Virus record (IMG/VR): IMGVR_UViG_3300009130_000710
Span: 1-62,200 of that record
Source of the DNA: a virus
Length of the DNA: 62,200 nt
Direction: 5' to 3' (one strand)
Part shown: piece by piece, positions 1 through 62,200 of the stretch
Layout of the letters: every line of letters begins with the position of its first letter
How positions within the stretch are numbered: position 1 is the stretch's first letter
Program-made: the position numbers and the translations under genes
The notes under the pieces: model-generated
What the model was told of the DNA's origin: nothing
Seen by the model: only the letters and a program-made list of their open reading frames with translations
Databases searched by the model: none

Positions 1-523
1 AACTCAATAGTTCTCCACACATTCTACACTTGAAGTTACATAGATTACTGAAGCGGTAATCGAATGAGATGGTAGGCATAGATGTTCTACCCTCATCATC
101 TGTCTTCTCAAATGCTTCTTCAATCTTATGATTGAATAGATGACCTGTAAACCATTTCTTATATGAACTCAGACTCAGGATGTCATCGTTACAAACATCA
201 CATTGTGGAATAGTTTCACCTGCCATGAGTTTCTTTCTTATGTCCATCATGTATGGTGAGTTCCAATGTTCTTCTAATGTGAGTGGATTGAAATCATCTG
301 CTTTAGTTTTGACTTTCTTTTCTATACCATATGAATCATCATTTGATGCATCAATGTATTGCTTCTGAAACTGATGTTCTTCACGTGATGCACAACACAT
401 TCTTCTCTCACCTTGTGGTGAAATATAAGTGTGCGTCCACGGCGCCATACAGAAAGTTTTGTTTTCGCTTTCTTCTGGTTGTGTCCCATTGTCATTCCAT
501 ACTGGTATAATTCTTTTAGTCAT
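1..523 (-). CDS. Radical SAM protein with N-terminal twitch/SPASM-like domain (partial)
   Basis: An open reading frame starts at ATG 523-521 and stays open to the left edge, so only about 174 N-terminal residues are visible. The N-terminus has the auxiliary cluster-domain pattern seen in its neighbours: FCMAPW, then MCC about 17 residues later, then CDVC. The radical SAM motif CNFKCRMC (CxxxCxxC, binds the 4Fe-4S cluster that cleaves S-adenosylmethionine) follows near the edge. The start overlaps the stop of the upstream radical SAM gene (ATGACTAA), indicating translational coupling. The substrate is unknown. The assignment to the superfamily is firm; the family within it is not. Confidence 0.85.
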   Translation of the reverse strand, partial: MTKRIIPVWNDNGTQPEESENKTFCMAPWTHTYISPQGERRMCCASREEHQFQKQYIDASNDDSYGIEKKVKTKADDFNPLTLEEHWNSPYMMDIRKKLMAGETIPQCDVCNDDILSLSSYKKWFTGHLFNHKIEEAFEKTDDEGRTSMPTISFDYRFSNLCNFKCRMCGELLS

Positions 524-1724
524 AATTTATGTCTCTAATCCAAGGTAATATATCATATATATTTTTCTTTTTATATTTGTTAATTCTGTCAAACACTGAT
601 TTATTTGTAATCCATAATTCTTTTCTATCATTATTAATATCAAAATCATCATATAGGTCTAATATGATTGTACGTAATTCATTTACGTTATAGCCTCTTT
701 CGTCTAATTCATCTAATATATCTGTATTTAACAGTTTTCTAGGCATCATCCGTATATCATACTCAGGAGGGCCTGCAAGTGGAGTGAATCTTAATCTTTT
801 ATTTAAATCTTCTCCGTCAATTTCTTCTAGTTCATTTATAGTTTCAATAAGATTATCATATGTAATCATACTGGTAACCAGGTTATAAGTTAGTTCTATT
901 TCTGAACAAGATGATAGTCTAATCAAATTATTTTTTATTGCTTTCCAAGATGAACCATGTCGTTGGTATTCACCCACTAATCCACTTGAATCTATTGAAG
1001 CATCTATAATAACTGGTGTTTTCCATTCTTTCCATATGTCTATAAAGTCTGTTCCTTTATATTTTAGTGTCGAACAATTAGTGTTGTATCTTAATTTAAC
1101 ATTTGTATTTCTACTTTCTACTAACCAGAGCAATAGATTACGATGGTGTTCTAATAGTAATGGCTCCCCTCCAGCAAAATATATCTGAAACTCTTTTTCT
1201 TTTTGTTCTCTTGTTATTGATTGTAATACTTTTTTCATTTCATTAACCATAACATTAAAGTTATCGTCATTAACTTCTATAAACTTTTCTTTTATAAAGT
1301 TAGGCCTCATTATATCTTCATTGAGTTGCCAGTGTCCAGAACTTAGTCCATGACAACACATCAAGCATCCAAAGTTACAATTGTTACTTGGGCGCATATC
1401 CCAATAATATATAGTGTTAAAAGTACCATCAAGTATATCAGGTACAAAATGTGAATATCTCTCCCACATAGTGTCGAGTAGACTCGTACCTGGTGCTTGT
1501 TTTTCTTGTTGCCAACATGCATTGCACTCTGTCGGTTTCTCGCCGTTTATAAACTTTTCTTTAAGATTGCGCATTGCAGTAGATGTTATAATCTCATCAA
1601 ATGCGTTTTCGTTTAAGTTACCTACTGAACCTTTATAGATACAGCATGGTTTCACATCACCTTTTGGGTCCACGTATGTTGCAGTCCAAGGCGCAGTACA
1701 GAAATTTTTTATTTTTTCAGTCAT
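516..1724 (-). CDS. Radical SAM protein, N-terminal twitch/SPASM-like domain
   Basis: This 402-residue protein has C9 (FCTAPW), C27-C28 (KPCC), a GN motif near residue 35 and C67/C70 (CNAC), forming an auxiliary iron-sulfur domain of SPASM/twitch type placed before the catalytic core. The core motif CNFGCLMC is at residues 116-123 and AGGEP follows, a SAM-contacting motif of the family. SPASM/twitch radical SAM enzymes usually modify peptides or proteins by radical chemistry; the substrate here is not apparent. The start overlaps the preceding stop as ATGA, so it is translationally coupled. The closest relatives in the window are the partial gene downstream and the two longer radical SAM genes upstream. 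Confidence 0.9.
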   Translation of the reverse strand: MTEKIKNFCTAPWTATYVDPKGDVKPCCIYKGSVGNLNENAFDEIITSTAMRNLKEKFINGEKPTECNACWQQEKQAPGTSLLDTMWERYSHFVPDILDGTFNTIYYWDMRPSNNCNFGCLMCCHGLSSGHWQLNEDIMRPNFIKEKFIEVNDDNFNVMVNEMKKVLQSITREQKEKEFQIYFAGGEPLLLEHHRNLLLWLVESRNTNVKLRYNTNCSTLKYKGTDFIDIWKEWKTPVIIDASIDSSGLVGEYQRHGSSWKAIKNNLIRLSSCSEIELTYNLVTSMITYDNLIETINELEEIDGEDLNKRLRFTPLAGPPEYDIRMMPRKLLNTDILDELDERGYNVNELRTIILDLYDDFDINNDRKELWITNKSVFDRINKYKKKNIYDILPWIRDINYD

Positions 1725-2971
1725 AACAGATTTTTTTCTTTTACTAAACTGTTCCTAGTATCTAACATATCTTGTCTATTAACTTTCTTACCACAAAAAA
1801 CAGAACATGCTCTTAATCTTTTGTTTCTTATGTCCCGGTCTTCAAAACTTTCATTCCATCCAGTGGTAAATATTTCTCCATTAATAATGTCTTCTAATGA
1901 ATTGTGTTTTAATGATATAGTTTCTTCACCATAACTATTTATGAAGTCTCTTACTGGTGTCACCATATTGTTGTCACCGAATGCATCATCGTATATAGAA
2001 GCAGTATAACAGCATGGAAAAACTAATCCATTACTATTAATAAAAATCTTATCATCCTTTATTGCTTCACAATTTATATCGCATTCACTTAACTCTTTTT
2101 CACGTTGTGTTAGTTCTCTGTTTGGGTCCAATGTTTCATGCTGGTTGCTAGGCCATTCAACAGGATGTAACGGCATAGTTGATTTTTTCAATTGTAGATT
2201 TATATCGTCAATAGTTCCTTTATCCAACTCAGTAGATAATTTATTTTTCTCAGTGATTGAAAGTGCGCCTAAGCCTCTATTCGATATTTCTACACTCGTA
2301 TGTTCGCCCGCTTCATATATCGGCGATTTAATAGTATACTGAAATTCTCCCATATTACCATGGACATTTATGCTATTATCACTATTGAACCCAATTGGTC
2401 TCTTTGCAAAGAATTCAGTAAAACCTAATTCTTCTGCAAGTTTTGTTGCTTCGCCTACTTGATGTTCATTATGTCTGAAGACTAAAAATTCCCACTTTGC
2501 TTTTGCCCCAGTAGAAATGTAACTAGTCATTGCTGTGATTATTTTATCCCAGTGTGTGCTTCTTCTATATATGTGATTAGTATCTTCTAGGCCGTCAACA
2601 CTAAATATACAAACACCTTTTGGGTAGAATAATTCACCCAACTCACGCCAAAACGCTTCATCTCTGCCACTTGCATTTGTATTCATAACAAATCTAATCT
2701 CTGGATTAATAGACTTCATATATTGTAAAATAGGAATCAAATCGGGGTTAGTCATTGAGTCGCCGTAGTTACCGCACATGGTTACCAATTCTAACTGTGA
2801 CAAAATATCCTCTGTAAACCAAAGTTTTGCTTGTTCTAATGTAATATATGTTTCTGTGAATCTTTCATTCTTTAGTCCGCCATTTGCTCTACGAGAACAA
2901 ACAGGGCATATAGCATTACATAGACTACTAGTTTCAAAATCTATTCTTTTAATATTTTTGTATTCAATCAT
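1721..2971 (-). CDS. Radical SAM protein with C-terminal SPASM domain
   Basis: The core motif CNAICPVC lies near the N-terminus of this 416-residue protein. A C-terminal cysteine set follows (CDINC, then FPCC, then CSVFC), which is the classical SPASM arrangement and the reverse order of the other radical SAM proteins here. CGNYGD occupies the place of the usual GGEP motif. I prefer ATG 2971, which overlaps the sulfotransferase-like gene's stop as ATGATTGA, the same junction style as other genes in this operon; an in-frame ATG at 2992 would add seven residues. A peptide- or protein-modifying role is inferred from the family. The substrate is unknown. Confidence 0.88.
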   Translation of the reverse strand: MIEYKNIKRIDFETSSLCNAICPVCSRRANGGLKNERFTETYITLEQAKLWFTEDILSQLELVTMCGNYGDSMTNPDLIPILQYMKSINPEIRFVMNTNASGRDEAFWRELGELFYPKGVCIFSVDGLEDTNHIYRRSTHWDKIITAMTSYISTGAKAKWEFLVFRHNEHQVGEATKLAEELGFTEFFAKRPIGFNSDNSINVHGNMGEFQYTIKSPIYEAGEHTSVEISNRGLGALSITEKNKLSTELDKGTIDDINLQLKKSTMPLHPVEWPSNQHETLDPNRELTQREKELSECDINCEAIKDDKIFINSNGLVFPCCYTASIYDDAFGDNNMVTPVRDFINSYGEETISLKHNSLEDIINGEIFTTGWNESFEDRDIRNKRLRACSVFCGKKVNRQDMLDTRNSLVKEKNLL

Positions 2972-3623
2972 ACTGTAGTCGTCCGTTATCATCCCACGAC
3001 CACTGGTTTAATAGTTTCCAAAAACATTCTCTCACTACTGCTTCATTGTCGAATAGAGATAATTTATCTTCCAAAGAATTTTGTTTTACTATTGTAGTAT
3101 GTACTGGAATATCTTTACTTACCCTACCAGTTATATTCAGTTGTTCATATGATATGGGTAAGATATTATATTTTTGATGTAATCTATTTTGATTGAAGTA
3201 CCAACGGTTAAATGTATCATTCATCTCACACCCACATTGAGTTAAGATATCATAAGATTTTTCTGTATCTATTGGCTTATATTCGTGTTTTGTTTCGCTA
3301 TTCCAAACCTCAGAATGTCTTGCTATAACGTTACTAAGATACGTGTCAAATATATCTTGTCTGTATGAGAAATAGATGTTATCTACTTGTTCGCTATCAA
3401 TAAAATATTCTAGTAAGTTAGAGTATCGGTCTATGGTAATACCAGTATCTATATGCATTTTCATAGACCAGTCCCTATTACACTCGGTATACAATACTGC
3501 GTTCATAAAATTATCATTATGCATTTCAGATACATCACCCCTAGACATGGAGTAATGATGCAATAAACTACTATACAGCATTGTACTGCCTGTTCTTCCG
3601 TAGAATATTATCAGATTTTTCAT
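2964..3623 (-). CDS. Sulfotransferase-like protein
   Basis: A 219-residue protein beginning with a beta strand and phosphate-binding loop, FYGRTGSTML, which resembles the 5'-phosphosulfate-binding loop (R-x-G-S/T-T) of PAPS-dependent sulfotransferases. A later segment, YRQDIFDTYLSNVIARHS, has the arginine and serine pattern of the 3'-phosphate-binding site. By family it would move a sulfuryl group from PAPS to a sugar, lipid or protein hydroxyl. It lies between radical SAM genes, starting 2 nt after the upstream stop behind an AGGGAG ribosome-binding site. The low overall similarity leaves room for another P-loop transferase. Confidence 0.6.
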   Translation of the reverse strand: MKNLIIFYGRTGSTMLYSSLLHHYSMSRGDVSEMHNDNFMNAVLYTECNRDWSMKMHIDTGITIDRYSNLLEYFIDSEQVDNIYFSYRQDIFDTYLSNVIARHSEVWNSETKHEYKPIDTEKSYDILTQCGCEMNDTFNRWYFNQNRLHQKYNILPISYEQLNITGRVSKDIPVHTTIVKQNSLEDKLSLFDNEAVVRECFWKLLNQWSWDDNGRLQYD

Positions 3624-3625
3624 GT

Positions 3626-5161
3626 CTAACTCCCTAGACTATCTGTTTCAGTATTCCATCCAGGTTGTGTCTTTTCATGCTCATCATCGCCACCTGTATA
3701 TTCTTCTAGTGTTGCCGGGTCTGATGAAATATTTTCTACGATTCCAAACTTACCACTTAAGATGTCATCTTTGCTTGGTATGATTGTCGATAATGTGTTA
3801 TACCAATCAGCAATAGGTCCTGGGAAAGTATCAACAAAGTCTTTATTTCGACGGATATCATATTGTTCAAAAAATGCCTTGAAGTCATTATATAGTTTGC
3901 TTTGGTCTGCTGTATTCTTGTGTGGTGTTTTGACGATATCTAAGTAATCAATCAACCGTTGAATACTTGCTACTTCACCTTCACTTAACATACGAACAGG
4001 CCTAGAACTATTCAACCACTTCTCTAACTTTTCTTTATAGAATGTTTTAATTTCGACTGGAAGAATCGCCGCACTTTGAAAAGATGGGAAACGCAATATG
4101 TTTAATGTCATCGACGGCGCACGTAGACCGTATTCGATACGCAAGTCCAACATTTCGTCCATAAATTCTGTAATCGTAGTTAAACATAATGCATTAATAG
4201 TCATCATCATATGCAATTTAGATACATTTGATTCTCTTAGAACACGATGAATATTTTCCTTCCAGAAGTTGTAATCTAACCCATCACGTATATATTCTGC
4301 TTGTTTCCCAATCGCTTCCATTGAAGTATAGATTTCAAAATTAGGAATATGGTGTGATTTCTGAATCAACTTGTCTAATACTTTATTAGTTTCTGGGCAT
4401 AAGTTACTGTTGATAGCAAAACGCATATTTCGTCCTCTATCAGGATTCTGTTCGAACCAATCGAATAACTGCCATGTTCCTTTATGCATGATAGGTTCGC
4501 CACCCGTGATACGAATTTCTTCTAAACAATCTGCTAAGTCGCTCTCCCACCACTTATGAAATGCCTGTACATACGGGTTGTCTTCTTGTCTTTTTGTCGG
4601 TGAGTCTGCCCACGGTGCAGTATCGATAAAGTGCCCACGACCATCTGATTGAATATTCTGATATCCACCATAGTCTTTGATATCTTTAACCCATGCTGTA
4701 CTAAACGCTGGATTACAATAAGAACATTTAAAATTACATGCCTTATCAAACGAGATTTCCATAGTCTTTAGATTGACGTTTTCATCCCATGGCATTGTAG
4801 CAGAATCAACTACATCTTTGTCTTCAAATATCTCTGTTTTAAATACACGGTCTGATATGTGGTCTTTACCCATATCTTCAACTTTCCAACAGTATTCACA
4901 TTCTGCTGGACGTTCGCCCTCTTGCATCATCTTACGCATCTTCTTTTTATGTGGCGTATTATGAATCGCTGATGGATTGCTTTCAAGTTCTTCTAAAGGA
5001 ATCCAATGCCCTGGTGGGTGGTGACAACTTGTAGTTTGACCATGTCCTAACCAGATAGTTGCATTATACCACTTAGCGGCACAATATGATGGACTAATTG
5101 AGTCAATCATTCTTGTCTTATATTGATGGAGTGTCTCTCCGTCCCAATGTTTTCTACCCAT
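3626..5161 (-). CDS. Radical SAM protein, twitch-type, paralogue of the upstream gene
   Basis: From ATG 5161 the product is 511 residues. It carries SPSYCAAKW, SCHHPP and CEYCW, giving four cysteines for an N-terminal auxiliary cluster, then CNFKCSYC and RITGGEP of the radical SAM core. It is clearly paralogous to the 596-residue protein encoded upstream; both share SPSxCxAKW, HPPxHxIPL and GKQAEYIRDGLD. The start at 5161 overlaps the upstream stop (ATGGGTAG) behind AGGGA; an in-frame ATG at 5191 would add ten residues. It probably modifies a peptide or protein, by family. The partner is unknown. Confidence 0.9.
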   Translation of the reverse strand: MGRKHWDGETLHQYKTRMIDSISPSYCAAKWYNATIWLGHGQTTSCHHPPGHWIPLEELESNPSAIHNTPHKKKMRKMMQEGERPAECEYCWKVEDMGKDHISDRVFKTEIFEDKDVVDSATMPWDENVNLKTMEISFDKACNFKCSYCNPAFSTAWVKDIKDYGGYQNIQSDGRGHFIDTAPWADSPTKRQEDNPYVQAFHKWWESDLADCLEEIRITGGEPIMHKGTWQLFDWFEQNPDRGRNMRFAINSNLCPETNKVLDKLIQKSHHIPNFEIYTSMEAIGKQAEYIRDGLDYNFWKENIHRVLRESNVSKLHMMMTINALCLTTITEFMDEMLDLRIEYGLRAPSMTLNILRFPSFQSAAILPVEIKTFYKEKLEKWLNSSRPVRMLSEGEVASIQRLIDYLDIVKTPHKNTADQSKLYNDFKAFFEQYDIRRNKDFVDTFPGPIADWYNTLSTIIPSKDDILSGKFGIVENISSDPATLEEYTGGDDEHEKTQPGWNTETDSLGS

Positions 5162-6944
5162 ATTTTTCCCTATATTCGTCTTGCGCTTCATACCAAAACT
5201 CTTCCATCTCAGGAAAAGTTTCTAAAAAGTTGAGTCCTCGTCTTTGGTCATATTGTTCAAAGTATTCATAAAAACGAATTAGCCTGTTACTAAGGTCTTC
5301 ATCATAAATTTTTTCGCCTTCTTTAGCCCATGCTAAATCTCTTTCTAATTTCAAAACTTCGTACTCTTTAAATCCTTCATAAGTCACGCCGTATTCCATG
5401 TTGCCCAGAACTTTTGATTTCATATAGTCAATGTTCGATTGTATTGTATCTAACATCGCATCATCACATAATTGAATATTAAACCAGTTCGGGTCTCTCA
5501 TGTAGGGGACATCAAACCATACCTTCTGTGCTAGGACTTTGTGTCGCTTTTCGACTTGATATTTATATCCGAACTTTTCTCTAAGTTCTAAGATATAATC
5601 TAAGAACCCACGCAATGAAGGGACACTCAACAAGTTAAATGTGTTAATAAATGTCACACTAACTCTTGTAGTCTCTGACAATAATCTGTCAACGTTACGT
5701 TTTAGTTTATCCCAATCAAGACCATCACGGATATATTCGGCCTGTTTACCGATACTATCAACACTAATAAACACACTGATATGCTTACATGAAACATTAT
5801 CATATACATGGTCCCATATATTCCAGTCTGGGTTCTTTTTATATTCACTCAGATAGACAAAACTATTATCATCTGTTTCTTCACACGGACCTAAACCTTT
5901 GAATGATTGTGTCACATCATTCCATGATATAACATCTGTGTTTGGCATAATTCTAAATGCTTCTGCACCATGTAATGTTTCTTCGATAATATACTGTGGC
6001 CATTCTTTCCAGTCACTACCGTCTTTTGGGTCTTTTACATAGAATAGAATATTTCTGTAATTTGGATTTGCTGGTAGTTTAAATAACTGGTTAAAATCTA
6101 CTTCTGTAACACTGCTATCATTATCAGAAATTAATGGTTGCTCTAGTAGTTTTACTTTTTCAATAAATTTATCAAACAATACATCATCTGGTGGGCACAT
6201 GTTTGTTGTTAAAGAAATTTCTAAATCAGGATTTGGGTTATCTCTGATATAATCTAAAACTTTGAATGTATTCTTATCCATAAGAGGTTCACCACCTGTC
6301 ATACGAAATATCTTTAGATTAGGATAAGCATCAGGCCACCATTTCCAGAACGCATCAATATAAGGATTATCTTTACGTGCTACTTCTAATGGCATCAATC
6401 CAATAGTTTTAAGTTCTTGTATGTTGTTATGGCCACCACCATCAGAAAATAAGAAAGAATTGTTTTCTTTAATATCATCTTCCCATGCAGTAGATAAGTG
6501 AGGCGAACAATACGCACACTTAAAGTTACATGCTTGATTAAAATTTACTTCAACATATCGTGGAGAGATATCATGGTCCCAAGGACTATTTACAACCTCT
6601 TCCCATGCGTCTTTGACCCACCACTCACTTGAACGATAATGCCTATCACTTAACGCATCTTCATTTGCGTCTTCTACATTCCAACAATACTGGCATCCTT
6701 CTGGTCTTGAACCATTTTTCATTTGCCTACGTTCTTCTAATTTGAACTTAGTATTATGTAATGCATTAGGGTTTGCTTTTAACTCATCCAGTGGAATAGG
6801 ATGTGTTGGCGGATGATAACAACTATGTGTGCGCCCTTGAGGTAAGTGCATACTGACTTGTAGCCATTTTGCCATACACATCGATGGTGATAATTCATTT
6901 AGTTTAACTCTGCATGCCTTAGCATCATCGTCATAATTTGCCAT
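5154..6944 (-). CDS. Radical SAM protein, twitch-type, with an insertion in the core
   Basis: A 596-residue protein. The auxiliary domain has C23, C42 and C84/C87. The radical SAM motif CNFKCAYC is at residues 139-146 and RMTGGEP near 214-220. Compared with its downstream paralogue it has about 120 extra residues (roughly 266-387) between the core strand after TTNMCPP and the shared motif GKQAEYIRDGLD. The insertion contains two extra cysteines (GPCEE, VSCKH). The start overlaps the glycosyltransferase stop as TAATG. Its function is unknown beyond the superfamily. The insertion could serve substrate recognition (inference). Confidence 0.9.
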   Translation of the reverse strand: MANYDDDAKACRVKLNELSPSMCMAKWLQVSMHLPQGRTHSCYHPPTHPIPLDELKANPNALHNTKFKLEERRQMKNGSRPEGCQYCWNVEDANEDALSDRHYRSSEWWVKDAWEEVVNSPWDHDISPRYVEVNFNQACNFKCAYCSPHLSTAWEDDIKENNSFLFSDGGGHNNIQELKTIGLMPLEVARKDNPYIDAFWKWWPDAYPNLKIFRMTGGEPLMDKNTFKVLDYIRDNPNPDLEISLTTNMCPPDDVLFDKFIEKVKLLEQPLISDNDSSVTEVDFNQLFKLPANPNYRNILFYVKDPKDGSDWKEWPQYIIEETLHGAEAFRIMPNTDVISWNDVTQSFKGLGPCEETDDNSFVYLSEYKKNPDWNIWDHVYDNVSCKHISVFISVDSIGKQAEYIRDGLDWDKLKRNVDRLLSETTRVSVTFINTFNLLSVPSLRGFLDYILELREKFGYKYQVEKRHKVLAQKVWFDVPYMRDPNWFNIQLCDDAMLDTIQSNIDYMKSKVLGNMEYGVTYEGFKEYEVLKLERDLAWAKEGEKIYDEDLSNRLIRFYEYFEQYDQRRGLNFLETFPEMEEFWYEAQDEYREKYG

Positions 6945-7921
6945 TATCTATCCCAACCAGTTTGTTTCTCTGTTGCTAATGGATTAGGGTTTCTTGGTGG
7001 GTTCACATACACTCGTTTAAAAAATGTTGCCAACTCGGCAGTTGGGTCTGCAATTTCCATACCAATCTTGTCCGATAGAACATCGCCAATACGAATTGAT
7101 TCATCGTATAGTTTATCAAAGTCCCATGTTACTTTTGTCGCTTCACATTTTTCATCGCCACCTTCAAACTTAGGAAGTACTGTGCCTTCAAAATATTCTT
7201 TGAACCAATCATAACTTGAAATGTTTTCTAATACATAATCTTCTACAAAGTTAACATCATAACACCCTAGTCTTGCACCATAGCATGCCCATATACCATT
7301 TTCTACATCTGCGCCAACGTTACACCAAGTAAGGAGCCGTTCGTAGTTCTTTGGCCAGATACGCTGTTTAAAGTCTTCAACTGGTACAGTTTTACCTTCG
7401 TCTAGTGACATCTTAACGCCTTCGCGGTATCCCGCTCTAAATGCCTGAAACGGAGAACCTGCATTAAATACTTGAGAGTAAACATTGTTCATCTGGATGT
7501 AATTCAAATCCCAGCAGAAGTCAACCTTTTTTGTTTCGTCAACTGCGTTTTCATGTGTTTGCATTTCTAATACAAGGTCTACAGGCCAACATTTAATTCC
7601 GCCATTACCATATACTAGACCATTCACAACATTCTTAGCACTCCAACTAATAACTGAATTTGCTAAGTCTGTGCCGTCAGGAAATGAGATTGCTAAATCA
7701 AAAAACTTTTCATCAACAATATTATCGCCATCAACTGTAATAAATCTGTCAGTTTCACTTTGTCTTGCACATTCTTTATGTGCGTTGTCAAACCCTTTAA
7801 CACCATCGACTCGTTTCGCATAAGGAAACTTCATCATTATATTCGCCCAGTGTTCTTCTTTATTGGGTTCATCGTAACTTAAATAGAATACATCTAAATC
7901 GCCTATGACTATCTCTGCCAT
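6944..7921 (-). CDS. GT-A-fold glycosyltransferase-like protein
   Basis: From ATG 7921 the product is 325 residues. It starts with a nucleotide-sugar-type beta strand and has TVDGDNI, a DxD-like motif that in GT-A enzymes binds the metal and UDP-sugar. The 7921 start is chosen because GGAGGT lies 3 nt before it; an in-frame ATG at 7945 would put that site inside the gene. The segment around FYLSYDEPN and the W-rich middle part recall glycosyltransferase-like proteins common in marine T4-like phages, as far as I remember. Acceptor and donor cannot be read from the sequence. It is coupled (TAATG) to the 596-residue radical SAM gene. Confidence 0.6.
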   Translation of the reverse strand: MAEIVIGDLDVFYLSYDEPNKEEHWANIMMKFPYAKRVDGVKGFDNAHKECARQSETDRFITVDGDNIVDEKFFDLAISFPDGTDLANSVISWSAKNVVNGLVYGNGGIKCWPVDLVLEMQTHENAVDETKKVDFCWDLNYIQMNNVYSQVFNAGSPFQAFRAGYREGVKMSLDEGKTVPVEDFKQRIWPKNYERLLTWCNVGADVENGIWACYGARLGCYDVNFVEDYVLENISSYDWFKEYFEGTVLPKFEGGDEKCEATKVTWDFDKLYDESIRIGDVLSDKIGMEIADPTAELATFFKRVYVNPPRNPNPLATEKQTGWDR

Positions 7922-7922
7922 A

Positions 7923-8489
7923 CTACCTCCATGAATAATTATCAAAATACTTCTGCGTATATACGCTTACATTGTATTTATTATATTCGACTTTAACGTT
8001 TTTCCCAGTAGTCAATAGTTCTGAAAATGGGACTGTGATTGTTTGAATTAAGAAATCAGGTCTATCTTTATGTGTGACAAAGAATACGTGATGTGATTTC
8101 CCTGCAACTGTAATATCTTGACCTTCATTTAATTCAAGTTTGTTCTTTAGTTCATCACTGCATGATATCGATAGGACATCATCTTTCATAGAAACCATAA
8201 TATCTGGACTTTCGTTGCTTTCAATCTTATGTAATTGATTGTTCTTGCTACGTCTTTTTATGTCAACTTTACTTTTTACAATTTCAAAGACTAGAGGGTT
8301 AGATGTTCGTTTAATTACATAATCCGACATTTTCATTGAACCATCTAGTAATCCCATGACATCTTCGATTTCAAACCAAGCAAAAAGTTCTTTTCTATCA
8401 ATCTCTCTATTAGATATTTGTACAATCTTATTATACTCGTTAAAGTAGACTGCACGACATGTATCAGTTTTTACTAAACTACTTTTCAT
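7923..8489 (-). CDS. Unknown protein in the glycosyltransferase/radical SAM operon
   Basis: Not recognised. The product is about 188 residues from ATG 8489, which has AGAGGA about 7 nt upstream; ATG 8498 is an alternative. It is charged, mixed alpha/beta, has no signal peptide or membrane segment, and ends in an aromatic-rich tail (KYFDNYSWR). The start lies inside the end of the upstream glycosyltransferase gene. In this operon it could be an accessory factor or a substrate for the modifying enzymes, but nothing in the sequence decides this. Confidence 0.6.
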   Translation of the reverse strand: MKSSLVKTDTCRAVYFNEYNKIVQISNREIDRKELFAWFEIEDVMGLLDGSMKMSDYVIKRTSNPLVFEIVKSKVDIKRRSKNNQLHKIESNESPDIMVSMKDDVLSISCSDELKNKLELNEGQDITVAGKSHHVFFVTHKDRPDFLIQTITVPFSELLTTGKNVKVEYNKYNVSVYTQKYFDNYSWR

Positions 8490-9351
8490 TGACTGCATCC
8501 TCTAATATTTTAATCTTATCTTTGCTCATCCATTCTTTTTCTACGTAGTGAAATGGTAAACTTTGTGTATAGTTACCGATACGAATAGATAAATCAGAAC
8601 TCATTTCACTAGGAATACTCTTTGTCCAATCATTATCGATTTGATTATGCGGAACATTTTGAATTTTACTTTTCATATGTACAAATGTAGGAACATCTTT
8701 GATATTATAATCACATGTTTCTTCTTCTAAATCTAGTAAACGTATAGCCAATGCATATGCCAAGTCTGCGCTCATCCACTTTTGACCTACTCCTTTAAGA
8801 AATTTATCGTAATACACTCCCCAATTTTTCATAATTAACTCTACCATTTTAAAGAACTGGAATGTTATTTCGCTCTCATTGAAATACGTAAAGTTACTAT
8901 ATACGTTGGGTAATTCTAATTCTGTAAATTTCTTTCTATAGAAATCATCAACAACATCTTCGTTGCGGAATGTCTTAACATTTGTACAAGCCCATATATC
9001 TTTCTTAGAAAGATAATCCCACCAATGGTCTACACTTGTTGTGAATAACATGTCACTGTCGAGTATGATAGTCTCTTTAAACGGCGTCATATGTGGATAT
9101 TTCCACTTATTATGAATTTTCCATCTTGCATCTGGGTCTGCATCGCCCCACGGAATATCTACAATATAGTCAAATACGTTTCTGTGTTTATCCTCGATTA
9201 ATGATTTAGTTTGTTCATCAACGCATACACAAATTGCATTTTCTTTTTGTGTCGCTTTCAGAGACAACGCCAATGCATAAGTCATTTCTAAGTAATCATG
9301 TTCACTATTATTTTGTGCAATTACGATGTAACCTTTGCCTTTTCTTTCCAT
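8479..9351 (-). CDS. Glycosyltransferase family 8-like protein
   Basis: A 290-residue protein that opens with GYIVIAQNNS and has ETIILDSDMLF, a DxD motif in the setting typical of GT8/GT-A enzymes (hydrophobic strand, D-S-D, then hydrophobic). It is paralogous to the next gene upstream, which starts with the same IxxFAQNN-type strand and has a DGD at the equivalent position. It probably moves a sugar from a nucleotide donor to a phage or host acceptor (family inference). Starts and stops overlap as TAATG, so expression is coupled. The acceptor is unknown. Confidence 0.65.
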   Translation of the reverse strand: MERKGKGYIVIAQNNSEHDYLEMTYALALSLKATQKENAICVCVDEQTKSLIEDKHRNVFDYIVDIPWGDADPDARWKIHNKWKYPHMTPFKETIILDSDMLFTTSVDHWWDYLSKKDIWACTNVKTFRNEDVVDDFYRKKFTELELPNVYSNFTYFNESEITFQFFKMVELIMKNWGVYYDKFLKGVGQKWMSADLAYALAIRLLDLEEETCDYNIKDVPTFVHMKSKIQNVPHNQIDNDWTKSIPSEMSSDLSIRIGNYTQSLPFHYVEKEWMSKDKIKILEDAVNEK

Positions 9352-10220
9352 TATACTTTTTCTCCAAAAGATAGCAAATCATCTGTAAAACGTTCTACTG
9401 CTTTTTTATTCATAATATGCAAATCTGTCTTTGTAAATCGTGTCAACACATGTCTTTCTGATGATTCGGGTGTAGCACAAAACATAATAATGTCGTTATG
9501 TGAGTTTACTCTATAGATATCATCTAAATCAAAACTGTTATTTAGATATTCAATAGGTAATCTAGGTACCTCAAATTCAACACCACCGTTTAGAATATGC
9601 AATGCCATAGAGAATGCAAAGTCATTTCTAAACAAGTTACCTGTACAATTGTACAAGTAATAGTAGTATTTAAAGTTGTGTTTTATATGATTGATTAGTG
9701 TGAATAAATGTTCAGTGTAGTCTGATTTCTTAAAATAGAAAACTGTTGCCCAATACATAGGAATACTAAAGTTATCGATATAGGAAACATTGCCGCCATG
9801 TCTACCAGCAATGTCCCTATACTGACAATTTATCATAAAGTCATTTTCACTACCCCATACTTGGTCTAGTACATTATTCATAATAAAATAATCACCATCA
9901 ATGACAAGAGTTTCATCATATGGTGACAACTCATACACATCTGCACGTGACATATTTCTAAATGAAGCATATTCTGGCGCAGATGAAGTATCCTTAAATA
10001 ACCTGATATTAGCAGGCTGTGAACTTTCTGAAATGATTACCCTATCAAAATATTCATTAATCAGTTTTTCATCGCTCTTTAATGTGTATTCGTCGGTGAT
10101 AAGACAAATCTCATCAAACTCTGACATATTTTTACGTACAAGACCAGCACAAGCACATGCTGTTCTTCCGTAGTTTATATAGTCATTATTTTGAGCAAAT
10201 ATAATAATCCCTTTGCTCAT
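9351..10220 (-). CDS. Glycosyltransferase family 8-like protein, paralogue
   Basis: A 289-residue protein starting SKGIIIFAQNND with ETLVIDGDYFIM, a DxD-like motif on a GT-A-type strand. A cluster of tyrosines and asparagines near the middle could line an acceptor site. It is the first of the two tandem GT8-like genes in transcription order and is coupled to both neighbours by TAATG junctions. Loss of one acidic residue is not apparent, so it is probably active. Donor and acceptor are unknown. Confidence 0.62.
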   Translation of the reverse strand: MSKGIIIFAQNNDYINYGRTACACAGLVRKNMSEFDEICLITDEYTLKSDEKLINEYFDRVIISESSQPANIRLFKDTSSAPEYASFRNMSRADVYELSPYDETLVIDGDYFIMNNVLDQVWGSENDFMINCQYRDIAGRHGGNVSYIDNFSIPMYWATVFYFKKSDYTEHLFTLINHIKHNFKYYYYLYNCTGNLFRNDFAFSMALHILNGGVEFEVPRLPIEYLNNSFDLDDIYRVNSHNDIIMFCATPESSERHVLTRFTKTDLHIMNKKAVERFTDDLLSFGEKV

Positions 10221-10594
10221 TAGATTTCTAACACCTTCTCAATCTTACGTGAACTACGTAACTTCTGATAGTCATTGTAATATTCATTAATGACTTCAAA
10301 GTACAAACTAGAAATATCTTCTAGGAACTTTTCAGTATCTTCGATATGAATTGGAATACTGTTCTTATCTAGTATTTTAATTTCAGTTTTACCGCTAATC
10401 CAACAGAAATGCACGAATGAAATCAACGATTGGTCTACAATAAAAGAACCTCCCGCTGTGCTGTAACTTAATAGATTTTGTGTTTTAACTTTTAGATTGT
10501 TTTTAGATAGGTTGAACGTCTTCATTGTGTTAGAAAAATCTAACGCTTGTGTTAGACGTTCTTGTTGTTCTGTATTACTTTTTTCGTTTGACAT
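10220..10594 (-). CDS. First gene of the accessory operon, unknown
   Basis: Not recognised. A 124-residue, mostly helical, charged protein with no signal peptide or membrane span. The C-terminal half is rich in E, K and Y, and the end (KLRSSRKIEKVLEI) looks like an amphipathic helix. It follows a good ribosome-binding site (AGGAG about 7 nt upstream) and lies directly behind the consensus sigma-70 promoter at 10,618-10,646. As the promoter-proximal gene it should be the best expressed of the operon. A chaperone, adaptor or substrate role for the downstream enzymes is possible but unsupported. Confidence 0.7.
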   Translation of the reverse strand: MSNEKSNTEQQERLTQALDFSNTMKTFNLSKNNLKVKTQNLLSYSTAGGSFIVDQSLISFVHFCWISGKTEIKILDKNSIPIHIEDTEKFLEDISSLYFEVINEYYNDYQKLRSSRKIEKVLEI

Positions 10595-10617
10595 GGTTAA
10601 TCTCCTGTATTATTACT

Positions 10618-10646
10618 ATAATACATTAATTTTATACCAATGTCAA
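10618..10646 (-). promoter_or_regulatory. Consensus sigma-70-type promoter of the accessory operon
   Basis: On the minus strand TTGACA (10,646-10,641) is followed by a 17-nt spacer and TATTAT (10,623-10,618). It points at the gene starting at 10,594 and hence at the whole glycosyltransferase/radical SAM operon. No intrinsic terminator separates it from the virion genes upstream, so late read-through could also feed the operon. Confidence 0.8.
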
Positions 10647-10654
10647 GTGAATTT

Positions 10655-11632
10655 TTAAGAAAGTGGAGACAGAGTTGTGTATGTTCGTGCCCAGTCAGGA
10701 TTTGTATTATCAGTCATTTCGACTCCGTCCGGAGTATCGTCTGCTACTAATTCTCCCACTTCAATTGATAGTGTGCCTGCAACATAGTCAGTACCAGTCC
10801 AAGCGGCTCCTCCACTTGTTCCAGTATCGGCCGCATGTGCATCATCAAACGACAATTTCACATCAATTGCAGTTGTTCCTTGCAGTCTTGCATTAATGTT
10901 TAATTGGTTAGCAGAGTAATCACCAGTACCGCCTTTTGTGTATACATTTTGATAAGTCGAAGTTAACTGATTAAAACCTACACCAGGAGTTCCTACACTA
11001 GCAGAACTTTCTGTTGATGTAAGACCAAGTTTTACTGTTGCAATAGCATTAAGAACACTTTGCCAGTCTAAACTCTGTGCATCCGACCCTACGTTAGATA
11101 ACGTAGAGTCGAACCTAATTTCCCCGCCCGCATTGAAAAACTGTCTTCTTGAATCTTCCGAAGCAAAAGTAACTCTAACTTCATAATACACTTGGTTTGA
11201 GCCTGTCCAATTAGGAGTACCGACATTCGGGTCTATATAGGTCTCGGACGCTGAAATTGTGTTTGAAATGACAGTCATATGTGAAATATCAAAGTTTAGT
11301 TTATTAGTTACGATATTTGATATATCTGTTTCTAATGTTGGTAATATAGCAACGACATTACCGGGTGCAGGCCAAGATGCATCAAGCGTTGAACTTGGGA
11401 CGCTAATGCTTGTGCCTTGGTGTTGTGCGGCGAAGTTAATGGCTGTTAGTAACTCATCCCAAAGTGCCGCTGTTATAGGGTTACCAGCAATTGCTTGTGT
11501 AACTACAAGATGGTCTTGACCGTAACCAGAGTCTCCACTTCCTATACCAACTATGTCATTGATATCGCCTGCGAATATATTAAAATCAGATGCCCTGATT
11601 TTTCCTCCCAAATAGTAACTTTGTGGTGCCAT
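10655..11632 (-). CDS. Virion structural protein, paralogue of its neighbour
   Basis: A 325-residue, Ser/Thr/Gly/Asn-rich protein of beta character. It shares with the next gene an N-terminal block that sets up counts of time or sites (N-terminal helices, GYGQDH versus GYNQGH), the motif FFNAGGEIRF (WFAAGGEIRV in the neighbour) and a C-terminal WTGTDYVAGT (WTGTDVATGT). In marine T4-like phages such AGGEIRF-containing proteins are listed as structural; I cannot assign a T4 counterpart. It is the last gene of the late minus-strand run before the accessory operon. Confidence 0.65.
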   Translation of the reverse strand: MAPQSYYLGGKIRASDFNIFAGDINDIVGIGSGDSGYGQDHLVVTQAIAGNPITAALWDELLTAINFAAQHQGTSISVPSSTLDASWPAPGNVVAILPTLETDISNIVTNKLNFDISHMTVISNTISASETYIDPNVGTPNWTGSNQVYYEVRVTFASEDSRRQFFNAGGEIRFDSTLSNVGSDAQSLDWQSVLNAIATVKLGLTSTESSASVGTPGVGFNQLTSTYQNVYTKGGTGDYSANQLNINARLQGTTAIDVKLSFDDAHAADTGTSGGAAWTGTDYVAGTLSIEVGELVADDTPDGVEMTDNTNPDWARTYTTLSPLS

Positions 11633-11646
11633 CTTGTATTACTTCC

Positions 11647-12558
11647 TTATAATGCTTCTGATATAGTGAATGTAGGTTGTGTAATACTTACTGAACCTGA
11701 TGCATTTGTCATTTTTAATGAAGCAGTTTCTACTGTTGTAGTACCAGTTGCAACGTCAGTACCAGTCCAAGAACCACCACCATCATTTGACCATGAGCCA
11801 GAATCTGCTGTGTGTACATCTGATAGGTATACTTTAACTTTAATTGTTGTTGAAGTTTCTAACGCAGAGATTTCGATGTAGTTACCAGAGTAATCTGATG
11901 CATCGGCATACTCACGCTTATGTACTACGTATGATGATGTTAAATCAGAATACTTATAACGTGTACGAGTGTCTACGTCACTTGAATCTTGTGGTCTTAC
12001 TGAATATCTGAATGTTCCCATTTCTGCTGTAAGTTGTTCCCAAGAGTCACCTTGATTTGTATTCGTTGTATCACTGTGTGACATTGAAACACGAATTTCA
12101 CCACCAGCGGCGAACCATGCGTTCTTAGTCGCTTCGTTTGTGAAAGTCACTGTAATTTCTGTTGATATTGCTCCGTTCCAATTTGATTTTGTTCCAGATG
12201 TCTCAGTAGTTACTGATGTATCCCAACCTGAAGAATAACTCCAAGGGTTATTAAAACGTGTATTAATATCTGAGTTAAATGTTGATGCTGATGCCCCATA
12301 ATGGTCCCAGTCAACTGTTGTTCCTGCATTTACTGCCGTAAATGGATTTGAAATATTGTAATAGTTTGCAATTTTTGCCGCCGCACTATAAAGCGAATCG
12401 TGATATGCGTCATCGATTAAATCACCCGTAGATGGGTTAGCCGCTACCGTGTGGCCTTGATTATACCCGCCATGAACACCAGTACCATTCAAAATGGTAT
12501 TCATAGTGTTACGCAAAGTACTTAAGTCGTTATATGTAATTGTTGAGCCCGAAGCCAT
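11647..12558 (-). CDS. Virion structural protein, paralogue of its neighbour
   Basis: A 303-residue protein with the same domain plan as the 325-residue product: helical N-terminus with GYNQGH, motif WFAAGGEIRVS in the middle and WTGTDVATGT near the C-terminus. Composition is Ser/Thr/Asn-rich and beta-prone, as usual for phage adhesin or collar parts. It starts with ATG behind TAGGAG. The two genes are a tandem duplication that has diverged strongly. Position after the baseplate genes suggests a tail-tip or fibre-attachment part (inference). Confidence 0.65.
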   Translation of the reverse strand: MASGSTITYNDLSTLRNTMNTILNGTGVHGGYNQGHTVAANPSTGDLIDDAYHDSLYSAAAKIANYYNISNPFTAVNAGTTVDWDHYGASASTFNSDINTRFNNPWSYSSGWDTSVTTETSGTKSNWNGAISTEITVTFTNEATKNAWFAAGGEIRVSMSHSDTTNTNQGDSWEQLTAEMGTFRYSVRPQDSSDVDTRTRYKYSDLTSSYVVHKREYADASDYSGNYIEISALETSTTIKVKVYLSDVHTADSGSWSNDGGGSWTGTDVATGTTTVETASLKMTNASGSVSITQPTFTISEAL

Positions 12559-12619
12559 TTTTATACTCCTAAAGTTTACCTAATGTTATTATAATCATAC
12601 AGTCGTCCCCTACCTATGA

Positions 12620-13279
12620 TTAACTAATTTGTATTGTAACTGTGTAGTCAATTACAATCGTTCTATTTGCTGATAATAACACTGGGTGAAAAGTCACGTG
12701 TGTTAACATCAATGATTTTGTTTTATCTAGCAGGCCATTGTCTGTAACTCCTGCTATCAGACCAATTTCATCAAATGTGAATGCCGTTACAGCATCCGTG
12801 TCTGTCGAACTATCACTAGCCGGTACAGACTCGCCAACTGCCGTTGCGTATGCACTATGTGTCATGTCTACGGTAAAGTTAATTTTTGATGTGTTATTTG
12901 GAACAAATACTCCGCCACCCAAGTCTTCACCTGGGTAATAAACTGTTGAAACAGTTTGTTGTTCATATGTTGGTGAATATAACGCCGAGTTACTAGAAAT
13001 TATTGGTTCACCGTCATAAGTTGGAAATACTCTAGGAGAGCGATATGATAGTGTCGTTGTTGAATTACTACCACCGTTGCCGAATTGCATCCAATTAATT
13101 GACGGTGCGCCGCCACTTGCATTTATATCAACAGGTTTTCCCGCTAATGCACTCGCCATGACGTAAGCCATGTTGCCTGGATGAATTGCGTTTTTCTTTT
13201 GCACAAGCACTTCGCCTGAGTCTTTGTCGAAAATCTTCAACTGACCTACTACTTGTGACTGTATTTTATCATTAAACAT
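12620..13279 (-). CDS. Probable virion/tail-associated protein
   Basis: A 219-residue protein. The N-terminus has VVGQLKIFDKDSGEVLVQ, a beta-hairpin followed by a helical MAYVMASALAG segment; the rest is beta-rich with FTFDEIGLI near the C-terminus and an ending in alternating hydrophobic residues. This combination is familiar from tail-associated proteins of marine phages, but I cannot name a T4 equivalent. A late promoter-like GATAAATA lies about 30 bp upstream. Confidence 0.6.
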   Translation of the reverse strand: MFNDKIQSQVVGQLKIFDKDSGEVLVQKKNAIHPGNMAYVMASALAGKPVDINASGGAPSINWMQFGNGGSNSTTTLSYRSPRVFPTYDGEPIISSNSALYSPTYEQQTVSTVYYPGEDLGGGVFVPNNTSKINFTVDMTHSAYATAVGESVPASDSSTDTDAVTAFTFDEIGLIAGVTDNGLLDKTKSLMLTHVTFHPVLLSANRTIVIDYTVTIQIS

Positions 13280-13310
13280 GTTTTTCTCTCTTAGATATCG
13301 TATCTTATTA

Positions 13311-13318
13311 TATTTATC
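13311..13318 (-). promoter_or_regulatory. T4-type late promoter (GATAAATA)
   Basis: GATAAATA on the minus strand, 32-39 bp upstream of the start at 13,279. It matches the T4 late -10 element TATAAATA at seven of eight positions. It lies in the short gap after the giant baseplate gene and would drive the three small structural genes. Confidence 0.65.
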
Positions 13319-13338
13319 ATTTTATCACCGTACGCATC

Positions 13339-16300
13339 CTAAACCAAGTCATGTAGTACAATTTGTAGAGGTGTGCCTAAAATATAGACCTTACTTCCAG
13401 TTTCAAATTCATAACCTAATCCATTGTACAGCGTTCTATCTGATATTGTTAAAGATGTATTTTCTTTAGTATCATACATCATAAATTCAATTTGTGAACT
13501 ATTTGGACGTTCAACCGCTATTATTTTTTTATCTGTTCCTGACGCAGTTTTAAATTTACTTGCAGTATTAACTACCAATGTCGTACCGTTAAACGATGAT
13601 AATGTATCGCTATCAATCACATCAATAGAATAACCTCTACCTAACTTATCATACACGTAAAACTTCGTGTTGTCAATAGTGTTTGCACCAATGCCACCAG
13701 TAATATCTCCGTTATATGTTTGTAGACGCAACACTGCCGCATCTAAGTAACCGCTTCTAACTAATCCAGTATCAAACCCAGTTGTTGACGCAGTTGGGGT
13801 ATATCTATTTCTTAATAGCGTGCCTTGTTCCCAAGTTCCGTCTCCTATTTCATCTAGGTTTTCTGGTTCAGAAATTATTTCGTAATCGCCGCCGTCAAGC
13901 GTTTGGTCTTCATATCGGCTATTATTGCCGAAGTTTAACGTAATATTCATACGTTCTTCAACTGAAGTTTTTGTATTAGCAGTTTCGTTTGTTGAATAAA
14001 TTCGTTCAATATCTCTGACCTTAACATGATATGGTTTAGTTTCATTAATATACTCAATAGTATCTTCTTCGCTATCTCTTTGATATACTGCATACTGTCT
14101 TAAATCTCTATTATAAAGTTTTAAGTCAATATAACTAGTTTTGAATATCCAATCAGGATATGACTTTTCGGTAAACAAATAATTAATCATAGCGAAGAAT
14201 GTTTCATTTATAAACTTATCAGTTTCAAATGTGTTTAACATATTCATAAACTCATAAATTTGTATACCAATAGCATTATTATAATATGTAGTATAATTCG
14301 CATCTGGGTATACAATGTTTTGGAAAGACAACTTAAGTGAACCATCACTCCTGTTCACTAATCTCAGTGCATCATTGTCTTCAAAGTAATATTCGTTATG
14401 CGTTGGTAGTTGAATTTTAAATGACTTCGTGCCTTGTTTATATTCTTTTAACATATCAAAATTTCTAGTTGTAGACAAATATGAGAACTGTTTTATGTCT
14501 TTATAATTTTCATTCAAATACCAATCTGTTAGCCCAAATATAAACTCATTATCGTTAATATATTGGTCATATTTTGAGTATGTAGTTCGTAATAATTTAT
14601 TCGCTAGTTTACTATTCATAAAGGTTGCAAAAGTTATTCTTGCTTGAGATAAGTTAGTAAACCAATTGTCTGTTTTTTCATCGACTTGATAGACTCGCAA
14701 TATGTCACCTTCAACCATAGTATATTGTTGGTTGACTTGTAAGTTAGACCCATTAATACTAATGTGTTTCGCAGGGACAATACTACTGTTTAATGTGACC
14801 ACAATATCGTTTATAGTCAAGTCTTCTATCCATGATACATTAACAATTGCGTTATTAACATCTGCTAATTGAGTCGAGTCTAAATCATCTGCAAATATGT
14901 TTGGTACTTTAATGTTTGCTAATGATTCTGTCATATCATTCACTAGCATTGGTAACACCTTAGTATCGGTATTTTCACCAATTAATTCCCAATCACTTGA
15001 AACTTTTGTATTACCAGGATTGACTACTGACCTGTATTCTACCGCTATTTTTATTGTCTCTTCGCCATAGAGATATGCATTGTTACTTATTAGTATGCTT
15101 GTAGGTCCTACTGGTATAAATTTATTTTTTATCTGACCTGTAGAAATGAGTACTGCTAGTTCTTCAGCAATATCATTTGATGTGTCCCAATAAAAATATT
15201 CAGTAATCTCTTTGTCTAACTCTGTATCAAAATACTTCTTAACGTTAAATTGTGATACAGTTGTTGGTAATGTTCTTGTTTTTGTCCAACGTTTTACTGA
15301 CACCGTAGAACCAGGAACAATTTGTCCCCAATGTCGTTTTACATAATCTACCTGTAAGTTTGCATTTTCGTCACCATAGTCATTATAACGATAAAAACGC
15401 ACATCGTCTGTGTCCCACCAGATTTCACCGACTTTTTCATCTAACCATATATCTACACTACCAACATAGTCATATCGTGCTGGGTCATTCCATGACACAT
15501 AATCTAATTTAGATACAATTGCTCCTGGCATTTTTAAATTTAGTGGGTCATATAAGTTATGTGTAATAAACGTTTCTCCATCTTTTACAATTAATCTATG
15601 TACAAGGTCGGTATTGATTTCTTCTGATTGCCTTGCATGTATAGATAGTGAACCTGTTGTGCTTCTTTTCAATACTGCCCAACCTTCGCCTTGCATCTCA
15701 TCTGCCCAAATTAAACTTCCAGAATTAAGACCTAGTTCAGAATAAAATTCATTAAATGAAGATGCTCCAAAATTTGGAGTGTATCTCAATGACTTCCAGA
15801 ACATTGCCTTGTAGTTCGTGTTGCTTGTAACACTAGAGTAATATGATACCAAACCTATAGCAGTCAAAAGCGCACTGTCTGAGCCAACGAATGACATAGA
15901 AGTACCGTTACTAGTAAAAATCATTCTACCGTCACTAGATATATTCACCACGATAGAAGAAGAAGCAGAGTTAATTTGACTTGCAAATTCAACGGCTGAA
16001 GTACTTACTGTCGAGGTATTTGAATATGTTCCAGTAGGTATACCTATATCTGTTAATGGGTTTCCTTGTATATTTGATACGACAACACTCTGTTCATTAC
16101 TTAATATTTTTACTTGTTTATCATCCTTTTGTGCAGTCGTTGAGGCTGAAGTAAATACTTGATTATTCAAATCATCAACAATATTGTCGGTTGCATTTAC
16201 AGTAACCGTTGTAGTTGCAAATCCTAATCTGGACATTGCACCTGAAGTTACTTCTATGATTTCTAAGTCATGGTTGATACTTTCAAATCTAATCTGACCT

Positions 16301-19300
16301 GATGTAACTGATGCTTCCACTCCAGGAGTAATAAGTGCATTAATCTGACCTACTATACTTGCTTGTGTCGGTGCTTGATTTCTTTCATATGTACCTGCAC
16401 CAATTCCTATCTGAGACAATGCCGTGCCTGAAATCACCATAGATGCGGCAGAACTTTCTATTACTAATTTGCCATCAATGTTAATTGATGCAGTGATGTC
16501 CGTTATTGTATCAAGTTCTGATGCTAGATTTTCAAGTTTACTTTCAGAATATATAGTACCACTTGAAATGCCTAGTTCAATTAACGCACCACCTGACATA
16601 TCTAGTTTCGAAACTGATGTTGAAATCTGTAACTGATTTGATGAATTTGAAGCAACCACCGTACTTGAGCCTGCATTAATGGCATCGATAATCGCTGTCA
16701 AGTCATCGGCAGCCGTGAGTGTTATAGATTCTCCGTTAATGACTAACGGTGTTGTTGATGACATAACTGGACTTGTTGTAGTTCCAGTCACTGTGATATC
16801 TGCAACTGTCTTTGTCACGCCATCGATAGTAACAGTATTGCCTGTGTCAAGCACAGATGACGTTGTTCCTGCACTTTCTAAATTTATGTCATTCGTTGCA
16901 CTATAATCTATGGTCAGCGTTGCCCCATCAATAGTTATTTGGTCACCATACACAGAAGAAAATCCACCAGTAGTTTGTGCAACTGTTCCTGTAAATATTA
17001 CAGTAGTATTTGTGTTTACGACCAACCCGTTATTATCATAAATTACAAAACTTGCTCTTTCGCCTGGGTCAACAACTGGGTTAGCAGTTGAACCTAAAAT
17101 AGTAATACCACTTGCCCCGCCAGTCGCTGAACTATATACAAATTCTGTACCATCAATGTATAATGTATCTCCTACATTTATTACAGGATTACTTGCTGTA
17201 CCGATTGCTTCTACACCTGAATCTGTAGATGTAGGCACATATATACTATTTGTTGTACTAACATCAATCTCAACAATAACAGGCTCAAAGTCTTGTTCAA
17301 ATACTAAGTATTCGTATATCGTGGTGCCGTCAACATCTCTAGTTCCATCTAGTGTTAGCAAATAGTAATCTGCAATAGATGGGTCGATTTCAGAGCCTGA
17401 AATCTTTAGGTATATCGGTTGGTCAAGATAGTCTGCATCAATCTCTGAGGTTAAGCCTAAGTACAATTGGTTATCATTTGTTTCACCGATATAACTTATT
17501 TCTGCAATCTCGCTTAATCTCGCAACATCCCAATCTCTGTCTTTATCAAACTGAATCCAAGCAATGTCGCCTTCATATAAATTTGAAGTATCTAAACCCG
17601 ATAGTCCATCATAATCTTTAACTATATAATTTACATCATTTGAGTCAACATATCCTGCATTTTTAATTGCAGGTTTTCTTTTAGAACTCTTGTATTTCAT
17701 TGGATTTTCTACAGCATCGAACTCTACTAAGAACGGGTCAGAAACCATATCAGAAACTAAAATATTATCGTTTGTTAAAGTATATGTAGATTCAATATGT
17801 CCGTAACTGCCTAATTTGAATGCCCATATGTTTTCATGTTGAATATCTTTAAAGTTTGAATTATTATTAAGAATTCTATTAATACTAGAATTTGTACCTT
17901 TATGAGACAAGAACCCTTTATAAAATTCTAATTGTGATTCTCTTTCAACACCATGATTTGTCAGGTACGTCCTTTCAGTATATCCAATTTGACTTGCTTT
18001 CAACTTGTTTATGATAGACAATCCTTGGTCCACTAATGTGTCTCTATAGAATTCTGTCTCAGCAATCATTGTGTCAAAGTTAGGTATTAGTTTATTATCG
18101 TACACTATGTAACCATCTGCGGTTAGCGTTCCATCCCAGTCTATTGTCCTGTTGCAGTCAATCTTCATTCTAAGATTTCTATCATGCGTTAATGGATTAT
18201 AAATTACATCTTCATAACTATCCACTCGGTCAACAACAAATGCATGTTCCACATCTGATATATCCATTTTCATACCGTATACAGGAACATTGCTTCTAAA
18301 TGTAATTGTGTCGCCGTTTGTATAAAATTTTATTTCTGTATTGGGTATAAGCCTACTTGATGCATCTACTACACGATAAAAGTTTTTGTGTGTTTCAGTT
18401 CTGACACTCGCAACACCGTATGGTGCCGAAAATGAACCACTCATTAACATTGGTGTCAGTGTTATAAAATCGCCGACTTGATGCTGTTCTGCTTGCCAAT
18501 CTAAGAACTTGTATAGTAAGTTTTCCCAATCAACGACTTCACCTTTGTCATCTAAGTCAGTGAAATCCCAACCTACTGCTTTTAAGTATTCTTGGTAACC
18601 CATGACTAAATGAGTAACATCGTCAATACTTTCTAAAATATCACCGTAATTATATGTTTTAAGAGTATCATCTAGTAACTTTTTATAACCGTTTGATTGT
18701 ATTCTGTTTTCTCTAGGCCACTCACTTACTGCTTTCCAATCGGAGTAATTATCATCAAATAGTGTTGTCGCAGTATGTGTTTCTAAACAAACATATGGTT
18801 GATTATTGTATACAACATATGAATCTTGTCTATAATATTCTCCCTGTTGCCAGTTCTGTAAATTTGCTAAATCGCCTTGTGTAGAGAAGACTTTTTCACC
18901 ACTTGCTTTATCCCATGCCATAGAATAGAATACTGGATTTATTTCATCATATCCATGTACTCTGAACCCAAACTTTCCTGTTTTCGGTTGCGATATTAAT
19001 GTCCAATTGCTATAATCAAAATATGTTGCACTAGGAGGTGATTGTTCCTTTGTAGTTAATTCTGTTGATTTTCTTTTATAATACTTGCCATCATTTGAAT
19101 TTAGTACAATCATTCCAGCAGAATAATTTGACAAATCTGCAAATGCATATACCGGATGAGGACTATCTAACGAAACTTTTTCAATAATTAATGCACTGAA
19201 AAATTCACTTCTATTTGGTTCGCCTGTATGTACGAACAAATTATAGTTATCTTCAGGTATCTCAGTAAACCTACTATTAGATAATGAATTGTTTTCTGTT

Positions 19301-22206
19301 AACAGTTTGAAGTTATTAACAAATCCACCTAATTTAGAACCTAGTTTAAATGTGTAGTCTTGCTTTTCTTCTACAATAGCAGTTGTATCAATACCGTTAT
19401 GTGTATTAAAATATGTAATAATATCTTTTACTTGTGATGAATAATTATATAGAACCTCAAACGGACAACTCAACATCATTAATAGAAAGTTTGCGAATGG
19501 GTATTCACTGCTTCTTGTCCATGCTAACTCTACTGGTGAATTATCTCCGAATTCCCAGTCTTGGTCCATTATTGCAATTTCTTCTGGTGAAATATTACCA
19601 CCAAAGAATAAGTCTTTTGGTTCTTTTAAGAATCCATTAGAATCAATTGGCACTGGGACAGTAAGAGAATTTTGGGATATAAAGTCATTCCAGAATACTT
19701 CTGTATAATAGTTACCATGTCCTGCATATGTTTGGTCAAACCCTGATGGCTTTTGTGAAAGTTTTAAAACTCTCCAAGGCTCAATCATTGGTTTATCAGT
19801 ACCATAAATGTAGATTAACAATCCTCTCCAATGGCCACTTGCATCTTCGTTTTTTACACGATAGTTCCACGTTTTCCAATCAGTTGCATCATATATATCA
19901 TTATATAAATTATCAATGTTGTTTCTTATCATCCATTTCTTAAAGAAAGGATATAACATATATTTCTTTTCCGCATTGGAATATTCACTTTGTACATCAT
20001 ATAATCCATAGTTCATACTATCAATATTAGTACTATGTGTGTCTAATCTATTATATATTAATGTTTCAAACATCAACATAACTTTATCTATTCTGCCATT
20101 AAATTTTACAACACCCGTACCAGTTCCAACTCCTGTCGCAGTGAATATAGTACCAACGTTGCTGTCTGTGGCTCCGATTAATGTAAAATCAGTATTTCCT
20201 GTTGTTGTTATTTCGTATTCAGTTCCTATTACAATTTCGCCTGCCGCAAAAAATTCAGAATACGATGGCATCAACGACCCATCATGTCCCTGAACAAATC
20301 CTACTTCATTATCATATTCCAAGTCCACGACAATCTTTGGTTCAAATGCTGGATGGATTTTTAATGATGTAGCACTTGGTGGTATATATGTTGATTTAAT
20401 ATTTTTATATAACCTGACAAATACGGTTTCAGTACCTGATAATGGCGAAGAAAAGTCTACGGAGTTACCTGCAATAGGAATAGTATAATCTAATCCAAAT
20501 CTTTGTACTACATTATCTACTATGACCATAATATCTTCATCATTTACAATATCAGATATAAAGTTAGGCATAACTTGTTCAGATGAGCCTGGCGTTATAG
20601 TAATTTGAAGTTCTTCATAGTGTGCGAATTCTTCACCGAAATTAATCATTGTGCTATCTCTAAAGATACTAATACTTTGTTGTTTACCCAGAGATATCGT
20701 AGAAACTGCTTCTTCTAATATTTGCAAGTCTGTTTTTGTTTTACTAGCAGATGATGACAAAATATCAATCACAGTAGTAAGAATTTTATTTTTATATCCG
20801 TTATACGCATTTGATAAGAATTCAGTAGCCAAGAATGGGTCATAATCGTCACGTGTGACTGCAAAGTATGCCTCTTTAATATCAACTGTATTTCTAATAA
20901 GTACACTACCTTCATTTGCGTGTCTTAGTTTATCTGTATTATCTCCCAAGTTTCTATAATTACTAACACCGTTTGGTTTTCCTACTAAACTATTTGTAGT
21001 TTCTATAATACGTACAACATGCTCATATATTGTAGAATATGGGATATCTATATTAACATATGAAAGATTATCTACATTGTATTCTAATGCTGGTTGTAAT
21101 CTTTGAAATACTTCATCACCGTCATATATTACTTCATCTTTTGTACAATAATCTACATATACGTAACCAGTTAATTCACTAGTTGTATTAATTTTATTTG
21201 TCACATTATTGTATGTGTAATTGCCTATCTGTTTAATTCCATCTACATACAAATCGATGTCATTGACATTTTTTGCTTCTTGTAAAAGTTCTATTTGGGA
21301 CAAGTTCTCAACATTGCCCAATTCTTGTCTTAGGTTTCTATAATCAAATGTTGATGCGGTATATAGTGTTTTATATTCTGAATTATATTTGTAAGATAAG
21401 TTATCCAGTAAGTCAATATTGAAAATGAATTCACTTTGATAATCACCTGCTTTTAGTTTAGGTTGAATATCAAGTTCTTGGTCTACTGCGAATTCTGTAC
21501 CTGTTACATAATTAAATATTTTAATATCTTGTACAAACGTATTAGTACTGTCGTATGCTTTAAACTCAGGAATATCAAATTCTGTTACTGTTGCACTAGC
21601 GTCACTCAATTCAATACTGTTATCGAATTCGATAATTGGTCTTAATGCTTGTGATATTAGTGTATAATTTGCATCTGTAATCTGACTTCTAATATCGTCA
21701 TAATGATACCAAGAGTTATTAGAACTCCACCAGTCTGCATTACCTTTATCAATTGTGATATAGTGTTTATTTGTTGTAGATTGTTCTGCGCCCGCAAAGA
21801 ATCCAGGACTGACCCAGTAATACATTGCATAATTTATAAACTTATCTAAATCGATAGGCAGTTGCACTGTTTCTAAATCAGTTTTAAATAACCTACGATG
21901 GTCGTTAGTTAATGAACCTTTATTGAATAATGCATTGAATAAATCTTCATAAAAAACATTATCTGTTGCATTTACATTAGTGAACGTAGGTTCAAGACCA
22001 TAGTTCTCACGTGCAAAAGCGTGTGCAGGAAACGACAAATAAATGTCGTTTTCATTATAGATTCCTTTTTCTTTTCGCCCAACAAATGCTTTAGTCTTTT
22101 CCATTTCTCCTTGAGAGAAAGCACGGTCAAGTGTTGTTTCAACAATTGTTTCTAGTTCACTATTTTTTAAGTGTGCTGGAAGAAAATCATAAATCTTTTT
22201 TGCCAT
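13339..22206 (-). CDS. Giant baseplate-region structural protein (2,955 residues, gp7 position)
   Basis: The gene follows gp6 by 2 bp and occupies the place of T4 gene 7 (baseplate wedge, about 1,030 residues), but is nearly three times as long. The N-terminal part (DFLPAHLKN, long mixed segments with many aromatic residues) and the C-terminal part look like folded baseplate domains. Residues about 1,820-2,125 hold a run of five or so repeats of about 60 residues resembling the flagellin hook IN motif. The C-terminal 400 residues contain ETKPYHVKVRD. I see no enzyme motif. A wedge role is inferred from position and size; a separate fibre-anchoring protein is possible. Confidence 0.6.
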   Translation of the reverse strand: MAKKIYDFLPAHLKNSELETIVETTLDRAFSQGEMEKTKAFVGRKEKGIYNENDIYLSFPAHAFARENYGLEPTFTNVNATDNVFYEDLFNALFNKGSLTNDHRRLFKTDLETVQLPIDLDKFINYAMYYWVSPGFFAGAEQSTTNKHYITIDKGNADWWSSNNSWYHYDDIRSQITDANYTLISQALRPIIEFDNSIELSDASATVTEFDIPEFKAYDSTNTFVQDIKIFNYVTGTEFAVDQELDIQPKLKAGDYQSEFIFNIDLLDNLSYKYNSEYKTLYTASTFDYRNLRQELGNVENLSQIELLQEAKNVNDIDLYVDGIKQIGNYTYNNVTNKINTTSELTGYVYVDYCTKDEVIYDGDEVFQRLQPALEYNVDNLSYVNIDIPYSTIYEHVVRIIETTNSLVGKPNGVSNYRNLGDNTDKLRHANEGSVLIRNTVDIKEAYFAVTRDDYDPFLATEFLSNAYNGYKNKILTTVIDILSSSASKTKTDLQILEEAVSTISLGKQQSISIFRDSTMINFGEEFAHYEELQITITPGSSEQVMPNFISDIVNDEDIMVIVDNVVQRFGLDYTIPIAGNSVDFSSPLSGTETVFVRLYKNIKSTYIPPSATSLKIHPAFEPKIVVDLEYDNEVGFVQGHDGSLMPSYSEFFAAGEIVIGTEYEITTTGNTDFTLIGATDSNVGTIFTATGVGTGTGVVKFNGRIDKVMLMFETLIYNRLDTHSTNIDSMNYGLYDVQSEYSNAEKKYMLYPFFKKWMIRNNIDNLYNDIYDATDWKTWNYRVKNEDASGHWRGLLIYIYGTDKPMIEPWRVLKLSQKPSGFDQTYAGHGNYYTEVFWNDFISQNSLTVPVPIDSNGFLKEPKDLFFGGNISPEEIAIMDQDWEFGDNSPVELAWTRSSEYPFANFLLMMLSCPFEVLYNYSSQVKDIITYFNTHNGIDTTAIVEEKQDYTFKLGSKLGGFVNNFKLLTENNSLSNSRFTEIPEDNYNLFVHTGEPNRSEFFSALIIEKVSLDSPHPVYAFADLSNYSAGMIVLNSNDGKYYKRKSTELTTKEQSPPSATYFDYSNWTLISQPKTGKFGFRVHGYDEINPVFYSMAWDKASGEKVFSTQGDLANLQNWQQGEYYRQDSYVVYNNQPYVCLETHTATTLFDDNYSDWKAVSEWPRENRIQSNGYKKLLDDTLKTYNYGDILESIDDVTHLVMGYQEYLKAVGWDFTDLDDKGEVVDWENLLYKFLDWQAEQHQVGDFITLTPMLMSGSFSAPYGVASVRTETHKNFYRVVDASSRLIPNTEIKFYTNGDTITFRSNVPVYGMKMDISDVEHAFVVDRVDSYEDVIYNPLTHDRNLRMKIDCNRTIDWDGTLTADGYIVYDNKLIPNFDTMIAETEFYRDTLVDQGLSIINKLKASQIGYTERTYLTNHGVERESQLEFYKGFLSHKGTNSSINRILNNNSNFKDIQHENIWAFKLGSYGHIESTYTLTNDNILVSDMVSDPFLVEFDAVENPMKYKSSKRKPAIKNAGYVDSNDVNYIVKDYDGLSGLDTSNLYEGDIAWIQFDKDRDWDVARLSEIAEISYIGETNDNQLYLGLTSEIDADYLDQPIYLKISGSEIDPSIADYYLLTLDGTRDVDGTTIYEYLVFEQDFEPVIVEIDVSTTNSIYVPTSTDSGVEAIGTASNPVINVGDTLYIDGTEFVYSSATGGASGITILGSTANPVVDPGERASFVIYDNNGLVVNTNTTVIFTGTVAQTTGGFSSVYGDQITIDGATLTIDYSATNDINLESAGTTSSVLDTGNTVTIDGVTKTVADITVTGTTTSPVMSSTTPLVINGESITLTAADDLTAIIDAINAGSSTVVASNSSNQLQISTSVSKLDMSGGALIELGISSGTIYSESKLENLASELDTITDITASINIDGKLVIESSAASMVISGTALSQIGIGAGTYERNQAPTQASIVGQINALITPGVEASVTSGQIRFESINHDLEIIEVTSGAMSRLGFATTTVTVNATDNIVDDLNNQVFTSASTTAQKDDKQVKILSNEQSVVVSNIQGNPLTDIGIPTGTYSNTSTVSTSAVEFASQINSASSSIVVNISSDGRMIFTSNGTSMSFVGSDSALLTAIGLVSYYSSVTSNTNYKAMFWKSLRYTPNFGASSFNEFYSELGLNSGSLIWADEMQGEGWAVLKRSTTGSLSIHARQSEEINTDLVHRLIVKDGETFITHNLYDPLNLKMPGAIVSKLDYVSWNDPARYDYVGSVDIWLDEKVGEIWWDTDDVRFYRYNDYGDENANLQVDYVKRHWGQIVPGSTVSVKRWTKTRTLPTTVSQFNVKKYFDTELDKEITEYFYWDTSNDIAEELAVLISTGQIKNKFIPVGPTSILISNNAYLYGEETIKIAVEYRSVVNPGNTKVSSDWELIGENTDTKVLPMLVNDMTESLANIKVPNIFADDLDSTQLADVNNAIVNVSWIEDLTINDIVVTLNSSIVPAKHISINGSNLQVNQQYTMVEGDILRVYQVDEKTDNWFTNLSQARITFATFMNSKLANKLLRTTYSKYDQYINDNEFIFGLTDWYLNENYKDIKQFSYLSTTRNFDMLKEYKQGTKSFKIQLPTHNEYYFEDNDALRLVNRSDGSLKLSFQNIVYPDANYTTYYNNAIGIQIYEFMNMLNTFETDKFINETFFAMINYLFTEKSYPDWIFKTSYIDLKLYNRDLRQYAVYQRDSEEDTIEYINETKPYHVKVRDIERIYSTNETANTKTSVEERMNITLNFGNNSRYEDQTLDGGDYEIISEPENLDEIGDGTWEQGTLLRNRYTPTASTTGFDTGLVRSGYLDAAVLRLQTYNGDITGGIGANTIDNTKFYVYDKLGRGYSIDVIDSDTLSSFNGTTLVVNTASKFKTASGTDKKIIAVERPNSSQIEFMMYDTKENTSLTISDRTLYNGLGYEFETGSKVYILGTPLQIVLHDLV
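15830..16750 (-). repeat. Tandem ~60-residue repeats resembling flagellin hook IN motifs
   Basis: Within the giant gene, successive units end in ELGISSGTI, QIGIGAGTY, RLGFATTT, DIGIPTGTY and AIGLVSYY at a spacing of about 58-62 residues. Each has an internal INA-type helix followed by a GKLVIxS or GRMIFTS strand. Units are diverged at the protein level, so this is an old repeat and not a recent DNA duplication. Confidence 0.7.
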
Positions 22207-22208
22207 CT

Positions 22209-25200
22209 TTATTCGCCTTGTAATTCAGATTGTGATAATTGCTTAATAATCGATACATCATTTGATGTAGTGACCGACATGAATATCTCATTCAGTTCAC
22301 TAGAGATACTTAGCAATTTTGTAAATGTGTTTCCTGAGTATTTAGGTGTAATCACAACACTCGAAATGTAGTCGCCTAATTCTTTATGCAAATATGCCGC
22401 AAGTTCAGAAAAGTAGAATGTCGCACCGAAATCCCAGTTATCAATTGAAAAATATTCATTAACTTTGCTTGATACCATTGCTTTTGTTTCGCTATCGGTA
22501 TATCCAGAACCTAATTTCTTAATTACTTTAAATACTGCTTGGTTTTCTGGTTCAGCATAAGTTCCGAATAGATACTTAAACTGTACTGGAATATAACTAA
22601 TGTGGTCTGAAATTGATGCTTTACTTTCAATGCTAGCCATCGTTTGTGACAGTTCATAACTATTAGGTGCAACAGGTAACGCTCTTGTAAAGTTACTTGC
22701 TATCCAACTATTAACATTTCTGACATAATCCGATGATAATACATACACATCGACAATATTACTTGTGCTTGGGTCAATTCGTTTATCGGTGTCTGCATAA
22801 TGGTCCCATCTGAAACTCATAAACACATCTTTAGAAAATGATATGCCTTCCACAACTCTATATGTAACACCAGAAGTTGTCATAGAACCATCAGCATTAA
22901 TTGTTTTCTGTGTTAACAATAACCAACCATCGCCTAATCTTATATACCATTCTGTATTAGTTGTGTTATACCACAACGTAGCAGTCAATGGAAGAGAAAT
23001 ATCCGGTAATGAGCCTGTTCCAGGAGTTGCAAAAGCAATACGGGATGCACGTTCATATACTATATTGTTTTCTGAGAATTCTTCTAACACCATACTATTA
23101 TTATTAGTAATGTCAAGCATCGCATATGGGTAGTTATTTACATTAAATGTTAATAATTTTACTTTGGTATTGTCTACATAACCTTCTGGAGTAAGATATT
23201 GGTCATATATATAACTTGCATCTGTGTCATATGTAGTTGTTTCAATCTTGTTGACAATTGATAAATCTAATGATGCTTTTACTTTAACACCGAAGCCAAC
23301 AAGTGTCGTTGTCCCCGATGCATCTCCTATGTATGCATCAAGTAACGTGCCTACTCCTGGGTCAATTGTCCAGAAGACAACTTTATAATTATTGCCACCC
23401 TGACCTGTTACTGTCGTATGCTTTGCGTCAACGATTGCCTGTGTTGATGAATCTTTAAGAATTAAGTTGTCGGTAGTCAACGCAGTTGAACTAACTAAAT
23501 CTAATTCTGCATATGCCCATTGCTTAAAGTATATATCGGTGTCTAAACTGTCAATTCGTGGGTCCCATGCCGGCAAAGTAAATGTATACTGATTGCCTAC
23601 AACTGATACCACATATTCCCATTGTACACCTGGGTCACCTATTGCCGCTGATTGTCTGCCCGCCGGAGTGTCACCTCCCGGTAACTCATCACTATCCAAG
23701 AATGCAAAGTTCTTGTCAATTTGTTGTTGACTAAAATACGTTGTTGAAACATGACCTTTGAATCCACGTGATACTAAACCTGTATCAGTCATTGTGGTAT
23801 ACGATGAGTTTGCATTAGCCCAATCACCATCAGTATTAATCAAAATTTGTGTTCCGTCAGATAACGCATATTCAGTTGTGCTTGTTGTTTGTACATCATC
23901 TGCAATAGAAGATAACGATGAAATATAATCTGTAATATTATCTACTGCTAGTTCTAATTTAAATTCTGGGCTTGCTCCGATAATATTATCTGGGCTTGCA
24001 GGAGATATGATTTCTGTAGAAGTGTCGATTGGGTATTCTATTCCTTCTGGAGTTACTAACCAATGCGATGTAGATACATTTGAAACTGTTGGGTTATCAT
24101 TATCTGTTGGTGCTAAATCATAAAACTTGTAGTTTGCATCTGCTCCTGTATGTTTAAATTCAGCATCAAATGTAGCACCACCTGAGCCGTCATCTGCGTA
24201 ATTAGATATTGTAGTATAACCGATAGTTACATCTCCCTCAACAGTTGTAGAGGGCTGAATAGATGTTATACCTTCAGAGCCTTTGTAGTTTATTAAAACT
24301 AAATCACGTTCTGCAAGATTAGTTTCGTTATCAATCACCATAGTATTATTACTGTAGTAAAATTTAACTTGGTCACGACTTTCGAATGCAATATTTTTGC
24401 CAGGAATAGTAGCAAGGTATTCTGATTCCATGTCCCTTAGGCCTGACGTATATGTAAATGTAACTTGAATATCGGCTGAACCACCTGCTAATGCCCAGCC
24501 CCAAACACCACCCACATATGTATAGTATAGCGTAAATGTAGACACTCCATTATTAATTTGTGTTTTAATTGCAGTAATTTCACTCTCTGTAAATTTAGTT
24601 CTAAATCCTCTGATTATTGTTTTAATAGTTCCATCTTCTGGGATATATTCATTGAGAGTATATGGTGATGAAGAATCTGTTATTTTTGTCCAAATTTCTT
24701 CTCCACTTGTTGTTAACAATTTTAAATAGTCACCGTCGTATAATGTATCAGTTAGAAGTGGTGCATTTATTTGCATAGAATTCGTTGTACCAACAGTGTA
24801 TGCTACATCGACATCTTCAAGTGTCACTGTTGCTGAATTTTTGTTTGTGTGATAGTATTTGTTTATTAAACTAGGGTGCTTAATTGCTTTTACTAGAACA
24901 TTACGAATAAAGTTATCACTGTCGCCACTTAACTTGTTAAAACTTAAAGACATTTTAGTAATTTCATCTTCAACAAATACACTTCCGTCTGTACCAGTAA
25001 CACTCAAATTTGAGTGGTGCCCAGTTATATCATCCATTTCAAAGAAACGAGAGGCACCCGCAAAAGTTGTATTAACTGCTTTAATTTTTCTAACAACATT
25101 GTTTCCTAATGTAAGAGGATACACATTGTAGTCTTGTGCGTTAACCATTCTATCTTGCGCATAATAACTTCTAGGTGCAACACGTCTTACACTTGCGTAT

Positions 25201-26435
25201 GTCTCGCCTGCATAGTTTTCACCAAAATCTTTTGTACTTGATACAGTTAGTGACAATCTATAAGTTCTTCCGTCTGCGCCCACATATGGTATTGTAATTA
25301 GTTTCTCTTTAACGTCATCTGCATTTACTGAAAAGTTTTCATTATCAGCCTGACGATACCAAACACGATAATTGCCAAAAGCCGCGTTTCCGAAAACGCC
25401 ATCAGGATAATGCAAAGATACTGCGTTGTTATCTAATGTTGTTACGTTTACGATATCACCATTGCCATTTCGCAATGAATTAAATATTGCTGTTTCTCTT
25501 GTATCATTATCAACTTTAGTCACACTAGAACTATATTCACCTAAGTTATTAATCTTTTGAACCCATACATCTGAGTTAGAAACATTATCAATGTCGATAG
25601 GTTCAACTCTGTTTGACATCTTAGTATTATATTGAAAATCTTTATATGCCAATGTTCCTGCTTTTGCAAACACAAAGAAGCCAGTTCTGTCTGATGCCGG
25701 TCCTAAATTGTCATTACGATTAATAATAGTAAAGTTTTTATTAGGATTAGGTTCTGCTTCAACAACTTTGTTATCGACAAATTCAGTACGAACAGTATCA
25801 AAAGTTCTGGAGCCACCATCAATATTTGCATTGAAGGTATACGTCACTGCTTTTGTGTTAACATCTTCGTTGATTTCATACGAATAATGTTCTACATTTG
25901 CTACAGTTAATGATGCGTTTGGATTTTGAATTTTTGTTGTCCCAGCAAAAGATGAATTAATAATATTGATAAAATCTTCATACCAATCAACATTGTTTGC
26001 ATCGTTCCAATTGATAATACTACCAGCGAGAGAGTTGCCTTCATTATCGTATACGTCTTCATTTGTTGATATGCTTGTGATTTTCATAAATCCTTTTGCA
26101 TTGATAGGTCGTGTCTTATTATAACCTAAAGTCTTTGCCATCTGTAGAATACTTGCTCTACGTTCTGCTAAGTCTAAGAAATTCTCACGTGTGTTCATGT
26201 CCAATCTGAACGATAAACTGTGTCCTAAGTATGCAACTAAGTCGAGGATTGCTATAAATTCCGAACTTGCAATAAAGTCATTAAATTTTTCTGGGTATGT
26301 TTGCTTCGTGTATGCTAGTAACGCCTCTCTGACTGTATCAAAGTCATACGCTTTTAAACTAACATTTGTGAATGCAGTATAGACTGCTGTCCAACTTTCA
26401 CTTGCAAATAAATTGTCCACTCTGTCTTGGCTCAT
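22209..26435 (-). CDS. gp6: Baseplate wedge protein gp6
   Basis: A 1,408-residue protein starting one base after gp25. The N-terminus (about residues 1-130) with YPEKFNDFIASSEFIAILD, an LGHSLSFRLDMNTRENFLD-like stretch and an AERRASILQMAKTLGY helix is characteristic of T4 gp6-like proteins. The C-terminus again looks like gp6 (SSKVNEYFSIDNWDFGATF). T4 gp6 has 660 residues; here several hundred beta-rich residues are inserted in the middle. gp6 dimers form the continuous inner ring of the baseplate and join wedges around the hub. Gene order gp25-gp6-giant matches T4 25 and 6-7. Confidence 0.88.
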   Translation of the reverse strand: MSQDRVDNLFASESWTAVYTAFTNVSLKAYDFDTVREALLAYTKQTYPEKFNDFIASSEFIAILDLVAYLGHSLSFRLDMNTRENFLDLAERRASILQMAKTLGYNKTRPINAKGFMKITSISTNEDVYDNEGNSLAGSIINWNDANNVDWYEDFINIINSSFAGTTKIQNPNASLTVANVEHYSYEINEDVNTKAVTYTFNANIDGGSRTFDTVRTEFVDNKVVEAEPNPNKNFTIINRNDNLGPASDRTGFFVFAKAGTLAYKDFQYNTKMSNRVEPIDIDNVSNSDVWVQKINNLGEYSSSVTKVDNDTRETAIFNSLRNGNGDIVNVTTLDNNAVSLHYPDGVFGNAAFGNYRVWYRQADNENFSVNADDVKEKLITIPYVGADGRTYRLSLTVSSTKDFGENYAGETYASVRRVAPRSYYAQDRMVNAQDYNVYPLTLGNNVVRKIKAVNTTFAGASRFFEMDDITGHHSNLSVTGTDGSVFVEDEITKMSLSFNKLSGDSDNFIRNVLVKAIKHPSLINKYYHTNKNSATVTLEDVDVAYTVGTTNSMQINAPLLTDTLYDGDYLKLLTTSGEEIWTKITDSSSPYTLNEYIPEDGTIKTIIRGFRTKFTESEITAIKTQINNGVSTFTLYYTYVGGVWGWALAGGSADIQVTFTYTSGLRDMESEYLATIPGKNIAFESRDQVKFYYSNNTMVIDNETNLAERDLVLINYKGSEGITSIQPSTTVEGDVTIGYTTISNYADDGSGGATFDAEFKHTGADANYKFYDLAPTDNDNPTVSNVSTSHWLVTPEGIEYPIDTSTEIISPASPDNIIGASPEFKLELAVDNITDYISSLSSIADDVQTTSTTEYALSDGTQILINTDGDWANANSSYTTMTDTGLVSRGFKGHVSTTYFSQQQIDKNFAFLDSDELPGGDTPAGRQSAAIGDPGVQWEYVVSVVGNQYTFTLPAWDPRIDSLDTDIYFKQWAYAELDLVSSTALTTDNLILKDSSTQAIVDAKHTTVTGQGGNNYKVVFWTIDPGVGTLLDAYIGDASGTTTLVGFGVKVKASLDLSIVNKIETTTYDTDASYIYDQYLTPEGYVDNTKVKLLTFNVNNYPYAMLDITNNNSMVLEEFSENNIVYERASRIAFATPGTGSLPDISLPLTATLWYNTTNTEWYIRLGDGWLLLTQKTINADGSMTTSGVTYRVVEGISFSKDVFMSFRWDHYADTDKRIDPSTSNIVDVYVLSSDYVRNVNSWIASNFTRALPVAPNSYELSQTMASIESKASISDHISYIPVQFKYLFGTYAEPENQAVFKVIKKLGSGYTDSETKAMVSSKVNEYFSIDNWDFGATFYFSELAAYLHKELGDYISSVVITPKYSGNTFTKLLSISSELNEIFMSVTTSNDVSIIKQLSQSELQGE

Positions 26436-26436
26436 T

Positions 26437-26793
26437 TTATTCTCTCTCTAAATCTATGTTTAAATCTACCTCAGTATTTGATGGTAGAATACTAATTCTA
26501 AGTGATGCATTTACTCGGTGTCCGCTATCGCTTACTGCAATGCTTGTCAAGTTGCATCGTGGGTCATCATTGACAATATTTGTCAAATCTTCTTCTATTA
26601 ACTCTGTAACTTCAGGAGTAAGTGGTTCGAATATCATATCATGTATAATTGAACCATATGTCGGCAACATTACTCTTTCGCCTTTGCGAGTCATAATGTG
26701 ATTCATTAAGTCTTCAACAACCAAATCATTTCCTGTTAGAATATGATTGATTGCTTTTTTGTTCTTGGTACTAAAACCTGTAAATTTTGCCAT
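26437..26793 (-). CDS. gp25: Baseplate wedge protein gp25
   Basis: A 118-residue protein of the gp25/GPW lysozyme-like fold family (structural, not enzymatic). It has the typical features: an N-terminal disordered start, IMTRKGERVMLPTYG in the region that is usually GER-xxxPxxG, and IIHDMIFEPLT. In contractile tails gp25 joins gp6 and gp53 and seeds sheath assembly. It is the first gene of a minus-strand late run, about 35 bp behind a GATAAATA late promoter. Confidence 0.95.
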   Translation of the reverse strand: MAKFTGFSTKNKKAINHILTGNDLVVEDLMNHIMTRKGERVMLPTYGSIIHDMIFEPLTPEVTELIEEDLTNIVNDDPRCNLTSIAVSDSGHRVNASLRISILPSNTEVDLNIDLERE

Positions 26794-26828
26794 AACTTAT
26801 TCTCTCTGTAGTTATTTTCTATTAAGAG

Positions 26829-26862
26829 TATTTATCACTGCATAAACTTCGAAGTTTTGGAA
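26829..26862 (-). promoter_or_regulatory. Late promoter with upstream palindromic element
   Basis: GATAAATA (26,836-26,829, minus) precedes gp25. Exactly 5 nt further upstream lies a palindrome-centred element (26,842-26,862) whose core AAACTTCGAAGTTT is a perfect inverted repeat. The same element with the same 5-nt spacing occurs at 37,226-37,246 and 44,869-44,889. Confidence 0.7.
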
Positions 26863-26870
26863 ACAGACAC

Positions 26871-26899
26871 TTGACAAGACTATTTTTTAATGATATAAT
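26871..26899 (+). promoter_or_regulatory. Perfect-consensus sigma-70 promoter
   Basis: TTGACA (26,871-26,876), 17-nt spacer and TATAAT (26,894-26,899) on the plus strand. Both boxes are exact consensus. It drives the short plus-strand island that ends in clpP and lies back to back with the late promoter of gp25. Confidence 0.92.
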
Positions 26900-26924
26900 A
26901 ATAAGCATAACATAGGAGAATATT

Positions 26925-27227
26925 GTGGCAAAAGAAGTACAACTAGAGTTATTTCCAGAACTAGCAAAAGAAAGAGATTGGCTATTTCCAAATGAATGGG
27001 CTGTCACACACGAATATACACACGAAGAAGTGCTAGATTTTGCAAACTTTCAACATTACGATGATGTAGAGATTACGAAATACTCATTTGAAACAGACCC
27101 AGAGTTATTGATTGCACAAGAAACTATTAGATTGCAAGAACTAACTATAGAAAATTTGAAAGAAAAAATAAGTTCACTTGAAGAACAATTAAAAAGCAAA
27201 GTACATCCAAACAGAATTAGATTTTAA
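26925..27227 (+). CDS. Unknown 100-residue early protein
   Basis: Not recognised. It starts at GTG 26,925 behind AGGAG (26,914-26,918), directly downstream of the consensus promoter. The N-terminal part is acidic and aromatic (LELFPELAKERDWLFP); the C-terminal 35 residues form a predicted coiled coil (heptad-like LQELTIENLKEKISSLEEQL). There is no membrane segment. Its place as first gene of an early island suggests host-takeover or adaptor function, which is only a guess. The next gene starts at the stop (TAATG). Confidence 0.75.
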   Translation: MAKEVQLELFPELAKERDWLFPNEWAVTHEYTHEEVLDFANFQHYDDVEITKYSFETDPELLIAQETIRLQELTIENLKEKISSLEEQLKSKVHPNRIRF

Positions 27228-27991
27228 TGAAAGTAGGAATTGTTGGTTCTAGTTACAGTGTAGGTATGCACTACAACCCCGATGGTGGTGACCCATTAGC
27301 GTTGCCATTTGAGAAGTGGTTGTATGAACATACTGATGGTATAGAATTCTTTAACAGCGCATGTGCTGGTAAGGGAAGTGAATTATACCTCAACAAACTA
27401 GTCTATTTAAAAGAAAAACACGATATTGATGCAATGCTTATCGAATTTGCTTGGCATAGGTCTAGTTTAAACTTTAGAGTGATGCAGGACTCATATACTC
27501 AAATTGAAACTGAAACTGATTTATCTGTAATTGAAGACGATGTATACCGAGATAGTGCAAGTGCATGGGAGTACCTGCGTTCAATAACACAACCAATGAA
27601 TGAACCAACATTTGCAGTGGGAAATGATTTTGAAACATGGAAATCTGTACAATGGAATATAACTGCTATTAAAAACTCACAACAATTTTGGGGATTACTA
27701 GACACATTACAAACAATTAATCTATGTAATATGCTAGGAGTCAAGCCAATATTATGGAGTTTTTTTGCACACTTAGAAGATTTCCCAAGTTTTGAAAATC
27801 TAAAATCTAAAACTGAATGGATTCAGTTTGATAATAAAAGCAATGCAACTGCGTACTATACAAATAAATATAGTAAGGAAGCAATACTATGCGACCATAC
27901 ACATTTTAATGATGAAACAAATAATGAAATGATTAGAGATTTCATTGCACCGAAGTTAACTACAATAAAGGAACAATTATGCCTAACCTAG
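27227..27991 (+). CDS. SGNH-hydrolase-like protein
   Basis: A 254-residue protein beginning [11 protein letters not shown], where a serine follows a hydrophobic strand as in block I of SGNH/GDSL esterases, with a later CAGKGSELY (glycine block) and a C-terminal DHTHFN (D-x-x-H) that would supply the catalytic Asp and His. By family it would cleave an ester or acetyl group, for example on a carbohydrate. The match is by motif only and the oxyanion Asn of block III is not clear. It overlaps clpP by 13 nt and is the middle gene of the early island. Confidence 0.55.
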
Positions 27992-28575
27992 TCCCAATGG
28001 TCATTGACCAATCAGCAAATGGAGAGAGAAGTTATGATATCTTTTCACGTTTACTAAAAGAACGAGTTATATTTTTAACAAGTGAAGTCAATGATTACCA
28101 AGCAGACTTGATTTGCGCTCAACTATTATTTTTAGAAGCAGAAAATCCAGACAAAGATATTCATTTCTATATCAATTCACCAGGAGGTGTAGTAACTTCT
28201 GGTATGGCAATTTATGATACAATGCAATTCATTAAACCAGATGTAGCAACAACTATAATGGGACAAGCATGTAGCATGGGTAGCCTGTTAGCACAAGCAG
28301 GCGCAAAAGGGAAACGATATGCATTACCGAATGCAAGACACATGATACATCAACCAAGTGGAGGTGCAGGTGGTCAAGCAACTGACATGCAAATTCAAGT
28401 TGATGAGATTATGAAGATGAAGAAGAACTTAACTGAAATTTATGTCAAGCACAACTCTAAACGAAAAACATTCAAACAATTAACAGAAGACATGGAACGT
28501 GATAAGTTTATGAGTGCTGAGGAATCACTTGAATACGGACTTATTGATAAGATTTTGACAGAAAGACCTGTTTAA
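27979..28575 (+). CDS. clpP: ClpP-family serine protease
   Basis: A 198-residue protein that is ClpP over its whole length. The triad is intact: S99 in [12 protein letters not shown]124 in MIHQP and D175 in ERDKFMS. INSPGG (residues 65-70) supplies the oxyanion region, and handle-helix residues follow the His. In bacteria ClpP forms a double heptamer and needs ClpX or ClpA to unfold substrates; no such ATPase is visible here, so it would have to pair with host ATPases or act on peptides. It is expressed from the consensus sigma-70 promoter at 26,871. Its stop overlaps that of the convergent gene. Confidence 0.95.
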
Positions 28576-29213
28576 AATCCAGGAACGTAACTAAACATCT
28601 TAGCAGTTTTAATTCTCATAACGGCGGCTTGTTCATCAACTCTGCCGTTATTTGCTTTTATATCTGCTTGAATTTCATCTGTTACATTAAACCAATCTTC
28701 TGCGTTAATCAAGTCCATAACTGAACTATTTTCAATTTTTGAAATACCTAGATTAAAGAAATAATACAACATAGCATCATACTGTGGTTGTGCAAATCTA
28801 ACATAATGTACATATTTTTCTAGTATATTTCCAATGTTTCTTAGTTGTTTTTCTAAAATAAATGCCGCGGCATCTTTAGTTATTTTGTTTTGTGATATAT
28901 CTATTCGTGTTGATGCAACTGTAATATAACCATATTTTAACTCAGTTTCAGAAATCTTATAGTTATATCCGATAATATTATCATCTGTTTTTGTTAATAT
29001 TGGTGCGTTGTCTTCAATGATTGCATCTTTACTTAGTGATGAAAAAGTAAGGTCCTCCAGTCTTTCTGTACTAACTTTTATATGAGAAAGTATATACGTA
29101 GGTTTATTGTTATCATCGTATCCGGTACCTAAGTAGGTACCATACGGCGTTATCACATGCAACGGTAGTTGAATGTAATTTAACAACGAGCCTTTCTTCT
29201 TATCAAAAATCAT
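28572..29213 (-). CDS. Lysozyme-like (GH24-type fold) baseplate-region protein
   Basis: A 213-residue protein. The C-terminal half (about residues 105-213) reads like a T4-lysozyme-family domain: a helix with [10 protein letters not shown], then [17 protein letters not shown] in the place of the family's Q-xx-ALVSFxFNxG, then SSVMDLIN and a basic RIKTAKMF helix in place of RRxxE. The N-terminal third is beta-rich and unlike lysozyme. The usual E-D-T catalytic set is not convincing (only [13 protein letters not shown] resembles it), so it may be inactive. It lies next to gp5, whose lysozyme domain is missing, which suggests a role at the tail tip. Confidence 0.5.
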
Positions 29214-29222
29214 TTATTATCC

Positions 29223-29378
29223 TTACTTTTTTATCTTTTGTTCGGTGTACTCTACGTGCATTCTAACAATAGGGTCAAACTTCTTTAATTTCATCTTCTC
29301 TGGATGGAGACGTTTATTTTTCGTACACGTATAAAAATGTGCCGATACTGTTGATTGCATTCTTATTTTTTCTCTCAT
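29223..29378 (-). CDS. rpmG: Ribosomal protein L33 (bL33), phage-encoded
   Basis: A 51-residue frame from ATG 29,378 to TAA 29,223. The product contains [29 protein letters not shown] and HVEY, lining up without gaps over nearly its whole length with bacterial L33 (E. coli REKIKL, HFYTTTKNKR, PEKLELKKFDPVVRQHV). The zinc-binding cysteine pairs of some L33 proteins are absent, as in the zinc-free form. AAAGGAAT precedes the start and the gene begins 9 nt after the small membrane protein's stop. L33 sits at the E-site side of the 50S subunit. It could replace host L33 in infected cells. A gene this short is easily missed. Confidence 0.92.
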
Positions 29379-29386
29379 ATATTCCT

Positions 29387-29593
29387 TTAACTTAATTTTC
29401 TTTTAATCCACAACACTAAAGCATATACTACTAATGCATAAACTGTTGCTATCCCTACGTCTACCAAATGCTCACGCATATGATAGATGAATTCTATGCC
29501 CGCTTGGACATCGCCTTCTGGTCCTGTACTTTCGACTATTACTGTTTTAGAAAAGTCTCCACCTACATCACCTACTGTTTGTTCCATCTCCAT
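29387..29593 (-). CDS. Small single-span membrane protein
   Basis: A 68-residue protein with an acidic N-terminal half, one transmembrane helix near the C-terminus (about residues 46-63, [18 protein letters not shown]) and a basic end KRKLS. This is an N-out/C-in topology typical of small phage lysis or tail-anchoring proteins. It starts behind GGAGAG, between gp5 and L33. A holin-like function is possible but there is only one span and no known motif. Confidence 0.65.
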
Positions 29594-29608
29594 TACTCTC
29601 TCCTTTGA

Positions 29609-29616
29609 TATTTATT
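29609..29616 (-). promoter_or_regulatory. Possible late promoter (AATAAATA)
   Basis: AATAAATA on the minus strand about 16-23 bp upstream of the small membrane protein start, inside the end of gp5. One mismatch to the TATAAATA late element. It would give the membrane protein, L33 and the lysozyme-like gene their own late transcript. Weak evidence. Confidence 0.4.
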
Positions 29617-31432
29617 ATACCATAATATTTGTTAACCAACTAGGTGAATTTCTTAATCGTCCACCTGCACCCCATCTGTTTGCTCCCGATGATGCTGTTG
29701 TAACACCAAGTGCGATATCAACATGGAATGTATTACCAGACATATATCCTGGGCCAGCACCAATACTCTTAGCACCTGCACTTTTTGCCGCTTCACAGAA
29801 CGCAATAATTATTGCCAAGTCTGCTCTTTTGTTTACACTCAAACGATTTCCATTACTGTATAATGCAACATCTGCCGCATAACCACCATCATGTCTAGTA
29901 GACCCTGTTCTTCTCGTTCCTTGACCTTTAATATCTTGACCACCACTTGTAATTACAGCATCAACGCCTGATGCTTTTGCGGCTGTATCTAATATACTCA
30001 TCAATTCAGCCTGAATTGCTTTGTTTCTAGTTTTACCTGCCGAACCAATCTCATAACCATAAGTTACTACACCAGTACCCTGACCTACTGCGCCAGGAGG
30101 AATATTACTTGTAATCGACTCTTGGTTCGCGGCACCGCTGGCACCTCCTGAACTTGATGGGTTAGGAGCAATGCTACCTGCTGGTGAATGAGGATTTGGT
30201 GTCCCGGCTTCTGTTTGGGCCGTCCTTAGATAAGGTTCATGTGTGATTACTTTAGGAATAATAGAATCTTGTATTTGTGTATTCTGCCCATCTTGCATAT
30301 CATCTCTTGCTTCTCTTTTAATTAATTGAGAAATTGAAGCCTGAGGACCATTTAAATGCATAAGACCACCAGTTGACGCATACATGTTTTGCCCCACATT
30401 CATATGTAATGAACCTTTTGATTGCAAGAACGATGAACCTTCACTAAGAATATGTATTTGGTCATCTGAATTTAACAATGTGTTGCTCTTGCTGTGTATG
30501 TTTATTTTATCGCCTGCTTCTAGGTTAATATTCTTATCAGCACGTACATTAAAATCTTTCTCTGTTCTTACGGACATTGAGCCTTTTGCGTATACCATTA
30601 CTTCACCAGAAGCACCAATTTCTAACCACCCAGTACCGCTACTATTGATTACATATATGAAATCATTGGTTCCGTCAAGCACCACACTTGCACCAGTACC
30701 AGTTGTCATTCTAATTTGATTTGGATGAATTGTGCCGTCATCACCTACACTGCCATCGTCAAACGTCAATGCAGAACCTCCAGGTGTTTTTATACCTGTA
30801 ACTTTATTCTCTTGTGGTGTCTCGTAGTTCGCATCTCTGTGTGGGGAAGCAGTAGACTTGCCTCTTCTATCATCTGTGTATATTCCCTGTTCTGCGGTGT
30901 TAGTATTGAAATTACTGTTTGCTAACTTATCTTTGTCTGCATAACTGTCACCTATAGATGGTGGTGTTTCTTTTGCTGAAGACAATCCAACAAATGCACC
31001 CGAACCAAGCCCCGTACCGTCATCTAGTGCTTCTCCAGAAGCGGCACCGCCTGCTACAACATCGGGTATTTCTTGTGCTACAGCAAACCAGTAACCCTTA
31101 TTAATATCTCCACCGTCTGCGAAGAAGACTAATATAGTAACATTGTCTCCGTTAGGTACTCCAAAAAATCCGTAGTTTCCGCCTTCGCCTGAACCACCGA
31201 ATGGGCTTGCATAATCAAAGAATTGTGGGTCTTCAGGATTGCCACCCAATGCAGGAATGTAAGCGGCTAATCTACCTCTACCTTCAGGGTCAATATATGT
31301 TTCACCAGTTTTTGGATTAGTAAGAACAGTAACAGCCTGATAAATGCCTTTTCCTAACAACTCAATTATCGGTTGTTCTGAATGTTTTCCTGCGGAATCT
31401 ATTGCTTTTGTTAATCTGGATTTATTTAACAT
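29615..31432 (-). CDS. gp5: Baseplate hub spike gp5-like, with C-terminal M15-type peptidase domain
   Basis: A 605-residue protein. The N-terminal OB-like region (YIDPEGRGRLAAYIPALGG, GFFGVPNGDNVTILVFFADG) matches gp5/VgrG-type hub spikes. Residues about 290-370 form short repeats (FNVRADKNINLEAGDKINIH) of the triple-stranded beta-prism. The C-terminal domain carries STRHDGGYAAD (H514, D521) and FHVDIA (H570, D572), the zinc-ligand pattern SxHxxGxAxD ... HxD of M15 peptidases. T4 gp5 instead has a lysozyme domain. It would puncture the outer membrane and open peptidoglycan by peptide cleavage (inference). Confidence 0.78.
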   Translation of the reverse strand: MLNKSRLTKAIDSAGKHSEQPIIELLGKGIYQAVTVLTNPKTGETYIDPEGRGRLAAYIPALGGNPEDPQFFDYASPFGGSGEGGNYGFFGVPNGDNVTILVFFADGGDINKGYWFAVAQEIPDVVAGGAASGEALDDGTGLGSGAFVGLSSAKETPPSIGDSYADKDKLANSNFNTNTAEQGIYTDDRRGKSTASPHRDANYETPQENKVTGIKTPGGSALTFDDGSVGDDGTIHPNQIRMTTGTGASVVLDGTNDFIYVINSSGTGWLEIGASGEVMVYAKGSMSVRTEKDFNVRADKNINLEAGDKINIHSKSNTLLNSDDQIHILSEGSSFLQSKGSLHMNVGQNMYASTGGLMHLNGPQASISQLIKREARDDMQDGQNTQIQDSIIPKVITHEPYLRTAQTEAGTPNPHSPAGSIAPNPSSSGGASGAANQESITSNIPPGAVGQGTGVVTYGYEIGSAGKTRNKAIQAELMSILDTAAKASGVDAVITSGGQDIKGQGTRRTGSTRHDGGYAADVALYSNGNRLSVNKRADLAIIIAFCEAAKSAGAKSIGAGPGYMSGNTFHVDIALGVTTASSGANRWGAGGRLRNSPSWLTNIMV

Positions 31433-31435
31433 GAA

Positions 31436-34400
31436 TTACCTCTTAATATAAAATCTATCTGATTGAATCTCTATGACTAGACCTTCACTTGTTTGTGCTT
31501 TTGCATTTTCATTTGCTGTTTGTGGTGGGACTCCAACCTCAACATCTGGGAATAGTGTTGCAATATCAGTCTTTAATTTATCATAATCTCCCATACTTAC
31601 AGGATATGAATCTGCGCCATCGCTTGAATTGAATCCAAAATATGCCGATGGATTAGTAATAGTTTGTGTTGTACCATTTGCGTCAATATATGTGATATCA
31701 GGAATATTATCAAAATCTCTAATTTGATATTGATATCCATCTTCTTCGGTTACCGTTATAAATGGCACATTATCAGTATGTGTCATCATACCTTCATATA
31801 TTTTATGTGCTTGTTGATACTGTTCAATTTGATTAGACGATACAGGCAAATTGCTATCTGCTAATTGAGATGGTAATATGACATTATGTGTATCAATTAC
31901 TGCATCATCTTGGCCTGCTACATGTCCATTCCAAGTTGTCTGTGCATCGTTGTCTGATGGGTCGTGCTGAACAATTACAGATATTTCTTCGACATCTACA
32001 CTACCGCTATCATTCAATGGTATTGTATTTGCCGCTTCTGTAATAATAGTAGGCTTTGCTCCATCGCCTTTATCTATACTTGCGACGGTTGATACTTTTG
32101 AAGATTCCATACCATGCTGAATTGCTGACATTTCTGATTGTACTTCAATTAATCTTTCTGTATCTCTATCTCTGCCCCACCAATTAAAATAAGTACCATC
32201 TAAGTCTTGTTTAAGTTCAGACTCTTCAACCTTCAAGTCCATCAATCTTTGTTCGTATTCACGTGTCTTTACAGAAGTATTCAAGTCACCTCTAAATCCA
32301 GTATTCACTGCTTCGTCTAGTGTTATTATGCCCTGTTCTAATTGTTTAATTCTAGTATATTGTATCTCAGTTAAGTCATCCAATGTCTCTGAACCACGCA
32401 TAATATCATTAATTTCGTTCTGTATTGTTTCTCTTGCTTTTAATTCTTTTGCAGTATATGTTCCGGCTTCGACTTCTGGTAAATATAATGTTCTTCCTTG
32501 TGCTAAAACTGATGGAGGATAAACACCTTCGGGTATAATAATCTTCTTGTTATCAGTATCAAGTGATGTTTCTGCGTTTACTACTTCAACCGCAGGGTCA
32601 CTCATTAGTGGAACGTAACCATCATTTAACAATCTTGCTGGTACTCCTCCCCAATCTGGGTACTCAACCGGTGTTATTATTTCATCCTGTACTGTTTCAT
32701 CATTATGAAACCCTAAATCTTCTAGTGACGTATCTGTTGGTAATACAAATGCTTTACTCTGCGATTCTATTGTTTCATCAAACTCATCGACTAGTGATTG
32801 GTCAACTCCAGTAATATTAAGAGTTGTACCATATGCATCGTTTAATATCGAAACTACTTCAGGCGACATAGTAATATCTCCGTCTGCAATTTGTTGATTT
32901 ATTTGCGCCTCTGCCTCAGATGCATCACCGTATATACGTTTTATATCATTTCGTGTTGTTTGCATAGCAGTACACGCCGCCCTTTCACCTACTTTGCAAA
33001 GGCCATCTAGTTGACCCATAGTAAATGCTAATTGTTTGGCATCGGCCGCCGATGCACCATTTCCATTACCATCTATAGAAGCATTAACAAATACACCCGT
33101 TGCGTTCATGTTTGCAATATTCATAGATGTATAAGCCTCATCTGAATCTACTACGTTCAGTGTTTCAGTTTCAGTAGTTGTGCTATTTTCAACAATAACT
33201 CCGTTTTCAGTTCTTATAGTACTTTCTGTGTGTGTTATTGTGACCTCGCCTCGATTGCCTGCACCTGTAGGTTCTGCAATTGCATTGTAATCATCTTTTT
33301 CTTCGTCTGTCTCACCACCTAGCACCATACCAGCAGTATTTAAATATGCTCTTCCAGGATAATGTCCGAATGCAGTAGTATAGTTTGTTTGAACTTTTGT
33401 TGGTTCTTCTATTTCACCACCAATAAGATAGTTCATGTCATCAAATTGTTCAGCGGCTGTAAACTTAGATAATTCTAAATTCTGTGTAAATTGACCACCA
33501 CTAAATTGCGAAGTTATATTATTAACTGTATATAAACTAGATACAAATTGAGACAATATAGGATTACCAAATTCGTCAGTACCTTCAGTAACATCTGACC
33601 TTACGATACACCCGTTGATTCCATTTAATGATGTTAAAATTTGTAGTTCGGTATCTGTGCCTTGTTCTCCAAAATGTTCTTTGATTTTTGCAGGTTTGCC
33701 GATATATCCTTCAATCCAATAAGGGTCACCTTTAATAGTCATGTCTGCATTAATCATACTAGTACTCATGCCAATCCTTGACTCATAATATTTTTCTCTT
33801 GCAATTTCTACACTTTCTATATCTGTAGATTTTATGACTGACAGTTTTCTTGGGTCAGCATATGCTTTTGTTATTCTATTGAATACTACTGGGTTGTTTA
33901 ATTGTGTTGCTAGAATAGAATTAAATGTTGATGTTTCTAATTTAGATATAACATCATTATCTATATCCTCAACTAATAAAATAGGATTACTAGAAGTAGC
34001 ACGTCTGACTACGCCAGCAGTCGCTAAGTTCCTATCTGCAACATCCAATGGAGTATTACCACTAAGTTGAGTTGCTATTACATCTTGGTACACTTGGTCT
34101 ACTTCTGCGAGTAACTGGCGTTCTCTCTGCCTTGCTGAAGATTCTTCCGCTTGAATTCTATCTAATGTATTATGTAATTCTGTTAATCTTTCTTTTCTTT
34201 CAGGCGTAAATACTGCTTCTTCGCCTTGAGCAAATAACTGAAGTTTTTCATCACCGTTTCTAGTTGCTAATACGTCTCCTGCTTCTTTCAGCGTCATGCC
34301 TTGTGACGATGCCCACTGTGCAGTCATGTCATCAGTTAATGCCATAATTTCATCACTCACTTGGTCAACTTGACCTTGAATGCCTGTTTGTATTTCAACT

Positions 34401-36313
34401 GCTTGATTATACTCTTGTTCTATGTCATTAATGATTTGTATATTACTATCGTCTATTGCAATTCTGGCACCTGAACCTTGCTTTACAAATGCTTCATACA
34501 TAAATGCATCCGCTGGTTGGACATATAGTTTTGTTAATTTGTTATTCATAGAAATATTAAAATCAAGTATTTGGTCATTCTTACCAGTATACTGATAATT
34601 ATAAATCTTGTTAACATGATTTTTACTAAAATAATCTATAACTTGTTGTTTGTTTTTTGTATACTTGTTAACTTGGTCTAGTTTGTTTTGTACTACTTCT
34701 CTGTAATCATACGAAAAGAAATACTCAACATCATATGCATATGACCCAGAAACAGAGTTCCACCCATTTTGCTTTGGAATCAAATGTGGTGTAATTTTAA
34801 AACATTTTGTAAACTCTGCTTGTTCTTTTATAAGTTCATCTTTTACTAAATTAGATTTGATAGTAATATCTTGTAGAATATTATATATTCCCATTCCAGG
34901 AGAAACTGTTCCTATCTGTTCAGAAGAATTATTACCACTTGACGAAAACTCAACACGCATATTTCTATTTGTATATTCTGAACCACCCTTCATCATTCCA
35001 CTTGCAAAAGCATTTCTAAAATCTTCTGACATTGACCATGTATACTCATTGCACAAGTTCTGCCCTAGTCCAGGTCTTGACTTTCTATAATTGTTATTCA
35101 ATTCAGTAAAAAACGTATCTAGTGTTTCTTGTAGGGTGTCTTCAACTTTAAATGTAAATGGATACGAACACGTACTTACATCATGGTCATATATTGCTTC
35201 ATCTGAGAATATTCTTCCAGATAGTGTTGTTGACGTTCCTCTCTCATCTGTTGTCGTTGGAACATCACGTAGTTTGTCTATTTTGAATGGAAAAACTTTT
35301 GTTGCTTTAACTTTTTCTTGTTTACCATAAGAATCATAACCTATAAAGTTCACTTTCATAAACCATGTAGCAGTGCCGATTGATTGATAGCCCATTAAGA
35401 CTAGAGCATTTTGTAAATTATCTGTTAAACTTGTTTCACCTACCTGCACTATTTCAAACTGCAAGGATGTAGCCGTACCTGCCATTCTGCTATTAGTTGC
35501 ATTGCCTACTCCAATAGACTGTACCTGTAAACTGTCAATATTAAATTCAGTAGATACACCAGTCTTCGCTATTGTTATCTTATTGATTCCATTACTAGGC
35601 CAGGCATCACTTGATATTTCTTCAGCGTTGAATCCTTCTGAAGCATGAAACTTTCTTTCTTCTATTATATCTACACAAAAGAATTCTAATAGATATGTGT
35701 AGTTGGAAAATTTATCTAATTTGTTTTCAAGGAAAGTCCAGTTCTGAGTGATGTCATCTAATGATGTTGCTTTTCTTAATACTTGGTGCGTATCAGTAAG
35801 ACCTTCACTAGTTGTCAATGTTTTTATTTCTTCTAAATTATTTCGAGCCTCAACATTATCTTCAATAATATCTTCAATTTCTTCTTCTCGTATACTCGCT
35901 ATCTGGGCAAGTTGTTTACCTGTATTAAGAACTGAATCATTCCAATAACTGTCTGCTCCTTTTGTACCAAGCACTTTTGCATATGCAGGTATAAAACTAT
36001 TAGTAAAACTATCAAGGTCTTCTGGGCTAATGACATCATTTGGCCCGATGCCCATCGCTTTTGATACTAAAACAATATCGTCATCTCTGCTTCCAGATGG
36101 GATATCGACTGATTCGATAATATCTGTAATCGTAGTTTGACCAGAGTTATACAAATCATTTATTGTTTTCCTTGCCGCTACAACACCATGTTCTGGTGAA
36201 CTAAATCTAACATATTCACCAGCAGTACCGGTCGTACCGTCAAAAGGTATGTCAGAACTCCTAATCATCATAGGATTATTATAAATTTGATTTAGTGGTT
36301 GACCCGCCGCCAT
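31436..36313 (-). CDS. Large baseplate/hub-region structural protein (1,625 residues)
   Basis: Not matched to one T4 gene. The N-terminal 130 residues (NNPMMIR, FSSPEHGVVAARKTINDLY, AMGIGPNDVIS) look like a domain seen in phage structural proteins thought to bind or cut peptidoglycan; no catalytic residues are obvious. The middle region (about 200-600) contains a beta-rich part with GKNDQILDFNISMNN, reminiscent of hub proteins of marine phages. A coiled coil of about 100 residues (around 600-720) follows. Its position between gp53 and gp5 fits a hub protein in the place of gp27. The very long C-terminus is of low complexity in parts. Confidence 0.55.
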   Translation of the reverse strand: MAAGQPLNQIYNNPMMIRSSDIPFDGTTGTAGEYVRFSSPEHGVVAARKTINDLYNSGQTTITDIIESVDIPSGSRDDDIVLVSKAMGIGPNDVISPEDLDSFTNSFIPAYAKVLGTKGADSYWNDSVLNTGKQLAQIASIREEEIEDIIEDNVEARNNLEEIKTLTTSEGLTDTHQVLRKATSLDDITQNWTFLENKLDKFSNYTYLLEFFCVDIIEERKFHASEGFNAEEISSDAWPSNGINKITIAKTGVSTEFNIDSLQVQSIGVGNATNSRMAGTATSLQFEIVQVGETSLTDNLQNALVLMGYQSIGTATWFMKVNFIGYDSYGKQEKVKATKVFPFKIDKLRDVPTTTDERGTSTTLSGRIFSDEAIYDHDVSTCSYPFTFKVEDTLQETLDTFFTELNNNYRKSRPGLGQNLCNEYTWSMSEDFRNAFASGMMKGGSEYTNRNMRVEFSSSGNNSSEQIGTVSPGMGIYNILQDITIKSNLVKDELIKEQAEFTKCFKITPHLIPKQNGWNSVSGSYAYDVEYFFSYDYREVVQNKLDQVNKYTKNKQQVIDYFSKNHVNKIYNYQYTGKNDQILDFNISMNNKLTKLYVQPADAFMYEAFVKQGSGARIAIDDSNIQIINDIEQEYNQAVEIQTGIQGQVDQVSDEIMALTDDMTAQWASSQGMTLKEAGDVLATRNGDEKLQLFAQGEEAVFTPERKERLTELHNTLDRIQAEESSARQRERQLLAEVDQVYQDVIATQLSGNTPLDVADRNLATAGVVRRATSSNPILLVEDIDNDVISKLETSTFNSILATQLNNPVVFNRITKAYADPRKLSVIKSTDIESVEIAREKYYESRIGMSTSMINADMTIKGDPYWIEGYIGKPAKIKEHFGEQGTDTELQILTSLNGINGCIVRSDVTEGTDEFGNPILSQFVSSLYTVNNITSQFSGGQFTQNLELSKFTAAEQFDDMNYLIGGEIEEPTKVQTNYTTAFGHYPGRAYLNTAGMVLGGETDEEKDDYNAIAEPTGAGNRGEVTITHTESTIRTENGVIVENSTTTETETLNVVDSDEAYTSMNIANMNATGVFVNASIDGNGNGASAADAKQLAFTMGQLDGLCKVGERAACTAMQTTRNDIKRIYGDASEAEAQINQQIADGDITMSPEVVSILNDAYGTTLNITGVDQSLVDEFDETIESQSKAFVLPTDTSLEDLGFHNDETVQDEIITPVEYPDWGGVPARLLNDGYVPLMSDPAVEVVNAETSLDTDNKKIIIPEGVYPPSVLAQGRTLYLPEVEAGTYTAKELKARETIQNEINDIMRGSETLDDLTEIQYTRIKQLEQGIITLDEAVNTGFRGDLNTSVKTREYEQRLMDLKVEESELKQDLDGTYFNWWGRDRDTERLIEVQSEMSAIQHGMESSKVSTVASIDKGDGAKPTIITEAANTIPLNDSGSVDVEEISVIVQHDPSDNDAQTTWNGHVAGQDDAVIDTHNVILPSQLADSNLPVSSNQIEQYQQAHKIYEGMMTHTDNVPFITVTEEDGYQYQIRDFDNIPDITYIDANGTTQTITNPSAYFGFNSSDGADSYPVSMGDYDKLKTDIATLFPDVEVGVPPQTANENAKAQTSEGLVIEIQSDRFYIKR

Positions 36314-36314
36314 G

Positions 36315-36614
36315 TTACTTCATCCCATCAATGTTTGTTTTGCTAGGTATTTTAATTGTTTTGCCAACTGAGAAATCTCTTATTGGGTCTTTGATGATAT
36401 CTGGGTTTCTTTGTGCAAACACCCACCAATATTTTGCAGTTCCATATAATTCATAACTACATAAGTCAGGACGTTCATCAAAGTTTTGCGGTATGATATA
36501 ATCTTCATCATATGGGTCTTTGAATATAAAACGCTTTTTAAGTATATCTAAAACTTGATTGTTAATAATTGGAGTTTTGCTCCAAGGTGATTTAATATCA
36601 TACATAACCGTCAT
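36315..36614 (-). CDS. gp53: Baseplate wedge protein gp53
   Basis: A 99-residue protein with the signature RPDLCSYELYGTAKYWWVFAQ, then NPDIIKDPIRDFSVG (split from it by one residue) and a C-terminal KIPS. This is the LysM-related gp53 family, which clamps gp6, gp7 and gp25 in the inner baseplate. T4 gp53 has about 196 residues; short versions occur in marine relatives. It overlaps the upstream tail-tube-like gene by 17 nt. Confidence 0.92.
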   Translation of the reverse strand: MTVMYDIKSPWSKTPIINNQVLDILKKRFIFKDPYDEDYIIPQNFDERPDLCSYELYGTAKYWWVFAQRNPDIIKDPIRDFSVGKTIKIPSKTNIDGMK

Positions 36615-37185
36615 TCCTTAATTTGCCTTGCATATAGTCTTTAACACTAAAATTCTCTCTAACATCTTTAGGAGCATACGTAGTCGATAAAGATAATACA
36701 AACGTATTCATTACAGGTATTCGTACAATTCCTCCTGTAGATTCAGAATTGTACTCTAAGTAATCAATATCTGAATCTAAGTTCCATGCAAAATCTCGTA
36801 TCATGCATGGGACCGCTGTATACAATCCATGTGCATATAATCGCAACACTGGGGGTGGGAGTCCAGGATTACTATCCTGACCGAAGTTCATTTTCATAGC
36901 ACTTCTAACCCATAACCCTGCTTTTACTATATACTCTGCTTGTTCTTCATTTCTTACTACCATAGGCGCAGTAATGTTTATTTCAACGTTTTGTCCACTT
37001 TCAAATGCACGTTGTTGAAAGTTATTATGTGTAAGTGCGTACTCTGAATAGTTTGCACCTTGCATTGATGATAACGTAGGAGTGTATGGAAAGTTTAGTA
37101 TATTATCTTTCAGACCAGCCAAAGAAAGTCTGCCACTCGGGTCCCAGAGTCTAACTGGTTGTTTAGTTTCATATGGATTTGCCAT
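36598..37185 (-). CDS. Tail-tube initiator/cap-like baseplate protein (gp48/gp54-like)
   Basis: A 195-residue protein. The segments ITAPMVVRNEEQAEYIV, AMKMNFGQ and GLPPPVLRLYAHG, with a later DSDIDYLEY and VPVMNTF-like end, form the tail-tube-like fold of proteins that cap the hub and start tube polymerisation (T4 gp48 and gp54). The protein is shorter than either T4 homologue (about 364 and 320 residues), and only one such gene is visible in the window, so I leave the number open. It is the first gene after the late promoter at 37,213. Confidence 0.7.
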   Translation of the reverse strand: MANPYETKQPVRLWDPSGRLSLAGLKDNILNFPYTPTLSSMQGANYSEYALTHNNFQQRAFESGQNVEINITAPMVVRNEEQAEYIVKAGLWVRSAMKMNFGQDSNPGLPPPVLRLYAHGLYTAVPCMIRDFAWNLDSDIDYLEYNSESTGGIVRIPVMNTFVLSLSTTYAPKDVRENFSVKDYMQGKLRNDGYV

Positions 37186-37212
37186 GAAATCTCTCCTAGT
37201 AAATTATAACAG

Positions 37213-37253
37213 TATTTATCGCCACATTAACTACGAACTTTTAGAGATAAATA
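37213..37253. promoter_or_regulatory. Divergent late promoter pair around a palindromic element
   Basis: GATAAATA reads on the minus strand (37,220-37,213) toward the baseplate genes and on the plus strand (37,246-37,253) toward gp55. Between them, 5 nt from the minus box, lies a version of the palindromic element (37,226-37,246, core AACTACGAACTT). The two late boxes face away from each other. Confidence 0.7.
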
Positions 37254-37271
37254 CTACAAAGAAGAAAGGGC

Positions 37272-37300
37272 TTGACATTGAGTTTTAAATAGTGTAATAT
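37272..37300 (+). promoter_or_regulatory. Sigma-70-type promoter of gp55
   Basis: TTGACA (37,272-37,277), 17-nt spacer, TAATAT (37,295-37,300), 25 bp before the gp55 start. With the late box at 37,246 it gives gp55-gp47-gp46 early plus late transcription. Confidence 0.82.
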
Positions 37301-37325
37301 AGTACTAATTCAGGAGAAATAAACT

Positions 37326-38195
37326 ATGGCAAGAAGACAAAACTATCTTAATAATAAAGATATGTTAAAACAAATTCACATTTCAAAGGCAAACTATTCA
37401 TGGTTTGTTGACCGAGAAATGCATCATCAACACGATATTATCTTGTATAGTACAGACGAAATTCCGCAATCTGTCGAACAAGCAAGACAAAACCGTGCAG
37501 ATAGATTACAAAAATTGGCTTGGGATGCGAATGAAGACAAAAAGAAGAAACAAGTAGATTTTTTAGTAGACCCTACTTCTTTCTCAGAAGAACAAATAGT
37601 ATTCAGAGTAATGACTTTCGAACACATTCCAGATGAACCTGGAAGAAAGCAGAACCCAAAAACTATTGCAGACACAAAAGTTAAACTAAATTTCCCACCA
37701 TTCAAGCACTACACATATGTAGATGGTGTTATCAAAGAAGTGGGATATTCGCATCATAACAGCGATAAAGAATTTGATTTAAGAACAGGTAAAATTACAG
37801 CGACATTGGCAAATATGTACATCAAACTGGTTGAGCGTTATTCACAACGTGCTAACTGGCGTGGTTATACGTACATTGATGAAATGCGTGGACAGGCATT
37901 ATTACAGTTGACACAGATTGGTCTTCAATTTAATGAAGATAAATCAGACAATCCATTTGCTTATTACACAGCCGCAGTAAACAATTCATTTACACGTGTT
38001 CTAAACATTGAAAAGAAAAATCAAGGTATCAGGGATGACTTACTAGAAAAAGCAGGTCAGGCACCGAGTTGGACTAGACAATTAGAACATGAAATGAAAT
38101 CACAAGAACGTTGGCAAAAAGTCATTAAGGCTAAGATTACCGACGATGTGATACCTACTGAAACAATCAAAGAGATTTACGCTGATAATGACTAA
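37326..38195 (+). CDS. gp55: Late-transcription sigma factor gp55
   Basis: A 289-residue protein whose C-terminal part from about residue 165 fits T4 gp55: LVERYSQRANWRGYTYIDEM (NxxGYxYIDEM in T4), then NPFAYYTAAVNNSFTRVLN and a basic KKNQG. T4 gp55 has 185 residues; here about 120 residues rich in charged and aromatic residues precede the sigma region. gp55 replaces sigma-70 on the host polymerase and reads TATAAATA-type promoters, several of which occur here. ATG follows AGGAG by 10 nt. gp47 overlaps the end as ATGACTAA. Confidence 0.9.
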   Translation: MARRQNYLNNKDMLKQIHISKANYSWFVDREMHHQHDIILYSTDEIPQSVEQARQNRADRLQKLAWDANEDKKKKQVDFLVDPTSFSEEQIVFRVMTFEHIPDEPGRKQNPKTIADTKVKLNFPPFKHYTYVDGVIKEVGYSHHNSDKEFDLRTGKITATLANMYIKLVERYSQRANWRGYTYIDEMRGQALLQLTQIGLQFNEDKSDNPFAYYTAAVNNSFTRVLNIEKKNQGIRDDLLEKAGQAPSWTRQLEHEMKSQERWQKVIKAKITDDVIPTETIKEIYADND

Positions 38196-39207
38196 AAATT
38201 TATTTAAAAGAGCGGCCTGTTTTACCGACATTCATTATGGAATGAGAAACAATGCAAAGCAACACAATGAAGATTGTGATGGGTTTGTAGAATGGTTTAT
38301 CGATGAAGCAAAGAAGAAAGACTGCGATACATGTATCTTTCTTGGTGATTGGCATCATAATCGTGCTAGTCTTAATATTTCTACAATGAAATATAGTTTA
38401 GACGGGTTACGAAAACTAAGTGCCGCTTTTGAGAAAGTTTATGTTATCTTAGGTAACCACGATTTATTTTACCGTGAAAGCCGTGATGTAAACTCTGTAG
38501 AATTTGTTGAAGAACTAGAGAATGTTGTTCTAGTCAGAGACAAACTAGTTGAAGGTGACGTAGCCATTGTAAGTTGGTTAGTTGGCGAAGAATGGAAGAA
38601 AGTACCAAAGATTAAAACAAAATATATGTTTGGTCACTTCGAACTTCCTGCGTTCAAACTAAACGCAATGGTAGAAATGCCAGACCACGGTGGTCTTAAA
38701 GGCAATATGTTTGCTAACCAAGATTACGTATTCACCGGGCATTTTCATAAACGTCAAGTCAGAGACAATGTAATTTATATGGGGAATGCCTTCCCTCATA
38801 ACTTTTCAGATGCATGGGATGATGACCGAGGATGGATGTTCCTCGAATGGGACAAAGAACCTGAATTCTTTGCATGGCCTAATGCTCCGAAATACAAGAC
38901 TATTACATTGTCCACTTTATTAGATGAACCAGAGAAATATCTATTGCCCAAAACAAGCGCAAAGATTTCTTTAGACATCGATATCTCTTACGAGGAAGCA
39001 AACTTTATCAAAGATACTTTCGTAGAAACATACGACCTACGTGATGTGACACTTGTTCCGGTAAAGAACACAGAACATGAAACTGATACAGGTGTAGATT
39101 TACACTTTGAAACAATTGATGAAATTGTTGTATCACAGTTAGCATCACTAGATGACAATGGTAGTTTTGACCGAAACGTACTAATTGAGATTTATAATAG
39201 TCTCTAG
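38188..39207 (+). CDS. gp47: Recombination nuclease subunit gp47 (SbcD/Mre11-like)
   Basis: A 339-residue metallophosphoesterase with the complete motif set: FTDIHYG (D-x-H), FLGDWHHNR, ILGNHDLF, GHFE and TGHFHKR (GHxH). It forms a complex with gp46 that resects DNA ends and promotes recombination-dependent replication and host DNA breakdown. Length is equal to T4 gp47 (339 residues). It lies between gp55 and a short-chain dehydrogenase gene, whose insertion separates it from gp46. Confidence 0.97.
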   Translation: MTKNLFKRAACFTDIHYGMRNNAKQHNEDCDGFVEWFIDEAKKKDCDTCIFLGDWHHNRASLNISTMKYSLDGLRKLSAAFEKVYVILGNHDLFYRESRDVNSVEFVEELENVVLVRDKLVEGDVAIVSWLVGEEWKKVPKIKTKYMFGHFELPAFKLNAMVEMPDHGGLKGNMFANQDYVFTGHFHKRQVRDNVIYMGNAFPHNFSDAWDDDRGWMFLEWDKEPEFFAWPNAPKYKTITLSTLLDEPEKYLLPKTSAKISLDIDISYEEANFIKDTFVETYDLRDVTLVPVKNTEHETDTGVDLHFETIDEIVVSQLASLDDNGSFDRNVLIEIYNSL

Positions 39208-39211
39208 CAAC

Positions 39212-39826
39212 ATGAAAAAAATACTGATTACCGGAAACCGCAACTATGGACTTTGTCAGGCTATTTGTGACATTTTTGATACTATGGATGATATGCATTA
39301 CGATACTGCTAGTCGTAGTACCAATTTTCATTTAGACAGACATGACGAACAAGTTCGTCTAGCACAACATTTTATTGATGGAGACTATAATGTTTTCATC
39401 AACTGTTCTGCTATTTGGAAGTTTCATCAAGTTATGATAGCAGAAGAAGTATACAACAAATGTAATGATAACAATAAAATTGCACATATTATCAATATTG
39501 GTTCAACGGCTGATACTGGTGTGAAGGGCAGAACTTGGCGTTATCCTACAGAAAAGAAAGCATTAAAGGCATACAATAGAGACTTGACGTATATGACGAT
39601 GGGTGGTTCAAATGTTAAAAGCACATTGATATCATTTGGTAGTTTGACTACGCCGAGTGTAATGAAAAAGCACCCAGACAGAGAGTTAATGGATGTAGAG
39701 TATGCGGCGCAACTAATTTTGTGGTTGCTTTCTCAACCGGAATATGTTAATATAAATGAATTATCGGTAGACCCCATACAGATGGGTCATTTTGCCAGGG
39801 AGAGGAATAAGATTGTTAAAGATTAA
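39212..39826 (+). CDS. Short-chain dehydrogenase/reductase (SDR) family protein
   Basis: A 204-residue protein starting at ATG 39,212, 4 nt after the gp47 stop. ITGNRNYGLCQAI is a variant of the SDR cofactor motif TGxxxGxG; NCSA stands at residues 64-67 for NNAG; S98 (NIGST), Y111 and K115 (YPTEK) supply the catalytic S-Y-xxx-K. By family it is an NAD(P)-dependent oxidoreductase or a sugar/quinone-type reductase; the substrate is unknown. Two longer in-frame starts inside gp47 are unlikely. It overlaps gp46 by 14 nt. T4 has nothing between genes 47 and 46 of this kind. Confidence 0.8.
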   Translation: MKKILITGNRNYGLCQAICDIFDTMDDMHYDTASRSTNFHLDRHDEQVRLAQHFIDGDYNVFINCSAIWKFHQVMIAEEVYNKCNDNNKIAHIINIGSTADTGVKGRTWRYPTEKKALKAYNRDLTYMTMGGSNVKSTLISFGSLTTPSVMKKHPDRELMDVEYAAQLILWLLSQPEYVNINELSVDPIQMGHFARERNKIVKD

Positions 39827-41609
39827 GAATATAACAGTACGAAATTTTATGAGTGTCGGTAACGTCACTCAGGCGGTAACATTAGAACAAGATAATCTGA
39901 CACTTGTACTAGGTAATAACTTAGACTTAGGCGGAGATGGTTCTCGTAATGGTACAGGTAAGACCACACTAATCAATGCATTATCATATGGATTGTACGG
40001 TAACGCACTTACAAATATTCGTAAAGATAACTTAATCAATAAAACAAATGGCAAGGGAATGCTTGTCACTATTGATTTCGAATATAATGGAAGTCAATAT
40101 AGAATTGAACGTGGTCGTAGACCCAATGTCTTTAGATTTATCAAAGACGGAATTGACTTAAACGATTCACATGATGCCGCTCAAGGCGAAATGCGTCAAA
40201 CACAAACTGAACTTGTAGATATTATTGGTATTTCACATGCAATGTTCAAACATGTTGTTGCGTTAAACACGTACACAGAACCGTTCTTGTCATTGCGTGC
40301 CGCAGACCAACGTGAATTAATTGAAGAACTTCTTGGTATAACTGAACTTTCTAAGAAAGCAGAAAAACTTAAAGAAGCAATTAAAACAACAAAAGACCAA
40401 ATTAAAGATGAAGAATATAATCTTAAGTCGGTAGAAGATGCAAACTCTCGTATTCTAAAATCTATTAAAGACATTGAACGCAGACAACGTATCTGGAATG
40501 AAAAACACGATACTGAACTTTCTGAACTTGAAACAGGGCTTGATGCTTTATCACATGTAGATATTGAAACAGAAATTGCAAGGCACCAAGCGTTGATTAC
40601 ATACAATGAACAGTCTACTAAACTAGAAGAAGCAAAGCGTTGGATTTCAAATATCGAAGCAGACGATGAAAAGCAAGAAAGTCTAATTTCAAAATTAGAA
40701 AATGAAATTAAATTACTTGAAGACCATAAATGTCATGCGTGTGGTCAAGAATTACATGATGATAAGCAAGAGAAAATTCTTACATCTAAGAAGGAAACTA
40801 TGAGAGAAGCATCAATGCAAATCTTGTCTAATAGCGCACAAATGACTGACCATTTAGACGTAGTAAATGAGATTGGTGAACTTGGTGTCAAGCCTGAACC
40901 ATTCTATCAAAATCTTACAGACGCATATGAGCATCAAAATTCCGTAAAAAGTTTAGAAGAACAAATAGAAAAAATTAAAAACACAGAAGACCCTTACGCC
41001 GAACAAATTGAAGATATGCGTACTGGTCATTTAGAAGAACTAGATTATTCACACATGAATACACTGATTTCACTGCGTGAACATCAGGAGTTTCTAATCA
41101 AACTATTGACGAATAAAGACAGTTTTATTCGTAAAAAGATTATAGACCAAAACTTAAACTATCTAAATTCACGTTTAGATTACTACTTAGAGAAGTTAGG
41201 ATTACCACACGATGTTAAATTCTTAAGTGACTTGACAGTAGAAATAACTGAACTTGGTAGAGATTTAGACTTTGATAACTTATCACGTGGTGAACGTAAT
41301 AGACTTATCTTAGGTTTAAGTTGGAGTTTTAGAGATATATTTGAATCATTGTACAGTACAATTAACGTATTATTTGTAGACGAATTGATTGACAGTGGTT
41401 TAGATACTAATGGTGTTGAAGCCGCTTTAGCGGTTCTTAAGAAGATGGTACGTGAAAGAAATCGTAGCATATTCTTAGTTTCACACCGTGAAGAACTACA
41501 AGGACGTGTATCTAATGTTCTTAACGTAGTTAAAGAGAATGGGTTTACTAACTTCTCACAAGAAGATGAATCAGTTGACCCAGGAATCGAGTTGGACACA
41601 ATTATTTAA
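39813..41609 (+). CDS. gp46: Recombination nuclease ATPase gp46 (SbcC/Rad50-like)
   Basis: The protein has a Walker A motif NGTGKTTLINAL, a long coiled-coil arm, the zinc hook CHAC in the middle, the ABC signature LSRGERNR and Walker B VLFVDELIDSGLD. About 598 residues from TTG 39,813, preceded by AGGGAGAGG at 39,797-39,805; a TTG at 39,792 would add seven residues and lacks a ribosome-binding site. It works with gp47. T4 gp46 has 560 residues. Confidence 0.96.
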   Translation: MLKIKNITVRNFMSVGNVTQAVTLEQDNLTLVLGNNLDLGGDGSRNGTGKTTLINALSYGLYGNALTNIRKDNLINKTNGKGMLVTIDFEYNGSQYRIERGRRPNVFRFIKDGIDLNDSHDAAQGEMRQTQTELVDIIGISHAMFKHVVALNTYTEPFLSLRAADQRELIEELLGITELSKKAEKLKEAIKTTKDQIKDEEYNLKSVEDANSRILKSIKDIERRQRIWNEKHDTELSELETGLDALSHVDIETEIARHQALITYNEQSTKLEEAKRWISNIEADDEKQESLISKLENEIKLLEDHKCHACGQELHDDKQEKILTSKKETMREASMQILSNSAQMTDHLDVVNEIGELGVKPEPFYQNLTDAYEHQNSVKSLEEQIEKIKNTEDPYAEQIEDMRTGHLEELDYSHMNTLISLREHQEFLIKLLTNKDSFIRKKIIDQNLNYLNSRLDYYLEKLGLPHDVKFLSDLTVEITELGRDLDFDNLSRGERNRLILGLSWSFRDIFESLYSTINVLFVDELIDSGLDTNGVEAALAVLKKMVRERNRSIFLVSHREELQGRVSNVLNVVKENGFTNFSQEDESVDPGIELDTII

Positions 41610-41624
41610 AGGAGGTGAAAACCA

Positions 41625-41801
41625 ATGAGCATACACGAACAAATTGTAGAACAATACGAAGCATACCTAAGCGAACACGAAGCGTGGGAAACAAAAGGTG
41701 TAAAGGCTGCGGCCGCAAGAGCCCGTAAGGCACTTGGTGAACTTGGTAAACTTACAAAAGAAAGACGTAAAGAAATCCAAGAAAAGAAAAATAATATGTA
41801 A
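41625..41801 (+). CDS. Small basic histone H1-like protein
   Basis: A 58-residue protein from ATG 41,625 behind a strong AAAGGAGGTG. The N-terminal half is acidic and helical (SIHEQIVEQYEAYLSEHE); the C-terminal half is basic and Ala-rich (AAAARARKALGELGKL, RRKEIQEKK), recalling histone H1/Hc1-like tails. Small proteins of this kind downstream of gp46 occur in marine T4-like phages as I remember. DNA binding is inferred from composition only. Confidence 0.75.
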   Translation: MSIHEQIVEQYEAYLSEHEAWETKGVKAAAARARKALGELGKLTKERRKEIQEKKNNM

Positions 41802-41818
41802 AAATGTTCAAAAAGGTG

Positions 41819-41848
41819 TTGACAATTGTAATACATTTATGTTATAAT
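41819..41848 (+). promoter_or_regulatory. Sigma-70-type promoter for a candidate small RNA
   Basis: TTGACA (41,819-41,824), 18-nt spacer, exact TATAAT (41,843-41,848). The region up to the terminator at 41,970 has no open frame with a ribosome-binding site. Confidence 0.8.
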
Positions 41849-41854
41849 TAATAC

Positions 41855-41970
41855 ATAATCAAAGACGCTAAGTGTCTCCTCTCAACCTCTCTCAACGAGG
41901 CGTCTACGATTAGTTTCTCAACACAGAGAACAAAAACTTAAAGCCCGGTTCTAGTAACTGGGCTTTTTTT
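41855..41970 (+). ncRNA. Candidate small RNA, about 115 nt
   Basis: The interval runs from the expected start of the promoter at 41,819 to an intrinsic terminator. It contains a bulged hairpin: AGACG pairs with CGTCT and CCTC with GAGG, the two 3' arms being contiguous. The single-stranded part is rich in CTCAAC/CTCTC. I know no family for it. Targets could be host or phage mRNAs, or it could act as a decoy. Confidence 0.6.
41940..41970 (+). terminator. Intrinsic terminator
   Basis: AAAGCCCGGTT pairs with AACTGGGCTTT (11 bp including one G-U) around the loop CTAGT, followed by a T run (41,964-41,970). It ends the small RNA and any read-through from gp46. Confidence 0.9.
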
Positions 41971-41973
41971 ATA

Positions 41974-41981
41974 CATAAATA
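41974..41981 (+). promoter_or_regulatory. Late promoter-like CATAAATA
   Basis: CATAAATA followed by C, one mismatch to the late element, 28 bp upstream of the GTG start at 42,009 and right behind the terminator. It would restart transcription for the small late genes. Confidence 0.6.
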
Positions 41982-42008
41982 CTATACAAGCAACGAAAGG
42001 AAGTCACA

Positions 42009-42191
42009 GTGGCAAATCAACTATCAACAGAACGTATGGAAGAAATCGAAAGAGTTCGCAAAGAAGTAGAAGACTTTAAGAAAAAGGGAGGTAAGATTAC
42101 TATCTGTGAAACCGGAGAAACAACTGACCAAGGCAAGATTAATTATAAATTCAGACGCCCACGACCTAAAGTAAAGAATGAACTTAAGTAA
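42009..42191 (+). CDS. Unknown small charged protein
   Basis: Not recognised. A 60-residue protein starting at GTG 42,009 behind AAAGGAAG. The N-terminal 30 residues are a charged helix (ERMEEIERVRKEVEDFKKK) and the C-terminus is basic and Pro-rich (KFRRPRPKVKNELK). There is no membrane segment. The next gene starts inside its end. Binding of nucleic acid or of a virion part is possible from the basic tail. Confidence 0.65.
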   Translation: MANQLSTERMEEIERVRKEVEDFKKKGGKITICETGETTDQGKINYKFRRPRPKVKNELK

Positions 42192-42408
42192 ATTCCTAGA
42201 ATGGTTTCAAATGATAACTGGTTGCACCGCGGCCGCCATTGTATCCTTAAATCTAGGAGACGAATGGGTATTCTGGGCAATGGTGTTGTTTGTAATCAAA
42301 GATAGTATGATGGGTATTTTTGCCTACATTAATAAGTATCCTGGAATAATTATGAGTAGTGCTATCTATGTTCCCATAGATTTAATTGGTGTCATACGTT
42401 GGTATTAG
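42178..42408 (+). CDS. Small membrane protein with two or three spans
   Basis: A 76-residue hydrophobic protein. Segments around ITGCTAAAIVSLNLG, WVFWAMVLFVIKDSMMGIF and IIMSSAIYVPIDLIGVI are candidate membrane helices. It has the size and topology of a class II/III holin, but also resembles fragments of small transporters such as PnuC-like proteins, and no signature decides. It overlaps the previous gene by 14 nt. Function not assigned. Confidence 0.6.
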   Translation: MNLSKFLEWFQMITGCTAAAIVSLNLGDEWVFWAMVLFVIKDSMMGIFAYINKYPGIIMSSAIYVPIDLIGVIRWY

Positions 42409-42444
42409 TTAGATAACATCGTTGTTTGCTTTTAGCGTGTATAC

Positions 42445-42452
42445 CATAAATA
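42445..42452 (+). promoter_or_regulatory. Late promoter-like CATAAATA
   Basis: CATAAATA followed by C, ending 5 bp before the ATG at 42,458. If it is the real -10 element, the transcript would have almost no leader. It could serve the next gene or be a chance match. Confidence 0.45.
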
Positions 42453-42457
42453 CATGT

Positions 42458-42664
42458 ATGAAGATATACTTAATCATTACTTTCGTTCTCATTAGCGGTT
42501 CTGAACAAATCATGCCACAGTTCCCACCAAAAGAGGTTACGACTATGGAGATTTGTGAACGCAAAAAAGCGGCAGCGGAAGAATACTTTACATATCAATT
42601 AGAGAATAAACCAGTTAGGTCTATAGTAGGATTTAACGTACAATGTCAGGAAATAGAATCATAA
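42458..42664 (+). CDS. Small exported protein, unknown
   Basis: About 68 residues from ATG 42,458. The N-terminal KIYLIITFVLISG is a short signal-peptide-like or membrane segment; the rest is soluble, with one cysteine in the middle (MEICERKKAAAEEYF) and one near the end (VQCQE), which could form a disulfide in the periplasm. A TTG start at 42,422 would add twelve residues and hide the signal sequence. A periplasmic role (for example a spanin-like or exclusion factor) is possible but unproven. Confidence 0.55.
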   Translation: MKIYLIITFVLISGSEQIMPQFPPKEVTTMEICERKKAAAEEYFTYQLENKPVRSIVGFNVQCQEIES

Positions 42665-43096
42665 TTTTTTACTAATGCTTTCTAAGTATTCAGTTAATAT
42701 TTTAGAACTTCCTACTCTAACATTAATAATCCCGTTGTAATATTCATCGGTTTCTAAAACTCGGCGGTCGAATTGTTCTTTTGCTTCAACGTAACTTAAA
42801 GCACCTCGACTCGGACAGTAGTGTAGAATTTCACGTGCAAACTTGTTGGGACCTAATTTTTTTACATCAGCAATTAGATGGTCAGAAGAACCCCAGTAAG
42901 TTCTCCAATCACTTTCTTTAAACCCACGTCTTTTGTTCTTTCTTCCTTTAAGAGGTGGTTTAGTTGTTTTGAATCGTGCTAACTTCTTACCCACGTACTT
43001 TCGGTTGTTTTCAAGATTCGTAATTAAATATACAAATCCCTCAACATCTTCAGGTAATTCATTTACCACTTCTCCCTTGTATGTCCAATCGCTCAT
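42659..43096 (-). CDS. GIY-YIG-type endonuclease family protein
   Basis: A 145-residue protein with GFVYLITNLENNRKYVGKK (the GIY and YIG strands as VYL and YVG), a basic loop, WRTYWGS and a conserved-type YVEAKEQF where the Glu would bind the metal. The family is widespread in T4-like marine phages as a stand-alone gene; it may be a free-standing homing enzyme or a host-DNA nuclease. It lies downstream of the structured noncoding block on the same strand. It ends 6 nt inside the convergent gene. Confidence 0.75.
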   Translation of the reverse strand: MSDWTYKGEVVNELPEDVEGFVYLITNLENNRKYVGKKLARFKTTKPPLKGRKNKRRGFKESDWRTYWGSSDHLIADVKKLGPNKFAREILHYCPSRGALSYVEAKEQFDRRVLETDEYYNGIINVRVGSSKILTEYLESISKKL

Positions 43097-43224
43097 ATTA
43101 TTCCATTTGTTTTATTCTAAAAGGTCTAAAGACCTAATTCCTTCATAAATTTCATTCGCTTTCGCTCAATCAATTTATTCGGTATTTCTTTTATATCTAT
43201 AATATACTTATATAATATTATCTT

Positions 43225-43645
43225 TTATACTTGTTCCGTTTGGAAGCCATAATTGCCCTGTTGCCAGGACAATAAAAAAATGGCGGAAACTTGTTCCTTG
43301 CTCATCAGCCTCTGTGTCTAAGTTAGCCTCCAGAAAAGGCGAGGTCGGTTGGCGATTCCCTCATCACTTAGTATTGCGTCTTTCGACCCAACGGCACACT
43401 ATTCAACTCACACAGTTCAACTTGAATAATGCAACTAGATTGCCTAGTTCGGTTTGTACAAATGTACGGTAATTCTCTGGTCATCCTAATATCCTTTAGA
43501 GATATGGATGTTTTATATTATAAACAGTCTTTTGTGGTTTACGAGAAGAATGTAGGAGTTCATCCCTACTAGTCTGAACGTATGTAAAATATACGCCCTC
43601 AATCCCGGAACGGCAACCCGCTCAACAGTCCCACTATATCGGTTA
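43225..43645 (-). ncRNA. Candidate large structured RNA in a gene-free block
   Basis: Between gp51 (ends 43,732) and the GIY-YIG gene (starts 43,096) about 630 bp have no gene. The central part is visibly richer in G and C than its AT-rich edges and holds many hairpins: AACTAG/CTAGTT (43,433-43,449), CATCC-ATATC/GATAT-GGATG (43,482-43,510), GTAGG/CCTAC (43,552-43,569), CGTAT/ATACG (43,579-43,595), ATTCAA/TTGAAT (43,401-43,427) and a GTC-GAAA-GAC tetraloop on the minus strand (43,387-43,378). The GNRA loop supports the minus strand. The family is not identified. Confidence 0.6.
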
Positions 43646-43646
43646 T

Positions 43647-43727
43647 ATTAGTTTTCATATTAGTCCCCAGTGTTGAGCCATATTAGTTATAAAAAATGTA
43701 TTAGTTTTATATTAGTTTTATATTAGT
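43647..43727. repeat. Six ATTAGT direct repeats
   Basis: ATTAGT occurs at 43,647, 43,659, 43,682, 43,700, 43,711 and 43,722, mostly inside TATTAGTTTTA units. Spacings of 12, 23, 18, 11 and 11 bp are close to the helical turn except for one. The block lies just after the gp51 stop and before the structured block. It could be a protein-binding array or part of the RNA. Confidence 0.6.
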
Positions 43728-43731
43728 ATTG

Positions 43732-43953
43732 TTAGATTATAGGCGTCCCAGCCTGTTTGCTCATTTCGAAATTCTCATTGACAATTTCGTTTAGATAGTC
43801 CATGTGACCTGCGGGCATTTCGTGTATTTCACTAATGCTAACCCCACCTCTCATGTACCAACTTAACTTTAACATATTCTTATGTAGTTTGTCAAGTCTT
43901 TTTTGATATTTTTCTTGTTTTTCTGCAATTTCTTCTGGGCTGGCGCTAACCAA
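43732..43953 (-). CDS. gp51: Baseplate hub assembly protein gp51-like, probably translated by frameshift from gp26
   Basis: The 73-residue frame carries LSWYMRGGVSISEIHEMP, typical of the short gp51-like hub assembly proteins of marine T4-like phages. The only start in the frame is a TTG (43,953) with no Shine-Dalgarno and inside a hairpin loop. The frame is open further upstream (FLGW) across the gp26 stop, and a slippery heptamer lies in the overlap. I therefore read it as the -1 extension of gp26, giving a fusion of about 352 residues. In T4 gp51 acts in hub assembly. Confidence 0.75.
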   Translation of the reverse strand: MVSASPEEIAEKQEKYQKRLDKLHKNMLKLSWYMRGGVSISEIHEMPAGHMDYLNEIVNENFEMSKQAGTPII

Positions 43954-43971
43954 CCAGCCTAAGAAAAATTT
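43938..43971 (-). promoter_or_regulatory. Programmed -1 frameshift signal (gp26 to gp51)
   Basis: On the minus strand the heptamer A AAT TTT (43,971-43,965) sits in the gp26 frame as XXXYYYZ. Five nt later GGCTGG (43,959-43,954) pairs with CCAGCC (43,943-43,938) around a 10-nt loop. The gp26 stop TAG spans the spacer and the first base of the stem. Slipping back one base continues into the gp51 frame. Confidence 0.8.
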
Positions 43972-44789
43972 ACAGGATTAATCTCAAGCGTTATTTCGTC
44001 TTTATGACCACATTCAGCACATGTAAATTCAAACTTTGATAAATCATCAGGCTTTTTGCTTAATTCTTTTACTTTACTTTGAATTGTCTTTACAATAGGT
44101 GCAGGGATATCATTTAGAAATTGTCTAATTTCGTTTTCATCAACCACATCACCTTCTGGTGTTTCTATTCTAGCAATAGATGTTGTAACTAAATCAATAT
44201 TCTGAATTGCAACTTTTCTAAAGCCGTCTGAAAAAGTCTTTGCCAATGTCAATTCATCTTCTTCTTCATTTACTGATTTGCGAACACTTTCAAGTATTCG
44301 TCTTTGTTCAACTTCCATTAATGCTAAACGTGTTATGCTTTCAATTTTTGCTGGTTGAACGTGAATTTTTAAATCATCAAATTCAATCGGTTCAACTTCT
44401 GAGATATCAGGGAATTTATCTAATAGATAATTTATATCTATATTATAATCTCCCTGTGCTGTACACTCTGAACAAGTGTGAGTATGTGTAATATCTTTTC
44501 CGTATGTTGCATATTTGATAGCAAGAAACAACGCTTCCACATCAATGTTACACAATTGTCTTGCGTCTTTGATAGATGGAACACAACTCTCAATAAGATT
44601 GATTAAAGCCTCACCATTTAGTAATGCATCTGGGTTCTCTAATGAAATCTCATCAACTGCCGTCATGGGCAAAATACCGATTTCATCTAATATCGTTTTA
44701 TCTATTTCCGGGTTAAACTTCCCACCAGTTGGTATTTGTACGTACAACTGAGGTTTACGGAAATATTTTGATAATAAGTTTTTGCTCAT
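43959..44789 (-). CDS. gp26: Baseplate hub assembly protein gp26-like
   Basis: A 276-residue protein. The N-terminal region (YVQIPTGGKF, then DEIGILPMTAVDE, then NPDALLNGEALINLI) is typical of the gp26 family of T4-like phages. Two CxxC pairs, CSEC in the middle and CAEC near the end, look like a zinc-binding pair. T4 gp26 has 208 residues and is needed for hub assembly. It ends in VNFS, where the frameshift site lies. It would behave like the short form of a chaperone whose long form carries gp51 (by analogy with lambda gpG/gpGT). Confidence 0.82.
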   Translation of the reverse strand: MSKNLLSKYFRKPQLYVQIPTGGKFNPEIDKTILDEIGILPMTAVDEISLENPDALLNGEALINLIESCVPSIKDARQLCNIDVEALFLAIKYATYGKDITHTHTCSECTAQGDYNIDINYLLDKFPDISEVEPIEFDDLKIHVQPAKIESITRLALMEVEQRRILESVRKSVNEEEDELTLAKTFSDGFRKVAIQNIDLVTTSIARIETPEGDVVDENEIRQFLNDIPAPIVKTIQSKVKELSKKPDDLSKFEFTCAECGHKDEITLEINPVNFS

Positions 44790-44803
44790 ATATTTCTTCC
44801 TTT

Positions 44804-44811
44804 GATAAATA
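44804..44811 (+). promoter_or_regulatory. Late promoter GATAAATA upstream of the tape measure gene
   Basis: GATAAATAC on the plus strand, 106 bp before the ATG at 44,917. It lies between the gp26 start and the minus-strand late box, so the two transcripts would overlap at their 5' ends. Confidence 0.6.
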
Positions 44812-44855
44812 CACTATGATAGTAAATAATTAAGTATATACTTATTCACCACTAG

Positions 44856-44889
44856 TATTTACTCTATTATAAACTACGAAGTTATAGAA
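44856..44889 (-). promoter_or_regulatory. Late promoter with upstream palindromic element (gp26)
   Basis: AGTAAATA (44,863-44,856) on the minus strand, two mismatches to TATAAATA, with the palindromic element (44,869-44,889, core AACTACGAAGTT) exactly 5 nt upstream, as at 26,829 and 37,213. It drives gp26/gp51 and the structured block. Confidence 0.6.
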
Positions 44890-44916
44890 GTCAACCTTTT
44901 TTTGAGAGAGAACAAC

Positions 44917-46986
44917 ATGGCAGACACACAAGACGTATATATTTCTGGTTATGACCCCAATTTGCCAGACTGGGCCCTTGAAGCCACACAAAAGCAGATA
45001 GCATCAGCACTTACGTTAGCCAATGTAGGCTCTACAAACATGCTTAAGTTTCTTAAAGCAATATCTAATAATGAACAGATTTCAGTATCAGAACTTACTA
45101 AAGCAGTCAATGAACTAAAACAAGTAAAAAATAAGATTGAAGACGGCACAAAACAAGAACAGAGGTCGTCACAACAAGAAGCCGCACAAGATAGAAAAAC
45201 AAATTCATTCTTTGAGCGCCTAGTTAATTTACAAACTAAACAAAATAATTTAGAAAAACAATTACTAGATGAAACTAAGAAAAAACAAGCAGAACGACAG
45301 ATACGTGGTGGCTTTACGGATGAAGACTTACGAACACAAGAGTCGATGGACAAGTTGAAAAATCTGGGTAAAGGATTTCAAGCAGTAGCATCGGCATCGG
45401 CAGTAGCATCCGCAGGAATTGAATCTGCATTTAGACAGGGGTTTATGGATAGATTTGATATGGCACAAGAAATGCGACAATCTGGACTGTTAGCAGGGCT
45501 AGATTCTGCTTCTGCTGGATTATTGAATATGTCGCAGACAATCACAGATGCTAATTTTACTTTTGGCGAAGCCGCAGAATTTACAAAAAGATTTTCACAA
45601 GCAGTCGGTGTGACTGGCGTACAGAGTGCATTACAATTTGCAGACTCTATTGCAACAGGCGATGATGGGATGATGGCAAAACTGGGCATAGAGTTTGGAC
45701 AAGTTGCAAACATGACAGGTATGTATTTGGAGTCATTACGAATTGCAGGTCAATTGAATGGTCGTTCTGACCAACAACTGCGTTCTGGTATGGATGACTT
45801 TATGGATAATGTAGTTAGCACAGCAAACGTATTAAAAGTTTCAGTGGAAGAAGCGGCAGAAATGATGATGAAAACGTTGGATACATCAGATACAGGTTTA
45901 TTAGCAACTATGAACCAAGACCAAGCCGCAACGATTGAAAATGCATTAAGGTCTTTCGGTTCACAAGGCGGACCTTTGATGGAAGCACTTTCTGCCAGAT
46001 TGACAGCAGGTGACCAAGGAACGTTCTTAAGAACAGAACAGTTTCAAGGATTACAAGGCACTGCATTAGGTCAAGAAATGTTACCATTTATTGAACAGAT
46101 GGCACGTGTAGTAGAAGAAGGTGGAGATTTTCAAGGGTTCTTATCTACGAATATGGGAGATATGGCAGAGCGTGTTAGAGACTTAGCGTCCCAGGCAGGT
46201 GTACGAGAACAACTGGTGGATGACCCACAATTAGCATCGTTAGTCGGTGCGTTAATGCAACAAGCACAAACTATTGAAGATGCTAGTAAGGGTATGCCGA
46301 TGCTTGATGAAGCAGGAAGAACTGGACTTGTTAAGACAGAGTTAGATAGACAGGCTATAATTGCATCTGAGGATGTTGTAAATGAAAGTATGAGTGATTT
46401 TGTAGGAAATATGCAAATATTGAATACAACCCAGGCAGAGTTGATAGAACAGGCACGTAAATCATTTAAAAACATATCAGGAATAACTGATATCGTTAAC
46501 AACGTAGGAACTGCGTTAACCGTATTGACTAGAGTTGCAACTGAATTTGGTCTTTCACTTTTAGATTTGGGAATTAATTCTGACCGATATGATGGGTTAG
46601 AAGATGCGATGAAATTGCAAGATATACGAAATAATATAGATAATGGAAATAATACGACTTCAAATAGAAATAGTCTACCTAGTGTCCCATCTATTGTAGA
46701 TGTGCAAAACGCGGCAGTTGAATTGAGTACTAAAGTAAATGCACCAATAACACATGATGCAGTGTTTGATACATTAGCAGAACAATTACGTAATTCTAAT
46801 GTTACATCGGAAGAACAATTAACACAACTCATTGACTTATTAAAACACCAACAAGCAAATACAGAAACAAGAATGAATGCTTCACCAATAGGTTCGCAAG
46901 AAAGAAATATTGAAGACACTAATATAAATGAATACAATCGATTGATATCAATGATTGGTGACCTTATAACAGAATTGAGACAATAA
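44917..46986 (+). CDS. gp29: Probable tail tape measure protein (gp29-like)
   Basis: About 689 residues from ATG 44,917, behind GAGAG; a TTG at 44,902 would add five residues. Long helical stretches with few cysteines, Gln- and Ala-rich coiled coil (about residues 60-150), then helix-loop repeats and a C-terminal low-complexity NNGNNTTSNRNS linker. This fits a tape measure and its size is near T4 gp29 (590 residues). It lies divergently next to gp26/gp51, the putative tail chaperones, as tape measure genes usually do. The assignment rests on composition and context, not on a motif. Confidence 0.6.
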   Translation: MADTQDVYISGYDPNLPDWALEATQKQIASALTLANVGSTNMLKFLKAISNNEQISVSELTKAVNELKQVKNKIEDGTKQEQRSSQQEAAQDRKTNSFFERLVNLQTKQNNLEKQLLDETKKKQAERQIRGGFTDEDLRTQESMDKLKNLGKGFQAVASASAVASAGIESAFRQGFMDRFDMAQEMRQSGLLAGLDSASAGLLNMSQTITDANFTFGEAAEFTKRFSQAVGVTGVQSALQFADSIATGDDGMMAKLGIEFGQVANMTGMYLESLRIAGQLNGRSDQQLRSGMDDFMDNVVSTANVLKVSVEEAAEMMMKTLDTSDTGLLATMNQDQAATIENALRSFGSQGGPLMEALSARLTAGDQGTFLRTEQFQGLQGTALGQEMLPFIEQMARVVEEGGDFQGFLSTNMGDMAERVRDLASQAGVREQLVDDPQLASLVGALMQQAQTIEDASKGMPMLDEAGRTGLVKTELDRQAIIASEDVVNESMSDFVGNMQILNTTQAELIEQARKSFKNISGITDIVNNVGTALTVLTRVATEFGLSLLDLGINSDRYDGLEDAMKLQDIRNNIDNGNNTTSNRNSLPSVPSIVDVQNAAVELSTKVNAPITHDAVFDTLAEQLRNSNVTSEEQLTQLIDLLKHQQANTETRMNASPIGSQERNIEDTNINEYNRLISMIGDLITELRQ

Positions 46987-46998
46987 ACAAAATAAAGG

Positions 46999-47028
46999 TT
47001 GACATATGCAATATAAATATGTTAACAT
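46999..47028 (+). promoter_or_regulatory. Overlapping sigma-70-like and late promoters of gp20
   Basis: TTGACA (46,999-47,004), 18-nt spacer, TAACAT (47,023-47,028). A perfect late element TATAAATA lies inside the spacer at 47,012-47,019. gp20 starts 20 bp downstream at 47,049. Confidence 0.65.
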
Positions 47029-47048
47029 AGAGAAATCGGGATATAATT

Positions 47049-48743
47049 ATGACTTGGAAAAAATATTTTAAAACTTATGACGGGATGCCTGAGCGTTCTA
47101 AACCATCTACCTCTGGTGGTGGTGATGCTTCTAGTAAGAAGTATAGCAGTTGGCTTCCAGAAGTTTATCAAGGGCAACCCAATAGAGTACAGCGTTATGG
47201 TCAATATGACCAGATGGATATGGATTCAGAAGTAAATGCGGCTTTAGATACTATTGCTGAATTCTCTACACTATTCAATGAAACATCAAAACTAGCATTC
47301 CAAGTCGAGTTTAATGAAGACCCATCATTTACTGAAAATGAAATCATTCAAAAATCACTAAGACAGTGGTCAAATATGAATGAAATGAGTAAGCGTGTAT
47401 TCAGAATATTTAGAAACACAATTAAATATGGTGACCAAATCTTTATTCGTGACCCAGAAACGTATAAATTATATTGGGTTAACCCAGTTAAAATTGATAA
47501 AGTTGTTGTCAACGAAGGCAAAGGTAAGAAAGTAGAAGCCTATTATATCAAAGATTTAGACCTTAATTTACAGAGTTTAAACATTACTGCTGATAGTACT
47601 AAATTAGCACAGACAGGTGCAGGTGCAATGGGAATCCCAACGCATAACGCTAGTACTACTCAAGGATATACAGGCGGAACAGCAGGTGGTTCACGTTTTG
47701 CAACAGATGAGACATCAACACCAGTCGATGCCAAACATATAATTCATATCTCATTGAGTGAAGGTATTGATAGTTACTGGCCATTCGGCACAAGCATACT
47801 TGAACCAGTATTTAAAGTATACAAACAAAAAGAATTACTAGAAGATTCCATTATTATCTATCGTGTACAACGTGCGCCAGAACGTAGAGTATTCTATATC
47901 GATGTTGGTGATATGCCAACGCACAAAGCACGTCAACACTTAGAGCGTATTAAGAGTGATATTCACCAAAGACGTATCCCATCTAAAACAGGTGGCGGAC
48001 AAAATGTTACAGATAGTGCATACAACCCACTATCTATTATGGAAGATTACTTCTTTGCTCAAACGGCTGAAGGTCGTGGTTCTAAAGTTGAAACACTCCC
48101 AGGTGGTGAAAACTTAGGTCAAATTGATGACTTGAAATACTTTAATGACAAACTATTACGAGGATTGCGTGTCCCACCAAGTTACTTGGGTGGTATTGAT
48201 ACGGGTGGTTCTGCATTTAATGATGGCAGAACAGGTACTGCAATGATACAAGAGTTTAGATTTACTAAATTCTGTGAAAGATTACAGCAACTTATTATCG
48301 AAGAAATTGACCGCGAATTTAAGATGTTCTTAAAACACCGTGGTGTTCAGATTGAAAGTAGCACGTTTGACTTGAAGTTCAACGTAGTTCAGAACTTCGG
48401 TAAATTCCGTCAAGCAGAAGTAGACCAAGTTGCAATGAACGTATTCACTGGTATCGAAGGTGCAGACTACATCAGTAAGCGTTTTGCATTGAAGCGTTTC
48501 TTAGGATTGTCAGAAGAAGAAGTATTAGAGAACGAAATGTTATGGAAAGAAGAACATGACGTTGACGACCCACTAGCACAAAATCCTGATGGGTTGAAAG
48601 GTGTAGGCGCAAGTCCTGGTCCTGATATGGGAATGAGTGATATGGGCGGCGAAGACTTCGATTTAGATGACGCAGAAGGTGATATTGAAGACGGTTCTCC
48701 AATATCAGGTGCGGAAAACGCCGAAACTGACGAAGATGTATAA
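47049..48743 (+). CDS. gp20: Portal vertex protein gp20
   Basis: A 564-residue protein with the T4-like portal signatures MDSEVNAALDTIAEFST, the FRIFRNTIKYGDQIF segment, RAPERRVFYIDVG, MEDYFFAQTAEGRGS and LPGGENLGQIDDLKYF (with its KLLRGLRVPPSYL continuation). It forms the dodecameric ring through which DNA is packaged. T4 gp20 has 524 residues. The C-terminus is acidic (GGEDFDLDDAEGD). The order gp20, small protein, acidic protein, gp21, gp22, gp23 follows T4 20-67-68-21-22-23. Confidence 0.97.
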   Translation: MTWKKYFKTYDGMPERSKPSTSGGGDASSKKYSSWLPEVYQGQPNRVQRYGQYDQMDMDSEVNAALDTIAEFSTLFNETSKLAFQVEFNEDPSFTENEIIQKSLRQWSNMNEMSKRVFRIFRNTIKYGDQIFIRDPETYKLYWVNPVKIDKVVVNEGKGKKVEAYYIKDLDLNLQSLNITADSTKLAQTGAGAMGIPTHNASTTQGYTGGTAGGSRFATDETSTPVDAKHIIHISLSEGIDSYWPFGTSILEPVFKVYKQKELLEDSIIIYRVQRAPERRVFYIDVGDMPTHKARQHLERIKSDIHQRRIPSKTGGGQNVTDSAYNPLSIMEDYFFAQTAEGRGSKVETLPGGENLGQIDDLKYFNDKLLRGLRVPPSYLGGIDTGGSAFNDGRTGTAMIQEFRFTKFCERLQQLIIEEIDREFKMFLKHRGVQIESSTFDLKFNVVQNFGKFRQAEVDQVAMNVFTGIEGADYISKRFALKRFLGLSEEEVLENEMLWKEEHDVDDPLAQNPDGLKGVGASPGPDMGMSDMGGEDFDLDDAEGDIEDGSPISGAENAETDEDV

Positions 48744-48746
48744 ATA
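48739..48746 (+). promoter_or_regulatory. Late promoter TATAAATA at the end of gp20
   Basis: Perfect TATAAATA overlapping the gp20 stop codon, only 5 bp before ATG 48,752. A start about 10 bp downstream would leave the next gene without a leader, so it may serve genes further on or be a chance overlap. Confidence 0.5.
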
Positions 48747-48751
48747 GTAGT

Positions 48752-48973
48752 ATGAGATATACAGATTTAAAAGAAAACTACTCTCCAGAAGAAGATGAGT
48801 TTACAAACACTGATTTAGACGATACTCGTAAGATTCGTTTAACACTTGAACACCTCTCTAAGTTGAGAAAAATTAGAGAATATAGAAAATACCAAAAAGG
48901 TATTGAAGCAGTGCAAGTAAAACAACAGTATGGTGCAAGTGGTGGCGACGATTCAGGCGGCGCAGAACTTTAA
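48752..48973 (+). CDS. Small prohead-region protein (gp67-position)
   Basis: A 73-residue protein with TRKIRLTLEHLSKLRKIREY, a strongly basic helix, and a Gly/Asp-rich end. Similar small proteins follow gp20 in marine T4-like phages. It occupies the position of T4 gp67 (prohead core, 80 residues) but differs in composition, since T4 gp67 is acidic. A role as core or portal-associated protein is inferred from position. Confidence 0.65.
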   Translation: MRYTDLKENYSPEEDEFTNTDLDDTRKIRLTLEHLSKLRKIREYRKYQKGIEAVQVKQQYGASGGDDSGGAEL

Positions 48974-49007
48974 TTAAGTAGTATGTTTATAACATACAAA
49001 AATCACT

Positions 49008-49112
49008 AAATATCTTTTGAACCAAACAAAACGTCAAAAAACAGCCGTTTTTTGATATTTCCCATATATACACACATTATCCCTATAAATACTTTTGAAA
49101 CAAAGTAAAACG
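49008..49112 (+). repeat. Two diverged copies of a promoter-region cassette
   Basis: The stretch at 49,008-49,034 (AAATATCTTTTGAACCAAAC and on) is repeated with changes at 49,087-49,112 (AAATACTTTTGAAACAAAG and on); both end in AAAACGT. The second copy includes the late box TATAAATA (49,084-49,091). The 200-bp gap before the acidic gene holds nothing else that I can see. Confidence 0.6.
49084..49091 (+). promoter_or_regulatory. Late promoter TATAAATA of the acidic core gene and gp21-gp23
   Basis: Perfect T4 late element followed by C, 84 bp before the ATG at 49,175. It would drive the acidic protein and the gp21-gp22-gp23 run down to the terminator at 53,022. Confidence 0.8.
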
Positions 49113-49174
49113 TTTCTATAACCTTGCCGCAATCTTAAGTGGCTAGACCAGAATAGATTTTAAGGAGACTTATA

Positions 49175-50023
49175 ATGTCAAGAAGTACACTAGAACAAGT
49201 GCTAGAATTGTTAATCAACGAAGAAAATAGCAAAGCAGAAGAATTGCTACATGACTTTGTTGTTGAACAAGCACGACAAATCCATGAGGCTTCTCTAAAC
49301 GAAAGCGATAACGTTGTAGAAGAAGAACTTGAGGAAATCGAAGAAGCATCAGAAGAAGTTGAAGAAGGTTTTGATTTAGAATCAGAATCCGATGAAATTG
49401 AAACAGACGCAGATGAGATTGAAAACGAAGAAATTTATGACGAAGACGACATGGAAGACGATGAAGCAGTTGATGACCTAGAAATGGGTGATGATGCTCC
49501 AGAAGGCGACATGGAAGACCGTGTAGATGATTTAGAATCAGCACTTGCTGATTTAGAAGCAGAATTTGAAAAAATTATGTCAGGTGAAGAAGACGACATG
49601 GAAGACGAAGGCGAAGAAGAAGCCGACGCTGAAATGGAAGAATCACTAGAACTAGACCTTGAAGAAGCAGAAGAAGTGGAAGAAGACCTAGAAGAAAGTG
49701 ACGAAACAGAAACCGATTTAGAAGAGTCAGAAGAAGACGAACAGTTAGACGAGTATGTAACTCCAGTAACTGCTTCAACTGGTGACAACGGTGATGCATC
49801 AGCAAAAACAACTGTTAATGCAAACCCAAAACGCCCAGGTGACGATTCAAATGCAAAACCAGTAGGCCAAAACGATGGTAACACATCAGGCGGCAAAGGT
49901 GATGCACCAAAAGATATGTCAACAGGTAATGTTAATACATCAGGTAATAAAGCACCTAAGATGTCAACACAAACAGCAAAACCTGGTGATGATGGTGTAA
50001 ATAAAAAAGCAATTACATCATAA
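49175..50023 (+). CDS. Highly acidic prohead core protein
   Basis: A 282-residue protein whose residues about 45-200 are dominated by Glu and Asp (long runs of DED, EEE), followed by a basic and Pro/Gly/Asn-rich tail with KAPKM. Acidic core proteins of this kind lie before gp21 in T4 (gp67) and cyanophages. It probably fills the prohead core and is later cut by gp21 protease (inference). It starts at ATG behind AAGGAGA. Reverse-strand frames here are only shadows of the repetitive codons. Confidence 0.7.
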   Translation: MSRSTLEQVLELLINEENSKAEELLHDFVVEQARQIHEASLNESDNVVEEELEEIEEASEEVEEGFDLESESDEIETDADEIENEEIYDEDDMEDDEAVDDLEMGDDAPEGDMEDRVDDLESALADLEAEFEKIMSGEEDDMEDEGEEEADAEMEESLELDLEEAEEVEEDLEESDETETDLEESEEDEQLDEYVTPVTASTGDNGDASAKTTVNANPKRPGDDSNAKPVGQNDGNTSGGKGDAPKDMSTGNVNTSGNKAPKMSTQTAKPGDDGVNKKAITS

Positions 50024-50047
50024 GACTATAAACCTTAGGAGTAACCA

Positions 50048-50677
50048 ATGACCGTTCTAATTGAAAGATTATCACACAATCAAGCGAATGTACAAGCACG
50101 TATCGTTGAGAGTGAGAACGGTGAAAAGAGTATGTTCATGGAAGGCATTTTCGTCCAAGGTGGCGTTAAAAATGCTAACCAAAGAGTATACCCGGTGAGC
50201 GAGATAGCAAATGCAGTGGAAAAAGTTCAGCACAAAATTGCTGAAGGTTACCCAGTGCTAGGCGAATGCGACCACCCACCGGAACTGACAGTCAACGTTG
50301 ACCGTGTTTCACATATTATTGAGAATATGTGGATGGATGGTCCAAACGGCTTTGGTAAACTTAAAGTTGTTCCTACACCCATGGGTAACATTATCAGAAC
50401 ACTAATCGAATCAGGCGCTACATTAGGTGTCTCATCACGTGGTTCTGGTGAAGTTGATAATAGTGGTAATGTGAGTAATTTTGAGATTGTCACAGTTGAT
50501 ATCGTGGCGCAACCAAGCGCCCCGGACGCATATCCAAAGGCGATTTACGAAGGATTAATGAACATGCGTGGTGGTTACCAAACATGGCAATTAGCACAAG
50601 ATGTTCAACAAGATAAGAACGCTCAAAAGTTCTTATCAAACGAAATAGTTAAGTTCATTAGAGAACTCAAACTTTAA
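50048..50677 (+). CDS. gp21: Prohead core protease gp21
   Basis: A 209-residue serine protease of the herpesvirus/T4 prohead protease type. The conserved His is in GECDHPPELT and the Ser in GVSSRGSGE. T4 gp21 has 212 residues. It cuts core and capsid proteins during prohead maturation. ATG follows TAGGAG by 6 nt. It ends 14 bp before gp22, so the two are translationally linked. Confidence 0.95.
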   Translation: MTVLIERLSHNQANVQARIVESENGEKSMFMEGIFVQGGVKNANQRVYPVSEIANAVEKVQHKIAEGYPVLGECDHPPELTVNVDRVSHIIENMWMDGPNGFGKLKVVPTPMGNIIRTLIESGATLGVSSRGSGEVDNSGNVSNFEIVTVDIVAQPSAPDAYPKAIYEGLMNMRGGYQTWQLAQDVQQDKNAQKFLSNEIVKFIRELKL

Positions 50678-50691
50678 TAGGAGAACCAACA

Positions 50692-51810
50692 ATGGCACAA
50701 AACGAAATCCTTGCTGGTCTTCTTGAGTCAGGTATACTAGACGAAAATTCTAGTACTCAAATATCTGAGGCTTGGGAAGCACAAATAAATGAAGCAAGAG
50801 AGGAGATTACAGCCGAACTGCGTGAGGAATTCGCTCAAAAGTTTGAACATGACAAATCAGTAATAGTTGAAGCAATGGATACAATGCTTACTTCAACAAT
50901 AACTGCTGAAATGGAAGAGTTTAAAAAAGACCGCGAAGACTTGATTGCAGAACGTGTTGCATACAAGAAAGCAATTTCTGAACATGCAAAACTCCTTGAA
51001 AAATTCATTACTTCTCAGTTAGCAACCGAAGTTAAGGAACTACGTGACGACCGTGCGAAAGTTAGCGAAAATTTAGAAAAAACTAAAGAATTCGTTGTTA
51101 AACAACTTTCACGTGAACTTGCAGAGTTCCATGATGATAAGCGTGATTTAGTAGAAACTAAAGTACGTATGGTAGCAGAAGGTAAAGAACTTCTTAAGAA
51201 AACTAAAGAAGCCTTTATCAAGCGTTCAGCAGAGTTAGTCGAAAAGACTATCGATACTGCTTTACGTTCAGAACTGGCTGTTCTTAAAGAGGACATTCAA
51301 GCGGCTAAAGAAAACGAATTTGGTCGTAAGATTTTTGAAACATTTGCAGGCGAATTCATGTCTTCACAATTAAATGAAGGCACTGAAGTAGCGAAAATGA
51401 ACAAAAAGTTAGACGAGTCTGCTAAGAAAGTTGCAGAACTAGAAGCAGTGATTACAGAGAAGGAAGAAACTATTACTAATGCTCAAAAGGCAGAGCGTGT
51501 ACTACAAGACCGTATGAACCGCAAGGACGTACTAGAAGGTCTTTTAGCACCACTAGGCAAAGAAAAGCGTACAGTAATGGTGGACTTGCTGGAATCAGTA
51601 AAAACTTCAAACCTTAAAACTGCATTTAAGAAATATCTACCAGCAGTTTTAAATGAAACCGTTTCAACGAAAGAAGAAACACAAACGTTAACAGAAGGCA
51701 AAGTGACTGAACACACTGGTAACCGCGAAGTTGAAGAAACTTCAACGTCCGAGAGTCAGAGTGGCGATGCCAATATAATCCAGTTAAAGAAATTAGCCGG
51801 ATTGAATTAA
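50692..51810 (+). CDS. gp22: Prohead core scaffold protein gp22
   Basis: A 372-residue, highly charged and almost wholly alpha-helical protein with long coiled coils (residues about 25-270), and a small C-terminal Leu-Ala-Gly end (LKKLAGLN). This matches gp22-type scaffold proteins, which form the prohead core and are cut by gp21. T4 gp22 has 269 residues. The position between gp21 and gp23 supports it. Start behind AGGAGAA. Confidence 0.88.
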   Translation: MAQNEILAGLLESGILDENSSTQISEAWEAQINEAREEITAELREEFAQKFEHDKSVIVEAMDTMLTSTITAEMEEFKKDREDLIAERVAYKKAISEHAKLLEKFITSQLATEVKELRDDRAKVSENLEKTKEFVVKQLSRELAEFHDDKRDLVETKVRMVAEGKELLKKTKEAFIKRSAELVEKTIDTALRSELAVLKEDIQAAKENEFGRKIFETFAGEFMSSQLNEGTEVAKMNKKLDESAKKVAELEAVITEKEETITNAQKAERVLQDRMNRKDVLEGLLAPLGKEKRTVMVDLLESVKTSNLKTAFKKYLPAVLNETVSTKEETQTLTEGKVTEHTGNREVEETSTSESQSGDANIIQLKKLAGLN

Positions 51811-51835
51811 TTAACCAGATACAGGAGATAAAAAG

Positions 51836-52999
51836 ATGGAAAATCTTTTTGAAGGAAATAACTGGGACACAACACGTGAGACTCTTTTAGAAGGTCTAGA
51901 AGGCAACAAGCGTGACGTAATGTCATCAGTTTTAGAAAACACAAAAGTAGCACTTAACGAAAGTGCGACAGCAGGTGCATCACAGGCTGGTAATATCGCT
52001 ACATTAAACAAAGTGATTCTTCCAGTAATTAGACGTGTTATGCCTACTGTTATTGCTAACGAAATCATCGGTGTTCAACCAATGACTGGCCCAGTAGGTC
52101 AAATTCACACACTACGTGTGCGTTATGCAGACACAGCCAACGGCGCAACAGCAGGTGCAGAAGCACTAAGCCCATTTGATATTGCGAAAGCATACTCAGG
52201 CGCAGCCGGCGGTACAGCGGATTCAACAGCATCATTAGAAGGTGAAGCAGGCAACAGAATGTCTATTCAAGTTCTTAAGCAAACAGTTGAAGCGAAAACT
52301 CGTAAGTTATCAGCACGTTGGACATTCGAAGCGGCACAAGATGCTAATTCAATGCACGGCCTAGATATCGAAGCGGAAATCATGGCGGCTCTAGCAATGG
52401 AAATCACTGCTGAAATCGACCAAGAAGTACTAGGTTCACTAGAAAATCTAGCGACTCAAGGCGCTTCATTCGACATGTCACAAACTTTCACAGGTACACC
52501 AACATTCGTAGGTGATAAGCATGCCGTACTAGCAACACTAATCAACCAACAAGCAAACCTAGTTGCGCAACGTACTCGTAGAGGCGCGGCAAACTGGGCA
52601 GTTGTTTCTCCAGCGGCACTAACAGTTCTACAATCTGCAACTACATCAGCATTTGCACGTACAACTGAAGGTACTTTCGAAGCACCAACTAATACTAAGT
52701 TTGTAGGTACACTTAACGGTACAATGAGAATTTACGTCAACACATATGCTGGTGACGATGCTCCAGTACTATTAGGTTATAAAGGTCAAGGCGAGATTGA
52801 CGCGGCGGCATTCTATTGCCCATACGTTCCACTAATGTCATCAGGCGTAGTGGTTGACCCACAATCATTTGAACCAGTAGTTTCATTCATGACTCGTTAT
52901 GGTTATGTTGAACTAACAAACACTGCATCATCACTAGGTAATGCGGCTGACTACGTTTCAAAGATTGCTGTTCCAAACGGTACACTATCATTCACATAA
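51836..52999 (+). CDS. gp23: Major capsid protein gp23
   Basis: A 387-residue protein with typical gp23 elements: LPVIRRVMPTVIANEIIGVQ, GPVGQIHTLRVRY, a KLSARWTFEAAQD helix and a MHGLDIEAE motif, then GYKGQGEIDAAAFYCPYVP. T4 gp23 has 521 residues, so this is a short version. A Leu-Asn-Glu at residues 40-42 followed by Ser could be a gp21 processing site (inference). Behind AGGAGAT. It ends 22 bp before an intrinsic terminator. Confidence 0.97.
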   Translation: MENLFEGNNWDTTRETLLEGLEGNKRDVMSSVLENTKVALNESATAGASQAGNIATLNKVILPVIRRVMPTVIANEIIGVQPMTGPVGQIHTLRVRYADTANGATAGAEALSPFDIAKAYSGAAGGTADSTASLEGEAGNRMSIQVLKQTVEAKTRKLSARWTFEAAQDANSMHGLDIEAEIMAALAMEITAEIDQEVLGSLENLATQGASFDMSQTFTGTPTFVGDKHAVLATLINQQANLVAQRTRRGAANWAVVSPAALTVLQSATTSAFARTTEGTFEAPTNTKFVGTLNGTMRIYVNTYAGDDAPVLLGYKGQGEIDAAAFYCPYVPLMSSGVVVDPQSFEPVVSFMTRYGYVELTNTASSLGNAADYVSKIAVPNGTLSFT

Positions 53000-53021
53000 T
53001 TTTATAATTATTTTTGATAAT

Positions 53022-53050
53022 AAAAACCCGGCATTTATGTCGGGTTTTTT
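53022..53050 (+). terminator. Intrinsic terminator after gp23
   Basis: AAAAACCCG (53,022-53,030) pairs with CGGGTTTTT (53,041-53,049) around GCATTTATGT and is followed by T. It ends the head-gene transcript. Confidence 0.9.
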
Positions 53051-53074
53051 AACCTCTACTATTCCGGTTAAACA

Positions 53075-53082
53075 GATAAATA
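53075..53082 (+). promoter_or_regulatory. Late promoter GATAAATA of the fibre genes
   Basis: GATAAATAG, 51 bp before ATG 53,134 and just after the gp23 terminator. It would drive the three consecutive fibre genes. Confidence 0.7.
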
Positions 53083-53133
53083 GACTATAGTACACAATAA
53101 AATCTAAGCAAACTTAGTAATTGGAAGAATAAC

Positions 53134-54873
53134 ATGGCAGAACAGATTAAATTCGGTGACAGATTATTCCTTAAAGGCGAGAAAGTATTACTTGATAATG
53201 GAGTCAGTGATGCTATTATCGAGTCGAGAAACGGCACTTTAGTAATTAAGGGCAATCTAACAGTAGACGGCACCACAACAACCGTCAATACAGAAGAAAT
53301 TACATTAGCAGATGCACACATTCTATTGAATGGCGACCATACTGGTCCAGCCACAGAAGATGTGGGTATCGAAGTTAACAGAGGTGATGATGCTAATGTT
53401 AAATTTTCTTGGGATGAAACAAATGACAGATGGACTCTTTACGACAAAGACCTAGTCACTACTGGCGATATCTCCGCAACCACAATAAGTGGTAGTTTGA
53501 ATGGTGATATTGTTTCAGATAACAGCATAATAATTATCGATGTTACTGGAGACGGTAGTGTTGATATTAATGGTGGAAACATTGATGGTACAGTAATAGG
53601 AGCAACTACTTCTGCCGCAGGAACTTTTACTACTATAACAGGCGATGGCACTGCAATTACTAATGTTCTTACTAATTACACTACAGATAATTTGACAGAA
53701 GGTTCGACTAATCTTTATTACTCAGATGAAAAAGTAGACGATAGAATTGATAACTTCTTTGATGCATCATATGGTTTGACAGCGACATACAATGATAGTG
53801 CAAATACGTATACACTTGATTTTGACCCAATTAATGCAGGCACGGGTGTAGCAATATTAGATACTACTGATACAGTACAAGCAAAATTTAGAACAGTAAA
53901 AGCAGGACCTCATTTAGACTTATCTGTTACATTGGATGGAGACAACGTTGTTGTTGATACCTTAACACAGATTAATGTGTTAGAAAAGCATTCTGAAACT
54001 GGCATAGGCACACAAAGTATTTACACTTTACCATTTAGTGTTTCACAAGATTGGCATGTAGAAGTGTTTATTGATGGTGTATATCAGATACCGAGTGTTG
54101 CATATTCAATTACAACTGGAACGACATTAACTTTAGCATCACCATTAGCACTAAACTCAGTGATGTATATCATTAAATTAGCGTCAAATAGTGTATCGAC
54201 ATCAATTGTAGATGCAGATACTTTAGACGGCCAACTACCAAGTTTTTACTTAGATTATAATAATTTTTCAAACACCCCAACTATTCCAACGGTTCCTACA
54301 AACGTTAGTGCGTTTACTAATGATTCGGGATATCTTGTCAGTGGTGACTTACCAACAAATCATATGGTAAATGACGCGGATAACACAACTACTGGTAGTA
54401 TATTCGTTACTTTAGATAATACACAAGACTTAGGGACTAATACAGACAAATGGAGAGCAATATACGGCCATCAAGTTGAAGCAACATTTGCCGACTTGGC
54501 AGAAAGATATGCCGCAGATGCATCATATGATGTCGGTACAGTTTTAGTACTTGGCGGTGAAGCAGAAGTTACAACTACGACGGAGTATAGTAACAGTAGA
54601 GTTATCGGTGTAGTATCAACTGCACCTGCTTACTTGATGAATGCGGATGTAGGGAATTCAAAAACTCATCCTGCAATTGCTTTAAAAGGAAGAGTTCCGT
54701 GTAAAGTAATTGGTGAATGTAAGAAGGGCGATTTGCTTACTACTTCTCAGTTAGAAGGACATGCGACTGCGGTATACGGCCCAACCGAAACTGGTTCTAT
54801 TATCGGCAAGGCAATAGAAGATAAAACTACATTCGAAGCAGGAATGATAGAGATATTTGTGAGTATGATGTAA
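53134..54873 (+). CDS. Tail fibre/adhesin with C-terminal chaperone-type domain
   Basis: A 579-residue protein. The N-terminal part (KGNLTVDGTTTTVNTEEI, then ADAHILLNG, then NRGDDANVKFSWDETNDRW) repeats in the last fibre of the window. The middle holds a TDNLTEGSTNLYYSDEKVDD repeat of the family found in the other fibres. The C-terminal about 130 residues (ATFADLAERYAADASYDVG, GGEAEVTT, LKGRVPCKVIGECKKGD) resemble the intramolecular chaperone/peptidase G2-type domain of phage fibres. It would bind the host surface. Confidence 0.75.
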   Translation: MAEQIKFGDRLFLKGEKVLLDNGVSDAIIESRNGTLVIKGNLTVDGTTTTVNTEEITLADAHILLNGDHTGPATEDVGIEVNRGDDANVKFSWDETNDRWTLYDKDLVTTGDISATTISGSLNGDIVSDNSIIIIDVTGDGSVDINGGNIDGTVIGATTSAAGTFTTITGDGTAITNVLTNYTTDNLTEGSTNLYYSDEKVDDRIDNFFDASYGLTATYNDSANTYTLDFDPINAGTGVAILDTTDTVQAKFRTVKAGPHLDLSVTLDGDNVVVDTLTQINVLEKHSETGIGTQSIYTLPFSVSQDWHVEVFIDGVYQIPSVAYSITTGTTLTLASPLALNSVMYIIKLASNSVSTSIVDADTLDGQLPSFYLDYNNFSNTPTIPTVPTNVSAFTNDSGYLVSGDLPTNHMVNDADNTTTGSIFVTLDNTQDLGTNTDKWRAIYGHQVEATFADLAERYAADASYDVGTVLVLGGEAEVTTTTEYSNSRVIGVVSTAPAYLMNADVGNSKTHPAIALKGRVPCKVIGECKKGDLLTTSQLEGHATAVYGPTETGSIIGKAIEDKTTFEAGMIEIFVSMM

Positions 54874-57047
54874 TGACAACAAAGATTAATAGTTTCGCTT
54901 TAGGCGATGATGCAGTTAAAGTAAACCACTTAGATACAAGTATATTTGGAACTAGTTCAGGTGAAGTTGTTCAAGGTAATACAACAATACAGATTACAAC
55001 ATCAGGCGACATTTCAGGAGGCGGTACATTAACGTTAGGTGCCGGCGGCACACTTAATGTGTCATATTCTGGCCCAACTAATATATCACATTTCACAAAT
55101 GATTCAAATTACGTAATAACAGAAACAGACCCAGTATTTTCTGCACATGCGGCGGCAAATGTTACAAATACAAAGATTGCAAACTGGGACACTGCGTATA
55201 CTTGGGGCGACCATTCAGTAGAAGGTTATCTAACTAGCGAAACATCACATGCAGATGTGGTAGTTGATGGTGATTTTATATCTCAAGGTATTATGTTGCG
55301 AGGCGCAACAGCAGGCGCATATGCTATCTTAACAGACAACTCAGCAAATTGGAATACAGCGTTCGGATGGGGCAATCATGCGACACAAGGTTACTTAACG
55401 TCTGCCACAAACAACTACACAGACTCATTGGCATTCAATACATCAGATGGTGTTTTGACTGTAGGAAGAAATGGACTAGGCGACTTAACAGTTGATTTAG
55501 ACGGAAGATACGCCTTAGTTGCAGGTGGACAACAAGATTTAGATAGTGTTACTACACAAGGTAATACTACAACAAACACAGTTACAGTTGGTGGCATGAC
55601 AGTTGATGGTGACTTGACTGTTACTGGTACAACAACTACTGTACTTTCTGAGAGTACACGTATTAATGAAAACCTATTATACTTAAATGAAAGTGGCGAA
55701 TCGACAATTACTAATGCAGTTGGTAACGGTTCTACGGTAACATTTACATCAGATAACACTTATAGTACAGGATACACTGTTGATATTACAGGTGTAAATC
55801 CAAGCAGTTTTAATTTTACAAATGCAACTATTACAGCATCAGATTCTTCATCATTCACGGTATCTAGTTCAGTAACAGACACGTATGTAAGTGGCGGCAC
55901 AGCAGAAGGACATGCACATGTTAACGTTGACTTAGGTTGGGCAGGTGCATATGATGATGGAACATATCAACATGCTGGTTTCTTCAGAGATGCTTCAGAC
56001 GGACGCTTTAAGGCGTTTGATAGTTATGTTCCTGAACCATCCGATGCAGTCAACATTAACACATCTCATGCAAGTTTTAGTTTAGCAGACATACAAGCAG
56101 ATACATTTTATGGTGCATTATCCGGTAATGCCTCGACAGCAAGTAAGTGGGCTACAGCAAGAACTATTACGTTGGGCGGTGATTTAAGTGGGTCAGTGAG
56201 TATTGACGGCTCATCCGATGTGTTATTGACAGGAACAGTTGCAGATGATTCGCATAATCATATTATTTCTAATGTAGATGGATTGCAAACTGAATTGGAC
56301 GGAAAGTTAGATTCAACTGCGAATGCAGTTTCTGCCAGTGTTTGGCAAACATCAAGGACTATTTCATTAGGTGGTGATTTGTCTGGTAGTGTTGCGATAG
56401 ATGGTAGTACAAACGTTACGTTGACTGCAACAATAGGAACTAATAGTATTGCACTTGGCACAGATACTACAGGAAATTATGTAGCAGAAGCCGGAGTTGC
56501 AGGAAATGGGTTGAGTGGTTCTGTTGCGACAGAAACGGGTACATTTACGGTAACTTCAAATGCAACTTCAACCAATACCGTAGATACAATAGTTTATAGA
56601 GATTCAAACGGCGACTTTTCTGCAGGTACGGCAACACTAACTGCTACACAGGCACAATATGCCGACTTGGCAGAAAAATATACAGTAGAATACAACCATC
56701 CTACAGGTACAGTTATGTCAGTTAGTTATGAAGTTAGTTTAATAGATGATGGATTTGAGACAGAACCAGCAAATTCGGGAGATATTCCAATTGGTGTTGT
56801 TTCTGATAAACCAGCATTTTTAATGAATGAAACAATAGATGGTCAAGCACTTGCTTTAAAAGGAAGAGTTCCTGTGAGAGTGAGAGGAAAAGTTAAAAAA
56901 GGCGAAGCAGTATATGTTGATGTAAACGGTACAGCATCAGTTCATAGCGTTTCGTTTACCGGTACAAATCTACATTTAGTAGGAGTATCGTTGGAGACAA
57001 ATGATACACAGGCTGAAAAATTAGTCGAGTGTGTTTTAAAATTATAG
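54873..57047 (+). CDS. Tail fibre/adhesin, second of a series
   Basis: A 724-residue protein starting in the stop of the previous gene (TAATG). It has beta repeats (SGDISGGGTLTLGAGGTL), TWGDHSVEGYLTS, and a ~175-residue block (INENLLYLNESGESTITNAV through to IQADTFYGALSGN) almost the same as in the next gene. The C-terminus has QYADLAEKYTVEYNHPTG, then PIGVVSDKPAFLMN and LKGRVPVRVRGKVKKGEA, the same domain as in its neighbours. A receptor-binding role is inferred from the repeat plan and position. Confidence 0.75.
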   Translation: MTTKINSFALGDDAVKVNHLDTSIFGTSSGEVVQGNTTIQITTSGDISGGGTLTLGAGGTLNVSYSGPTNISHFTNDSNYVITETDPVFSAHAAANVTNTKIANWDTAYTWGDHSVEGYLTSETSHADVVVDGDFISQGIMLRGATAGAYAILTDNSANWNTAFGWGNHATQGYLTSATNNYTDSLAFNTSDGVLTVGRNGLGDLTVDLDGRYALVAGGQQDLDSVTTQGNTTTNTVTVGGMTVDGDLTVTGTTTTVLSESTRINENLLYLNESGESTITNAVGNGSTVTFTSDNTYSTGYTVDITGVNPSSFNFTNATITASDSSSFTVSSSVTDTYVSGGTAEGHAHVNVDLGWAGAYDDGTYQHAGFFRDASDGRFKAFDSYVPEPSDAVNINTSHASFSLADIQADTFYGALSGNASTASKWATARTITLGGDLSGSVSIDGSSDVLLTGTVADDSHNHIISNVDGLQTELDGKLDSTANAVSASVWQTSRTISLGGDLSGSVAIDGSTNVTLTATIGTNSIALGTDTTGNYVAEAGVAGNGLSGSVATETGTFTVTSNATSTNTVDTIVYRDSNGDFSAGTATLTATQAQYADLAEKYTVEYNHPTGTVMSVSYEVSLIDDGFETEPANSGDIPIGVVSDKPAFLMNETIDGQALALKGRVPVRVRGKVKKGEAVYVDVNGTASVHSVSFTGTNLHLVGVSLETNDTQAEKLVECVLKL
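55602..56130 (+). repeat. Near-identical fibre block, copy 1
   Basis: In frame with copy 2 at 57,849-58,377 (offset 2,247 bp, 749 codons). The 100 bp around 55,930-56,030 and 58,178-58,278 differ at only a few third positions, while flanks are diverged. This indicates recent duplication or gene conversion. Confidence 0.85.
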
Positions 57048-57056
57048 GATAAAAAA

Positions 57057-60000
57057 ATGGCAATCACAAGAATTACAGATTATGTTATAGACGATAGAGC
57101 CGTTAATGTTGGAAAACTTGACGTTACTCCTGGTTCTGCAGGTCAAGTACTATCAATAGATGGTTCGGGCAACTTGCTTTTTATAACAAGAATCACAACA
57201 GAAGAAATACAAGATGCGGCCGCACAAATGATTTTAGACGGCACACATACTAATCTGTCTGTGACGTATGATGATACTGGTAACAAATTATCGTTAAACG
57301 CCTCAGGAGCAGTTACAAGCGTTAATACGCAAACAGGTGCAGTAGTACTTGATTCAGATGATATTAATGAAGGAACAGCACATCTTTATTACACAGATGC
57401 ACGTGTCAATACATACTTGACAACAAATAACTGGGCGACAGAAAATTATGTAGATAATGCAATTGCAGGCAAAGACCATTTGTCAGAATTATCAGGCACA
57501 TCAGATGATGTTACTGAAGGACTAACAAATTTATATTTTACAGATTTAAGAGCGAGACAATCAATTTCAGTAAGTGGTGATTTGACATATGTTGCGGGTA
57601 CCGGCGTAATTTCATTTACAGAAAGAACAGATGCAGAAGTGAGAGGTTTAATCTCTCATGTTGATAACGGAGGAGACGGGTCTTTATCCTATAATTCGTC
57701 TACTGGTGTTATTTCTTATACAGGCCCAAGCGCATTAGAAGTTAGAGCGCACTTTACGGGTGGAACTGGTGTTACGATAACGAACGGTACGATTGCCATC
57801 GGTCAAGACGTTAGCCCATCATCAGATGTCACATTTAATGATGTACAAGTTGATGGTGACTTGACAGTTCTTGGAACAACTACTTCAGTTCTTTCTCAAA
57901 ATATACGTATTAATGAGAATCTTTTATATTTAAATGAAGGTGGCGAATCGACAATTACTAATGCAGTTGGCAATGGTTCAACAGTTACATACACAGCAGA
58001 TAACAGTTACAGCATAGGTTATACAGTTGATATTACAGGTGTTAACCCAAGCAGTTTTAATGTTACAGATGCAACTATTACAGCATCAGATGGAACAAGT
58101 TTTACAATTAGCAGTTCAGTAACAGACACATATGTATCAGGTGGAACATCATACGGACATGCACACGTTGATGTTGACTTAGGTTGGGCAGGTGCATATG
58201 ATGATGGAACATATCAACACGCTGGTTTCTTCAGGGATGCTTCAGACGGACGCTTTAAGGCGTTTGATAGTTACACTCCAGAGCCGAATGCCGCAGTTGA
58301 TATTGATACAGGACATGCAAGTTTTAGTTTAGCAGACATACAAGCAGATACATTTTATGGTTCATTCTCAGGCAACTTAACAGGTGATGTAACTGGTCAA
58401 GCGGACACAGTAGCAAGTTTAACAGGTCTTGATACCGATGATTTAGCAGAAGGCACAACAAACCTTTATTATTCAGATGCAAAGGCAAGGCTGGCACTTA
58501 GCGCCAGCGGTGATATCAGTTATAACAATTCAACGGGTGTTATAAGTTTTACAGCGGCCGCTTCACCAGTTACAAGTGTTAATACACAAACAGGCGCAGT
58601 GATACTAGATACCGGTGATATAGCAGAAGGGTCAAATCTTTACTTTTCAGATACTAGAGCCCGAACTGCGATATCTGTTTTAGGTGATTTATCATATTCT
58701 TCGGTTACAGGTGTAATTTCATTTTCAGAAAGAACAGATTCAGAAGTTAAATTACTTCTTTCAGCAGGCGGCGATTTAAGTTACAACTCGGCATCAGGTG
58801 AATTTTCATTTACTGAAAGAACAGACGGAGAAGTAAGAGGTTTAATCTCGGCATCAGGAGACATTAGTTATAACAATACTTCTGGTGTAATTTCATTTAC
58901 AGAAAGAACAGATGCAGAAGTAAGAGGATTAATTTCAGTATCAGATACAGGTGGTGATGGGTCTTTATCATATAACTCATCTACTGGTGTTATTGAATAT
59001 GTGGGACCTACAGCAACAGAAATTAGGGCACACTTTACAACAGGTACTGGTGTGTACATTAATGTACCTGGTGAACTTTCTATTGGACAGGACGTTTCTA
59101 CGACAGCAAACGTCACATTTAATAATGTAGATGTAGACGGAACATTAACAACAGATGACATTACGGCAACAACTGTTACGGCTTCTGGTGATGTTGTGAT
59201 TACTGGAGATTTGACAGTTAACGGCACAACAACATATTTAAATACAACAGATTTGTTGGTTGAAGATAATATTATTACATTAAATTCAAACTGGCCAGCG
59301 TTGTCGGCACCGTCGTTAAATGCAGGTATTGAAGTTAGTAGAGGAACAGAAAACACAGTTTCTATTGAATATAATGAATCAAGTAATAAATGGACTTTCA
59401 CAAACGATGGTACAACATTCCAAGAGATTGGTTCATTGACTGCATCAGACACAGATGACTTATTAGAAGGCACAACAAACCTTTATTATACAGATGCTAG
59501 AGCAAGAGGGGCACTATCAGTATCTTCAACAGGCCCTGGTTCATTAGCATATAATTCTGGAACTGGTATATTTACATACACTGGTCCAAGTGATACTGAT
59601 ATTAGAAATAAGATTAGTGCTTCTGGTAGTTTAACATATAATCCAACAACTGGTGTTATGTCATATACGACTCCAACTACTATTGCAAGCCTTTCTAACC
59701 ATGACACTGATGACTTGGCAGAAGGCGTAAATAATCTTTATTATACAGATGGTAGAGCAGAAAGTGTATTTGATTATAAAATTGGTTTAGCAGATACAGA
59801 TGATTTATCTGAAGGTACCAGTAATCTATACTGGACAGACGCACGTGGCAATAGTAATTTTGCAACTAATATAGCGGCATCGACTACGGATGATTTACCA
59901 GAAGGCACAAATGCTCTATACTACACACAACTAAGAGTAGACGATAGAGTAGATGTTCTGAGATTGGGACTTTCAACTTCTGGTGGCGATAGCGTTCACT

Positions 60001-60824
60001 TTGATAATTTGACAAACGTCCCCGTAGTGACTACAGATACAATTACTGGTGACGGTTCGACTAATACGTTTACATTAAGTGCTACACCTGGAAGCGTTGA
60101 TGCAGTAATCGTTACAGTTTCGGGTGCAACGCAAACACCGACATTAGATTATACAATATCTACTAACACCATAACATTCACATCTACATTGCCTAATCTA
60201 CAGAAAGCATATGTAAGGCATGTGGGCTATCAGATTTCAGGTGGTACTGTTGTGACTGCAACAGATTCGCAACTACTTGATGGTATTGATAGTTCTCAGT
60301 TCCTACGCAGTGATACAAATGACACAATGGTTGGTAATTTGACTATGACAGGCAACATTGTTCCTAGCCAAGATGATACATATGATTTAGGTAGCACAAA
60401 CGAAAAATGGGCAAACGTATATGGTCATTCTATTGAAGCAACATTTGCCGATTTGGCAGAACGATATGCCACAGATGCTCCTTATGAGCCAGGCACAGTA
60501 GTTGTGTTCGGTGGAGAAGCAGAGATTACTACAACAAACCAAGCATTAGATGTTGCAATTGCGGGTGTTATTTCAACAAACCCAGCGGTGAAACTAAATG
60601 CAGATGCTGGTAATTCACATACGCATCCGTATGTAGCATTGCGTGGGCGTGTTCCATGTAAAGTCATTGGTCCAGTTAATAAAGGTGACTTGATGGTAAC
60701 ATCAGACGTTCCGGGATTTGCAAAAAGTGCCGGTAAAGTAGATTATGGTATATCTGTATTTGCTAAATCTATCACTACTGACTTGTCTGGTGGCGAGAAA
60801 ACCGTTGAAGTTGTAATATTGTAG
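57057..60824 (+). CDS. Long tail fibre/adhesin with many repeats
   Basis: A 1,255-residue protein. At least eight units of the type DDLxEGTxNLYYTDxRA recur, alternating with SYNSSTGVISFTERTDAEVR units. The near-identical block shared with the previous gene covers about residues 265-440. The C-terminus (ATFADLAERYATDAPYEPG, GGEAEITT, LRGRVPCKVIGPVNKGD) is the same chaperone-type domain. Repeats would build a long beta-helical shaft. It starts 10 bp after the previous stop. Confidence 0.78.
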   Translation: MAITRITDYVIDDRAVNVGKLDVTPGSAGQVLSIDGSGNLLFITRITTEEIQDAAAQMILDGTHTNLSVTYDDTGNKLSLNASGAVTSVNTQTGAVVLDSDDINEGTAHLYYTDARVNTYLTTNNWATENYVDNAIAGKDHLSELSGTSDDVTEGLTNLYFTDLRARQSISVSGDLTYVAGTGVISFTERTDAEVRGLISHVDNGGDGSLSYNSSTGVISYTGPSALEVRAHFTGGTGVTITNGTIAIGQDVSPSSDVTFNDVQVDGDLTVLGTTTSVLSQNIRINENLLYLNEGGESTITNAVGNGSTVTYTADNSYSIGYTVDITGVNPSSFNVTDATITASDGTSFTISSSVTDTYVSGGTSYGHAHVDVDLGWAGAYDDGTYQHAGFFRDASDGRFKAFDSYTPEPNAAVDIDTGHASFSLADIQADTFYGSFSGNLTGDVTGQADTVASLTGLDTDDLAEGTTNLYYSDAKARLALSASGDISYNNSTGVISFTAAASPVTSVNTQTGAVILDTGDIAEGSNLYFSDTRARTAISVLGDLSYSSVTGVISFSERTDSEVKLLLSAGGDLSYNSASGEFSFTERTDGEVRGLISASGDISYNNTSGVISFTERTDAEVRGLISVSDTGGDGSLSYNSSTGVIEYVGPTATEIRAHFTTGTGVYINVPGELSIGQDVSTTANVTFNNVDVDGTLTTDDITATTVTASGDVVITGDLTVNGTTTYLNTTDLLVEDNIITLNSNWPALSAPSLNAGIEVSRGTENTVSIEYNESSNKWTFTNDGTTFQEIGSLTASDTDDLLEGTTNLYYTDARARGALSVSSTGPGSLAYNSGTGIFTYTGPSDTDIRNKISASGSLTYNPTTGVMSYTTPTTIASLSNHDTDDLAEGVNNLYYTDGRAESVFDYKIGLADTDDLSEGTSNLYWTDARGNSNFATNIAASTTDDLPEGTNALYYTQLRVDDRVDVLRLGLSTSGGDSVHFDNLTNVPVVTTDTITGDGSTNTFTLSATPGSVDAVIVTVSGATQTPTLDYTISTNTITFTSTLPNLQKAYVRHVGYQISGGTVVTATDSQLLDGIDSSQFLRSDTNDTMVGNLTMTGNIVPSQDDTYDLGSTNEKWANVYGHSIEATFADLAERYATDAPYEPGTVVVFGGEAEITTTNQALDVAIAGVISTNPAVKLNADAGNSHTHPYVALRGRVPCKVIGPVNKGDLMVTSDVPGFAKSAGKVDYGISVFAKSITTDLSGGEKTVEVVIL
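57849..58377 (+). repeat. Near-identical fibre block, copy 2
   Basis: Second copy of the block at 55,602-56,130, in the longer fibre. It encodes the same VDLGWAGAYDDGTYQHAGFF stretch and its flanks as copy 1. Confidence 0.85.
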
Positions 60825-60858
60825 AATTAAGTATAAACATCTTAAATATTCCGTTTGC

Positions 60859-60938
60859 GATAAATACTATCAGAGAGAGCGAATCCCGCCTTCTCTGATT
60901 GAAATCGATTTTAAAAAAATTTAGACGGGAGAAATAAT
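60859..60938 (+). promoter_or_regulatory. Late promoter and structured leader of the last fibre
   Basis: GATAAATA (60,859-60,866) is followed by a perfect 8-bp stem, ATCAGAGA with TCTCTGAT, in the leader. The loop contains TCCCG, complementary to CGGGA of the ribosome-binding site before ATG 60,939. A fold that hides the ribosome-binding site is possible. The 114 bp hold no gene. Confidence 0.6.
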
Positions 60939-62200
60939 ATGGCAGCATATGCAATTCAGTTCCGACGTGGTACAACTACTCAACACTCATCCTTTACAGG
61001 CCTTCTGGGCGAGGTTACAGTTGATACAGACAAGAAAACGCTTGTCGTCCATGACGGTTCTACAACTGGTGGTTTCCCACTTTCACGTGAAGGTGCGGCG
61101 GCAACAAGTTCGACAGGCTCATTTACATCAAATGTATCTGTCGGTGGCACATTAGCAGTAACGTCAACATCAACGTTTAGTGACGATGTAGGTGTAACTG
61201 GCGACTTGACAATGACAGGTCACATTCTACCAAGTGCAAACATTACATACGACTTAGGTTCAACGACACATATGTGGCGTGATATCTACGTTGGTCCAGG
61301 CTCATTATATGTTAATGGCAAGAAAGTTATCGAAGATGACTCAGGTTCAATTAGCATTACAACAGAAGAAAACGAAGACCTGAAAGTCAGCACAACTGGC
61401 ACAGGTACTTTGAAATTCATTTCAGGTAACGGTATTAACTTTACTGGTGAATTAGGCGCAACATCAGGTGATTTACAAATCGGTGACCACATCGATATGA
61501 ATTCAAATCTAATCAAAGAACTGGCAACTCCAGTTTCTGGTACAGATGCGGCAAACAAAAACTATGTTGATACTGCGGCGGCAAGTGCAATAACAGGAGG
61601 CAGCAATGCTATTTCTGGTACAACTGGTGCGTTCTCAAGTGATGTTACAATCACTGGTGACTTAACAGTTAACGGTACAACAACTACAATCAATACAACA
61701 CAGATTGATTTAGCAGACAACATTCTACTATTAAACTCAGATGCTACTGGTTCAGCAACAGTTAACGCTGGTGTCGAAGTTGAACGTGGTGACGATGCAA
61801 ACGTTTCAATCGTTTGGGATGAAACAAATGACAAATGGACAATCGGTTCACATACATTTGTAGCATCAACATTCGAAGGTGACTTAACTGGTGATGTAAC
61901 AGGTACAGTTTCGTCAATCGCTAACCACGACACAGACGATTTATCAGAAGGCACTAATAAGTTCTTCTCAAATACTTTGGCACGTGGTGCCGTAAGTGCA
62001 AGTGGTGATTTATCATATAACTCATCAACTGGTGCTTTCTCTTTCACAGAAAGAACAGATGCAGAAGTAACTACATTAGCGAAAGCGGCCATCTCAGCAG
62101 GCGGCGACTTGTCGTATGCAGACGGTGTTGTTTCATTTACTGAAAGAACAGACGGAGAAGTTCGTGGTTTAGTATCAGTATCTGGCGACTTAGCATATAA
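60939..62200 (+). CDS. Tail fibre with Mtd-type N-terminal domain (partial)
   Basis: An open frame from ATG 60,939 to the right edge (420 residues visible). The N-terminus AIQFRRGTTTQHSSFTG, then LGEVTVDTDKKTLVVHDG, then TGGFPLS is the beta-rich Mtd/fibre N-terminal domain common in tail fibres. It continues with GDLTMTGHILPSA, GDLTVNGTTTTINTTQI, VERGDDANVSIVWDETNDKW and the same HDTDDLSEGTNKFF and FTERTDAEV repeats as the other fibres. It starts behind a GGGAG ribosome-binding site. Confidence 0.85.
   Translation, partial: MAAYAIQFRRGTTTQHSSFTGLLGEVTVDTDKKTLVVHDGSTTGGFPLSREGAAATSSTGSFTSNVSVGGTLAVTSTSTFSDDVGVTGDLTMTGHILPSANITYDLGSTTHMWRDIYVGPGSLYVNGKKVIEDDSGSISITTEENEDLKVSTTGTGTLKFISGNGINFTGELGATSGDLQIGDHIDMNSNLIKELATPVSGTDAANKNYVDTAAASAITGGSNAISGTTGAFSSDVTITGDLTVNGTTTTINTTQIDLADNILLLNSDATGSATVNAGVEVERGDDANVSIVWDETNDKWTIGSHTFVASTFEGDLTGDVTGTVSSIANHDTDDLSEGTNKFFSNTLARGAVSASGDLSYNSSTGAFSFTERTDAEVTTLAKAAISAGGDLSYADGVVSFTERTDGEVRGLVSVSGDLAY

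Follow-up and report, generated by a model that had tools for sequence, protein, structure and literature searches.

A probable −1 ribosomal frameshift at the end of a gp26-like, putative tail chaperone gene in a T4-like phage and its relatives

The gp26-like gene of the T4-like phage fragment analysed here is very probably read in two ways, through a −1 ribosomal slip that would yield both a short and a long form of a tail assembly chaperone. The slip site, the open frame behind it and the downstream hairpin are conserved, and the extension encoded in the −1 frame is under selection; what we infer from these sequences is the slip, the rate at which it happens and the role of the products as chaperones. 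Most ribosomes would terminate at the TAG stop and release the 276-aa short chaperone, while a fraction would pause at the 3' hairpin with tRNA-Asn and tRNA-Phe on AAT TTT; the two tRNAs would then move back one base onto AAA TTT, and the stop would be bypassed. The long form, of 352 aa, would carry at its C-terminus some 77 further residues, predicted to be helical (N-F-F-L-G-W-L and onwards). By analogy with lambda gpG/gpGT, for which this is known, the short and long forms may then cover the tape measure protein and bring in the subunits of the tail tube. Frameshifted tail chaperones are already known, and what is added here is a variant heptamer together with its hairpin.

The slip site, its conservation and the hairpin

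The window, meaning the whole stretch of 62,200 nt, is part of a T4-like phage genome, with the portal gene gp20 at 47049-48740 (PF07230, E=1e-104); no tRNA genes were found in its 62,200 nt. The gp26-like gene, encoding the 276-aa short form (TAC-N), lies on the minus strand at 43962-44789. Its ORF belongs to the T4_baseplate family PF12322 (66.6 bits against a gathering score of 24.5, E=3.3e-18), matches phrog_150 among the PHROG profiles (E=2.7e-22) and is weakly matched by phrog_1854, 'PmgB-like' (E=0.001). Elsewhere on the minus strand, one ORF (13342-22206) encodes 2955 aa and dwarfs the genes adjacent to it.

The minus-strand 3' end of the gene reads CCT GTA AAT TTT TCT TAG G, which places the slippery heptamer A AAT TTT (43965-43971) in the gp26 frame, followed by the 5-nt spacer TCTTA (43960-43964) and the gp26 stop TAG (43959-43961) that a slip would bypass. 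The hairpin GGCTGGT-TGGTTAGC-GCCAGCC, a probable pause or stimulator element, occupies 43938-43959 of the same strand, with a 7-bp stem in which 43959-43953 pairs with 43944-43938 around a loop of 8 nt. The sequence-only reading of this region had described the in-frame heptamer, the 5-nt spacer, a GGCTGG/CCAGCC stem-loop and the gp26 stop lying between heptamer and stem, and each of these is recovered: the 6-bp core of the stem is right and can be extended by a seventh pair, U-G, and the stop codon overlaps both spacer and stem. In-phase X XXY YYZ sites number 53 among the 17,017 codons of the long ORFs of the window, and the one at the gp26 end has the strongest 3' hairpin of them all at −11.5 kcal/mol, the runner-up reaching −5.6. 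This folding energy has a z of −3.7 against dinucleotide shuffles (−2.4 for the whole 57-nt stretch) and a p of 0.035 against shuffles that preserve the amino acids.

Relatives were chosen by similarity of the gp26 protein alone, giving 62 phage records, none of which reaches 60% identity, and 80 IMG/VR loci, to which cyanophages, a pelagiphage and T4 were added; at the DNA level, the region of the site had no match among the phage records searched. The junction was counted in 95 loci from jumbo phages, cyanophages, a pelagiphage and viral contigs, T4 standing outside this number. Conservation of the heptamer, by which the sequence-only reading had proposed to judge the site, is complete: in all 95 an in-phase X XXY YYZ heptamer lies at the homologous position and is followed by an open −1 extension. 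The heptamer is T TTT TTC alone in 46 loci, A AAT TTT and T TTT TTC in tandem in 38, A AAT TTT alone in 10, the window included, and T TTT TTT in one. In the non-redundant set, where the site is T TTT TTC or T TTT TTT, the codon preceding the FF pair ends in T at 63 of 63 loci while the residue it encodes varies among N, S, D, H, T, G, Y and R; measured against local codon usage, the naive log10 probability of this invariant ending is about −12.5, the true value being less extreme on account of shared ancestry.

For the window clade, extra close relatives were gathered through a motif search for the RNA that lies downstream of the gene. All 27 unique readable junctions of this clade have A AAT TTT, and only 7 also keep T TTT TTC. 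The codon before AAT may be GTA, GCA or ATA, its final A being constant; A AAT TTT is thus the heptamer that selection maintains in this clade. At the composite AAATTTTTTC sites either heptamer yields N-F-F-R, so that one of the two can be lost without any change of residue, and the window lineage could have dropped T TTT TTC and come to rely on A AAT TTT. Tandem heptamers with the same product show how a slip site can pass from one heptamer to another while the protein stays unaltered.

The hairpin is less uniform than the heptamer. Across 69 non-redundant loci, a helix starting no more than 15 nt past the site reaches p≤0.05 against dinucleotide shuffles in 34, and a clear hairpin is absent in about half. 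Under shuffles that keep the amino acids of the −1 frame, the window clade has a mean of −9.4 against −3.2 kcal/mol, with p≤0.05 in 22 of 28 members, and the same level is reached by 33 of 68 loci outside the clade; one clade member, L165, is without the hairpin. In a group of 16 sequences 85.8% of the cells pair, against 32-44% in slid controls, and one pair is A-U in eight sequences and G-C in the other eight. Slight covariation is also seen in the small group to which the window itself belongs, in which one pair occurs as G-C, A-U and G-U. Two clade members, L122 and L182, build the pairing partner GCCAGC from codons unlike those of most other members, a sign that selection may act on the RNA. 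Since so many loci are without a clear helix, the hairpin is best regarded as a frequent helper, and neither as a fixed part of the site nor as a general requirement.

The −1 extension and competing readings

From 16 nt ahead of the gp26 stop to 227 nt beyond it, the −1 frame of the window contains no stop codon. The extension, FFLGWLVSASPEEIAEK...AGTPII, spans 43735-43968 on the minus strand (78 codons counted from FF) and ends at a stop codon at 43732-43734; the predicted slip product reads ..NPVNF-FLGWLVSASPEEIAE.. across the junction. Among the 67 measurable loci of the non-redundant set the extension is 63-80 codons long. In a comparison of the window with locus L029, restricted to the part past the overlap, dN is 0.15 and dS is 2.03 in the −1 frame, while the other two frames have ratios above 1; these codon-level values show purifying selection on the extension, confined to the −1 frame. 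Identity to L029 is also higher for the extension (72%) than for gp26 (59%). Taken alone, the extension had no match in Pfam or the PHROGs, and a fold search with it gave as best result an unrelated helical enzyme (Z 4.5), which was not used. The public records of Pseudomonas phage Cassandra (L006) and Klebsiella phage RaK2 (L013) have no CDS for this extension, which is open and conserved in both.

The second ORF might instead be translated independently as a small protein, beginning either at the TTG within the hairpin or through re-initiation past the gp26 stop. Several public records (CBB, 121Q and P-SSM4, for example) do annotate a separate CDS, and in a few relatives (L004, L005) an ATG lies just past the site. 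That the frame has no good start had already been claimed from the letters of the window, and the claim holds: the first 25 codons of its −1 ORF contain no ATG or GTG, the first possible start being that same TTG. Only 4 of 67 loci combine an ATG or GTG with a Shine-Dalgarno-like motif within the first 25 extension codons, and no start codon is conserved, whereas the frame is open, and begins with an invariant FF, at the slip site itself, upstream of any start. The maintenance of the heptamer while its codons change, and the existence in T4 gp51 of a natural in-frame fusion, likewise argue against a separate protein, which is accordingly judged very unlikely.

Slippage of RNA polymerase on the run of T, rather than of the ribosome, could also place the second frame behind gp26, and the wider group does have T6 runs at the site. 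The run in the window is just T5 after A3, however, and RNA polymerase slippage usually requires longer runs. The X XXY YYZ phasing and the 3' hairpin fit tandem slippage on the ribosome and would otherwise be unneeded, which leaves a transcriptional origin of the second frame even less probable than an independent start. An assembly error or mutation of a single base would also leave one gene as a split ORF, but its probability is negligible and the idea is refuted by the occurrence of the same split, in the same frame and at the same site, in 95 loci that include finished genomes of isolated phages.

Probable chaperone function and the relation to T4 gp26 and gp51

The ribosomal slip proposed here would belong to a known class. 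A −1 frameshift in the tail assembly chaperone is described for long-tailed phages generally (Xu, Hendrix and Duda 2004, as cited in PMC9024508; reviewed in PMC5009743), its conservation being given as holding 'except T4' (PMC5009743), and T4 gp26 and gp51 are listed among the hub assembly chaperones (PMC3004832). According to PMC10885494 and PMC12846349, Vladimirov, Gautam and Davidson (2022; pmid 34826709) identified and named the tail assembly chaperones of T4-like phages; the same work is quoted for some T4-like phages that have a short and a fused long gene (via PMC10885494) and for poly-T slippery sequences in T4-like TAC-N genes (via PMC12846349). The chaperone of the Vandenendeviridae and Andersonviridae similarly has a poly-T −1 site (GTTTTT motif) and a −1 frame open in all members, although these are other phage families (PMC12846349). 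In the literature searched, which covered subscription journals little, no description of the A AAT TTT variant or of the hairpin was found for this phage group.

The window shares with lambda gpG/gpGT the kind of arrangement, with an overlapping −1 ORF that lacks its own start and an extension under selection at the protein level; the fold is possibly chaperone-like as well, and the neighbouring gene is a candidate for the tape measure. The lambda G/GT slip site is G GGA AAG, unlike the A AAT TTT of the window, and the candidate tape measure gene of the window is on the opposite strand. The gp26/'gp51' pairs of cyanophages and a pelagiphage (P-SSM4, P-SSM2, Syn9, HTVC008M) are closer, with the same arrangement and an in-frame heptamer at the homologous place; they differ in the heptamer itself (T TTT TTC or T TTT TTT) and in an extension of 63-68 codons, and the P-SSM4 record presents two CDS.

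Structural modelling is suggestive of a chaperone. The AF2 model of gp26 (mean pLDDT 88) seems to resemble the HK97 tail assembly chaperone 2ob9, which stands in the second row of a second-look alignment (Z 6.5, rmsd 3.5, 89 of 107 residues, model residues 23-245). In most of the other top rows the match is confined to one long helix; for 2ob9, Foldseek gives a TM of 0.52 on the target with an E of 7.9. In phage P1, the PmgB protein (L026, NC_005856 45008-45331, minus strand) is a weak match to PF12322 (E=2.5e-4) and has no evident slip site at its end. Both this and the phrog_1854 match mentioned above agree with a published suggestion of PmgB as chaperone of the tape measure (PMC9024508).

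Across the divergent promoters, where a probable tape measure gene had been placed from the letters alone, lies a plus-strand gene of 689 aa (44917-46983) that is a plausible candidate for the tape measure protein. Its position beside the portal gene is kept in several jumbo phages and in the window clade, and weak support also comes from its relatives: that of XaC1 has a weak tape-measure family match (E=0.002), that of RaK2 is noted as tape measure by its annotator, and that of CBB, CBB_251, is abundant in the published virion proteome, with 29 peptides. The window protein itself has no Pfam or PHROG match, and the earlier assignment stands as a candidate on conserved position and on these relatives. 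Neither the CBB relative of gp26 (CBB_250) nor that of the extension (CBB_249) appears in the published mass-spectrometry table of the virion; this is weak evidence for their absence from the finished particle, as the portal, CBB_252, is not listed there either.

The sequence-only reading had further proposed gp26 and a gp26-51 fusion as the T4-like chaperone equivalents. The frameshift and the chaperone reading are strongly supported by sequence; the part that did not stand is the identity of the second ORF, which is not a whole gp51. T4 itself has two genes and no slip site, while cyanophages and jumbo phages have the site. T4 gp26 and gp51 are paralogues on opposite strands, both members of PF12322 (E=9e-64 and 4e-52), so the family is common to the two systems, while T4 uses two divergent genes without the heptamer. 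T4 gp51 (249 aa) consists of PF12322 over residues 1-201 followed by a C-terminal extension. The small −1 ORF lacks the PF12322 core and fails as a full-length T4 gp51; it corresponds only to the gp51 C-terminal extension, so that the equivalent of gp51 would be the fusion. The name 'gp51' for the small ORF is a habit of cyanophage annotation.

Profile alignments point to the same correspondence. The jumbo-phage fusion profile aligns with the cyanophage fusions over 273 columns, through the junction (E=5e-11), the cyanophage fusions in turn align over the length of T4 gp51 (E=7e-6), and the short form is matched by T4 gp26, which ends just past the slip-site FF (E=5e-12). On these alignments T4 gp26 corresponds to the short form and T4 gp51 to the long one. 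At the T4 gp26 end, ..GLKEFFELL, the codons GAG TTC TTT GAG contain no slippery heptamer. A profile comparison of the jumbo extension alone with the T4 gp51 tail was too weak to be used, the connection being made only through the cyanophage bridge, and the jumbo fusion matched individual T4 sequences weakly when it was set directly against them. T4 is the stated exception to tail-chaperone frameshifting, and its two genes correspond to the two products predicted elsewhere. Judging from the wide spread of the frameshift, the frameshift would have come first and the duplication later, and duplication after an ancestral frameshift offers a simple, testable history for the separate genes of T4. 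Annotations can be corrected as well, the second ORF now being missing, 'hypothetical' or labelled 'gp51'.

A structured RNA downstream of the chaperone gene

Between the extension and an endonuclease ORF lies an unannotated structured RNA of about 620 nt (43110-43731, minus strand), for which a search of the 43.1-43.7 kb region returned no Rfam match to a group I intron or other known RNA. In an alignment of 13 sequences, 54 of its 95 predicted pairs show compensatory changes. The endonuclease ORF, at 42659-43096 on the minus strand and thus beyond the RNA region, is a SegE-like GIY-YIG homing endonuclease (PF19835, E=3e-35) that many relatives have and that was not found in others. In all window-clade relatives whose flank is long enough, the RNA lies directly 3' of the chaperone gene and on its strand, whether or not the endonuclease is present.

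The RNA core is carried by 63 viral contig stretches, and other subclades have distant matches to it close to the chaperone gene. L068:5201-5319 (+) is the best of these, with E=1.4e-4, and L080:4721-4816 (-), L036:5295-5416 (-) and L049:4796-4903 (-) are weaker. Because of these distant matches, some of them on the opposite strand, the RNA family may have an earlier origin and a broader spread than the window clade. The fixed linkage and the strong covariation of the RNA could suggest that it forms one module with the chaperone gene and acts in tail assembly or chaperone supply, a speculative and rather unlikely idea; the RNA merits a study of its own.

Two smaller elements mark the ends of this region. 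At one end, at about 43117-43135 on the minus strand, is a palindrome, AGGTCTTTAGACCT, that is near-invariant and found in nearly all relatives; as it mostly occurs without a T run, it is perhaps no ordinary terminator. At the other, just past the extension stop (43640-43731, minus strand), the motif CTAATAT occurs five times at spacings of about 10-30 nt, and this series is partly kept in relatives.
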